IMG/VR virus record: IMGVR_UViG_3300034104_001493
Location: 1-40,245 of that record
Length of the DNA: 40,245 bases
From: a virus
Strand: one strand, 5' to 3'
The notes under the pieces are model-generated. The model was not told where the DNA came from. It saw only the letters and a program-made list of their open reading frames with translations, and did no database searches. The translations under genes were made by a program, and so were the position numbers. Shown piece by piece: positions 1 to 40,245 of this stretch (positions within the stretch are counted from its first letter, which is position 1; the number at the start of each line of letters is the position of its first letter).

Positions 1-2
1 CG

Positions 3-128
3 GGGGGGGGTGTTCCACATTATGAGCCAACCAAGCCAACGACCCACGGGTTTTTAATGCGGCTTACGTATCATGTATAGTATCCAGTGAAATATTTTTT
101 CTAAAGTAGCTACTATAAATCGTTGTGA
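3..128. repeat. Left copy of the 126-bp terminal direct repeat
   Basis: Positions 3-128 are identical to 40120-40245. The left copy is preceded by C plus one extra G, the right copy by T, so identity ends inside the G run. Two readings are possible: a short direct terminal repeat, as T7-like podoviruses have, or the overlap of a circularly assembled permuted genome. A length so close to a common assembly k-mer (127) favours the second. Either way the genome is complete, with about 40.12 kb of unique sequence. Confidence 0.9.
77..105 (-). promoter_or_regulatory. Candidate leftward early promoter
   Basis: On the minus strand TTTAGA (100-105) and TACTAT (77-82) are separated by 17 bp, close to the housekeeping sigma consensus. 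Initiation near 70 would run leftward across the genome junction toward the operon that starts at 39749. The stretch from 80 to 200 is AT-rich. The same sequence recurs at 40194-40222 in the right repeat. This is pattern matching only. Confidence 0.35.
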
Positions 129-410
129 TTAAAGGGTTTTTAGTACGTTACCAAAATGTTATAAAAGTTTTTTGTAAAATAGCGTGGTAAAGCATACGTT
201 TCCCCCCCTTAGTATTAGTGAGGGGCTTCGCCCCTAGAAGCCCCGAACCTTCACGGTTGTTACGGTTCGTGGAACGCCAGTGGAACGGGCCGTAACGGCT
301 CGCAAGCTTCGCTTGCTCACCGTATAAAAATGGTTTTTTCACTACCAAGGTTTTATTCTAGGACTACTACTAACCAGGCTTTCCCTTGGGAGTAAAAGCA
401 TGGAGGCACA
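129..410. other. Non-coding leader upstream of terL with hairpins
   Basis: No credible gene lies here. It begins AT-rich (130-200), contains a C7 tract (202-208), then two compact hairpins: AGGGGC-TTC-GCCCCT (221-235) and GCAAGC-TTC-GCTTGC (302-316). Two direct copies of GTGGAAC lie 11 bp apart (269-275 and 280-286), in inverse orientation to the GTTCCRC copies near the genome end. Weak -10-like TATAAA strings occur at 160 and 323 without convincing -35 partners. A late promoter or operator region is likely, and an origin is possible. Confidence 0.55.
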
Positions 411-2306
411 ATGTCTAGCCCTAAGAGAAATTCGCAGCATCGTACCGTTGGTACGCTGACTGCTGACCAGGCCAAGGAAAGATTACTTTCCCTGCTCCAG
501 GATGGCTTCTCGGTGGCAGATGCTTGCGCTGGAGTTAATAAGTCCGAGAAGACGTATTACTACTACATCCAGTCCGACCCTGAATTTAATCGCGCTGTTA
601 AGCTCATGCGAGCTGTACAGCAGCGTAAGGGCCATATCTCTGATGAAGACAAAGAGATTACCTTCGAGGAATTTAGATCCAAGTATTTGAACTCGGTGAC
701 CTTTGGTCACCAGTTAAATGTGGTGGACCTGATCGAGAATCGGCCTCCACGCTGGGTACATGAATCAATGACGTACGAGGCAGGATTGCCGCAGTACGTA
801 TTAGTCAACATGCCACCTGAGCATGCCAAGTCTATGACGGTCTCGATTGACTACATTACCTACCGTATTTGCACAGACCCTAACATCCGTATTAAAGTTG
901 TTTCCAAGACACGGGAAATGGCTAAGGAGTTCTTATATGCGGTCAAGCAGAGGCTTACAAGTCCGTCTTATGCAGAACTTCAACGGCGGTATGCCCCTGC
1001 TGATGGTTTCAAAGCTACATCGGACAAGTGGACTGCTGATGCTATTTACCTTGAGCGAGACTCAGGGGAAAAGGATCCTACGTTACAGGCTCTTGGTATT
1101 GGTGGACAGATTTACGGTGCCCGTGCAGACCTCATCATCTTGGACGATACGGTTACCCTTGCTAACGCTGGTGAGTACGAAAAACAGATTAGATGGATTC
1201 AACAAGAAGTTCTTACCCGTGTTGGCCCAACAGGAAAGATTCTCGTAGTTGGTACCCGTGTAGATCCTGTAGATTTATATCGCGAGATTCGTAACGAAGA
1301 TCGCTACCCTGACGGTGCGTCCCCCTGGACGTACCTAGCAATGCCAGCCGTTTTGGAGTTCAACGATGACCCTACGAAATGGGTCACTTTATGGCCGTAT
1401 TCGGATCGCCCTTGGGCTAATGATCCCGTTGACCCTGACGAAAATGGCCTCTTTCCTCGGTGGGATGGAGTTAGACTCCGACAACGACGAGGACTTCTAG
1501 ACCCTAAAACCTGGGCAATGGTTTACCAGCAGCAAGATGTACAGTCTGAATCGGTGTTTTCACCCGAAGCAGTACGTGGATCTGTTAATGGTATGAGAGC
1601 TTGCGGACAGCTGATCGCTGGTGCCGCAGGTCATCCGAAAGAAACTAATGGTTTCTATACTGTGTGCGGCTTAGATCCCGCCATGTCGGGTGACACGTTC
1701 GGTGTTGTGGTGTCGGCTGATAGAACGACAAAAAAACGGTATTTACTTGATGCGTCACGTATGCCCGCACCCACACCGCAACGTATTCGTGAACTTATTA
1801 TGACGTGGACTGAGAAGTATAGCCCACAAGCATGGGTTATTGAGAAGAACGCCTTTCAGTTGTTCTTAACCCAAGACGAACAGATTAATCAGTTCCTAGC
1901 TTCTCGCGGTATTAGACTTATTAGCCACTACACGGGTGCTAATAAAATGGATTTGGAGTATGGTGTTGCTTCCCTTGGACCCTTGTTTGGTCAGTTGGAC
2001 CAAGCAGGAAAGCACATTAAGGGATCCAGCCTTATTGAATTGCCTCGTACAGATAACGAGGGTGTTAAAGCGCTCATTGAGCAACTAATTACATGGGCAC
2101 CTGGAACTAAAAACAAACAAGACGGTCCTATGGCACTGTGGTTTGTAGAAACCCAGTTGCGTGATTATGTGAACCAGATGGGGTCACATGGTAATACTTG
2201 GGTTCGTAATCCGTTTGCTACGCCTAGAGATCTAGCGAAGCGTATGACGGTAGACCTAGAAGAGTATTCAAGATTACAGCAGCAACTAGCTGCGGGAGGT
2301 TACTAA
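411..2306 (+). CDS. terL: Terminase large subunit with TerS-like N-terminus
   Basis: Packaging ATPase and nuclease that drives phage DNA into the prohead through the portal. A P-loop variant, PPEHAKS, lies near residue 134, Walker B LIILDD near 241, and the RNase H-like nuclease begins with LDPAMSGD near 420. Residues about 20-70 resemble a small-terminase helix-turn-helix (GFSVADACAGV, then a Y-rich turn and DPEF). No separate small terminase gene is visible, so one protein may do both jobs. GGAGG at 403-407 sits just upstream of the chosen ATG. The TAA is followed directly by the portal ATG. The length of 631 residues is somewhat long for the family, which fits the extra N-terminal module. 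Confidence 0.93.
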   Translation: MSSPKRNSQHRTVGTLTADQAKERLLSLLQDGFSVADACAGVNKSEKTYYYYIQSDPEFNRAVKLMRAVQQRKGHISDEDKEITFEEFRSKYLNSVTFGHQLNVVDLIENRPPRWVHESMTYEAGLPQYVLVNMPPEHAKSMTVSIDYITYRICTDPNIRIKVVSKTREMAKEFLYAVKQRLTSPSYAELQRRYAPADGFKATSDKWTADAIYLERDSGEKDPTLQALGIGGQIYGARADLIILDDTVTLANAGEYEKQIRWIQQEVLTRVGPTGKILVVGTRVDPVDLYREIRNEDRYPDGASPWTYLAMPAVLEFNDDPTKWVTLWPYSDRPWANDPVDPDENGLFPRWDGVRLRQRRGLLDPKTWAMVYQQQDVQSESVFSPEAVRGSVNGMRACGQLIAGAAGHPKETNGFYTVCGLDPAMSGDTFGVVVSADRTTKKRYLLDASRMPAPTPQRIRELIMTWTEKYSPQAWVIEKNAFQLFLTQDEQINQFLASRGIRLISHYTGANKMDLEYGVASLGPLFGQLDQAGKHIKGSSLIELPRTDNEGVKALIEQLITWAPGTKNKQDGPMALWFVETQLRDYVNQMGSHGNTWVRNPFATPRDLAKRMTVDLEEYSRLQQQLAAGGY

Positions 2307-4121
2307 ATGGCTGACATTCAGCAAATCGCTGCGCGTGTCAAGCAACTGCGCGAAAAAGCGCGGGAACGGGACTCTCGTTGGGCTGACGTACTTGAGGTAC
2401 GTAAGGGAAATATTAACAAAGTATTCCCTGGTTTATTCCCAGATGATTACCCAAAGCCTATGGTTGCAAACTTTATTGACATTGCAGCTCGCGACGTATC
2501 TGAAGTTATAGCCCCGCTTCCAGCGTTTAACTGCTCGGCAAATAACTCAGTATCAGATCGCGCACGTCAGAAAGCTGACAAGCGCACCATGATCGCTGCA
2601 GGTTACCGTGACCAGTCACGCCTGCAGGTACAGATGTTTACAGGTGCAGATCGTTATGTAACCTTTGGTTTGTTACCAATCCTTATTGAGATTGATTATG
2701 AACGTAAGACTCCAGTTATTAACATTGATGATCCTATCGGATCATACCCAGATTTCGACCGCTTTGGCCGTCTAGTTTCCTACACTAAGCGCTACACCAA
2801 GACTGTAGCTGACTTAGTTCGGGACTTCCCAGAGCATGAGTCTGTCATTCGTGGCCGTTACAACACCACTAATGACCTATCTCGCATGGACATGTACCGT
2901 TACCACGATAAAGATGTAACCATGTTGTTCTTGCCAGAGCGTAACAACTTTGTTCTTGCTCAGACCCCTAATCCTATTGGCAAGATTATGGCTGTTATGG
3001 CCGTACGCCCAGGTATTGACTCAAACGTAGAGTTCCGTGGTCAGTTCGATGACATTCTATGGGTCCAAGTGGCGCGTTCGCGCTTCGCTACCCTAAGCCT
3101 AGAAGCTGCACAGAAGTCTGTACAGGCACCATACGCATTGCCAGCAGATGTAAATGTAATGGAGATTGGCCCTGATGCCACCATTCGTTCGGCCAATCCA
3201 GAGAAAATTCGTCGTGTAGATCTTAATGTTCCTCCAGGTTTGTTCCAGGAATCAGCAGCATTAGACCAAGAACTACGTGTTGGTGGACGTTACCCAGAGG
3301 GTCGCCTAGGCAACATGTCTGGTTCTATCGTTACAGGCCGTGGTGTAGAAGCCCTTATGGGTGGATTTGATACCCAGGTTAAGACAGCACAGACCGTATT
3401 TGCTGAAGCATTAACTCAGGTTATGGGACTTTGCTTTGAAGTTGACGAAAAGATTTTTAAGAATGTACGCAAGACCGTACAAGGTATGGATGCAGGCGCA
3501 CCATTCCAGGTGGAATACACACCATCTAAGGACATTGCAGGCGAATACGTAGTAGATGTTACCTACGGTTTGATGGCTGGCCTTAACCCTAACCAAGCTT
3601 TAGTCTTTGGTTTGCAGGCACGTGGAGATCAGTTGATCTCACGCGACTTCCTACGTCGTCAGATGCCATGGGAAATTAACGTAACCATGGAAGAACAGAA
3701 GATTGAAGTAGAGAAAATGCGTGATTCGCTACTTGCTGCAGTCTCTGGCCTAGCCCAGTCTCTACCAGCTTTGGTACAAAGCGGGCAGGATCCTTCACAG
3801 TTTATTGGAAAACTAGCAGCAATCATTGATGGTCGCCTAAAGGGTGAGTCCATTGAGTCAATCGTGGCTGAGGTTTTCGCTCCTGAGCCACCACCGCCTG
3901 CACCTGGATTAGAGCCTGGAATGGGATCTCCAGAAGAAGCGGCCGCCGCGGGCGGTGGCATTTCTGGGTTAAACCCACTAACAGGTTCACCTACAGGGGT
4001 TGCCCCTGGTCAGGTAGGGGTAGGCGGAAAGCCTCCAATTCAATATCTCCTTGCTGGTTTAACTAGTAGGGGTAAGCCGACACTAGCTTCTAGTGTCACA
4101 AGAATGATGCCAGCAGGATAA
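2307..4121 (+). CDS. Portal protein
   Basis: Dodecameric head vertex through which DNA enters and leaves and onto which tail proteins dock. The assignment rests on position directly after the terminase, on size (604 residues) and on portal-like text: an N-terminal helical region, a YPKPMVANFIDIAARDVSE segment, then a long alpha/beta body. The C-terminus is a Gln/Pro/Gly/Ala-rich tail from about residue 525. The ATG follows the terL stop with no gap, and the GGGAGG at the end of terL serves as ribosome binding site. I see no MuF domain fused here. Confidence 0.85.
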   Translation: MADIQQIAARVKQLREKARERDSRWADVLEVRKGNINKVFPGLFPDDYPKPMVANFIDIAARDVSEVIAPLPAFNCSANNSVSDRARQKADKRTMIAAGYRDQSRLQVQMFTGADRYVTFGLLPILIEIDYERKTPVINIDDPIGSYPDFDRFGRLVSYTKRYTKTVADLVRDFPEHESVIRGRYNTTNDLSRMDMYRYHDKDVTMLFLPERNNFVLAQTPNPIGKIMAVMAVRPGIDSNVEFRGQFDDILWVQVARSRFATLSLEAAQKSVQAPYALPADVNVMEIGPDATIRSANPEKIRRVDLNVPPGLFQESAALDQELRVGGRYPEGRLGNMSGSIVTGRGVEALMGGFDTQVKTAQTVFAEALTQVMGLCFEVDEKIFKNVRKTVQGMDAGAPFQVEYTPSKDIAGEYVVDVTYGLMAGLNPNQALVFGLQARGDQLISRDFLRRQMPWEINVTMEEQKIEVEKMRDSLLAAVSGLAQSLPALVQSGQDPSQFIGKLAAIIDGRLKGESIESIVAEVFAPEPPPPAPGLEPGMGSPEEAAAAGGGISGLNPLTGSPTGVAPGQVGVGGKPPIQYLLAGLTSRGKPTLASSVTRMMPAG

Positions 4122-4135
4122 AAGGAGAAACAGCT

Positions 4136-4306
4136 ATGGCTTTCGGATCAGGAAAGAAACCAGCGAACCAAGGTTCAATGGGTAAAGTAAATACTCAGCC
4201 AGTTAAGAAAAGTGGAACACCAAGCCCAGCAAAGCCTGGAGCTTCGACAATTCTATTTTCAAACAAGCCAGCAGGAACTAAAGGTTCAAGCAAGGGCTCT
4301 AAGTAA
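4136..4306 (+). CDS. Small basic Ser/Gly/Lys/Pro-rich protein (56 aa)
   Basis: A 56-residue protein beginning MAFGSGKKPANQG, rich in Lys, Ser, Gly and Pro and apparently disordered. AAAGGAG lies nine bases before the ATG, a strong ribosome binding site, and the frame is open for its whole short length between portal and the next gene. Similar tiny basic proteins recur in this genome (19990-20411). A DNA-binding or virion-packing role is conceivable but not shown. Function unknown. Confidence 0.7.
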   Translation: MAFGSGKKPANQGSMGKVNTQPVKKSGTPSPAKPGASTILFSNKPAGTKGSSKGSK

Positions 4307-4318
4307 GTAAACAAATGT

Positions 4319-4335
4319 CCAGAACTGTGTTCTGG
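4319..4335 (+). other. Intergenic perfect hairpin
   Basis: CCAGAAC-TGT-GTTCTGG forms a perfect 7-bp stem with a 3-nt loop between two small genes. No T-run follows, so it is more likely an mRNA processing or stability element, or an operator, than a terminator. Confidence 0.5.
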
Positions 4336-4380
4336 TCTGCAAGTAAAATCATTCGGTTTAATTAAAAAGGCGGTAGAATC

Positions 4381-4827
4381 ATGGCAGGTAAAGGTGGGTA
4401 TCAAGCCCCAGCAAACCCAGCTCCAGTTTCAGGCCCAGGCGCTAAGTCGCAACGTACCGATGGTGGACCAGCAGACACACAAGCAGCACAGTACGTATCT
4501 GGTCTTCCGTTCGGTGAGGGGCAGGCTTTCATGGCACAACAACAGGCAGCAGACATGTCTGGTTCTGGGATGATGCCTGAACCTGCCCCCATCGTACCTC
4601 TTAACGCACCAACACAGCGCCCTAATGAGCCTGTTACTGCTGGTGCAGATGCTGGCGCAGGGCCAGGCATGAGTGCTTTAGGTTTAGGTGCTAAGGACGT
4701 AGCGGCAGATAAAGAATTTAAGGCTACAATAGCCTCATACATGCCAGTTCTTATGCACGTCGCTTCCCGTTCTAACACATCACCTGAAACACGCAACATC
4801 ATCCGACAGTTGCGGGAGATGATTTGA
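4381..4827 (+). CDS. Low-complexity Ala/Pro/Gly-rich virion-region protein
   Basis: A protein of 148 residues whose first 110 are Ala/Pro/Gly/Gln-rich and probably disordered. The C-terminal 40 residues look helical (ATIASYMPVLMHVASRSN, then RNIIRQLREMI). AAGGCGG precedes the ATG. It overlaps the start of the giant downstream gene by 4 nt (TTGA), so the two are translationally coupled, which suggests it works with that protein, perhaps in assembly. I recognise the MAGKGGYQAP opening as typical of actinophage virion regions but know no function. Confidence 0.75.
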   Translation: MAGKGGYQAPANPAPVSGPGAKSQRTDGGPADTQAAQYVSGLPFGEGQAFMAQQQAADMSGSGMMPEPAPIVPLNAPTQRPNEPVTAGADAGAGPGMSALGLGAKDVAADKEFKATIASYMPVLMHVASRSNTSPETRNIIRQLREMI

Positions 4828-7800
4828 GTTTCTGGGACCGTCTGGGCACGCTAGCTCAAGACACCGCAGGCGCAGTTGTAGCCTCACCAAAGTTTCTTTG
4901 GGACATAGCAACAGCACCGTGGAATGATGATGACGATTTTAACGGCTTTGCCAACACCTTTAAGAGTGCTGGAACTGACTGGGCACAAGCTATGCTTAAG
5001 CCTATTGCCAATGTTGCCGAAACTCCAGGTATTAAACAGACACTTCAAAAGTGGGATGCTTTTAACCGTGAGTACATTCGCGAACCAATAACTACTGGTG
5101 TGCTTGCTGCTAGTCAAACTGGTGGAAACATAAGCGAAGCCTATGAAATGGCACAGGATACTTCCTTTGGTCAGGCACTTGTAGGTGGAATTGGCGCTGT
5201 ACTTCCAGGTCAGCAAGCCGTAGATAGAATTAACTTTGAAGATGAAGCCGAAGTAGACAAGTTCTTTTCTACTGGAGCACCACGCTTTTGGTCAGGTATC
5301 GGAGATACCAGTATCCAGATTTTTGGTGACGTGGCTATTGCTGGTGGTAAAGCTGCCAAACTTGCAAAAGAATCATCCTTAATAACCAATAAGATTACTA
5401 ATGCTCAAAAAGCAGCTAAAGCAATTAACGATGTTGTTGATGCCGTTGATCCCGTAAATGGTGTAGTAAACAAATACACTAAGCCAATCCAAGATTTTAC
5501 CGCTAATGGCGCAGAGTATGCCTACAATCATCCAATGATTCGTAAGTCACCAATGCGCGACACCATTGCTTATGGCCTTGGCCAGTCAACCAGTGAATAC
5601 GATACAGCCCTTGTGCTTCGTGCAGGCCTTGGAGATAAAAGAGCACTTGAAGAATTAAAGACTGTTCGTGCCAGCATTGGTAATTCAATGGAACGCCAGA
5701 TGGGTGTACTTGATGAATACCAAGAGTTTTTAATTAAAAAAGCTGACGACCCAGAAGGTGTAGCTAAACTTCCTCACGAAAGTCAGCTCATAGTAAAAAG
5801 CGCTATGGATGAATTAGAAGACTTGCGTAACAATGACGCTATGTTTGCTTCTTGGGAACTAATGGCTAAGACACCTGGTGGTGTAATTGACCGCACCGTA
5901 GGTGCACGCCCAATGCAGGCAGTAGATGACTTCCTTGCTAAGGGTCGTTCTGCTAAGTTTGTTGCAGGTTCAACCCGTGCTGAAGCATGGCAACCAACCC
6001 CATTCCACCGTATGTATCAAGTTGTATCCTGGGTAGGTAACGAACGTCCATCTGGAATTGTTAATCTTAACGAAGCAGAATCAAGCGCTGAAGTTATGGC
6101 GTTTGTTAACCGTGGTCACCGCCTTGCTGGTGACGACATGTACAGTTTCTTCCCTGAAGGTGCAGATGTACCTAAAGAATTTAAGGGTGTAACTGACGAA
6201 CGTGCTGCTGGCATGATGGCTAATTACTACCGTGCCACAACCCCAGAAGATAAAGCGCGTGCTCTTTCAATTATTGAGAACGCTGCATTTTCTGCTATTG
6301 CTGGAAAGCATGGCATTGACCGTGATCTTGCAAACAAAATTTACCAGAACTATTACCGTTCCCGCTTAGGCGCTCAAGAGTCACTTCGTAAAAACGGATT
6401 CATGATTGACGAAGATGGTAGTGTAATTAGTGCACCAGTGTTTGAGTCTCAGACTGCAAACTACATGCCAATGATGGATCTTGATTTACTTGATTCATTG
6501 CTAAAGCGTCACAGACTTGCCACAAAGAATAAGCCACTATCTGTTCTTTATGGAGTAGGTAACGAACTTACTGGTGCTATGGATATACTTCAAGCCATGT
6601 TCAAAGCTGGCGTTCTTATGCGCCTTGGTTACACTATTCGTAACGGTACTGAAGCACAGCTTCGTATTGCTGCATCCGTTGGTTCTATGGCATCTATGCG
6701 TCACCTTGGACCTGGCTTACGCAACATGGCCTTCAACGCTACAGATAGTTTGTCTGCCCGTACGGTAGATCGTTTATCACTTTCATCTGGCCCTGCCACA
6801 GTAGAGTCAACCGTTCGGTCATTAACTAAAGTTGACTCAGAGATATCTGAACTACAGGCAAAGTACGCAGAAATTGCCGAACAGTTTAATAAAGAACGCG
6901 ACGAGCTAGATGCAAAATTCAAGCCAGAAGAAACTGTACTTGGGTCTCCATCGTGGGCTAATGGACCTACATTATTTCATGGCACATCTGAAAAATTTAT
7001 AGATGATAGAATTGAAGACTACACCTGGTCACAAGGTGGACCAATTTCGCTTTTGTATGGTCGTGGCTTTTACACAACAGATAATGTTGACATTGCAAAG
7101 TCTTACACCAAAAAAGGTAAAGGCAAAAATCCTGTTGTTTACAACATTAAGTGGGATGGCGATACACCTCCAAATTTAGTTAATGCAGAGTTGCCATTAA
7201 CTCCAGAACTGCAATCTTCTTTATTAAGAATGGATTTACTGAATCAAGATACAGAATACGTATCTTTACTTAAGCAAGAAGAAATAGATTTAGAAGCTAA
7301 ACTTACTCAATACATGGAAGAGGGTAAGGGCACCGATCGCATTGTTGATAGATTAAATGCAATAAGTGAAAAGTTAGCTGTTTCGGATTCTTTTGCAAAA
7401 ACAAAAGATGCTATAAACAATCCAGAATCAAGACTCATAGATGTAATGAAAGTCTACAAAGAAGACCTAGTAAATTATGCTGAAGAGTTTAACTGGAGTG
7501 TTGATGAAGCCAGTGAGTATTATGAAAGCATTACAAATATTCTTGAAGACATGGGTTATGACGGTTTAACCCATATTGGTGGAGTAGCCACAAATAGAAA
7601 AACTAAACACAATGTTTCTATATTTTTCTCTGGGGAAAATATATCAACAAAGGTTCCTGAACGTAAAGATCCAAACAAGTTTACTAGCACAAAGTACACC
7701 GATGAAGAAGTTGAATTACTAGACCAAGGTATACTTCCAGAGCGCTTTGGATTTAACAGCCCAGAATACCAGACTGCTGCTAAGGCCGAAGCCAAGCGTT

Positions 7801-10763
7801 TAGCTGATGAACACCGTGCAATTATTGACGAAGACTACCTTGCCAAGCAAGAAGAAACAGTAAGCGCATTTGGATTAAATGACCGCGACATTAGACTACT
7901 TGAGACCAAGGGTTTAATTCCGTTAAACAAAGTATTGGCAGCATACAAAGCTGGACGATTAAATTCAGATGAGTTATCTGCTATTGTTTCAACTGGTCGT
8001 ATTGAAGCAGCTAGTGTTGATGGACTAGGCAGTGAAGCCTACCAGTTCCTTGATGAAGCATCGCTTCGCGGTATGGCCGTTCGTAACGGTAAATCACCTC
8101 AACAGTACATTGAAGTACCATGGCGCAGACAAACTCTTGATGAGTATGTAAACGACGGCATTGCTCAGTTCGATTCATATTATGAAATGCAGACATTAGA
8201 GCGCTCACTTGCTGAGTACACCGATGAGGCTAACGCCTGGTATGGCGAGAACGCTTCCCCTGTTTACTCACCAACTACTCCAAACGTGCAGCTAGAATCT
8301 GACATGCGAGTAATTGAAAAACTTATTGACGATAAGCGTTCACTTGCTGATGATTACTTTGCTCAACTTGAAAACTTAAAGAAGTCAGAATCACGTAGAG
8401 AAAAGCGTAAAATCGGTCAAGGCAAGTGGAAAGTAAAATCTTTTACTGGCGAAGACTACGACTTTAGCGATGCTTTAGGTGGACAGTTTGCCGATATTCA
8501 CAGGGCAAACTCCAGTGCAGAAAATTCTTTTAATACTTTAGTTGATGACAACGCTGGATTAGTTTCTAAGAGCTTAACTAAAGTTGGTTATGGCGAAGTA
8601 AAGCCAGATGCACCAAACTACTACCAAGCTTGGGCACACGCACTTAACTACCAGTTCCGTAACTCTGGCGTAGCCATGAAGTTAATGGATAACATGGATC
8701 CTGCTGCTGTAGCAAAATGGCTTAGGTCAGATCCTGAAGGTCGCATTGTTGCAAAGCGCCTTGGATTAGATCCTTGGGAAATTAACGAACACGTTGCTTC
8801 TGTTAAGGGTTTTGTTGATAGTTACATTCCAAGCGCTAGCTTGCGTAAGACCTTAGTTGAATCAACTGAAAACGCACCTATTACACCAGAGATGCTACGC
8901 GGTATTTATGCTGGAACTGATGGGTTACCTACAGTTCACGGACATATCCTTGAAGAGAACTTAAACCTTGGATCTGTTAGAAACGCAAAGAACATAGTTA
9001 ACGGTATCTTCAAGTTAATTGGATCTATGCCAGAAGACTTACTAGCACGCCATCCTTTGTACGTTTCCATGTACAGGACTGAGCTAAAGCGTCGCGTGGA
9101 TATGTTTGAGGGATTGAACGAACGCCGTTTAACTACTCAAGAACAAGCAGATCTTATGTCAGTAACTCATAAGGTTGCATTGCGTCAGTTAAAGAACACG
9201 TTGTTTACCATTGACCGCAAATCAAACTTGTCACACTACATGCGTTTGATCTCCCCATTCTTCTCGGCGTTTGAAAACACCACAAAGACTTGGGCAAGAA
9301 TTGCTTACGAAAAGCCACAGACAATCAATCGTGCTAACTTAATCTTTACTTCACCTAACCGTGCAGGTATTGCAACTGACGAGAACGGAAACTTAGTTCC
9401 GCCAGAAGAAGCAACCATGGATGACTACATCTGGATTGAAGTACCTGAATCACTAAAGAAAGTTCCTTTCATCGGCAAGGGCCTTACATCTCTAACCGAG
9501 ATGGGTATTCAAAAGAAGTCTCTAGACGTTATCTTCCAAGGTGAGGCTATTCACTTACCTGTAGGTCCATACGTTGCAGTGCCTATTTCGGAGATGGTAA
9601 AGAGAAAGCCTGAACTTGAAAAGACTTTATCTTGGGCTATCCCTTACGGACCAGAGCGTAGCGCAGTCCGTGCGTTCCTACCTACCTGGGTTAAGCGTCA
9701 GCTTACAAAGGGTGATGGTCAGAGCAACCAGCAGTATGCAAATACTTATGCCTTGATCTGGACCACTGAACAGCACAAGCGTCGTGAGATGGGTCAGCCT
9801 GCAGCTACCGCTGCTGAGATTGAAAAGATGACAGATGCGTATTACAACATGCGTACTGTTGCTAACCTAATCCTTCCGTTTGCCCCTACATTCCAGACAC
9901 CATACAAGTTCTACATTGACCAGTGGAGACAGTATCAGGAACAGTTTGGAATGGAAGCACAGACTAAGTTCTGGCAGGATTACGGCGATGACTTCTTTGA
10001 GTTTACTCAATCGTTATCAAAGAATACCACTGGTTCATTTGCGTCCGTGGGTTCTGTAGGTAACGCTAAGACACACGCTGATTTAATTTCAGAATTGTCA
10101 GTGATTGATCCTAAACTTATCGGCATTGTAACCAATGCTGGCCAGGCTTATGACTTCTCACAGGCTGCTTACATGTGGCAACAGGCCAACACAATCTCTC
10201 CAAGTTCAAGTGAGTTTTACCGAACCCGTAAGGATCCAGCAGAAGCTGCCCTAGATACCGAGCGTTCACTTGGTTGGATCAAGTACCGTGAGGTTATGTC
10301 TCAGATTGATTCAGAGATGCAACGTCGCGGACTAACTAACTTACAGTCAAAAGCAGGTGCAGATTTAGCGTCAATGAAAAAGCAATTAGTTGCTCAACTT
10401 GGTGCTGAAAATACTGCTTGGTATGATGACTACCTAGACACTGATGGTTCAAAGACTAATAGGATTATTCGTGGCCTAGAGACCATTGTTAGCAATGAAA
10501 AGTTTATGAGTCAATACGGGGACAACCCAACATTTAAGTCCATCGCTGTATACTTAGAAATACGTCAAGCAACAGAGCAAGCGCTTGCTTCACGTCCTTC
10601 CAAGAGCATTGATGCTAAAGACAACGCTGATATTAAGTACGCATTTGAAGCTGTTGCTAATCAATTAAAACAAGAAGATATTGGTTTTGGTGATCTTTAT
10701 GATCGCTGGTTATCTTATGATTCGGTTTATGATGCCGTTCGTTCACAAGGAGTTGCTCAATAA
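4824..10763 (+). CDS. Giant internal virion protein with ADP-ribosyltransferase-like domain
   Basis: A protein of 1979 residues, the largest in the genome, between portal and capsid and thus probably an internal or ejected virion protein. Translation starts at TTG with GGGAG upstream, overlapping the previous stop. Residues about 1-700 and 945-1979 are long helical segments; NLSHYMRLISPFFSAFENT near 1470 is a pattern I associate with large polyvalent-type virion proteins. Between them (about 715-940) is an ADP-ribosyltransferase-like fold: LFHGTS, YGRGFYTTD, a YDGLTHIGG stretch and VSIFFSGENI, matching the H, Y and acidic landmarks of ART domains in phage polyvalent proteins. That stretch is more AT-rich than its flanks (33% GC in line 7201 against 45% in line 9601, counted by hand). 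It probably modifies a host target after ejection; that is inference. Confidence 0.8.
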   Translation: MSFWDRLGTLAQDTAGAVVASPKFLWDIATAPWNDDDDFNGFANTFKSAGTDWAQAMLKPIANVAETPGIKQTLQKWDAFNREYIREPITTGVLAASQTGGNISEAYEMAQDTSFGQALVGGIGAVLPGQQAVDRINFEDEAEVDKFFSTGAPRFWSGIGDTSIQIFGDVAIAGGKAAKLAKESSLITNKITNAQKAAKAINDVVDAVDPVNGVVNKYTKPIQDFTANGAEYAYNHPMIRKSPMRDTIAYGLGQSTSEYDTALVLRAGLGDKRALEELKTVRASIGNSMERQMGVLDEYQEFLIKKADDPEGVAKLPHESQLIVKSAMDELEDLRNNDAMFASWELMAKTPGGVIDRTVGARPMQAVDDFLAKGRSAKFVAGSTRAEAWQPTPFHRMYQVVSWVGNERPSGIVNLNEAESSAEVMAFVNRGHRLAGDDMYSFFPEGADVPKEFKGVTDERAAGMMANYYRATTPEDKARALSIIENAAFSAIAGKHGIDRDLANKIYQNYYRSRLGAQESLRKNGFMIDEDGSVISAPVFESQTANYMPMMDLDLLDSLLKRHRLATKNKPLSVLYGVGNELTGAMDILQAMFKAGVLMRLGYTIRNGTEAQLRIAASVGSMASMRHLGPGLRNMAFNATDSLSARTVDRLSLSSGPATVESTVRSLTKVDSEISELQAKYAEIAEQFNKERDELDAKFKPEETVLGSPSWANGPTLFHGTSEKFIDDRIEDYTWSQGGPISLLYGRGFYTTDNVDIAKSYTKKGKGKNPVVYNIKWDGDTPPNLVNAELPLTPELQSSLLRMDLLNQDTEYVSLLKQEEIDLEAKLTQYMEEGKGTDRIVDRLNAISEKLAVSDSFAKTKDAINNPESRLIDVMKVYKEDLVNYAEEFNWSVDEASEYYESITNILEDMGYDGLTHIGGVATNRKTKHNVSIFFSGENISTKVPERKDPNKFTSTKYTDEEVELLDQGILPERFGFNSPEYQTAAKAEAKRLADEHRAIIDEDYLAKQEETVSAFGLNDRDIRLLETKGLIPLNKVLAAYKAGRLNSDELSAIVSTGRIEAASVDGLGSEAYQFLDEASLRGMAVRNGKSPQQYIEVPWRRQTLDEYVNDGIAQFDSYYEMQTLERSLAEYTDEANAWYGENASPVYSPTTPNVQLESDMRVIEKLIDDKRSLADDYFAQLENLKKSESRREKRKIGQGKWKVKSFTGEDYDFSDALGGQFADIHRANSSAENSFNTLVDDNAGLVSKSLTKVGYGEVKPDAPNYYQAWAHALNYQFRNSGVAMKLMDNMDPAAVAKWLRSDPEGRIVAKRLGLDPWEINEHVASVKGFVDSYIPSASLRKTLVESTENAPITPEMLRGIYAGTDGLPTVHGHILEENLNLGSVRNAKNIVNGIFKLIGSMPEDLLARHPLYVSMYRTELKRRVDMFEGLNERRLTTQEQADLMSVTHKVALRQLKNTLFTIDRKSNLSHYMRLISPFFSAFENTTKTWARIAYEKPQTINRANLIFTSPNRAGIATDENGNLVPPEEATMDDYIWIEVPESLKKVPFIGKGLTSLTEMGIQKKSLDVIFQGEAIHLPVGPYVAVPISEMVKRKPELEKTLSWAIPYGPERSAVRAFLPTWVKRQLTKGDGQSNQQYANTYALIWTTEQHKRREMGQPAATAAEIEKMTDAYYNMRTVANLILPFAPTFQTPYKFYIDQWRQYQEQFGMEAQTKFWQDYGDDFFEFTQSLSKNTTGSFASVGSVGNAKTHADLISELSVIDPKLIGIVTNAGQAYDFSQAAYMWQQANTISPSSSEFYRTRKDPAEAALDTERSLGWIKYREVMSQIDSEMQRRGLTNLQSKAGADLASMKKQLVAQLGAENTAWYDDYLDTDGSKTNRIIRGLETIVSNEKFMSQYGDNPTFKSIAVYLEIRQATEQALASRPSKSIDAKDNADIKYAFEAVANQLKQEDIGFGDLYDRWLSYDSVYDAVRSQGVAQ

Positions 10764-11827
10764 TGGCTGATGATTTAGACAGGCGATTAGCCGAGATTGA
10801 AGAAAAAAATAAAGATAAACAAAAGGCTGCTAAAGAACGTGCTGCTAAATTAAAGGCTGCTAAAGAAAAAGCTGATGCTGCTCAAAAAAAACGTCAGCAA
10901 GAAATTGCTCAGGTTGCAGAAGAAAACTCACAGCGACGTGGCGCACCTATTACAGAAAAGCGTCTTAACCCTCAGACAGAGGCTGGCAAAGCAGCCAGGA
11001 CACGTGAAAATGTAGAAAAACTTAACAAGCAAGAACTTGCTAATCGTTACTCACAGGCCTTCCGTAAGCGCGAAAGCAACATTGAGTCTTACTCTAAAAC
11101 TGGAGACATTAAGTACAAGCAGGCTGCACTTCGCGCTCAAGCTGAATTAGAACCTATTGTTGCAGAGTACGTAAAAGTATTTGGCAATGAGCCAGTTGGT
11201 TACAAGGCGGCTTCGAGCCTTTCAAAAGCAACTGGTCGTACTGAAGGGCAACAGCGCCAAGGCGCAAAGCCAATACCACCTACTGCTTCTCAAAGTGAGT
11301 CACGTGATGCTGCTCGTTCTGCTGGTCGTAACGCTGGTGTAGGTATTGTACCTGCAATAGTTGCTCAAAGCTCAGATCCAAATATTCAAAGAATTATTGA
11401 CGCTGCTGCTAAAGCAGGTATACAAATATCAGTTGCAGACGCACAAGCAGCGCTTGGTATTACGCCTACTCCTGGTCCTAACGGTGGTGGAAGTATGGCT
11501 TCTACCCAAAGACAGACTACTCAATACACCATGCAACAGGTACGTTCTGCTGCAGATAGCATTTACCAGAACTCCATTGGTCGTGCACTTAATGACGATG
11601 AACTACGTATGTTGCATCAGTCACTTAACAACACGTTAAAAGCTTCACCCACTGTTACTAAAATATCTGCATCAGGTGACTCGGTAACCACTGGTGGTGT
11701 AGATGAGCGTGGGTTTATGGAACAGCAAGCACAAGCTAATCCAGAATTTGCTGCTTACCAAAAAGCAACTACTTATTTTGATTCAATGTTAGAAACACTA
11801 AGAGGCCCAGTTGGAGGTGGTATTTAA
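10763..11827 (+). CDS. Probable internal virion protein, basic coiled-coil N-terminus
   Basis: A protein of 354 residues. The first 60 are an Ala/Lys/Glu-rich charged helix, likely a coiled coil; residues 60-150 are basic; the middle is Gly/Ala/Gln-rich; the end is helical. The ATG overlaps the previous stop (TAATG), and the same link joins it to the next gene. No enzymatic motif is visible. Context suggests a structural or ejection protein. Function not recognised. Confidence 0.75.
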   Translation: MADDLDRRLAEIEEKNKDKQKAAKERAAKLKAAKEKADAAQKKRQQEIAQVAEENSQRRGAPITEKRLNPQTEAGKAARTRENVEKLNKQELANRYSQAFRKRESNIESYSKTGDIKYKQAALRAQAELEPIVAEYVKVFGNEPVGYKAASSLSKATGRTEGQQRQGAKPIPPTASQSESRDAARSAGRNAGVGIVPAIVAQSSDPNIQRIIDAAAKAGIQISVADAQAALGITPTPGPNGGGSMASTQRQTTQYTMQQVRSAADSIYQNSIGRALNDDELRMLHQSLNNTLKASPTVTKISASGDSVTTGGVDERGFMEQQAQANPEFAAYQKATTYFDSMLETLRGPVGGGI

Positions 11828-12702
11828 TGGCAACCACAACAGTAAAAACCGCAGAAGACTGGGCCGTTGAATACGGAACTCAAGCTGCTCTAGTTAATAG
11901 CAACCCAGAACTTAAAGCATTATTTAATCGCGCCGTTGCAGAAAAATGGAGTCCCGCTAAATTCAGGGCTACCTTTGAAAACACAAAATGGTTTAAGTCT
12001 AATGGACCAACATGGCGTATGGCGGAAACTGCACGCTTGTCTGATCCTGGTGCCTGGGCAGAGTCATTAAATGAAACAAGAACGCAGATTCAACAAGCTG
12101 CACGTGACATGGGATTTGAGCTAAAGCCTGCCGATGTTAACAAACTTGCTAATGATACACTTTACTTATCATGGGGCAAAGGAATTGACCCAGAATTATT
12201 AAAGCAACATGTTGCTGCTACTGGCCGTATTACTGGTACTGGTGGAGAAGCCGCTACTGTTATGCAAGCACTTAAAGAACAAGCTACTAATATGGGTGTA
12301 CAATACGGTGAAAGCTGGTTTGCCAATGCAGCAAAAAGCACATTGGCTGGTCAGTCAAACATTGACTACTACAACAAGAAAATTAGAGATGATGCCAAAA
12401 GTAAATATGCAGCCTTTGCTGACCAAATTGATGCTGGTCAAACAGTTGCCTCCATTGCTTCGCCGTATATACAAAGTATGGCACGAATCCTAGAACTACC
12501 TTCAACAGATATTGACTTAAACGATCCAACAATCGCTCAGGCTTTATCTGGCTTTGATGCACAGAACAAGCCAGTTGCTAAACCAGTGTGGGCATTTGAG
12601 CGTGAACTAAAGCAAGATGATCGCTATTTCAAGACCAACACTGCAGTGCAAGACATGACTGGTTTGGCTTCTGAAATTGCCCGACAGTTTGGAAAGATGT
12701 AA
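11827..12702 (+). CDS. Probable internal virion protein (TAEDW family)
   Basis: A protein of 291 residues, mainly helical. It opens with TAEDWAVEYGTQAAL and carries AVAEKWSPAKF, YGESWF, and ASPYIQSMARILEL with DLNDP near 220-245. I know this architecture from actinophage proteins encoded between portal and capsid; its biochemical role is not established. Start and stop overlap both neighbours as TAATG, so it is translated from one coupled block with the giant protein. It is probably a minor internal virion protein. Confidence 0.75.
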   Translation: MATTTVKTAEDWAVEYGTQAALVNSNPELKALFNRAVAEKWSPAKFRATFENTKWFKSNGPTWRMAETARLSDPGAWAESLNETRTQIQQAARDMGFELKPADVNKLANDTLYLSWGKGIDPELLKQHVAATGRITGTGGEAATVMQALKEQATNMGVQYGESWFANAAKSTLAGQSNIDYYNKKIRDDAKSKYAAFADQIDAGQTVASIASPYIQSMARILELPSTDIDLNDPTIAQALSGFDAQNKPVAKPVWAFERELKQDDRYFKTNTAVQDMTGLASEIARQFGKM

Positions 12703-13550
12703 TGGCTGAACCAGTAGCACCACCTATGGATGCCCGCGATGTATTTACTCGCACTCTTAAAGACCTAGGATTTACTGATTCTCAGATCAACGAATTGCTA
12801 CCGCAGGTTACCCAGTGGCAATCAGTCTACACTCCAGCCCAGATTGTTTCCGATTTACTGCCTACTACAACTGTTTACCAGCAAAGGTTTATTGCTAACG
12901 AAACCCGCATAAAGAATGGTTTAAGGCCACTTAGCCCAAGTGAATACTTAGCTGACGAAAACTCTTATCGTGCCGCACTAAAAGACGCTGGCCTTCCAGC
13001 AGGTTTTTACGATAGCTCAGATGACTTTGCTGGATTTATTGGACAAGATGTATCTCCGTACGAAATTAAATTACGCGCAGATGCAGCAGCTCGCGCTGTA
13101 AACAATACAGATCCTGCATACACCAGAGCGCTTAGGGACATATACGGAATAGATGAAGGCATGATGACCGCCTTTATGTTAGATCCAGATCGTGCGTTAC
13201 CACTAGTAGAAAGACAAGCCAAGGCTGTTGAGTTTGGAACTGCCGCTGTTAGACAGGGCTTGCAAGCTACTAACATTGGTGAACAGTTTGCACAGCGTGG
13301 ACCTTCTACTGGCTACAGCGCAGAGCAAGGTTACAGCGCTATCGCAGGGATTCTTCCAACAGCTCAAAGTCTTGGAAGTATCTATGGTCAGACATATGAC
13401 CAGGCAACTGCAGAGCAAGAAGTATTTTCTGGTCTTGAATCTGCAAAGCGCAAGCGTCAAAAGCTTGGCGAAATGGAAACAGCAACTTTTAGTGGACAGT
13501 CAGGCCTTGCCGCTGGTTCATTAAAGACAGGTAAGTCGGGACAGTTCTAG
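12702..13550 (+). CDS. Probable internal virion protein
   Basis: A protein of 282 residues with an acidic helical N-terminus, NETRIKNGLRPLSPSEYLAD near residues 65-85, and a basic C-terminal tail with KRKRQKLGEMETATFSGQSG. The latter resembles the ends of other actinophage virion-region proteins. The ATG overlaps the upstream TAA. It is the last gene of the coupled block before the gap that holds a tRNA-like element. No catalytic motif is seen. Role inferred only from position. Confidence 0.72.
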   Translation: MAEPVAPPMDARDVFTRTLKDLGFTDSQINELLPQVTQWQSVYTPAQIVSDLLPTTTVYQQRFIANETRIKNGLRPLSPSEYLADENSYRAALKDAGLPAGFYDSSDDFAGFIGQDVSPYEIKLRADAAARAVNNTDPAYTRALRDIYGIDEGMMTAFMLDPDRALPLVERQAKAVEFGTAAVRQGLQATNIGEQFAQRGPSTGYSAEQGYSAIAGILPTAQSLGSIYGQTYDQATAEQEVFSGLESAKRKRQKLGEMETATFSGQSGLAAGSLKTGKSGQF

Positions 13551-13556
13551 TCCCAA

Positions 13557-13633
13557 GGGTGTGACAGGTTAGACCGAATCTAAATCCGCATGACGGACAG
13601 ATACGGAACGCGGTTCGATTCCGCACACATCCA
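13557..13633 (+). ncRNA. tRNA-like element, non-canonical or decayed tRNA
   Basis: Seventy-seven nucleotides with tRNA end geometry: a 7-bp acceptor stem GGGTGTG (13557-13563) with CACATCC (13626-13632, one G-T pair), and a T-arm GCGG-TTCGATT-CCGC directly before the 3' acceptor strand, with the conserved TTC and A of the T loop. A D-like stem (AGGT/ATCT) and an anticodon-like arm (TCC, loop GCATGAC, GGA) can be drawn. The D loop lacks GG, position 33 is not T, the anticodon stem is mispaired and CCA is not encoded. It is either a decayed tRNA or a tRNA-like RNA signal. Confidence 0.45.
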
Positions 13634-13687
13634 CTCCGCACGGATCGGTCGGCCCATGTGCGTGTAAATAAGCCCGATAGTGAAAGC

Positions 13688-13713
13688 CAACACAGGTTCC
13701 CCTGCTTGTGTTG
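13688..13713 (+). other. Hairpin upstream of the scaffold gene
   Basis: CAACACA (13688-13694) pairs with TGTGTTG (13707-13713) around a loop that can form further pairs. It lies between the tRNA-like element and the scaffold ribosome binding site. There is no T-run directly after it. Possible processing or attenuation structure at the entry to the scaffold-capsid transcript. Confidence 0.4.
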
Positions 13714-13755
13714 TGGTTCGCGACTAACCTAAAAAAACGAAAGGGAGTGGCTGCT

Positions 13756-14217
13756 ATGGCCAACCAGTACAACGATTACGATGACGACGACGACTTCGAT
13801 ACCGAAGAAGAAAGCGGTCCTGCAAACCTACGCAAGGCTTTGAAAAAAGCTGAACGTGAATCAAAGCAGCTCCGAGATGAACTTAATTCTTTGCGATCAG
13901 AATCGCGTTCACGAACCGTAAAGGACGTTCTGGAAACCAAGGGCGTTAATCCAAAGATTGCTGCGTTCATTCCAGCAGATGCGGATACACCCGAAAAGGT
14001 TGCCTTATGGCTTGACGAATACTCAGATGTATTTGGGTATCAAACCAATGGGCAGTCAGACGACATTGTGGCTCCAGAATCGGCTCGCCGTATTCAGGAA
14101 TCCACTTCTACTGCTGCAAGTTCAAGTCGTGATGAGGACTTAAGTGCTCGTCTTGCTGCAACTAACAGTAAGGAAGAGCTGGATCAACTGATCTTTGGTA
14201 TGTCCACAGGTCGTTAA
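13756..14217 (+). CDS. Capsid scaffolding protein
   Basis: A protein of 153 residues directly before the capsid gene. The N-terminus is strongly acidic (an Asp run at residues 8-15), followed by a charged coiled coil (about 25-65, LRKALKKAERESKQLRDEL), and a C-terminal helix with EELDQLIFGMSTGR. This layout is typical of phage scaffolds, which co-assemble with capsid subunits and leave before or during packaging. The ATG at 13756 is chosen because AAGGGAG lies 8 nt upstream; an in-frame ATG at 13708 lacks any such site and would read through a hairpin. Confidence 0.8.
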   Translation: MANQYNDYDDDDDFDTEEESGPANLRKALKKAERESKQLRDELNSLRSESRSRTVKDVLETKGVNPKIAAFIPADADTPEKVALWLDEYSDVFGYQTNGQSDDIVAPESARRIQESTSTAASSSRDEDLSARLAATNSKEELDQLIFGMSTGR

Positions 14218-14259
14218 CAGCAACTACAACAACCCCTAAATTCCCAAGGAGGGAAATAA

Positions 14260-15219
14260 ATGCCTAACGCATTTACAGACACAGGCACGGGTTCGCTTGG
14301 TACCAATCTGGTCCAAGCCGCCTATGACCGTTATGTTGAGTTTGCACTTCGCGCGATCCCACTGATCCGCGACGTAGCAGACAAGCGCCCAGCGCAACAG
14401 GCAATGCCAGGTTCCTCAGTCGTGTTCCAGCTTTACAGCGACATGGCTAAGGCTACTACAGCATTAACCGAAACCACAGATCCAGATGCAGTTGCTCTTG
14501 GCAACACCACATCTGTATCAGTAACCCTGAACGAATATGGTAACGCAGCACTTGCAACTCGTAAGCTTGAATTATTCTCGCTTTCCGATGTTGATCCAGC
14601 TATTGCTAACATCATTGCGTTCAACATGGCTGACTCACTAGATGAACTAGCTCTTACCGAACTACGCGGTGGAACTAACGTAATCTTCTCAGCTAACTCA
14701 ACTGGCACTGTACCAACAGGTACTGCTGGTGTTGGTGCTACAAACACCCTTAAGTCCGCCGATGTACGTCGTTCAGTAGCCAAGCTTCGTGCTGGCAAAG
14801 CTGTCCCACGCGTAGGCGAACTATACTGGTGTGGTATCCACCCTGAAGTTTCACACGATCTTCGTGCTGAGACTGGTGCAGGTGGATGGCGTGAGGCTCA
14901 CGTATACAACGATTCAGGCGCAGGTAACTTGTGGCCAGGAAGCATTGGTACCTACGAAGGTGCAATGTTCGTTGAATCTCCACGTCTATACAACGCAACA
15001 GATGGCGCATCAAGCACTCGCGTGTTCCGCACCATCGTTGCAGGTCAGCAAGCACTTGCAGAAGCAGTTGCAGAAGAGCCACATGTAATCATTGGCCCAG
15101 TTGTTGACAAGCTAATGCGCTTCCGTCCAATCGGATGGTACGGCGTACTTGGTTGGAAGCGTTACCGTGAAGCTGCGCTTTACCGTATCGAATCCACCTC
15201 AAGCATCAACGCTACCTAA
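14260..15219 (+). CDS. Major capsid protein
   Basis: A protein of 319 residues, within the usual range for an HK97-fold capsid protein. It follows the scaffold and carries the strongest ribosome binding site of the virion block (AAGGAGG, 9 nt before ATG), as expected for the most abundant protein. Text is typical of N4-gp56 or P22-like capsids in actinophages: ADKRPAQQAMPGSSVVFQ, a beta-rich core with SVTLNEYGNAALATRKLEL, and a closing GPVVDKLMRFRPIGWYGVLG. A hairpin after the stop may hold down read-through or protect the message. Confidence 0.88.
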   Translation: MPNAFTDTGTGSLGTNLVQAAYDRYVEFALRAIPLIRDVADKRPAQQAMPGSSVVFQLYSDMAKATTALTETTDPDAVALGNTTSVSVTLNEYGNAALATRKLELFSLSDVDPAIANIIAFNMADSLDELALTELRGGTNVIFSANSTGTVPTGTAGVGATNTLKSADVRRSVAKLRAGKAVPRVGELYWCGIHPEVSHDLRAETGAGGWREAHVYNDSGAGNLWPGSIGTYEGAMFVESPRLYNATDGASSTRVFRTIVAGQQALAEAVAEEPHVIIGPVVDKLMRFRPIGWYGVLGWKRYREAALYRIESTSSINAT

Positions 15220-15240
15220 TTAAACTCTAGGTAATTCGGT

Positions 15241-15274
15241 GTGGTCCCCGTCCTGTATTGGGCGGGGGCCGCAC
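15241..15274 (+). terminator. Hairpin after the capsid gene, weak terminator or mRNA stabiliser
   Basis: GGTCCCCG (15243-15250) pairs with CGGGGGCC (15263-15270), extended by an outer GTG/CAC. No T-run follows immediately, so complete termination is unlikely. Placed just behind the capsid gene, it could protect the capsid message or attenuate downstream transcription. Confidence 0.5.
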
Positions 15275-15302
15275 TACCCCCATAACTTTTGAAAGGACAG
15301 CA

Positions 15303-15563
15303 GTGACTTACTACTTCATTCCACCTACAGTTGAAGAGGGTCCTGCTGGTACTTCGCGCTTATTTTGGCGCTATCGTCTTAACCGAGCAGACACCGTTCT
15401 ACTTAACAGTGATGGTTCTTACTCACATTATCGCTCCCCTGGTATTGAAGAACTTGAAGCTGCAGTGCGCTTCTACCAAGGTGGACACAAATATCCAATT
15501 ACAGAAGAGGAACGTACTAGCCTAATCGCAGGTGGTTACGGTCCTAACATTACGGAGGAATAG
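15303..15563 (+). CDS. Conserved small virion-region protein
   Basis: An 86-residue protein starting at GTG, chosen because AAAGGAC lies 6 nt upstream; the frame is open further upstream but through the capsid hairpin and without a site. It is rich in aromatic and charged residues (RLFWRYRLNRADTVLL) and ends with YPITEEERTSLIAGGYG. I recognise this pattern from actinophage genes just after the capsid; a head-completion or decoration role is possible but not established. The stop overlaps the next GTG. Confidence 0.72.
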   Translation: MTYYFIPPTVEEGPAGTSRLFWRYRLNRADTVLLNSDGSYSHYRSPGIEELEAAVRFYQGGHKYPITEEERTSLIAGGYGPNITEE

Positions 15564-15909
15564 TGCAACCTGGTCGTTTCAACTTTCGCATCTATCAGGG
15601 CGACACTTTCAACACTGCTCCTGCCTGGAAAATTAACAACACTTACGTCAACGTAACTGGCTTTACCGCAGATATGCAGGTTCGCCAAGATGTTGATTCT
15701 GCTTCCGTCATTGTAGAACTTTCTACATCCAATGGTCGTATCGTTACTGGTACCACCGATGGTAAATTTACTCTTACCCTTACTGCCGCTGAGACAGCTC
15801 CGCTTCCACCAGGCAACTATGTCTACGACCTTGAGGTCACATCCCCTGGTGGCACAGTAACTAAACTTTTAACTGGTGGCTTTGCCGTAATTGCTGAGGT
15901 AACCCAGTA

Positions 15910-15910
<1 letters not shown>
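15563..15910 (+). CDS. Beta-sandwich tail/baseplate-like protein (BppU-N-like)
   Basis: A 115-residue protein starting at GTG with GGAGG upstream, overlapping the previous TAG. It reads as a compact beta domain: [60 protein letters not shown]. These landmarks match the N-terminal domain family of phage baseplate upper proteins and related fibre-anchoring modules. As the next gene is a fibre, coupled through TAATG, this is probably the piece that connects that fibre to the virion. Confidence 0.68.
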
Positions 15911-18360
<2,450 letters not shown>

Positions 18361-18377
18361 TTTAGAACGGAATCATA

Positions 18378-18509
18378 ATGCTAGTAACAGTAACCAATCC
18401 AATAGATAACACTGAAGTAGAAGTTGAACTTACTATTCAGTTAAACCTTATGGTTCTTGGAGAAACTAAAACACTTAACGTAACCGCTTATGGAAGTGCA
18501 GAAATTTAA
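18378..18509 (+). CDS. Small hypothetical protein after the fibre (43 aa)
   Basis: A 43-residue beta-rich protein beginning MLVTVTNPIDNTEVEVE. Its stop overlaps the ATG of the next tiny gene (TAATG), the coupling style used throughout this operon, which supports it being real. The upstream site is weak (GAACGGAA). It could be a small fibre accessory protein. No family recognised. Confidence 0.6.
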   Translation: MLVTVTNPIDNTEVEVELTIQLNLMVLGETKTLNVTAYGSAEI

Positions 18510-18604
18510 TGGCTTGCCGTACAGGTTGCCCTACCCAGGATTGCGAATCATACGCAGACTGCTGTAAAGGTGTAGCTATTAACAAGTCGTCTTTACGCCC
18601 ATAG
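18509..18604 (+). CDS. Cys-rich mini-protein (31 aa), paralogue of 19673-19990
   Basis: A 31-residue protein with six Cys: MACRTGCPTQDCESYADCCKG. Its first residues match the start of the 105-residue protein at 19673 (MACRTGC, TQD, a DC pair), and the DNA agrees over the same stretch. It is a short copy or truncated duplicate. The two copies flank the glycosyltransferase. The Cys spacing suggests metal binding. Start overlaps the previous stop. Confidence 0.6.
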   Translation: MACRTGCPTQDCESYADCCKGVAINKSSLRP

Positions 18605-18607
18605 TAT
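18579..18607 (+). promoter_or_regulatory. Candidate promoter for the glycosyltransferase
   Basis: TTAACA (18579-18584) and TAGTAT (18602-18607) with a 17-bp spacer lie just before the ATG at 18619. Initiation would fall at about 18614-18616, giving a leaderless or nearly leaderless message. A second -10-like TATGAT overlaps. An internal promoter directly before an accessory gene is typical of a moron. Confidence 0.45.
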
Positions 18608-18618
18608 GATAGGGTTGT

Positions 18619-19683
18619 ATGGTGAAGATTGCAGTTTACACTATAGCCCTTAATGAAGAAAAGCATGTAGCTCAATGGGCAGAAGCTACCAAAGACGCAG
18701 ACTACAGGTTGGTTTGCGACACGGGATCAACAGACAAAACTGTTGAACTACTCAAGAAACACAAAATAGATACTTACAAAATTAGTGTTAAGCCATGGCG
18801 CTTTGACAGCGCACGAAATACAGCACTAAATTTAGTACCAGATGATGTTGATGTTTGCTTAATCTTGGACATGGATGAAGTTCCAGAGCCAGGCTTCTTT
18901 GATAAGGTGCGTGAACAATGGATTTCGACAGCGAATCGTGGTTGGGTTGGGCTGAATACTGGCAGTACATGGGCAGCCGACAGGCTACATTCGCGCCAGG
19001 GATTCGTATGGAAGTACGCTTGCCATGAAGTTGCAGTGCCTAGCATGGGCACTGAAGTAGAATACTGTTTCATACAGGCAACCATAGAACACAAGCCAGA
19101 CAACACTAAGTCCCGCGGGCAATACCTAGACATGCTTAAAGAGTGTGTCAATGAGATGCCAGATGACATGCGGATGCGTGTATATTTAATACGTGAATAT
19201 TACTTTGCAGGAAAATGGCAGGAACTAATAGATGAAGGACAACGATTATTCGCTCACGACAGAGTGGGTAACTGCTGGCTTAGTGAGCTTGCCGCTGCTT
19301 ATCGCGGTGCTGGTGATGCTTACGACAAACTAGGTAGCCAAGACCTAGCAAAAGAAATGTACGAAAAGGGAATGGAAGTTGCTCCTAATGAAATGGAAGC
19401 AGTTTTTCCCTTAGCGTACTGGCATTACGTAAATAAAAACTGGCAAGAATGTTTTGACTTAGCCAATAAAGTTAATGAACTTAAACCTAGTGGACATTAT
19501 CTTGTAGATGAATCTATCTATAAGTGGCGAGCATTTGATCTTTTAGCCATTGCTTCTTGGAACCTAGGTAAAAAAGGTTCGGCTAAAAAATGGGGACGAC
19601 TAGCAGTAGAGGGAAACCCTACGGACAAACGACTCATTGATAATTACGAATTTATGCTGAAGGGACAAACCAATGGCATGTAG
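18619..19683 (+). CDS. Family 2-like glycosyltransferase with TPR-like C-terminus
   Basis: Transfers a sugar from a nucleotide donor. Residues 1-170 are a GT-A domain: IALNEEKHVAQW at the start, DTGSTDKT (34-41) in the donor-binding loop, SARNTAL near 64, and DMDE (84-87) as the metal-binding motif. Residues about 180-350 are helical repeats resembling TPRs, which often hold a protein acceptor. 354 residues. ATG at 18619 has AGGG only 4 nt away; GTG at 18622 is an alternative. It follows the collagen-like fibre, has its own promoter-like sequence and is flanked by duplicated Cys-rich gene starts, so it looks like an inserted accessory gene. The target could be the fibre or the host surface. 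Confidence 0.85.
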   Translation: MVKIAVYTIALNEEKHVAQWAEATKDADYRLVCDTGSTDKTVELLKKHKIDTYKISVKPWRFDSARNTALNLVPDDVDVCLILDMDEVPEPGFFDKVREQWISTANRGWVGLNTGSTWAADRLHSRQGFVWKYACHEVAVPSMGTEVEYCFIQATIEHKPDNTKSRGQYLDMLKECVNEMPDDMRMRVYLIREYYFAGKWQELIDEGQRLFAHDRVGNCWLSELAAAYRGAGDAYDKLGSQDLAKEMYEKGMEVAPNEMEAVFPLAYWHYVNKNWQECFDLANKVNELKPSGHYLVDESIYKWRAFDLLAIASWNLGKKGSAKKWGRLAVEGNPTDKRLIDNYEFMLKGQTNGM

Positions 19684-19990
19684 AACAGGTTGTCGCACAC
19701 AGGATCACGCCACATGGGGTGATTGCTTACGTGCCTCTAACATTCAAATGAACGCTGGCGATGCAGCTAGCGGTAAGGCAATGTCTAATGCTAAATGGAA
19801 TGGCGAGCTTGATGCTTACGCTAACGCTAGGGCACAGGGCATACAGCCTGCAGGTACTCGCATGGGTCAGATCATCGAGGCTGAGAAGGCCAGTGAAACT
19901 TTGGGCAAGGCGTACAACGCAGAAACCATGCCAGCCGCAAAGACAATAGATAAAGCAACAGCAAGAACTATGACCGAAGTGGGACTGTAA
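19673..19990 (+). CDS. Cys-rich N-terminus protein (105 aa)
   Basis: A 105-residue protein whose start overlaps the glycosyltransferase end by 11 nt. It opens MACRTGCRTQDHATWGDC, a short Cys/His cluster shared with the 31-residue protein at 18509, then a helical region with DAYANARAQGIQPAGT and a C-terminal helix. I recognise the opening from phages of uncultured actinobacteria but know no function. The metal-binding look is inference. TAATG links it to the next gene. Confidence 0.72.
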   Translation: MACRTGCRTQDHATWGDCLRASNIQMNAGDAASGKAMSNAKWNGELDAYANARAQGIQPAGTRMGQIIEAEKASETLGKAYNAETMPAAKTIDKATARTMTEVGL

Positions 19991-20256
19991 TGGCTAACAA
20001 ACCTGATGCACGCTTAAAGAGCGCTGGCGTAACTGGTTACAACAAACCAAAGCGCACACCAAGTCACCCAACTAAGTCGCACGTAGTTGTGGCTAAAGAA
20101 GGCGACAAGGTTAAAACCATTCGCTTCGGTCAGCAAGGTGTCTCTGGTTCCCCAGATGGATCTAAGCGTAACGAAGCCTTCAAGGCGCGTCACTCAAAGA
20201 ACATTGCTAAAGGTAAAATGTCTGCAGCGTACTGGGCCAATAAGGAGAAATGGTGA
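19990..20256 (+). CDS. Small basic conserved phage protein
   Basis: An 88-residue, strongly basic protein. The second half carries KTIRFGQQGV, RNEAFKARHSKNI and SAAYWANKEKW, a pattern found in small conserved proteins of several marine and freshwater phages, with RHSKN and YWA as fixed points. Possibly a virion or nucleic-acid-binding protein. TAATG couples it to the previous gene, and the next GTG overlaps its stop. Confidence 0.75.
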   Translation: MANKPDARLKSAGVTGYNKPKRTPSHPTKSHVVVAKEGDKVKTIRFGQQGVSGSPDGSKRNEAFKARHSKNIAKGKMSAAYWANKEKW

Positions 20257-20411
20257 ATAAAAAAGTTTGGGAAAAGCCAAACCCTAAAACAAAATCCAAG
20301 TCTCTAACATCAAGTCAAAAGGCTAGCGCCAAGGCTAAGGCCAAAGCTGCTGGTAGACCATACCCAAATCTAGTGGATAACATGAACGCCGCTAAAAAGA
20401 AAGGCAAGTAA
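20253..20411 (+). CDS. Very basic Lys/Ala-rich small protein (52 aa)
   Basis: A 52-residue protein starting at GTG that overlaps the preceding TGA (GTGA), with AAGGAG upstream. Highly basic: KPNPKTKSKSL, then QKASAKAKAKAAGRPYP and a KKKGK end. Probably disordered and nucleic-acid binding. The sequence coding its C-terminus is repeated, with two changes, upstream of 20558. Confidence 0.65.
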   Translation: MNKKVWEKPNPKTKSKSLTSSQKASAKAKAKAAGRPYPNLVDNMNAAKKKGK

Positions 20412-20413
20412 TT

Positions 20414-20527
20414 ATGTGTGTTGAATGTGGATGCAACAAGAATCAAATTGGAAAGATCAACGACAAGTTAACTGGCAAGCCTGACAAGCCAGGTGGCGGT
20501 TACGAAGGCGTTGGCGGTTCTAAATAA
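20414..20527 (+). CDS. Cys-rich mini-protein (37 aa)
   Basis: A 37-residue protein, MCVECGCNKNQIG followed by a Gly/Lys-rich tail. The CxxCxC cluster suggests metal binding, though three Cys alone do not make a full site, so it may dimerise. AAAGGCAAG lies upstream. The protein is of unknown function and one of several CxxC-bearing mini-proteins encoded here. Confidence 0.6.
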   Translation: MCVECGCNKNQIGKINDKLTGKPDKPGGGYEGVGGSK

Positions 20528-20536
20528 TAATAAGTC

Positions 20537-20560
20537 TAAAAAGAAGGGTAAGTAATTATG
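20537..20560 (+). repeat. Second copy of a 24-nt gene-end/leader sequence
   Basis: TAAAAAGAAGGGTAAGTAATTATG at 20537-20560 matches 20393-20416 at 22 of 24 positions. In copy one it encodes the KKKGK end of the basic protein and the leader of the next gene. Copy two could read KSKKKGK-stop but has no open gene before it. It looks like the remnant of a duplicated gene end that now supplies a ribosome binding site. Confidence 0.6.
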
Positions 20561-20812
20561 GCTGCTGGTGATGGTCGCACAATGCAATACCACCTTAACC
20601 GTTTGGCTGGAACATTAAATGAATTTGATGTGCCACGCTTTGACGCTCAAGGTGCTGCAAATATTTGGGCTAGCACCAACGGTCTGGCTCTTCAAGGTGC
20701 TTTGAATAGCAAGGCTGGAACATCTGGTCTTGCTGTTCAGGGTGCACTTAACAAACTGGCTGGTACCTCTGGCCTCGGAGAAAACGAAGCTGCAGCAAGG
20801 ATCATAGCATGA
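20558..20812 (+). CDS. Internally repeated small tail-region protein
   Basis: An 84-residue protein with short internal repeats: NGLALQGALNSKAGTSG, then SGLAVQGALNKLAGTSG, preceded by QGAANIWASTNG. I recognise this repeat type from actinophage proteins near fibre genes, but no function is known. AAGGG lies upstream of the ATG, and its TGA overlaps the next ATG. Confidence 0.7.
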   Translation: MAAGDGRTMQYHLNRLAGTLNEFDVPRFDAQGAANIWASTNGLALQGALNSKAGTSGLAVQGALNKLAGTSGLGENEAAARIIA

Positions 20813-21696
20813 ACTTTCAAGACATGGTAGATGAAGTTCTCATCAACGTGGCTGGCTACACACAGCGCCAGGACCAAGCAACATTTCTAACAGCCGCTAT
20901 AAACGAGTCGGCACTCCAGTTTTCTGTACAAGACGGAAACGTATTGTCACGTGGTCTTGTAGAAATTGATGATGAACTTGTATGGGTTGACCGTTTTGAC
21001 CGCAGTGCAGGCATTGCTTACATTACACCATCTGGCCGTGGTTTTCGTAACTCAACAGTAGCACCACATTCTGTTGGTGCCCGTGTTGTTATCAGCCCTG
21101 CATACCCACGTGTCGTAATCAAGAAGGCAATTAACAACGCTATTACTGGTGTATACCCTGACCTATTTGGTACGTTCTACACCACGTTCCCGTTTGTTGC
21201 TACACGTTCTACCTACCAGCTACCTTCGGATGCACTAGATGTACTTGCTGTATCTTGGCAGACCGTAGGACCTACAAAAGAATGGTTACCAGTACGCCGT
21301 TGGCGCATTGATAAGACTGCAAACCCACAAACATTTAACACAGGTAAGTCACTGTCTGTCTACGATGGTATTGTCCCTGGACGTACAGTAAACGTAGTTT
21401 ACTCAAAGAAGCCAACAAAGCTTGTACTTAATTCAGATGACTTTGTAGACTCAGGCCTACCTGATTCCGCCGAAGAAGTAATTATCCTTGGCGCTTCATA
21501 CCGCGTAGCTGCTTATCTAGATCAAGCACGTGTTACAGGTATGTCCGTTGAAGCTGATGCTATTGACCAGTCTAACCCATCAGGTGCTGGTGCTCAGGTT
21601 TCTCGTTACCTCTTTGCTCAATACAGAGATCGTTTAAGTGTTGAGGTACGTCGTCAGCAAGAATATTTCCCAGTCCGCGTCCACTACACCCGATAG
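20809..21696 (+). CDS. Tail adaptor / tubular-A-like protein
   Basis: A 295-residue protein coupled to the previous gene by ATGA. Helical N-terminus, a beta region with RGFRNSTVAPHSVGARVV, and a helical C-terminus with QVSRYLFAQYRDRLSVE and RQQEYFPVRVHYTR. The alternation resembles podoviral head-to-tail adaptor (gatekeeper) proteins and occurs in the same position, before the nozzle-like gene. Assigned by architecture and context, not by a diagnostic motif. Confidence 0.6.
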   Translation: MNFQDMVDEVLINVAGYTQRQDQATFLTAAINESALQFSVQDGNVLSRGLVEIDDELVWVDRFDRSAGIAYITPSGRGFRNSTVAPHSVGARVVISPAYPRVVIKKAINNAITGVYPDLFGTFYTTFPFVATRSTYQLPSDALDVLAVSWQTVGPTKEWLPVRRWRIDKTANPQTFNTGKSLSVYDGIVPGRTVNVVYSKKPTKLVLNSDDFVDSGLPDSAEEVIILGASYRVAAYLDQARVTGMSVEADAIDQSNPSGAGAQVSRYLFAQYRDRLSVEVRRQQEYFPVRVHYTR

Positions 21697-21703
21697 GTAA
21701 ACC

Positions 21704-23284
21704 ATGCCAGCAGTAAATCGTTATTATTCATCAGTTGCCGTTGATACAACATTAAGTTTTTCAATCTCAAGCACCGATCTTTCACTTGTTGTTGGATCAA
21801 CAGCAGGTTTTCCAACCTCGTACCCATATACACTTGCCATTGGTTACGACCTAAATAACGAAGAACTTGTTACCATTGTTGGCGCATCTGGCACAACTCT
21901 TACCATAGGTACAACTGTAGCTGGTGGTGCTAATATAGCAGGCCGTGGCGTAGATGGCACAAACGATCAAGCACATGTTGCAGGTGAAGCAGTTAAGCAT
22001 GTTATCTCTGCACGTGACATGACCGAGGCTCAAGCTCATATTGCCGCTGAATCTGGTGCTCATGGAGTTACTGGCGCCATTGTTGGCACAACAGATCTAC
22101 AGACATTAAGCAGTAAGACTTTGGCTAGTCCAACAATTACAGGAACCATAACTGGTGCGGTGGTTACTAGCGCAAACATTGTTGATGGAACTATTGTTAA
22201 CGCTGACATTAACGCTAGTGCTGCTATTGCTGATACTAAACTTGATACCATCGCTACTGCTGGTAAAGTTTCTAATAGCGCAACTACGGCAACAAGCGCA
22301 AATACTGCTTCTGCAATAGTTGCTCGCGACTCATCAGGAAACTTTAGTGCTGGAACCGTTACTGCCAACTTAACTGGTAATGTAACTGGTAATGCTACAA
22401 CTGCTACTTCGTTTCAAACAGCAAGAAATATTAATGGTGTTTCTTTTAATGGTACAGCAGATATTACAGTTGCTGACTCAACAAAATTGCCAACAGCAGG
22501 TGGAACAGTAACTGGTGCATTAAATGTAAATGGAAATTTATATGCAACAAACGGTCTACTTTTTCTAGGTGCCAATGACTACATTGAATTTAATGAAGGA
22601 GGTAACCTATTCTATTTTAGGGCTGATGGCGCAGCAGGAGCAGGTATCTCTGCAGGGTATGGAGGATTTAGTAGAATTGACTCCGATGGTGACATTACTA
22701 CCAATACCGATGTATTCGCTTCTGGCGACATAGGCAGTTACGGAGTTATCAGCAATCCATGGGTTGAACTAGCAACTGCTCTTTGCCGACCGAAAGACGA
22801 TAACGATACAGCCCTTGGGTCTGTTGGCACCACTCCAAAACGCTGGACGCGTGTATTTGCAGTTAACACAACTATTTCCTCATCTGATGAACGAGATAAG
22901 TTGGACATTAACGATTCTCCACTTGGACTAGATTTCATTAACGACTTGCGTCCAGTTTCCTACCGATGGAAAGTTGGCGAAAAGAAAACAATCATTGACC
23001 AAGAGGGCAATCCAGTTCTTGATGCTGATGGCAACAAGACTTATGAAGTTCGTGAGGGTGTTCGCAAGCATTACGGTCTTATTTCTCAAGAGGTAAAGCA
23101 AGCACTTGATAATTCTGGTGTAGATGACTTTGCTGGTTGGGTACAAGATGACTTGTCTGACCCAGACTCACATCAGTCTATATCATACGAACAATTTATT
23201 GCTCCATTGATTAAGTCTGTTCAAGAATTATCTGCAGAAGTGCAAACTCTTAAGGCTAAGGTAGCAGAACTAGAGGCTAAATAA
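21704..23284 (+). CDS. Tail fibre/spike with C-terminal S74 intramolecular chaperone
   Basis: A 526-residue fibre. The N-terminal part is beta-rich with an EDVT-like loop and repeats of ANTAS and GNVTGNATTAT type. The C-terminal domain (about 388-526) is a peptidase S74 chaperone: SSDERDKLDI with the reactive Ser-Asp, FINDLRPVSYRWK, HYGLISQEVKQAL, and a terminal coiled coil. Such domains fold the trimer and then cut themselves off. TAGGT lies before the ATG. TAATG couples it to the next gene. This is the second fibre; with the collagen-like one, two receptor-contacting proteins are encoded. Confidence 0.87.
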   Translation: MPAVNRYYSSVAVDTTLSFSISSTDLSLVVGSTAGFPTSYPYTLAIGYDLNNEELVTIVGASGTTLTIGTTVAGGANIAGRGVDGTNDQAHVAGEAVKHVISARDMTEAQAHIAAESGAHGVTGAIVGTTDLQTLSSKTLASPTITGTITGAVVTSANIVDGTIVNADINASAAIADTKLDTIATAGKVSNSATTATSANTASAIVARDSSGNFSAGTVTANLTGNVTGNATTATSFQTARNINGVSFNGTADITVADSTKLPTAGGTVTGALNVNGNLYATNGLLFLGANDYIEFNEGGNLFYFRADGAAGAGISAGYGGFSRIDSDGDITTNTDVFASGDIGSYGVISNPWVELATALCRPKDDNDTALGSVGTTPKRWTRVFAVNTTISSSDERDKLDINDSPLGLDFINDLRPVSYRWKVGEKKTIIDQEGNPVLDADGNKTYEVREGVRKHYGLISQEVKQALDNSGVDDFAGWVQDDLSDPDSHQSISYEQFIAPLIKSVQELSAEVQTLKAKVAELEAK

Positions 23285-25188
23285 TGACGCAATTTAGCAT
23301 CACGGAAGATCCAATAAATCCCATAGGTCGTTCACCTCAAACAACCATTCTCTACACAAACCAAAACAATGTGTATGACATAGCTGTTGGTGGTGAACCA
23401 TTCTTCCTTGGTGCATCGGACAAGTATCCGTATCACAGAGAAACTGCGTCGTATAAACGACAGCAGTTGGATCTCACCCAACAACCAGGTGAGCAGACCT
23501 TTGAAGGCTGGTGGCTACGGTCCCAGTCTTCTTGGCATTTAGGCGCAGGTATCAATTACCTTGAACCATTACAAGGTGAAGATGTTATCTATCGGTTTAA
23601 CAAATCAAATGGTGTAGATGTCTGGACTCCAGGCGAAGCAACTCTATTGCCCGATGTGGTCAACGTGTTAGCCGTATCTGGCGAGAGCCATCTTATTGGT
23701 GCCATTGATGGTAGTAATGTGTCTTGTGTATTTGTATCTGACGGTGCAGCACTTAAGCGCGTTGCCCCTACTGGTGCCACAGGATCTACGACTACTGTGA
23801 CTTACGGTGGTTCAGGATCTGACATAGTTGCCTTGACCCAAGATGGAACCAACTATTACGCAGCTAACAGCACTGGTATTTACACAGGGCTATTAACTGG
23901 ATCAGGTACTGGAACTCTTGCCTGGAACACTGGTTCATCTAATGTATCTATGGGTTGGGTTAAGCAACGTCTGTTTGCTGGCATTGCTGACAAATTGTAT
24001 CAACTAACTGGCACTGGGCCGACACTTCCAACAGCTATTTACGACCATCCTAATGCAAACTGGAAATGGACTTCTATTGTTGAAGGTCCAACTGCTATCT
24101 ATGCTTCAGGTTATGCTGGCACCGCCTCTGCTATCTACAAGATAAGTCTTAACACTGATGGCACTTTACCTACATTAACTAATGCCGTAACAGCAGCAGA
24201 CTTCCCAGATGAAGAACATGTAACTAGTCTTGGTACATACCTTGGTAAGTACATGCTTATCGGAACTAACAAGGGCGTACGTGTTGGTTTAATAGACACC
24301 GCAGGTAACATCGCCTATGGCGGTCTAACCTACAATCAAGAATCTAATGACCACATTACTGGCTTTGCTTTCCAGGATCGCTTTGCCTATGCCACTGTTA
24401 CTAGCGACATTGATGGTAAGTCTGGCTTAATCCGTATTGACTTGTCTTCACCTAACAGCGATGGTCTATACCCATGGGCTAATGACCTTGCCTCAGAAGC
24501 AACTGGTAACTGCAACGCTGTTGCTTTTATAGGCGAAACTAATCGCTTGGCATTTGTAGTCGAAAGTAGCGGTCTGTACTTCCAGCATCCAACACAGTTG
24601 GTAGCGCAGGGCTACATAGACACTGGTGCTATTCGTTACAACACCATGGAGAAGAAGCACTTTAAGTTAGTAAAGGTTCGCATTGCTTCTCCGTTTGAGG
24701 GAACAGTTGCTATCTCTACCATTGCTAAAGACGGTGACATTACCAGCATTACTACCGTAGGTAATGTTGGGTCAGCAGATCAAGACTTCTCAACTAACAT
24801 CAACACAGCTCAAGAGCAACTGGCTTTTAGGTTTACTCTTGGCCGTAGCATCATAGATCCTTCAAAGGGTGGCGGCATAGTTGGTTACCAAGTTAAGGCA
24901 CTACCTGCAAATAGAAGAACCCGCAGTATTTCAATACCTTTACTATGTTACGACTTTGAACAAGACCGCAACAACATTATGGTTGGTTGGGATGGACGTG
25001 CGTGGTCACGTTTATCAAGACTAGAGGACATTGAATCTAGCGGTAACACTGTTACAGTACAAGACTTCACTAGCGGTGAGCAGGTTGAAGCTCTTATTGA
25101 AAAGATAACCTTTGATCGCATCTCCCCACCTGACCGCAGGTTCCAGGGCTTCGGTGGAATTATTTACGTAATGGTTAGAACAGTCTAA
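23284..25188 (+). CDS. Tail nozzle-like (tubular-B-like) protein
   Basis: A 634-residue beta-rich protein with repeated motifs that look like propeller blades (for example VVNVLAVSGESHLIGAIDGS and DIVALTQDGTNYYAANSTG). C-terminal text RRTRSISIPLLCYDFEQDR and FTSGEQVEALIEKITFDR is typical of minor tail proteins. Size and position after a possible adaptor suggest a podoviral nozzle, but a siphoviral minor tail protein with a propeller fold cannot be excluded. Start and stop overlap neighbours as TAATG. Confidence 0.62.
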   Translation: MTQFSITEDPINPIGRSPQTTILYTNQNNVYDIAVGGEPFFLGASDKYPYHRETASYKRQQLDLTQQPGEQTFEGWWLRSQSSWHLGAGINYLEPLQGEDVIYRFNKSNGVDVWTPGEATLLPDVVNVLAVSGESHLIGAIDGSNVSCVFVSDGAALKRVAPTGATGSTTTVTYGGSGSDIVALTQDGTNYYAANSTGIYTGLLTGSGTGTLAWNTGSSNVSMGWVKQRLFAGIADKLYQLTGTGPTLPTAIYDHPNANWKWTSIVEGPTAIYASGYAGTASAIYKISLNTDGTLPTLTNAVTAADFPDEEHVTSLGTYLGKYMLIGTNKGVRVGLIDTAGNIAYGGLTYNQESNDHITGFAFQDRFAYATVTSDIDGKSGLIRIDLSSPNSDGLYPWANDLASEATGNCNAVAFIGETNRLAFVVESSGLYFQHPTQLVAQGYIDTGAIRYNTMEKKHFKLVKVRIASPFEGTVAISTIAKDGDITSITTVGNVGSADQDFSTNINTAQEQLAFRFTLGRSIIDPSKGGGIVGYQVKALPANRRTRSISIPLLCYDFEQDRNNIMVGWDGRAWSRLSRLEDIESSGNTVTVQDFTSGEQVEALIEKITFDRISPPDRRFQGFGGIIYVMVRTV

Positions 25189-25499
25189 TGAGCGTTCAAT
25201 ATTGGGCAAGTGTTGCACAAATAGCATCTGTTGTAGGGGGCGTATTGTTTGCGTTATGGAAAATCTGGAGAAAGATAGACCAGCACCAAGCTAACAGCGC
25301 TGCCCGTTCAGATGTTTTAGAAGTAAGACTTGACCGTATTGAATTACAGTTTGGACCTAACGGTGGTGGCCTGCGTGAAGCAGTTAACCGTATCTCATAC
25401 GACATAAACAGTATGGATAAAAAACTTGATGGAGTTACAAAAGAAGTATCTGAACTCAAGGGTGAGTTTAGACAACATGTAAAAGAGAGTGGAGAATAA
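25188..25499 (+). CDS. Membrane-anchored coiled-coil protein (DUF2746-like)
   Basis: A 103-residue protein: one N-terminal membrane helix (about 5-27) followed by a charged coiled coil with RLDRIELQFGPNGGGLREA and SMDKKLDGVTKEVSEL. The family occurs in actinophages next to lysis genes; a role in holin control or spanning the envelope is suggested but unproven. It heads the lysis block, coupled by TAATG to the nozzle-like gene. Confidence 0.75.
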   Translation: MSVQYWASVAQIASVVGGVLFALWKIWRKIDQHQANSAARSDVLEVRLDRIELQFGPNGGGLREAVNRISYDINSMDKKLDGVTKEVSELKGEFRQHVKESGE

Positions 25500-25733
25500 A
25501 TGTTAGAGATCGCTAAGAAGATTGTGGCAGCCTTTGCAGTTGCTTGTCTTGGTGTTATTGGTGCTGGTTCTATCCTCGGCGTTGAGGTATGGAAGTCCGC
25601 AGCTATGGCTGGTATCGGTGCTTGTGCAGTTATCGTTGAAAAGTTATGCCGTGCATACCTAGAAGATGGCAAGCTAACCGAATCTGAAATCAATGAAGTA
25701 TTTTCGGCCTACGAAAAAGGCTCCAAGAAGTAA
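25500..25733 (+). CDS. Holin candidate 1
   Basis: A 77-residue protein with two hydrophobic segments (about 8-30 and 33-50) and a charged C-terminal tail, KLTESEINEVFSAYEKGSKK. Small size, two membrane passes, position before an endolysin and GGAG 6 nt before the ATG all fit a class II holin, which times membrane permeabilisation. No diagnostic motif, so the call rests on topology and context. Confidence 0.68.
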   Translation: MLEIAKKIVAAFAVACLGVIGAGSILGVEVWKSAAMAGIGACAVIVEKLCRAYLEDGKLTESEINEVFSAYEKGSKK

Positions 25734-27038
25734 TTGAGTAAACTATTCCGCCTAGGGATTGTTTTATTTGTAGCAAGTATGTTTATGGTGTCTACACCTG
25801 CGAGTGCAAATGTGGTGTGTAATACCTACACCTACACAGGTCACGATGATACTGCTTATCCAGCAAATCTACCGTTCACTCTCAAGCTAGGGTTAACCGA
25901 ATACGAAAATGTTTATGTTACTACCAATGGAACACTAACCTTCGGTCAACCTGATGCAACCTTCCATGATTATCCACAAACACCTAGTGTATCTGTGGCT
26001 GGTTATGACTGGGTTACATTTGGACAGGGTGCTTATGTATCCTTTGGGTCAACTGATAACACATTATGTGTTGAGTGGAGCTTACGCCCATACCCGCAAT
26101 CAACGGGTGAACTTACACAGATTCGTTTGGTAATCAACAAGTATCCATCTGGCACCTGGCATGGTGAGGTAACAACCTTTGGTTGGTTGCCTAACGATTT
26201 ACGCCGTGGCATCCGTTATGTACAGGGTGAACCTGTCGTAACTATTGCTGCAGCTTTTGATGTTGGTAATGGTGGTGTACCTGTAGAGGTGCCACCTGCA
26301 CCAGTACCGTCATCGTTTACGGAACCACCAGTGCTACCTACGCCAAGCCCTGAACCAGTCCCAAGCATCGAGCCAAGCTTGGACCCAGAGCCAACGCCAA
26401 CGCCTGAACCTACTCAAAGTGAATCACCAACTCCCACAGTAGAACCGTCCCCAATGCCAACAGAGTCAGCATCGCCACTACCATCAGTAGAACCGACACC
26501 GACACCAAGCCCAACTGTTTCAGAAACTTTGACACCTACTCCAACCCCTTCAGAATCTGAGACAGTTGTTGTAGTACCGAGTCCAACTCCAACTTTAACT
26601 CCTGAGCCAGAGCCTTCGTCTCCAGTAGAAGTAACTCAGGAGCCAACTCTGAGTCCAACTCCTGAACCAACTGAGGATCCAATTCCATTACCTGCTCCTT
26701 CTAACCTTGAAGAGTTGTTAACATCTTACGCGCCTGAAGAGGCAATACCGTTTGATGTTCTTGTCGAACTTGGAATTGACTATAGCGAACTTCCACCAGA
26801 TCAACCAATCACATTGGAAAATGGTGTTGTCTTAACTGCTGAAGTTGCTGATGCGCTAGAGATCTTTGATGACACCAATGAATTGATTAGTGTTTTGTTT
26901 TCTAATCCTGGTAAGGCATTGAAAGCTATAAGTAATATCGGTACAGACATGTCACCAGAATCCAGAGAAACATCCCAGAATGTTGTAGTGTCTGCCGTCA
27001 TCGTTGGTCAGCTAGCCCAGATTAGGAGAATCAAATGA
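25734..27038 (+). CDS. Secreted Pro-rich protein in the lysis block
   Basis: A 434-residue protein starting at TTG directly after the previous stop. Residues 1-25 form a clear Sec signal peptide (KLFRLGIVLFVASMFMV, cleavage after ASA). Residues 26-180 are a beta-rich domain with VYVTTNGTLTFGQ and an aromatic-rich core. Residues about 185-325 are a low-complexity Pro/Thr/Ser/Glu wall-spanning-like stalk (PTPTPE, PSPTPT). The rest is an acidic helical domain with a mildly hydrophobic end. Signal peptide plus stalk is how actinobacterial surface proteins look, so it probably acts outside the membrane in the infected cell. Function unknown: superinfection exclusion, wall weakening or lysis timing are candidates. 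Confidence 0.8.
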   Translation: MSKLFRLGIVLFVASMFMVSTPASANVVCNTYTYTGHDDTAYPANLPFTLKLGLTEYENVYVTTNGTLTFGQPDATFHDYPQTPSVSVAGYDWVTFGQGAYVSFGSTDNTLCVEWSLRPYPQSTGELTQIRLVINKYPSGTWHGEVTTFGWLPNDLRRGIRYVQGEPVVTIAAAFDVGNGGVPVEVPPAPVPSSFTEPPVLPTPSPEPVPSIEPSLDPEPTPTPEPTQSESPTPTVEPSPMPTESASPLPSVEPTPTPSPTVSETLTPTPTPSESETVVVVPSPTPTLTPEPEPSSPVEVTQEPTLSPTPEPTEDPIPLPAPSNLEELLTSYAPEEAIPFDVLVELGIDYSELPPDQPITLENGVVLTAEVADALEIFDDTNELISVLFSNPGKALKAISNIGTDMSPESRETSQNVVVSAVIVGQLAQIRRIK

Positions 27039-27217
27039 TTGGGTGGATAAAGAAATACTTAAAGAACATCACTGCAGAAACGTACACTTTCTGTGGTCTC
27101 GCCATTGCTTACTTCACGTTAGAAGGCAGTGCGAAAAAAGTCACAGGACTAATCACTGCTTTTGGTCTTATTGTGTGGCTCATAACTATCCCACTAAGAG
27201 AAGAGGATGAAGACTAA
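27035..27217 (+). CDS. Holin candidate 2, two-TM protein
   Basis: A 60-residue protein: short amphipathic N-terminus, a hydrophobic segment (about 17-30), a turn with Lys, a second one (about 36-52), and an acidic EEDED tail. It lies directly before the endolysin and overlaps both neighbours (ATGA and TAATG). It is at least as good a holin candidate as 25500-25733; the pair could be holin and antiholin. Confidence 0.62.
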   Translation: MIGWIKKYLKNITAETYTFCGLAIAYFTLEGSAKKVTGLITAFGLIVWLITIPLREEDED

Positions 27218-27624
27218 TGGCTTCACCAATGCAAGATAAAAAGTACAAGGTCACGACACCCTTTGGAGTCAAGGGAGCTCGATGGTCCTCTGGCCGCCAC
27301 GAAGGAGTGGACTACGCTGCACCAACTGGCGCAGTAGTTGTTGCTCCTATTGCTGGCAAGGTAGTCAAGGTTGGTCAAGTATGGGGCGCAGCTTTTGGCA
27401 CCAAGTCAGTGCTAATGAAGGTTGCAGGTGGACACCTTCTCTTTGCCCACCTGTCAGCTAATAGCGTCAAGGTTGGCCAGGCTCTTGCGATTGGAGACGT
27501 CATCGGGAAGGTTGGAGCAGAAGGCAATGTCACTGGTCCGCATCTTCACATGGAACTTCAGGCAGGACCAGGGTGGAAAAAAGGCGGAGGCCTAGATCCA
27601 GCAGCTATTATTAGCGCTAAATAA
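27217..27624 (+). CDS. M23-family endolysin (single domain)
   Basis: A 135-residue metallo-endopeptidase that cuts peptide cross-bridges in peptidoglycan. Zn ligands fit the LytM/M23 pattern: His28 and Asp32 in RHEGVDYAAPTG, and His109/His111 in GPHLHMEL, with His78 in AHLSANS as the catalytic partner. There is no signal peptide and no wall-binding domain, so it should depend on a holin and is unusually small for an actinophage lysin. Last gene of the plus-strand virion-lysis operon. Confidence 0.9.
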   Translation: MASPMQDKKYKVTTPFGVKGARWSSGRHEGVDYAAPTGAVVVAPIAGKVVKVGQVWGAAFGTKSVLMKVAGGHLLFAHLSANSVKVGQALAIGDVIGKVGAEGNVTGPHLHMELQAGPGWKKGGGLDPAAIISAK

Positions 27625-27637
27625 AACTCAGTAAATA

Positions 27638-27673
27638 ATGGGCTTAAATGCCCATTGCTGGCGCACAGCGCCA
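27638..27673 (+). other. Two tandem hairpins before the terminator
   Basis: ATGGGC-TTAAAT-GCCCAT (27638-27655) and TGGCGC-ACA-GCGCCA (27659-27673), each a perfect 6-bp stem, lie between the endolysin stop and the terminator. They may protect the 3' end of the late message. Confidence 0.5.
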
Positions 27674-27687
27674 CGTAGAGCGACTTT

Positions 27688-27727
27688 AAGGGTCACTTGG
27701 TACTTCGGTATCAGGTGGCCCTTTTTT
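27688..27727 (+). terminator. Rho-independent terminator of the late operon
   Basis: A long stem AAGGGTCAC/GTGGCCCTT with an inner TGGTAC-TTCG-GTATCA stem capped by a C(TTCG)G tetraloop, followed by six T (27722-27727). Near-ideal intrinsic terminator on the plus strand. The stem overlaps the last codons of the leftward gene at 27711-27956. Confidence 0.88.
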
Positions 27728-27956
27728 CGTCGTTTACGGGGCTTATAGATTCGATCATTAGTTGAGCAGCGGAGTATGCCTCGGCACATAGAGCCGCAGT
27801 TCTTATGTCCCACTTGCCATCCTTAAAGCAATCCTCAATATGGCTGGCTTCGTCAGCCTTGAAAGCTTCCAGGAAATCCATAAACTTCTGCAAGTCCTTA
27901 GACTTGGCGACTACCTTGGTTGCCTTGGTTAAAGCTTCTACGGTTTCATCACTCAT
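27711..27956 (-). CDS. Small acidic helical protein, leftward
   Basis: An 81-residue protein, mainly helical, beginning MSDETVEALTKATKVV, with a repeated LQKFMDFLEAFKADEASH-type charged helix. The only minus-strand gene between the two rightward blocks. The purine-rich AAGAAAAGAG lies before the ATG and a consensus-like promoter (28049-28079) lies upstream. Its 3' end runs into the late terminator. An isolated gene facing a control region may be a regulator, but no DNA-binding motif is evident. Confidence 0.7.
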   Translation of the reverse strand: MSDETVEALTKATKVVAKSKDLQKFMDFLEAFKADEASHIEDCFKDGKWDIRTAALCAEAYSAAQLMIESISPVNDEKRAT

Positions 27957-28006
27957 TGCTTCTCTTTTCTTACATGGCTAAGGGGTTTACCAACCATGGC
28001 CCTGTT

Positions 28007-28023
28007 GGGTGGTGTAACCACCC
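28007..28023. promoter_or_regulatory. Perfect palindrome beside divergent promoters (operator candidate)
   Basis: GGGTGGT-GTA-ACCACCC is a perfect inverted repeat with 7-bp arms. It ends 5 bp before the -35 of the rightward promoter and lies inside the leader of the leftward one. Size and place fit a dimeric repressor or activator site; a leader hairpin is the alternative. Confidence 0.5.
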
Positions 28024-28027
28024 TACC

Positions 28028-28056
28028 TGTTTACTCGCTGTCGCTCGTATTATACT
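28028..28056 (+). promoter_or_regulatory. Candidate promoter of the replication operon
   Basis: TGTTTA (28028-28033), 17-bp spacer, TATACT (28051-28056). Start expected near 28063, about 75 nt before the first gene of the plus-strand replication block. Its -10 overlaps the -10 of the minus-strand promoter. Confidence 0.5.
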
Positions 28057-28079
28057 CACACCCTCAAGGAACCTGTCAA
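28049..28079 (-). promoter_or_regulatory. Consensus-like leftward promoter
   Basis: On the minus strand TTGACA (28074-28079) and TATAAT (28049-28054): both hexamers match the housekeeping sigma consensus exactly, though the 19-bp spacer is long. It would transcribe the gene at 27956-27711. It faces and overlaps the rightward promoter, so the two should compete for polymerase. Confidence 0.55.
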
Positions 28080-28137
28080 ATCACGGCGTTACCAAGCCAG
28101 TTTGCATTGTGTACTGGCTGGGTGTACAGTGTGTGAC

Positions 28138-28332
28138 ATGGGAATAATAAAAGAAACAACGATAGGACATAGATCCTTCTCGTCATTTACATCCTGGGTC
28201 AAGTGCGGTAAGTCATGGCAACTTGAACGGGAGCTGAAGGTACCCACTGATACAGCGTGGTACTTTGTCGGAGGGTCAGCCTTCCACCTAGCAGTAGAGC
28301 GTTACCTCAAGGGGGAACTACCTGATGCTTAA
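28138..28332 (+). CDS. N-terminal part of a split RecB/Cas4-like nuclease
   Basis: Sixty-four residues, MGIIKETTIGHRSFSS, with SSFTSWVKCGKSW and a helix FVGGSAFHLAVERYL. This is the usual N-terminus of phage PD-(D/E)XK exonucleases of the RecB/Cas4 kind, including the first Cys (Cys23) of an Fe-S cluster whose other three Cys sit in the next frame. In relatives I know the two parts form one chain. Here TAA ends this part, overlapping the next ATG by 8 nt. The start site is weak; GTG at 28129 is an alternative. Confidence 0.65.
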   Translation: MGIIKETTIGHRSFSSFTSWVKCGKSWQLERELKVPTDTAWYFVGGSAFHLAVERYLKGELPDA

Positions 28333-29008
28333 CATCAAACTATTATGGGAACAGGCTTTCAATGAAAGCATTGGTGCCGAGCAAGAGAAGTATGGCACTA
28401 ACCCTGTTGATTGGAAGGCAGCTGGTAGAACCAGTAAGGCTTGGCCTAACAAAGAGAACGGTGACTGGTGGGCTGAGAAGGGACCAGAGATGGTCGGTAA
28501 CTTCATTGACTTCTGGGAGCAGTCAGGCTGGCAGGTATGGGAAACACCTGAAGGTATCAAGGCCATCGAACTACAGCTCAACATTGACTACGGTGACGTA
28601 CGTATCAAGGCTTTCGTTGACCTTGTTGCTGTCACCCCTGATGGTGAACTTGTAGTCATTGACTTTAAGACTGGTGCCAACATGCCAACCAACGCAATGC
28701 AGCTAGCGCTGTACGCCTGCAGTATCGAGAAGCAGTTTGGCATACGTCCAAGTCAGGGCTATTATTACGACGCACGCAATGTCATGCTGTTACCAGCCGA
28801 AGGCTTTAACAACTGGACATACCCACTGTTTACTGAACTGTTTAGGCAGTTCGAGTTTGCAGTAGAGAACAAGATCTTCTTGCCAAACTTGAGCATGATG
28901 TGTAGCTATTGCTCAGTGAAAGACTTTTGCTACGCATACGGCGGAGACTTCAAGGATGCCGTAGATCCATTAGCACTAATCGCACACCCGAAGGAAACAA
29001 ATGTTTAA
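28325..29008 (+). CDS. Catalytic part of a split RecB/Cas4-like PD-(D/E)XK nuclease
   Basis: 227 residues with the nuclease core: FVDLVAV (Asp99), VVIDFKTG (Asp113, Lys115), QLALYA (Gln126), then a Cys triad CSYCSVKDFC (193, 196, 202). Such enzymes resect DNA ends during recombination or degrade host DNA. The fourth cluster Cys is Cys23 of the preceding fragment. An AAGGGGG site lies 9 nt before this ATG, so coupled re-initiation could make two subunits; otherwise a frameshift has split the gene. Confidence 0.82.
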   Translation: MLNIKLLWEQAFNESIGAEQEKYGTNPVDWKAAGRTSKAWPNKENGDWWAEKGPEMVGNFIDFWEQSGWQVWETPEGIKAIELQLNIDYGDVRIKAFVDLVAVTPDGELVVIDFKTGANMPTNAMQLALYACSIEKQFGIRPSQGYYYDARNVMLLPAEGFNNWTYPLFTELFRQFEFAVENKIFLPNLSMMCSYCSVKDFCYAYGGDFKDAVDPLALIAHPKETNV

Positions 29009-29150
29009 CAACAGCCGAAAGAAAATCCAGATCTTACAAGATGAGTTATACATCCTAAGACTAGAGAACGCATCACTTCGTTCACGTCTTGCAAAGGCAA
29101 CACCTAAACAACCAGTAGTCAGAAAAACCACAAAGAAAGAAGCTAAGTAA
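29001..29150 (+). CDS. Small basic coiled-coil protein (49 aa)
   Basis: A 49-residue protein: a leucine-spaced helix (RKKIQILQDELYILRLEN) and a basic tail ending RKTTKKEAK. It overlaps the nuclease end by 8 nt and the next ATG by one base (TAATG). AAGGAAAC precedes the start. Probably dimeric and nucleic-acid binding. No family recognised. Confidence 0.65.
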   Translation: MFNNSRKKIQILQDELYILRLENASLRSRLAKATPKQPVVRKTTKKEAK

Positions 29151-29557
29151 TGAGCGCACCAGAGAGCACTAAGTTCCAGGCTAACTTCAAGACAGCATCA
29201 GGTGCACTGTACAACGTGTACGCCAGCAGTACAGAAGAGTTCATCAGCGCACTCAATGACATGGGTGACCTAGTTGCAGTAATCACATCCGTTGAGCAGG
29301 CCCTGGCTACAGGTCAGACTATTGCCCAGCACATCCCACTAGCACCTGCATCACAGCAAGCTGCTCCAGTGCAAGCACCAGCACCAGTACAGCAACCAGT
29401 TCAGGATGCTTCATCAGCTGCACCATCTGCACCAATGTGTCGTCACGGCGCAATGGAATGGAAGACTGGTAGCAAGAATGGCAAGGACTGGAAAGCCTGG
29501 ATGTGTTCAGCGCCAAAGGGTGCGGCTGACAAGTGTGATCCACAGTGGGTCCGATAG
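29150..29557 (+). CDS. Zn-ribbon-like protein with Pro/Ala/Gln linker, possible ssDNA-binding accessory
   Basis: A 135-residue protein. An N-terminal alpha/beta domain (1-65), a Pro/Ala/Gln-rich linker (65-95), and a C-terminal CxHG-type Zn ribbon (MCRHGAMEWKTGSKNGKDW, then MCSAPKG and KCDPQW). Similar ribbons end several actinophage proteins in replication clusters. Place beside nuclease and ATPase suggests DNA metabolism; a single-strand-binding role is inference. Confidence 0.7.
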   Translation: MSAPESTKFQANFKTASGALYNVYASSTEEFISALNDMGDLVAVITSVEQALATGQTIAQHIPLAPASQQAAPVQAPAPVQQPVQDASSAAPSAPMCRHGAMEWKTGSKNGKDWKAWMCSAPKGAADKCDPQWVR

Positions 29558-29560
29558 TCC

Positions 29561-29785
29561 ATGACCGTACGCAAGGGAACTAAGGTACACCCTGCGTCGT
29601 TTGAAATAGTGCTCAAGTTAAAAGATCACTGGGGTTTTACTTATGAAGACCTCAGTGATCTACTTGACGTTACTCCGTCGCGGGTACAGCAAATAGTGTT
29701 ACACCAACGTAAGAGAGGATTAGACGATGTTGACTCTCGCTCAAGCAGCGAACAAGCAAAAGAGTGGAGCTCAATTACTTCCTGA
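29561..29785 (+). CDS. Small helix-turn-helix protein
   Basis: A 74-residue protein with an HTH resembling sigma region 4: WGFTYEDLSDLLDVTPSRVQ, then QIVLHQRKRG (about residues 23-52). Likely a DNA-binding regulator or sigma-like accessory. The last 59 nt overlap the next gene in another frame, a long overlap, so the tail after residue 55 may be shaped by the downstream start. The upstream site is weak. Confidence 0.7.
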   Translation: MTVRKGTKVHPASFEIVLKLKDHWGFTYEDLSDLLDVTPSRVQQIVLHQRKRGLDDVDSRSSSEQAKEWSSITS

Positions 29786-30554
29786 TCTATTCCCTGCGTT
29801 GGCTAATGATGGTGTCAGGTTCCGTAGGGGACAGGTCACTATGATTGCAGGTCAACCCAACAGTGGTAAATCACTGCTTGCTTTGTTTTATGCGGTTAAG
29901 TCAGATGTACCAACACTGTACGTCAGTGCTGATACAGATGCCTACACCACAGCGATCCGAGCTGCCGCAGTTATCACGGGTAACCAAGTATCAAGCGTTG
30001 AAGAATCATTTAACAGTGGTAATGGGTATGAGTTTTACCAAGGCGAACTGGAATCATTGAAGAACTTACAGTTCAGCTTTGATCCATCACCTACCTTGGA
30101 TGACATTGACTTGTCTATCCAGGCGTACGGTGAAGCGTTCGGGGAATACCCACACCTGATTATCATTGACAACTTGATGAACGTAGCCGCACTACACGAC
30201 AACGAGTGGACTGGTATGCGTGACATAGCCAAGGCTATGCACCACGTTGCCAGACAAACAGAAGCAGCAGTATTCCTGTTGCACCATACGTCAGAGGGTG
30301 AAGGTAGACCAGAGCTACCACCATCACGCAAGTCTATTCAAGGTAAGATCAGCCAGTTACCTGAGATGATCCTTACTGTAGCAATGGACCATGACACTAA
30401 CGAGTACCGCATAGCGTGTGTTAAGAATCGCTTTGCTAAGAACAGTGCAAGTGGTGCCAACTTCACGGTGTTGTATGCTGATGCTTCACGCATGACGCTA
30501 TACAATGACCGTCAAAATGGTAACAATGCAGAATACTGGAGGGGATTGTCGTGA
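29727..30554 (+). CDS. RecA/DnaB-fold ATPase (recombinase or helicase-like)
   Basis: 275 residues. Walker A GQPNSGKS (42-49), a TLYVSADTD strand, Walker B LIIIDN (144-149), a VFLLHHTSEGEG segment (sensor region) and KNRFAKN near the end. This is the single-domain RecA-like ATPase common in actinophage replication blocks, related to DnaB C-terminal domains and RepA-like helicases. It probably moves or pairs DNA with the primase at 32248-33100. GAGAGG lies 8 nt before the ATG. Recombinase and helicase cannot be told apart from sequence alone. Confidence 0.82.
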   Translation: MLTLAQAANKQKSGAQLLPDLFPALANDGVRFRRGQVTMIAGQPNSGKSLLALFYAVKSDVPTLYVSADTDAYTTAIRAAAVITGNQVSSVEESFNSGNGYEFYQGELESLKNLQFSFDPSPTLDDIDLSIQAYGEAFGEYPHLIIIDNLMNVAALHDNEWTGMRDIAKAMHHVARQTEAAVFLLHHTSEGEGRPELPPSRKSIQGKISQLPEMILTVAMDHDTNEYRIACVKNRFAKNSASGANFTVLYADASRMTLYNDRQNGNNAEYWRGLS

Positions 30555-30763
30555 GCTATAAGACATACGTTACTAAAGACTGCCCAAGTTGCAAGAAGCA
30601 TGGGACTTTAACTATCTGGGAACATGATTACACTAGGTACCTTAATGGCGCTAATGCTCAGGATGCTTTCCCTGATCTACTTGCACCAATACGTGAGCAG
30701 ATAATTAGTGGCACTCATCCTGAGTGCTGGAATAAAATCTTTAAGGATGATGATGGCCAGTAA
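30551..30763 (+). CDS. CxxC mini-protein, paralogue of 36293-36544
   Basis: A 70-residue protein: KDCPSCKKHGTLT, then YLNGANAQDAFPDLLAP, REQIISGTHPECW. The same framework (CPxCK, a G-A-AQD segment, an ISG and CWN end) recurs in the minus-strand protein at 36293, so this is a duplicated family in one genome. It is a common small actinophage protein of unknown function, likely Zn-binding. Coupled to the ATPase by an ATG/GTGA-type overlap. Confidence 0.78.
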   Translation: MSYKTYVTKDCPSCKKHGTLTIWEHDYTRYLNGANAQDAFPDLLAPIREQIISGTHPECWNKIFKDDDGQ

Positions 30764-31109
30764 GCAAGCAGCAGCTAAGGCACGTGGCTCACAGTTTGAG
30801 ACAGGTGTACTTAAGTGGTTACGCAGTAAAGGTGTGATGGCTGAACGGCTACGCCTAGCAGGTAAGGATGACGAGGGTGACATTATTTGTTTTGTATCTG
30901 GTCAACCTTATGTGTTGGAACTCAAGGCAACAGCGAAGCTGGACTTGCCTGGGTTCTGGCGTGAGGCTACAACAGAGGCAGAGAACTATGCCAAGGCTCG
31001 CAACATTACTCCGACACCACCAGCCTACGTCATTGTTAAGCGACGCAATGCTAGCCTAGATCAAGCATGGGTAGTACAAACCCTTGAGCAATGGATAGGA
31101 CAGCAATGA
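30753..31109 (+). CDS. Holliday-junction-resolvase-like PD-(D/E)XK nuclease
   Basis: 118 residues with the Hjc-type order: Glu16 (RGSQFETG), GKDDEGDI (Asp43) and LELKAT (Glu56, Lys58). Such enzymes cut branched recombination or replication intermediates before packaging. Three ATG codons stand in a row (30747, 30750, 30753); the last is preferred because TTAAGG sits at proper spacing. It overlaps the previous gene by 11 nt and the methyltransferase by ATGA. Confidence 0.8.
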   Translation: MASKQAAAKARGSQFETGVLKWLRSKGVMAERLRLAGKDDEGDIICFVSGQPYVLELKATAKLDLPGFWREATTEAENYAKARNITPTPPAYVIVKRRNASLDQAWVVQTLEQWIGQQ

Positions 31110-31840
31110 CAGAACTAACAGCAGTATCTTTATTTGCTGGTGTAGGTGGGTTTGAGTTAGCCCTCGGTAACCACGGTGTAAAGGTGGTTGCATCAGTAGA
31201 GATAGATGATGCCGCACGTGGAGTGTTGGCGCATAAGTTTCCAGATAGTAAATTATTTTCAGATGTAAAGGAAGTGACAGGCGATGACCTCATTGCAGCA
31301 GGATTTATTCCAGAGCGAGGAATCATTACAGGTGGATTCCCATGCCAAGATCTCAGTGTGGCAGGAAGACGCGCAGGATTGGATGGAGCTCGTTCAGGAC
31401 TCTATTGGGAAATTGTCAGACTCGCAGAAGAAACGCAGAGCAAGTGGCTCGTCCTTGAAAACGTCCCTGGTTTACTTACCTCACAATCAGGACGAGACAT
31501 GGGAATCGTTCTCGGAACGCTGGTTGACAGGGGGTATAGCGTCAGCTGGCGGGTACTTGATGCTCAACACTTTGGAGTCCCCCAGCGCAGGCGCCGTGTC
31601 TTCATCGTTGCGGGACGTACTACTGACAGACGTGTCGGACAAATACTCCTTGAGCCAGAAGGCAGCCGAAGGGATCTTGAGGCGAGCGACCAGGCGGGGC
31701 AGGGAATTACCAGAGATGCTTCACCAAGCACTCAACTCTTTGGTCAAACAGGATTCGCAAGATACACCGAAGGTGGAACTACCTTGACAGCCACCTCTTA
31801 CAAGAGACCAGAAGACAATGTTGTGGTACGTAAAAACTAA
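31106..31840 (+). CDS. C5-cytosine DNA methyltransferase, N-terminal catalytic part (frameshifted gene)
   Basis: 244 residues containing motif I FAGVGG (10-15), motif IV with the catalytic Cys80 in GGFPCQDLS, motif VI ENV (118-120) and motif VIII QRRRR (160-164). It ends early at VVVRKN-stop, before motifs IX and X, which continue in the +1 frame (31818-32264). Removing one A from the A-run near 31834 would restore a single chain. ATG at 31106 has AGGAC upstream and overlaps the nuclease stop (ATGA). The enzyme would methylate phage DNA, typically against restriction. Either a real frameshift or a consensus error. Confidence 0.85.
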   Translation: MTELTAVSLFAGVGGFELALGNHGVKVVASVEIDDAARGVLAHKFPDSKLFSDVKEVTGDDLIAAGFIPERGIITGGFPCQDLSVAGRRAGLDGARSGLYWEIVRLAEETQSKWLVLENVPGLLTSQSGRDMGIVLGTLVDRGYSVSWRVLDAQHFGVPQRRRRVFIVAGRTTDRRVGQILLEPEGSRRDLEASDQAGQGITRDASPSTQLFGQTGFARYTEGGTTLTATSYKRPEDNVVVRKN

Positions 31841-32264
31841 AAGGGCACAGACAAACATGGATGATGAAGGCTGGCAAGAAGGTGGAGTAACACCAACATT
31901 AAATGCTTTTGACATGGGCGATACTAGGGCTACGGTAATTGTATTTCACCCACATAGATCAGATGGTGCACGCATACAAGGTGATACTATCAACACACTT
32001 ACGGCTTTCATGGGTACTGGAGGATTGAACACACCAATGGTTGCAACAGATACAGTACGTCGGTTAACACCAATAGAATGTGAACGCTTGCAGGGATTCC
32101 CTGACAACTGGACAGAGCAGCGGTACGACTACAAGAAAGACAGAGTTGTAGAGCAGGCAGACTCATCACGCTATAAGCAAATGGGTAATGCTGTTGCCGT
32201 ACCAGTAGTTGATTGGATTATCGGTAGGCTGGTGGAAGCTGATGCTAATGACCGACAAGCCTGA
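31818..32264 (+). CDS. C5-cytosine DNA methyltransferase, C-terminal part
   Basis: The frame carries TPTLNAFDMGDTRATV, motif IX RRLTPIECERLQGFPDNW and motif X YKQMGNAVAVPVVDW, all absent from the upstream fragment. Target recognition lies between motifs VIII and IX, so this piece completes the enzyme. The first ATG in frame is at 31818, but there is little sign of a ribosome binding site, and the fragment alone could not be catalytic. Its end overlaps the primase gene at 32248. Confidence 0.75.
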   Translation: MLWYVKTKRAQTNMDDEGWQEGGVTPTLNAFDMGDTRATVIVFHPHRSDGARIQGDTINTLTAFMGTGGLNTPMVATDTVRRLTPIECERLQGFPDNWTEQRYDYKKDRVVEQADSSRYKQMGNAVAVPVVDWIIGRLVEADANDRQA

Positions 32265-32610
32265 CCTTGCTACGGTACTGGAGCACTACGGTGCAACAAT
32301 ACCTAACAAGTATGGCTACATCTCAATGCGGTGTGTACTGCATGAGGACACGCACTCAAGTGCAACAGTAAACATAGACAAGCAACGATACCATTGCTTT
32401 GTCTGCCAGTTCGATGGCGATGTGTATGATGTGGTATCTAAAAAGGAAGAGATAGGTTTTAAGGATGCTGTCACAAGAGCAGAAGCTATTGCTAACGGAA
32501 ACCGCAGAGAAGTACGTCAGCACACTGGATCAAGCAACGGCCTCTTACCTGCAAGGGCGAGGAATAACAAAGGAAGCCGCAGGTATGTTCCGCCTAGGTA
32601 CAGTAAATGA
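32248..32610 (+). CDS. Primase zinc-finger (CHC2) subunit
   Basis: 120 residues. Zn ligands Cys29, His32, Cys50, Cys53 (RCVLHED, then YHCFVC) form the CHC2 finger that recognises priming sites, followed by FDGDVYDVV and a helix. The basic disordered tail (ARARNNKGSRRY) lies in the part that overlaps the TOPRIM gene. ATG at 32248 is inside the methyltransferase end. The C-terminal 146 nt are read in two frames. Catalysis needs the TOPRIM partner. Confidence 0.78.
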   Translation: MTDKPDLATVLEHYGATIPNKYGYISMRCVLHEDTHSSATVNIDKQRYHCFVCQFDGDVYDVVSKKEEIGFKDAVTRAEAIANGNRREVRQHTGSSNGLLPARARNNKGSRRYVPPRYSK

Positions 32611-33100
32611 TCCTGCGCCAGGCCATGAGCACGCTGTTGGCTGTCTTAGTATTCCTTATCGCACTCCCACTGGTATTGTTGGTATTAAGTTTCGTAAGGT
32701 TGATGGAGGTTCTCCTAAATACTTGTGGCCGACTGGTCAAAAGGTTGGGATGTATAACGTCATTGACCTGCATGAAAGCTCAGATGTTATTGCTATCTGC
32801 GAGGGTGAACTTGATACCTTGGTTATGTCTGCTCTTGTGGGTGTGCCTGCTGTGGGTATTGCTGGCGTGAGCCAGTGGAAGCCACACTTTCCTAAAATGT
32901 TTGAGGGGTTTGATCGTATCGTTATCTTTGCAGACAATGACCTCAAAGAGGATGGCCGTAACCCTGGCATGGAGTTAGCCAAGCGCATCAAAGAGGACTT
33001 GGATAAGGCAGTAGTCATCTCACTACCTGAGAACAACGACGTGAACCAAGTGTTCCTAGATGGTGGCGAGGAATGGCTACGTGAAAGGGCACTGGCATGA
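32465..33100 (+). CDS. Primase TOPRIM subunit
   Basis: 211 residues. N-terminal helical part with TASYLQGRGITKEAA, GCLSIPYRTPTGIVGIKFR as in phage primase cores, then TOPRIM: ICEGELDTL (Glu), IVIFADND (DxD) and EDGRNPGMELAKRI. Synthesises RNA primers with the CHC2 protein. Start assigned to ATG 32465, though AAGG abuts it; TTG at 32489 is an alternative. Overlaps the CHC2 gene by 146 nt. Split CHC2/TOPRIM primases are known in actinophages, so this is probably genuine. Confidence 0.8.
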   Translation: MLSQEQKLLLTETAEKYVSTLDQATASYLQGRGITKEAAGMFRLGTVNDPAPGHEHAVGCLSIPYRTPTGIVGIKFRKVDGGSPKYLWPTGQKVGMYNVIDLHESSDVIAICEGELDTLVMSALVGVPAVGIAGVSQWKPHFPKMFEGFDRIVIFADNDLKEDGRNPGMELAKRIKEDLDKAVVISLPENNDVNQVFLDGGEEWLRERALA

Positions 33101-33618
33101 CGATCATAGTAGGCATAGCCCATGACGGTAAGGTATACATGGCTGGTGACCGTGGTATGTCAGACAAAGAGTTCATAGGTAGCATGGTTACACCTAAGAT
33201 ACACAAGGTTGGACCCATAATTATGGGTTACTCTGCATCTCAAGGTACAGGCCAGCTTGCTCACCTGATTACCTACCCCAAGCCAGTGTATGAGAACCTT
33301 GAAGCATGGCTACGCATAGATTTCTGTGATGCAATACAAAAGGCAGCAGACTTATTCAAGATAGACATTAACTCCGAGGATAATGGAGCTGACTTCCTTG
33401 TTGGTGTGGATGGCAGGCTCTTTGAGATCAGTACAGAGGACTGGTCAGTAGCAGAATACGACATGATTGCCAATGGTTCAGGCTACGCCTATGCAATGGG
33501 CTCACTGTTCAGTACACGTGACTGGGATAGCCCACGTAACCGTGTCAGAGAGGCTGTGAAGGCCTCTATTCGGTACTCTCCTACGTGCCAAGGGCCAATA
33601 GATACGTTGGTCTTATGA
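33097..33618 (+). CDS. HslV/proteasome-beta-like Ntn hydrolase
   Basis: 173 residues. After loss of Met1 the chain begins with Thr: TIIVGIAHDGKVYMAGDRG. In mature numbering Thr1, Asp17 (AGDRG) and Lys33 (TPKIH) fall exactly where HslV and proteasome beta subunits keep their catalytic Thr, Asp and Lys. NGSGYAYAMGSL near 128 matches the GSG turn of that fold. Similar proteins occur in phages, role undefined. No HslU-like ATPase is seen, so it may act alone, replace or poison the host particle, or process phage proteins. Coupled to the primase by ATGA. Confidence 0.78.
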   Translation: MTIIVGIAHDGKVYMAGDRGMSDKEFIGSMVTPKIHKVGPIIMGYSASQGTGQLAHLITYPKPVYENLEAWLRIDFCDAIQKAADLFKIDINSEDNGADFLVGVDGRLFEISTEDWSVAEYDMIANGSGYAYAMGSLFSTRDWDSPRNRVREAVKASIRYSPTCQGPIDTLVL

Positions 33619-33800
33619 TCTATACGTATTATGGTGGCCCTGCTGATGGTGCTGAGATCCCTGATTTTCTTGCCAAGCAAGACTACCTTATAGTTGAGCG
33701 ATCTATTGCCAAAGGCAAGTTTGTAAGTTACTATTATGAGAAGTGTGAAGATCATCCATGGTTTGAATACTGTGGGGAAATAGAGGAAGAAGATGAGTGA
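33615..33800 (+). CDS. Small conserved hypothetical protein (61 aa)
   Basis: A 61-residue protein: MIYTYYGGPADGAEIPDFLA, a beta-rich middle (KFVSYYYEKCED) and an acidic EIEEEDE end. ATGA overlaps the HslV-like gene stop and the end overlaps the next gene by 8 nt. This start is preferred to an in-frame ATG at 33585, which would lie deep inside the previous gene. Similar short proteins occur in actinophages; function unknown. Confidence 0.68.
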   Translation: MIYTYYGGPADGAEIPDFLAKQDYLIVERSIAKGKFVSYYYEKCEDHPWFEYCGEIEEEDE

Positions 33801-34206
33801 CAAAGACGGACTGGGAAAGCCTTATCATATCCCTTACCTCGATGGGTTTGGAGATTACCCAAGTGGATACGACGAATGGGACTATCTTAGTTACAATACC
33901 ACCGATAAGAAACTAAGTATGCAACAGTTCTCAGCTGACATGTGGGATGTTATTGATCGTTGCGGTAACGTACTACTGTCCAAGCAAGAGGACTATGGCC
34001 CACTAAACATTGCACGTGCACCTGGTGGCCCACTTAACGGGCTACGTGTACGCATCTTTGACAAGATCTCTCGTATTAACAATTTGATTGACGAGAACCA
34101 AGACCCTAAGCATGAGTCACTTCGTGATTCATTCCTTGACCTAGCCAACTACGGCATCATTGCACTCATGGTGCTTGATGGCACGTGGCCCAAACTAGAG
34201 GACTAA
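33793..34206 (+). CDS. Nucleotide-modification-associated domain protein (DUF1599-type)
   Basis: 137 residues. The C-terminal 80 match the DUF1599 pattern: SKQEDYGPLNIAR, LRVRIFDKISRINNLID, SLRDSFLDLANYGIIAL. This domain is found in phages linked with nucleotide or DNA-base modification; its chemistry is not established. It may act on the nucleotide pool with the downstream phosphoesterase. The first 45 residues are acidic and aromatic. Confidence 0.82.
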   Translation: MSDKDGLGKPYHIPYLDGFGDYPSGYDEWDYLSYNTTDKKLSMQQFSADMWDVIDRCGNVLLSKQEDYGPLNIARAPGGPLNGLRVRIFDKISRINNLIDENQDPKHESLRDSFLDLANYGIIALMVLDGTWPKLED

Positions 34207-34207
34207 A

Positions 34208-34951
34208 ATGAAAGCAATAGTCTGTATCTCAGACCTGCAAGTTCCCTACCATGACAAGCGGGCTGTTGCTAACGTAGCTACATTTATCCGTGCGTTCAAG
34301 CCTGATACCGTGGTGTCCGTTGGTGATGAGATGGACTTCCAAACCATTAGCCGCTGGGCTCAGGGTACACCCCTAGAATACGAGCGTACCATTGGACGTG
34401 ACCGTGACACTACCGTTACGGTGCTTGAATCCTTAAAGGTAGACCATGTGATACGCAGTAATCACACTGACCGTTTGTTTAACACGGTAATGATGCGTGC
34501 ACCTGGCCTTATCTCTTTGCCTGAGCTGGAGATTGGTAATTTCCTACGTTTTCCCGAGTTAGGTATCAAGTACCACAAGCGACCGTATGAATTAGCACCA
34601 GGTTGGCTGCTTATGCACGGTGATGAGGGTAACATCTCTCAAAATGGTGGCACTACTGCCCTTAACCTTGCTAAAAAGACAGGTAAGAGCGTGGTATGTG
34701 GTCATACACATAGAATGGGTCTTGTACACCATACTGAATCGTTCTCTGGTGTGCCTACCCGTACCCTATGGGGCATGGAAGTTGGTAACCTAATGGATGC
34801 CAAGCAGGCCAGCTATCTAAAGGCTGGCATCAGTAACTGGCAACAAGGGTTCGGTATCCTATGGGTGGACGGTAAGACCGTAGTTCCCCAGCTCATACCT
34901 ATCGCACGTGATGGTTCGTTCTTTGCTGAAGGGAAGGTATGGGGTAAGTGA
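34208..34951 (+). CDS. Calcineurin-like metallophosphoesterase
   Basis: 247 residues with the dimetal motifs in order: SDLQVPYHD (Asp9, His15), SVGDEMD (Asp39), RSNHTD (Asn84, His85), LMHGDEG and CGHTHRMG. It hydrolyses phosphoesters; in phages such enzymes act on nucleotides or nucleic acid ends. GGTTW-like substrate clues are absent, so the substrate is unknown. It follows the DUF1599 gene with a one-base gap and overlaps the sigma-like gene. Confidence 0.87.
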   Translation: MKAIVCISDLQVPYHDKRAVANVATFIRAFKPDTVVSVGDEMDFQTISRWAQGTPLEYERTIGRDRDTTVTVLESLKVDHVIRSNHTDRLFNTVMMRAPGLISLPELEIGNFLRFPELGIKYHKRPYELAPGWLLMHGDEGNISQNGGTTALNLAKKTGKSVVCGHTHRMGLVHHTESFSGVPTRTLWGMEVGNLMDAKQASYLKAGISNWQQGFGILWVDGKTVVPQLIPIARDGSFFAEGKVWGK

Positions 34952-35625
34952 CCGATCAATGGTTAGTGGAAGCTGATGAGATAGCGGCAACAGTAGCCAG
35001 ACAGATACACAATAGGTACGCAGTTTACTTCGAGGCCTCTGATGTTAAGCAAGAGCTTATTATCTGGGCACTCAAGAGACCCCATAAGATTAAGGAATGG
35101 TTAGATCCTGACCAAGAACCAGCAGACCGCAAGGGTGGCATACGCCAGTGCGCTAAGGCCATGCAACGTGAGGCAGATAAGTATTGCCGTAGCCGTAAGG
35201 CCAAGGCCGTTGGGTATGAGACCAGGGATGAAGCGTTCTATAACATAGGTATCATTGAAGAGCTGATCGCTCACATGAATGAAGCCAATGAGCAGCAAGC
35301 TACTCAGCAGATACGTGTATCAGGTGGTGGTGGTGACCCCGCAACTGGTGGTAACTTCCTTATCTCACTCATTGACGTGCGCTCTGCTATGGACAAACTA
35401 GATCCTGATGATAGACTCATACTTGAGATGCGATACCAGGAGAACATGACACTAGGGCAGATAGCTACGGTGTTTGATCTATCTGATACCACCATACATA
35501 GACGGATCAACGGATCACTCAAGCGTATGGTTAAGGTACTGGGTGGCGAAAGCCCGTGGACTTATACTGCTCGTCGGGTTATGTCAAACTCCCAAGCTAA
35601 TGCTATAGTATCTGATAACAACTAA
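34948..35625 (+). CDS. Sigma-70-like factor
   Basis: 225 residues. A region-2-like segment (FEASDVKQELIIWALKRP, about 28-45), a basic middle, a Gly-rich linker near 125-135, and a region-4 HTH: LDPDDRLILEMRYQ, then MTLGQIATVFDLSDTTIHRR (167-186). Length and order fit an ECF-type sigma factor or a phage analogue. Last gene of the block, before the terminator, and a good candidate for switching host RNA polymerase to late phage promoters. The start, GTG or ATG-like, overlaps the upstream stop. Confidence 0.8.
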   Translation: MTDQWLVEADEIAATVARQIHNRYAVYFEASDVKQELIIWALKRPHKIKEWLDPDQEPADRKGGIRQCAKAMQREADKYCRSRKAKAVGYETRDEAFYNIGIIEELIAHMNEANEQQATQQIRVSGGGGDPATGGNFLISLIDVRSAMDKLDPDDRLILEMRYQENMTLGQIATVFDLSDTTIHRRINGSLKRMVKVLGGESPWTYTARRVMSNSQANAIVSDNN

Positions 35626-35631
35626 ATAGAT

Positions 35632-35702
35632 TTCCGATACCAGAGGGGAAGCTGGCTATCGGATTAGGCAAAGCCTCGGATCTTAATTGGTTCGGGGCTT
35701 TG
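35632..35702 (+). terminator. Two hairpins ending the replication operon
   Basis: First hairpin 35632-35662: CCGATA and CCAG pair with CTGG and TATCGG. Second 35669-35702: CAAAGCCTCGGA pairs with TTCGGGGCTTTG (12 bp including G-T pairs) and is followed by a T-rich TTGTTGTTTG. Together they make a plausible plus-strand terminator facing the leftward operon. Confidence 0.68.
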
Positions 35703-35716
35703 TTGTTTGCCGATGC

Positions 35717-35749
35717 AAAAACCCCCAGCGGATAGGAGTACGCTGAGGG
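35717..35749 (-). terminator. Rho-independent terminator of the leftward operon
   Basis: Read on the minus strand, CCCTCAGCG pairs with CGCTGGGGG around a 10-nt loop and is followed directly by five T (35721-35717). Placed just beyond the last leftward gene (35777). Confidence 0.8.
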
Positions 35750-35776
35750 CTTGCAATTAGTGAGAGGATAGGGACT

Positions 35777-36076
35777 CTAACTAATGTCTATCATACACGG
35801 ATCGTGCAGCTTTGCCAAATAAGCACGGCTTCGTTCATCGTACCTAGTTAGCTTGGTCGGTATGTCTTTGATTGCCTGGTTAGACGTGGCGTACGGGCCA
35901 ATAGCCTTGGCTACACTAAGCGAGGGTTCAATCTGTACTAACACATAGGTCTCACGCTTGGATCGCATAGTGTCAATGAGTTCAATGACGGATCTTGCTA
36001 AGTCATCTACGCTCTCATGTTCCTGCGATAGCAGGTCTGATACTGCCTTAATTTCTGTTGGTCGGATCTGTAACAT
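35777..36076 (-). CDS. Hypothetical protein, last gene of the leftward operon
   Basis: 99 residues, mostly helical: IKAVSDLLSQEHESVDDLAR, then a beta hairpin YVLVQIEPSLSVAKAIG and a basic C-terminal helix. No family recognised. Its ATG overlaps the stop of the 22-residue membrane protein upstream (TGATG), so the two are coupled. The operon terminator follows. Confidence 0.7.
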   Translation of the reverse strand: MLQIRPTEIKAVSDLLSQEHESVDDLARSVIELIDTMRSKRETYVLVQIEPSLSVAKAIGPYATSNQAIKDIPTKLTRYDERSRAYLAKLHDPCMIDIS

Positions 36077-36144
36077 CAGTCGGTGTACTTAATGACTATT
36101 GCTAGGATCAACATAACTGCTACATAAATTAGGATCGTATTCAT
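36076..36144 (-). CDS. Single-TM micro-protein (22 aa)
   Basis: Twenty-two residues: MNTILIYVAVMLILAIVIKY plus TD, one membrane helix and almost nothing else. It overlaps the next gene as TGATG, starts 5 nt after the previous stop, and has GGGTGG upstream. Such micro-proteins are easily missed. It may insert in the host membrane early in infection. Real by context, not by homology. Confidence 0.5.
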   Translation of the reverse strand: MNTILIYVAVMLILAIVIKYTD

Positions 36145-36149
36145 AACTG

Positions 36150-36293
36150 TCACCACCCGCCTAAGCACTGTTTGGAGTGTGTGTGTATCCAATGGTTACC
36201 TTCTAAGTGTTTCTTTGTGGGTGCGTATAGCTCGGTATTGCAAGTGCGGCAGGTGTATGTCCACTCCTGGCTAAAGTAATCATAGTTATACAT
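36150..36293 (-). CDS. Zn-ribbon mini-protein (47 aa)
   Basis: Forty-seven residues: MYNYDYFSQEWTYTCRTCNT, a His-rich middle (HLEGNHWIHTH) and SKQCLGGW. CxxC with later His and Cys suggests a zinc finger. The ATG overlaps the previous stop as TGATG. Resembles the 46-residue protein upstream (Y-rich start, then a C-TC pair), so the two may be duplicates. Confidence 0.6.
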   Translation of the reverse strand: MYNYDYFSQEWTYTCRTCNTELYAPTKKHLEGNHWIHTHSKQCLGGW

Positions 36294-36544
36294 CATTCAT
36301 CATCCCAATCGTCTGAGTACAATTCATTCCAGCACGGGCCGCACATCCCACTAATAAAGCGTTCGCGTGTGACCGAGCTATAGTGACGCAGTACATCTTG
36401 AGCGTATGCGCCTTGGTTGTACGAGTATAACTCAGACGGCGTTATCCTTACTGACGTAGTTTCTTTACACGTTGGGCAAGGGTGAGAGGTAACTGTGTAC
36501 CATTCCAAGTCCTCGGATTTAACTGGGTTATGTAACTTAAACAT
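36293..36544 (-). CDS. CxxC mini-protein, paralogue of 30551-30763
   Basis: 83 residues: SHPCPTCKETTSVR, YNQGAYAQDVLRHYS, RERFISGMCGPCWNELYSDD. It shares CPxCK, the G-A-AQD segment and the ISG-CW end with the plus-strand protein at 30551; here the second Cys pair is complete (CGPC). Probably a Zn-binding regulator or adaptor. GAGG lies before the ATG. Confidence 0.77.
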   Translation of the reverse strand: MFKLHNPVKSEDLEWYTVTSHPCPTCKETTSVRITPSELYSYNQGAYAQDVLRHYSSVTRERFISGMCGPCWNELYSDDWDDE

Positions 36545-36684
36545 TATTCCTCATCTCGAATTACACGGGTATCGTAATCATCCTCACGGTCATAAACTAC
36601 GCCGTGATAGATACGGGCATTGCAGGTAGTACATACGTCGTATCCGTCGTCACTATCTACCCATAAGTGTTCATAGTTACTCAT
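36544..36684 (-). CDS. CxxC mini-protein (46 aa)
   Basis: Forty-six residues, acidic: MSNYEHLWVDSDDGYDVCTT, with CTTC, then RIYHGVVYDREDD. One CxxC pair, so a metal site would need a partner or dimer. The stop overlaps the following ATG (TAATG) and the start overlaps the upstream gene by 8 nt. Confidence 0.58.
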   Translation of the reverse strand: MSNYEHLWVDSDDGYDVCTTCNARIYHGVVYDREDDYDTRVIRDEE

Positions 36685-36838
36685 CAAAACTGTCCAACCA
36701 CTCGATACTATCTAGCAGGTAGCGGATCATTGCTTCATCGCTATCAGGGGTAGGATCATTCATCACTAGGTGTTGTAGTCGCCCTAAGTATTCTGTATCT
36801 TTACGGATCATGCGCTTTAACTTAAGCTGCTTAATCAT
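36677..36838 (-). CDS. Small helical protein after whiB (53 aa)
   Basis: Fifty-three residues: basic N-terminal helix (MIKQLKLKRMIRKDTEYLGR) and an acidic end (LLDSIEWLDSFDE). It overlaps the whiB stop by ATGA, with GGAGTT upstream. Probably real through coupling. No family recognised. Confidence 0.6.
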   Translation of the reverse strand: MIKQLKLKRMIRKDTEYLGRLQHLVMNDPTPDSDEAMIRYLLDSIEWLDSFDE

Positions 36839-37260
36839 AGCTTAACTCCATTCATCTTGCTCAAACGTGCACGCACTATGCGTGCTCCGCTTACTGCCAT
36901 TGCTTCTGCATTAGTTAATCTCTTGCCTGTTAGTTTAGCGCGTAATGCCAGGCGTTCGCCTGCTAACATACCGCCCCAGATACCGTATCTTATGTCGTCG
37001 TCTTGCATACCCACCTCTAAGCATTGCTCTCGGATCGGGCAAGCAGCACAAATCTCTAGTGCCATACCTGCCGTAGCTATCTCATCAAGGGTTATGTGAT
37101 TAGTTGTAGCGGGATACCACCAGTCTGGATAGGTAGCACCTTGACATAAGGCACTATCCCATAGCGATCCGTCGTGTGTCAGGTGTGCGAATAGTTTTTG
37201 TGCATCTATTGCCTGCTGCTCACGCGGTCTTAGTTTCCTGCCGTTTGGTTTCCTGCTCAT
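36835..37260 (-). CDS. whiB: WhiB-family Fe-S transcription regulator
   Basis: 141 residues. Four Cys ligate a 4Fe-4S cluster: Cys39 (ALCQ), Cys71 and Cys74 (ICAACP) and Cys80 (QC). The signature turn GIWGG is at 93-97, followed by a basic DNA-binding tail (RAKLTGKRL). WhiB-like proteins bind the principal sigma factor and redirect transcription; phage versions can shut off host genes or exclude other phages. GGGAGG lies before the ATG. Strongest single marker for an actinobacterial host. Confidence 0.95.
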   Translation of the reverse strand: MSRKPNGRKLRPREQQAIDAQKLFAHLTHDGSLWDSALCQGATYPDWWYPATTNHITLDEIATAGMALEICAACPIREQCLEVGMQDDDIRYGIWGGMLAGERLALRAKLTGKRLTNAEAMAVSGARIVRARLSKMNGVKL

Positions 37261-37315
37261 CTCTCACCTCCCAGTAAGGCTCGGTCTCTAGTGATAGCTT
37301 TACTATCTCGGTCAT
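37220..37315 (-). CDS. Possible tiny gene overlapping whiB start (31 aa)
   Basis: Thirty-one residues, highly charged: MTEIVKLSLETEPYWEVRDE then a basic tail. It fills the gap before whiB and overlaps its first 41 nt in another frame, so it could act as a coupling leader peptide. The ribosome binding site is poor. Kept as a candidate because otherwise no gene lies here. Confidence 0.32.
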   Translation of the reverse strand: MTEIVKLSLETEPYWEVRDEQETKRQETKTA

Positions 37316-37334
37316 ACGCTCAAGCGATAATAGG

Positions 37335-37514
37335 TTAAGCACGGGGCAACACTTCCTCTTGGCAGGTAGTGCATACGACTTCATCATACTCATCAGACCA
37401 GGCAGGTACGAGCTGACTTATGTTGTCGCGCATTATGTCTAGACATACAGGGCACGGTAACCCGTCACCTTGTCCCTTGTCCTCGGCTCTTACTACGTTG
37501 TGTAAAGTTTTCAT
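37335..37514 (-). CDS. Double-CxxC Zn-ribbon mini-protein (59 aa)
   Basis: Fifty-nine residues with two pairs: CPVC (21-24) and CTTC (48-51), the spacing of a small zinc ribbon. GAGGTAACGG precedes the ATG, which overlaps the previous stop as ATGA. Likely a DNA- or protein-binding adaptor. Function unknown. Confidence 0.65.
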   Translation of the reverse strand: MKTLHNVVRAEDKGQGDGLPCPVCLDIMRDNISQLVPAWSDEYDEVVCTTCQEEVLPRA

Positions 37515-37735
37515 ACCGTTACCTCGCGATCGTGGTACTCATGTACAGCTTCGGCAACACTTGTAAATAAGTGCTCGTCCTCATCAAGCTGCTCAATTAT
37601 GTTTTGCCATTGAGTATTGGTTAGAGTATCGCCTACATAGGACTCGGCTACCTCTTTATCCCACCAAGTAATAAACAATTCATCATCTAACTCATAGTTT
37701 TTAGTTAGCATTTCAATTACTTTGTTTACTTTCAT
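37511..37735 (-). CDS. Small acidic hypothetical protein (74 aa)
   Basis: Seventy-four residues: MKVNKVIEMLTKNYELDDEL, an aromatic stretch FITWWDKEVAES, then a helical acidic end. This ATG (37735) is preferred to the one at 37741 because AGGA lies at good distance and the ATGA overlap matches the operon style. MKV-IEML-LDDE-WWDKE resembles other small phage proteins of unknown function. Confidence 0.68.
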   Translation of the reverse strand: MKVNKVIEMLTKNYELDDELFITWWDKEVAESYVGDTLTNTQWQNIIEQLDEDEHLFTSVAEAVHEYHDREVTV

Positions 37736-37968
37736 TGCCATACATCCTGTCTGTTATCTAAACTATGTGGCGCAAGGATCTTAGCGAGCTCGTGCTCTAC
37801 ATCACGATAGATACTTTCGTGTACTGCATAACCAGGCTCCCCCTGATACAGCCATTCCTGTTGCTCCTCGTCGTACATAATACGGTCGCTTAACTCACCT
37901 AGACTAGGCACGTCAACCTGCCATTGCTCGGTGCGTGAGTCATACATAACTACAAACTGGTACTGCAT
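37732..37968 (-). CDS. Small hypothetical protein (78 aa)
   Basis: Seventy-eight residues, beta then alpha: MQYQFVVMYDSRTEQWQVDV, then a helical region with HESIYRDVEHELAKIL. The ATG overlaps the upstream TAA (TAATG), with AGGTAAG serving as binding site. No family recognised. Confidence 0.68.
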   Translation of the reverse strand: MQYQFVVMYDSRTEQWQVDVPSLGELSDRIMYDEEQQEWLYQGEPGYAVHESIYRDVEHELAKILAPHSLDNRQDVWQ

Positions 37969-38345
37969 TACTTACCTACCTTTCCAAGGTGCTTGCGGAC
38001 AGCGGCTACCATGTCGGACACGGTAACGTCCTCATCAAACAGCTCTAACTCCTCAAAGTTTTCCCATTCATCATCATCGTCGGGGTTTGGGTAGTAACAA
38101 ATAACCCCGTCGGTAATAAGTAGGTATGATTTTTGTTTGTTGTCGTAGACAAACACGCACATGATGAAGCCACCTGTTTGCTCGATAGTGTTGTCTATGC
38201 CTGCCTCGGATAGCGCACGGCTGATCTCAGCTACACCTTGCTCCTCGGCTGCTCTTTCGCAAGCTCCAGCATAATCAAAAGTTATTTCGTGTTCGGATCG
38301 TAGTCTGTCTACGCCTTGTATGTCTAACCATTCTCTTACGTTCAC
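37968..38345 (-). CDS. Hypothetical protein (125 aa)
   Basis: 125 residues. Helical N-terminus (ACERAAEEQGVAEISRALSE), a beta core (GGFIMCVFVYDNKQKSYLLI), an Asp/Glu-rich loop and a final helix (SDMVAAVRKHLGKVGK). Starts at GTG behind AGGAGTAAGAACC. The 16-nt leader is identical to that of the first gene of the operon. Unknown function. Confidence 0.7.
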   Translation of the reverse strand: MNVREWLDIQGVDRLRSEHEITFDYAGACERAAEEQGVAEISRALSEAGIDNTIEQTGGFIMCVFVYDNKQKSYLLITDGVICYYPNPDDDDEWENFEELELFDEDVTVSDMVAAVRKHLGKVGK

Positions 38346-38350
38346 GGTTC

Positions 38351-38366
38351 TTACTCCTATTCATTG
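38351..38366 (-). promoter_or_regulatory. Repeated 16-nt translation leader, copy 1
   Basis: CAATGAATAGGAGTAA on the minus strand, identical to 39755-39770, each followed within 5 nt or so by a GTG start. The AGGAG is the ribosome binding site; the flanking bases are conserved as well, which suggests a shared regulatory leader or a recent duplication. Confidence 0.6.
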
Positions 38367-38400
38367 TGTATTCATTGCGCCCCTATGACACAGTGAAATT

Positions 38401-38613
38401 CTAGCGGATCTTGCGGACGTTATCTACCACTTCACTAGGTTTTTTTGGTGCGTGTCGTTGCTGCTTTGGTGGTGTGTGCCGTGCCTTTAGGTGCGCCGTC
38501 ATTACTGGCGAGACCTCGGATAGCTTCTCGTAGTTCTCGGATACCCAAACGCAATGATCGCACGCTATGCGGTAGGGCTTGTATGTGAGAATCTCATGCT
38601 TAATGTGTAGCAC
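38401..38613 (-). CDS. C2H2-like small protein (70 aa)
   Basis: Seventy residues starting at GTG, with GAGGGAG upstream. ACDHCVWVSENY then AHLKARHTPP gives a CxxC-x(n)-HxxxxH zinc-finger pattern, rare in bacterial proteins but found in phages. The basic tail KQQRHAPKKP may bind nucleic acid. A GTG start is assumed since no ATG with a site is available. Confidence 0.65.
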   Translation of the reverse strand: MLHIKHEILTYKPYRIACDHCVWVSENYEKLSEVSPVMTAHLKARHTPPKQQRHAPKKPSEVVDNVRKIR

Positions 38614-38616
38614 GGA

Positions 38617-38805
38617 TCACAGCTCCCTCTTATTCTCGGTGATTGTTTTCAGTAAATGGTCTAGAGCAATGAGCTTTTGGTCTATTGTCTTGGCTTCTAG
38701 GACTTTCTTTATCACCGCATGAGCGCGAGTGCTGGCGTGTAGTCCTAGTTCTAGGACATAATCCCGCGCCACTTTGTCGTGTGCTGCTTTTTGTTGTATG
38801 TTCAT
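38617..38805 (-). CDS. Small helical protein (62 aa)
   Basis: Sixty-two residues, all-helical: MNIQQKAAHDKVARDYVLEL, then KTIDQKLIALDHLLKTI. AGGAAA precedes the ATG within a GATAGGAAAAT leader that also occurs before the next upstream gene. Possibly dimeric. Unknown function. Confidence 0.65.
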   Translation of the reverse strand: MNIQQKAAHDKVARDYVLELGLHASTRAHAVIKKVLEAKTIDQKLIALDHLLKTITENKREL

Positions 38806-38851
38806 TTTCCTATCTTTCTTTTGTTTGTGTCCTGGTCTAGTACCAGATAGC

Positions 38852-38882
38852 CAGACACGGGGCGGAGCTTGCTCCGTGCCTG
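38852..38882 (-). other. Intergenic hairpin in the leftward operon
   Basis: CGGAGC-TT-GCTCCG (38863-38876) with an outer CAG/CTG. No T-run follows on either strand. A second short hairpin, CTGGT-CTAGT-ACCAG, lies beside it (38832-38846). They could be mRNA processing sites in the early transcript. Confidence 0.5.
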
Positions 38883-38893
38883 ACTAACCCGCG

Positions 38894-39250
38894 CTAGATT
38901 GTTTCGTGCTTGAGTGCGTAGCCGTCGGCGTGTAGCGCGTAGGATAGGCAGTTCACCAAGTGGAACGCCATGTCCATACCTGCGCCGTCTACCTTAATAA
39001 CGCGCTGACCATACTTATTGTCTTTGACCGTCCAGCCTAGAACCTTGCCGACGTACCAAGTCACATTGTAAAGCTCGTTATTGTTGACAACAAAGACGCG
39101 CATTGTCCGCGACATTCCCGAGCTGCTCACGCTTGCAATAGATACATAGACACGCGCTCCGTCTGTTAGTTGGTAGTCCTCAATTAACTTGGTCCTGGCT
39201 TCTTGGGCTTCGATCCTCTTGATCTTTGCCTTGCTCAATACTGTTTCCAT
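38894..39250 (-). CDS. Conserved phage protein with SSSGMSR and GAGMDMAFHLV motifs
   Basis: 118 residues: an N-terminal charged helix (SKAKIKRIEAQEARTKL), then SSSGMSRTMRVFVVNNN, VTWYVGKVLGW and GAGMDMAFHLVNCLSYALH. This set defines a small family found in many unrelated phages, with no known function. The ATG lies behind GATAGGAAAAT. A promoter-like sequence at 39333-39362 could drive it. Confidence 0.8.
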   Translation of the reverse strand: METVLSKAKIKRIEAQEARTKLIEDYQLTDGARVYVSIASVSSSGMSRTMRVFVVNNNELYNVTWYVGKVLGWTVKDNKYGQRVIKVDGAGMDMAFHLVNCLSYALHADGYALKHETI

Positions 39251-39257
39251 GGTCTTG

Positions 39258-39268
39258 ATTTTCCTATC
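39258..39268 (-). repeat. Shared GATAGGAAAAT leader
   Basis: The 11-nt GATAGGAAAAT (minus strand) occurs before the gene at 39250 and again at 38804-38814 before the gene at 38805. Contains the AGGA core but is conserved beyond it. Confidence 0.5.
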
Positions 39269-39288
39269 TGCTTTCTGATCTCATCAGA

Positions 39289-39319
39289 CCCCGCCCTACG
39301 GGGTGACGGCTCGCGCCGT
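39289..39319. other. Two GC hairpins between leftward genes
   Basis: CCCCG-CCCTA-CGGGG (39289-39303) and ACGGC-TCGC-GCCGT (39306-39319). On the plus strand a T-rich stretch follows after a short gap; on the minus strand none. Similar GC-rich hairpins recur at 221-235 and 302-316, which suggests a genome-wide use of short stem-loops in gaps. Confidence 0.5.
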
Positions 39320-39330
39320 TTCGATCTCTT

Positions 39331-39567
39331 TTAGAATAGCACCCAGAACGCCAGCCAGTAAACACCGACACAGAAAGCAGCCGAGATAGCTCCGCCAATA
39401 GCCCGAGCTCGGGGCGTCCAGTTCCAGCCGTTGTTGCTTTCATGTGTCGAGCAGGTAGCGCACCCGTCAAAGCATCTCATAGGGTCATGGTGACCGAGTG
39501 TATCGGTCATGCACTCTGGGACATGGTAGCCCTTAGACCCTGTACACTCTGGGCAGAAAGTCATCAT
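39331..39567 (-). CDS. Cys-rich tail-anchored membrane protein (78 aa)
   Basis: Seventy-eight residues: CPECTGSKGYHVPEC at the start, MRCFDGCATCSTH in the middle, and a C-terminal membrane helix (AIGGAISAAFCVGVYWLAF). Two Cys clusters facing the cytoplasm and a tail anchor would place a zinc module at the membrane. TAATG couples it to the first gene of the operon. Confidence 0.68.
   Translation of the reverse strand: MMTFCPECTGSKGYHVPECMTDTLGHHDPMRCFDGCATCSTHESNNGWNWTPRARAIGGAISAAFCVGVYWLAFWVLF
39333..39362 (-). promoter_or_regulatory. Candidate internal promoter in the leftward operon
   Basis: On the minus strand TTTACT (39357-39362), 18-bp spacer, TATTCT (39333-39338). Lies in the end of the membrane protein gene and upstream of the gene at 39250. 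Moderate match only. Confidence 0.35.
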
Positions 39568-39749
39568 TAGTTCACCGCCATTGGGTGAGACTCTGGCAGA
39601 ACGTGGGTTTGAATTGCCAAGATCGCAGACTTTAGGTTTTCGATTAGTTCGCCCAGTTGTGGTGCTCCTGCGTCTCCGTTGATTTCAAAGAAAGAGATAG
39701 CGGTCTTGATTGCTTCGATCTCTGCTATTCCGTAGTCTAGATTTTCCAC
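39567..39749 (-). CDS. First gene of the leftward operon (60 aa)
   Basis: Sixty residues, acidic and helical: MENLDYGIAEIEAIKTAISF, then LGELIENLKSAILAIQT. Starts at GTG, 8 nt after AGGAG. As first gene of the presumed early operon it would be made soon after infection. No family recognised. Confidence 0.65.
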   Translation of the reverse strand: MENLDYGIAEIEAIKTAISFFEINGDAGAPQLGELIENLKSAILAIQTHVLPESHPMAVN

Positions 39750-39754
39750 TTGAT

Positions 39755-39770
39755 TTACTCCTATTCATTG
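39755..39770 (-). promoter_or_regulatory. Repeated 16-nt translation leader, copy 2
   Basis: CAATGAATAGGAGTAA on the minus strand, identical to 38351-38366. It leads to the GTG start of the first gene in the leftward operon. Confidence 0.6.
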
Positions 39771-40119
39771 GGGCTTTTTGCCCTATGTCTATTTGTACCA
39801 GAAACCAGGTCGCCCGTCTTGCATTTGAGAAAACTTTTTTTGTGAGGTACGTCACACCAAGCAGCCGAGCTGGATTTGTGTAGTTCTCACCGGGTAAAAC
39901 TCAGCTTGACCTTTGCTACCCGTCGTCATGCTCCCAACCTGGTTTGGCAGTTGCTCGGGCTGCTCTTTGGACTGCCCCTGCCTGCCTGATTCACTGCCTA
40001 AGACTGTCCGTGTCATTAACAACACACACCGCACACTTAGCCACACACAAGGCAGGGCAACGGCCACACCAGGGCACGGCCTGGCCACAAGTACCAGGGG
40101 GGCAGGTGTTCCGCATTAT
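39771..40119. other. Non-coding divergent region before the genome junction
   Basis: No gene is supportable here. It holds a GGGC-TTTTT-GCCC hairpin (39771-39783), a pyrimidine- and purine-skewed stretch with several CACAC and GCCTG words, a G6 run (40097-40102) and the first of two GGTGTTCCRCATTATG copies (40105-40120). With 1-410 it separates the leftward and rightward genes on the closed map. Best place for early promoters, regulator binding, or an origin. Confidence 0.5.
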
Positions 40120-40141
40120 GGGGGGGGTGTTCCACATTATG
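40105..40141 (+). repeat. Tandem GGTGTTCCRCATTATG boxes around a G tract
   Basis: Copy one 40105-40120 (R is G), copy two 40126-40141 (R is A), period 21 bp, two helical turns, with a G8 run at 40120-40127. Two inverse GTGGAAC cores lie beyond the junction at 269-275 and 280-286, 11 bp apart. Spacing on helical turns suggests protein binding sites. Confidence 0.55.
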
Positions 40142-40245
40142 AGCCAACCAAGCCAACGACCCACGGGTTTTTAATGCGGCTTACGTATCATGTATAGTAT
40201 CCAGTGAAATATTTTTTCTAAAGTAGCTACTATAAATCGTTGTGA
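40120..40245. repeat. Right copy of the 126-bp terminal direct repeat
   Basis: Identical to 3-128. It joins the right end to the left end of the window, so the non-coding region 39750-40245 continues into 129-410 on the closed map. Confidence 0.9.

Follow-up and report, generated by a model that had tools for sequence, protein, structure and literature searches.

Proteasome-like Ntn hydrolase gene without an unfoldase partner in a likely actinobacteriophage

Results

The locus and its gene neighborhood

The analyzed window, a whole stretch of 40,245 nucleotides (positions 1 to 40,245 of the IMG/VR virus record IMGVR_UViG_3300034104_001493), contains an intact ORF for a proteasome-like Ntn hydrolase, here called the Ntn protein (Table 1). 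The gene is located in the replication module, at a distance of 29 kb from the portal gene; in agreement with a preliminary description made from the sequence alone, it lies between the primase gene and nucleotide-related genes. ATGA overlaps at both gene ends are the usual mark of a single co-translated operon. The overlap with the primase gene likely leads to translational coupling, and as the start and stop codons overlap, the Ntn gene is probably co-produced with the replication proteins. The acidic protein encoded downstream is conserved in close relatives only; its gene is coupled to the Ntn gene, and it is a possible partner.

To determine the pattern of selection, we calculated dN/dS ratios for nine pairs of close relatives. 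The ratios range from 0.02 to 0.11 (0.08 for the neighboring primase gene), demonstrating that the Ntn gene is under purifying selection.

Table 1. Features of the Ntn hydrolase gene and its borders in the window
Feature	Position	Strand	Remarks
Proteasome-like Ntn hydrolase ORF	33097..33618	+	ATG start; 173 aa; Met-Thr N-terminus; without propeptide
Thr1 codon	33100..33102	+	putative nucleophile bared by Met removal; invariant in 47/47 relatives
Asp17 codon	33148..33150	+	D in 46/47, E in 1/47 relatives (one search pattern for viral relatives included D17)
Lys33 codon	33196..33198	+	invariant in 47/47 relatives
Ser127 codon	33478..33480	+	GSG turn; corresponds to proteasome Ser129 (sequence and alignment)
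Ser160-Pro-Thr-Cys163 codons	33577..33588	+	aligned to proteasome/BPH Asp166-x-x-Ser169
ATGA overlap	33097..33100	+	overlaps the end of the Toprim primase gene (32465-33100) at its stop codon; from sequence
Gene for 61-aa acidic protein	33615..33800	+	downstream of the Ntn gene; second ATGA overlap

Three further observations concern other genes of the window. Two overlapping plus-strand ORFs, 31091-31840 and 31818-32264, each encode part of a split C5 cytosine methylase (PF00145 positions 2-164 and 269-322), and neither half was matched in the close relatives L019, L021 and L026. A 1979-aa protein (4824-10763; phrog_10618, unknown function) is encoded after the portal region; its LFHGTS...GRGFYTTDN stretch resembles an ADP-ribosyltransferase motif by eye, but Pfam found no such domain. 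A family 2 glycosyltransferase with a TPR-like C-terminal region is encoded at 18619-19683.

Family membership

The profile phrog_1040 ("peptidase HslV family") matches residues 1-172 of the Ntn protein (E=3.7e-18) and all 47 non-redundant relatives. The sole Pfam match, PF00227 (Proteasome), reaches 18.9 bits with the window protein alone, under the cut-off of 22.4, while 39 of the 47 relatives are matched at E<=0.1 (best 1.3e-7). Since the PF00227 cut-off is not reached, the family placement rests on profile and fold evidence. A phmmer search with the single Ntn sequence found no relative in PDB; the profile built from the 47 relatives retrieved BPH (E=1.8e-9) as well as archaeal proteasome beta subunits and HslV (1e-5 to 1e-4). 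The NCBIfam model of HslV, TIGR03692, requires 157.75 bits, of which the Ntn protein reaches 11.7, and HslV proper was rejected. Hence, from the proposal that the gene encodes an HslV/proteasome-beta homologue, the homology stands by the PHROG, profile and fold evidence and the assignment to HslV itself does not.

Scans of viral contigs with widening queries yielded 16, then 166, then 314 relatives. Among cultured-phage records, the window protein matched 36, and 166 were matched when a relative served as query. In bacterial genomes, no homologs came up in a narrow scan, and a broader scan yielded five. Proteins from Streptomyces, Actinoallomurus, rhizobia and Paenibacillus score 110-131 bits against the profile, compared to 16-39 bits for PrcB and HslV. 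In the tree, eight viral lineages including that of the window form one supported clade (95/98) beside a bacterial clade (99/96), and PrcB, HslV and BPH (90/88) are apart from both. The proteins of Planktophila phage F5 and phage DSL-LC01 have long branches, and their placement is unsure. The row taken as E. coli HslV in the alignment and the tree served as a yardstick only.

By both profile score and tree, the nearest type among the group I homologs (HslV, BPH, AAH, CPH and PPH) is AAH, and the Ntn protein appears to belong in it or to adjoin it. The identification of the bacterial clade with AAH, a sequence cluster of Fuchs et al. 2021, is tentative and was made from the hosts and layout of the clade. 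The Ntn protein is an ordinary, well-conserved member of a known, uncharacterized family whose range is modestly extended here. The preliminary description had called such a peptidase unusual, which does not agree with the family name in PHROG, the numbers of matched cultured-phage records and the phage homologs already known to lack an unfoldase (PMC8665760).

Predicted fold

An AlphaFold2 run with 10 close sequences was discarded (pLDDT 45.9); using 47 diverse sequences we obtained a good model (pLDDT 93.6, pTM 0.89). Its elements follow the proteasome order: strands, H1 (49-57), a long H2 (65-86), strands, H3, H4 and a strand. Foldseek ranked BPH first and HslV next. The predicted fold is the alpha-beta-beta-alpha Ntn sandwich: by VIA-align, 166 residues superimpose on BPH 5ovt at an rmsd of 2.3 (Z 21.4, the best value), Z is about 20 for HslV, and all 1000 aligned chains have Z>=8. 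A different fold, or homologs not conserving Thr1 and Lys33, had been named beforehand as evidence against the assignment; neither was observed.

Active-site residues

When residues are numbered from the one after Met, Thr1, Asp17 and Lys33 are in exact proteasome register and the GSG turn is formed by G126-S127-G128, confirming the initial reading. The protein thus has the catalytic triad of the proteasome-like family (Thr1, Asp/Glu17, Lys33). Its conservation among the 47 non-redundant relatives is given in Table 1; for D17, the conservation among the viral sequences is in part a product of the search pattern, and the residue was also seen in the phage, plasmid and bacterial homologs that tblastn retrieved. 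Gly43 aligns by sequence with the oxyanion-hole Gly47 (G in 44 and A in three of the 47 relatives). Each sampled relative starts with Met-Thr, and the cases inspected leave hardly any in-frame space for a propeptide, or none at all.

The second set of residues, Ser129-Asp166-Ser169 of proteolytic proteasome beta subunits and BPH, is retained in part: according to the profile alignment, Ser127 is kept, Ser160 occupies the position of Asp166, and Cys163 that of Ser169. As most bacterial relatives also have Ser at the Asp166 position, this replacement is a trait of the wider group and not damage. One relative (L013/L028) has GDG instead of GSG. In the proteasome, the Thr1 amine receives a proton by way of Ser129 and Asp166, and the archaeal enzyme loses both autolysis and catalysis upon the D166A mutation (PMC4792962); with Asp166 replaced, the activity of the Ntn protein may therefore be weak, different or absent. 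Isolated proteasome subunits outside the complex are inactive (PMC8665760).

Unfoldase and partner genes

The window record and 15 related records contain no AAA_2 (ClpX/HslU-type) gene, in line with the original remark that no unfoldase accompanies the peptidase gene. Weak AAA matches were not of the unfoldase type, being frames of about 260 aa without an AAA_2 match; the one checked by coordinates (G009) lies on the DnaB-like helicase. An HslU partner is thus missing from the 16 phage records; a host HslU might conceivably be used. Comparison of otherwise syntenic relatives revealed no conserved partner or substrate gene.

Host and distribution

A WhiB protein is encoded at 36835-37260 of the window and in all 16 related records. 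The terminase and portal proteins of the window are closest to those of Streptomyces phages and of OX376640 and OX376641, the latter (LanE43-AprF5) being the Planktophila phage F5 (PMC10202952), and the G+C content of about 46% fits the Planktophila host group. WhiB, the terminase and portal relatives, including those of phage F5, and the G+C content make an actinobacterial host likely, probably a freshwater one. The nearest cultured relative of the phage lineage infects 'Ca. Planktophila'. A survey of proteasome homologs found no actinobacterium-specific phage with AAH (PMC8665760), a gap that the WhiB-bearing lineage partly fills.

The Ntn gene is found at different places of the same replication module: after the primase gene in the window, after a sigma factor gene in L029, and between a helicase gene and a RusA-like gene in L030. 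In Planktophila phage F5 a divergent homolog (L183, 21199-21735) directly follows the portal gene; the main text of the paper on this phage mentions no protease (PMC10202952). Another divergent homolog, from the Actinomycetia phage DSL-LC01, is already annotated as "ATP-dependent protease subunit HslV". Among 16 partial records with terminases 70-98% identical, five harbor a homolog.

Outside this group, relatives occur in phages that infect E. coli, Salmonella, Vibrio, Moorella and other hosts; the tblastn matches include numerous phages of Salmonella and Escherichia. In the T5-like Yersinia phage phiR2-01 the homolog (L191, 4001-4579) lies between the genes for thymidylate synthase and RNase H.

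Discussion

We consider it fairly probable that the gene is accessory, that the phage, which carries WhiB, infects freshwater actinobacteria, and that the product is a propeptide-less, probably ATP-independent Thr-type Ntn hydrolase made with the replication genes. The host methionine aminopeptidase would expose Thr1; homology and the model suggest that activation of this residue would depend on Lys33 and Asp17 and that the oxyanion hole would be built from the Gly43 backbone. Probably expressed together with the replication proteins by way of the overlapping start and stop codons, the enzyme would, as proposed for BPH, need no unfoldase of its own and most likely cleave peptides, unfolded proteins or a single specific protein. 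The catalytic activity, substrate and oligomeric state of the Ntn protein are what we infer; its putative peptidase activity is likely, and sequence and model together suggest, with moderate confidence, a Thr1 hydrolase, most probably a peptidase, that works without a phage-encoded unfoldase. The putative degradation of host or phage proteins, one of the roles suggested at the outset, is plausible.

The other role suggested then, capping of the host particle, belongs to a wider reading, in which a host-directed factor inserts into, caps or inhibits the host proteasome or an HslV-type particle, or destroys a defense protein (counter-defense). The patchy presence of the gene in terminase-related records (five of 16, all partial) and its shifting genome position suit an accessory gene of an arms race, and 71 of 148 sampled Actinomycetes genomes have a proteasome-like match (E<=1e-10); we found nothing usable in the literature on a host proteasome in Planktophila. 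However, Thr1, Asp17 and Lys33 are retained, which would be needless for a mere cap, and as the relatives occur in phages of diverse hosts, no single host particle would be the common target. With the interface, that for capping included, wholly conjectural, we regard this reading as unlikely. An improbable explanation, too, is that the enzyme is no general peptidase but a specific transpeptidase or ligase (the same fold gave rise to connectase, a monomeric ligase) or an amidohydrolase of small molecules. The substitutions in the proton shuttle (D166 to S, S169 to C) and the nucleotide-metabolism genes adjoining the homolog in several phages are consistent with it, but the model has no connectase-type helical insertion, and the comparison of relatives yielded no conserved partner or substrate gene.

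A virion maturation protease could be invoked because the phage F5 homolog follows the portal gene. In the window, however, the gene is part of the replication module, 29 kb away from the portal gene, and no ORF of the Ntn family is present at the corresponding interval (4121-4381); most terminase relatives searched lack the homolog (five of the 16 partial records are positive). The replication-module position and the patchy occurrence disfavor a virion protease, which seems very unlikely. The same holds for a catalytically dead relic or pseudo-enzyme: the altered D166 and S169 positions and the GDG of one relative could be signs of decay, but the triad is invariant and dN/dS is 0.02-0.11.

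A bolder reading has some, though rather small, chance of being correct: the Thr Ntn enzymes of actinobacteriophages would form a clade of their own that does without an unfoldase, has replaced the Ser129-Asp166-Ser169 proton shuttle and serves one dedicated reaction, be it ligation, the processing of a single protein or counter-defense, during replication in freshwater actinobacteria.

In the literature searched we found no characterized phage member of this family, though hundreds exist, including those of T5-like phages of E. coli and Salmonella. The window contributes a well-conserved clade from freshwater actinobacterial phages, a group in which no AAH phage came to light in the 2021 survey. 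As homologs are present in culturable phages (Planktophila phage F5 and T5-like phages), their function is open to direct experiment.

Comparison with known systems

Fuchs, Alva and Lupas (2021) described 22 new proteasome homologs, several of them in phages, without an unfoldase partner or known function (PMC8665760). PHROG 1040 matches the Ntn protein over its full length, its name exaggerating the kinship with HslV. With HslV (ClpQ) the protein shares Thr1, Asp17, Lys33, GSG and the fold (Z about 20), but it lacks HslU, is about 15-21% identical and remains far below the HslV cut-off (11.7 versus 157.75 bits). PPH is likewise a phage-encoded group I homolog, but has about 140 residues and no H2; it was rejected given the 173 residues and the long H2 (65-86) of the Ntn protein. 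BPH (PDB 5ovs, 5ovt and 5ovu) is the top solved relative by both profile (E=1.8e-9) and fold (Z 21.4), is also without a known unfoldase and has an acidic loop after H2, as does the Ntn protein; the identity is 17-19%, however, D166 and S169 are absent from the Ntn protein, its loop is shorter and less acidic (net -2 in most relatives), and BPH is known as a double ring, whereas the Ntn protein is known here from sequence and a monomer model. AAH is similar in its compact group I layout with H1 and H2, in lacking an unfoldase partner, in having Ser at Asp166 and in its distribution, the closest bacterial kin of the Ntn protein being in Actinobacteria, rhizobia and Paenibacillus; the differences are that the window protein belongs to a separate viral clade (95/98), sister to the bacterial one (99/96), and that AAH was found in no actinobacterium-specific phage in the 2021 survey.
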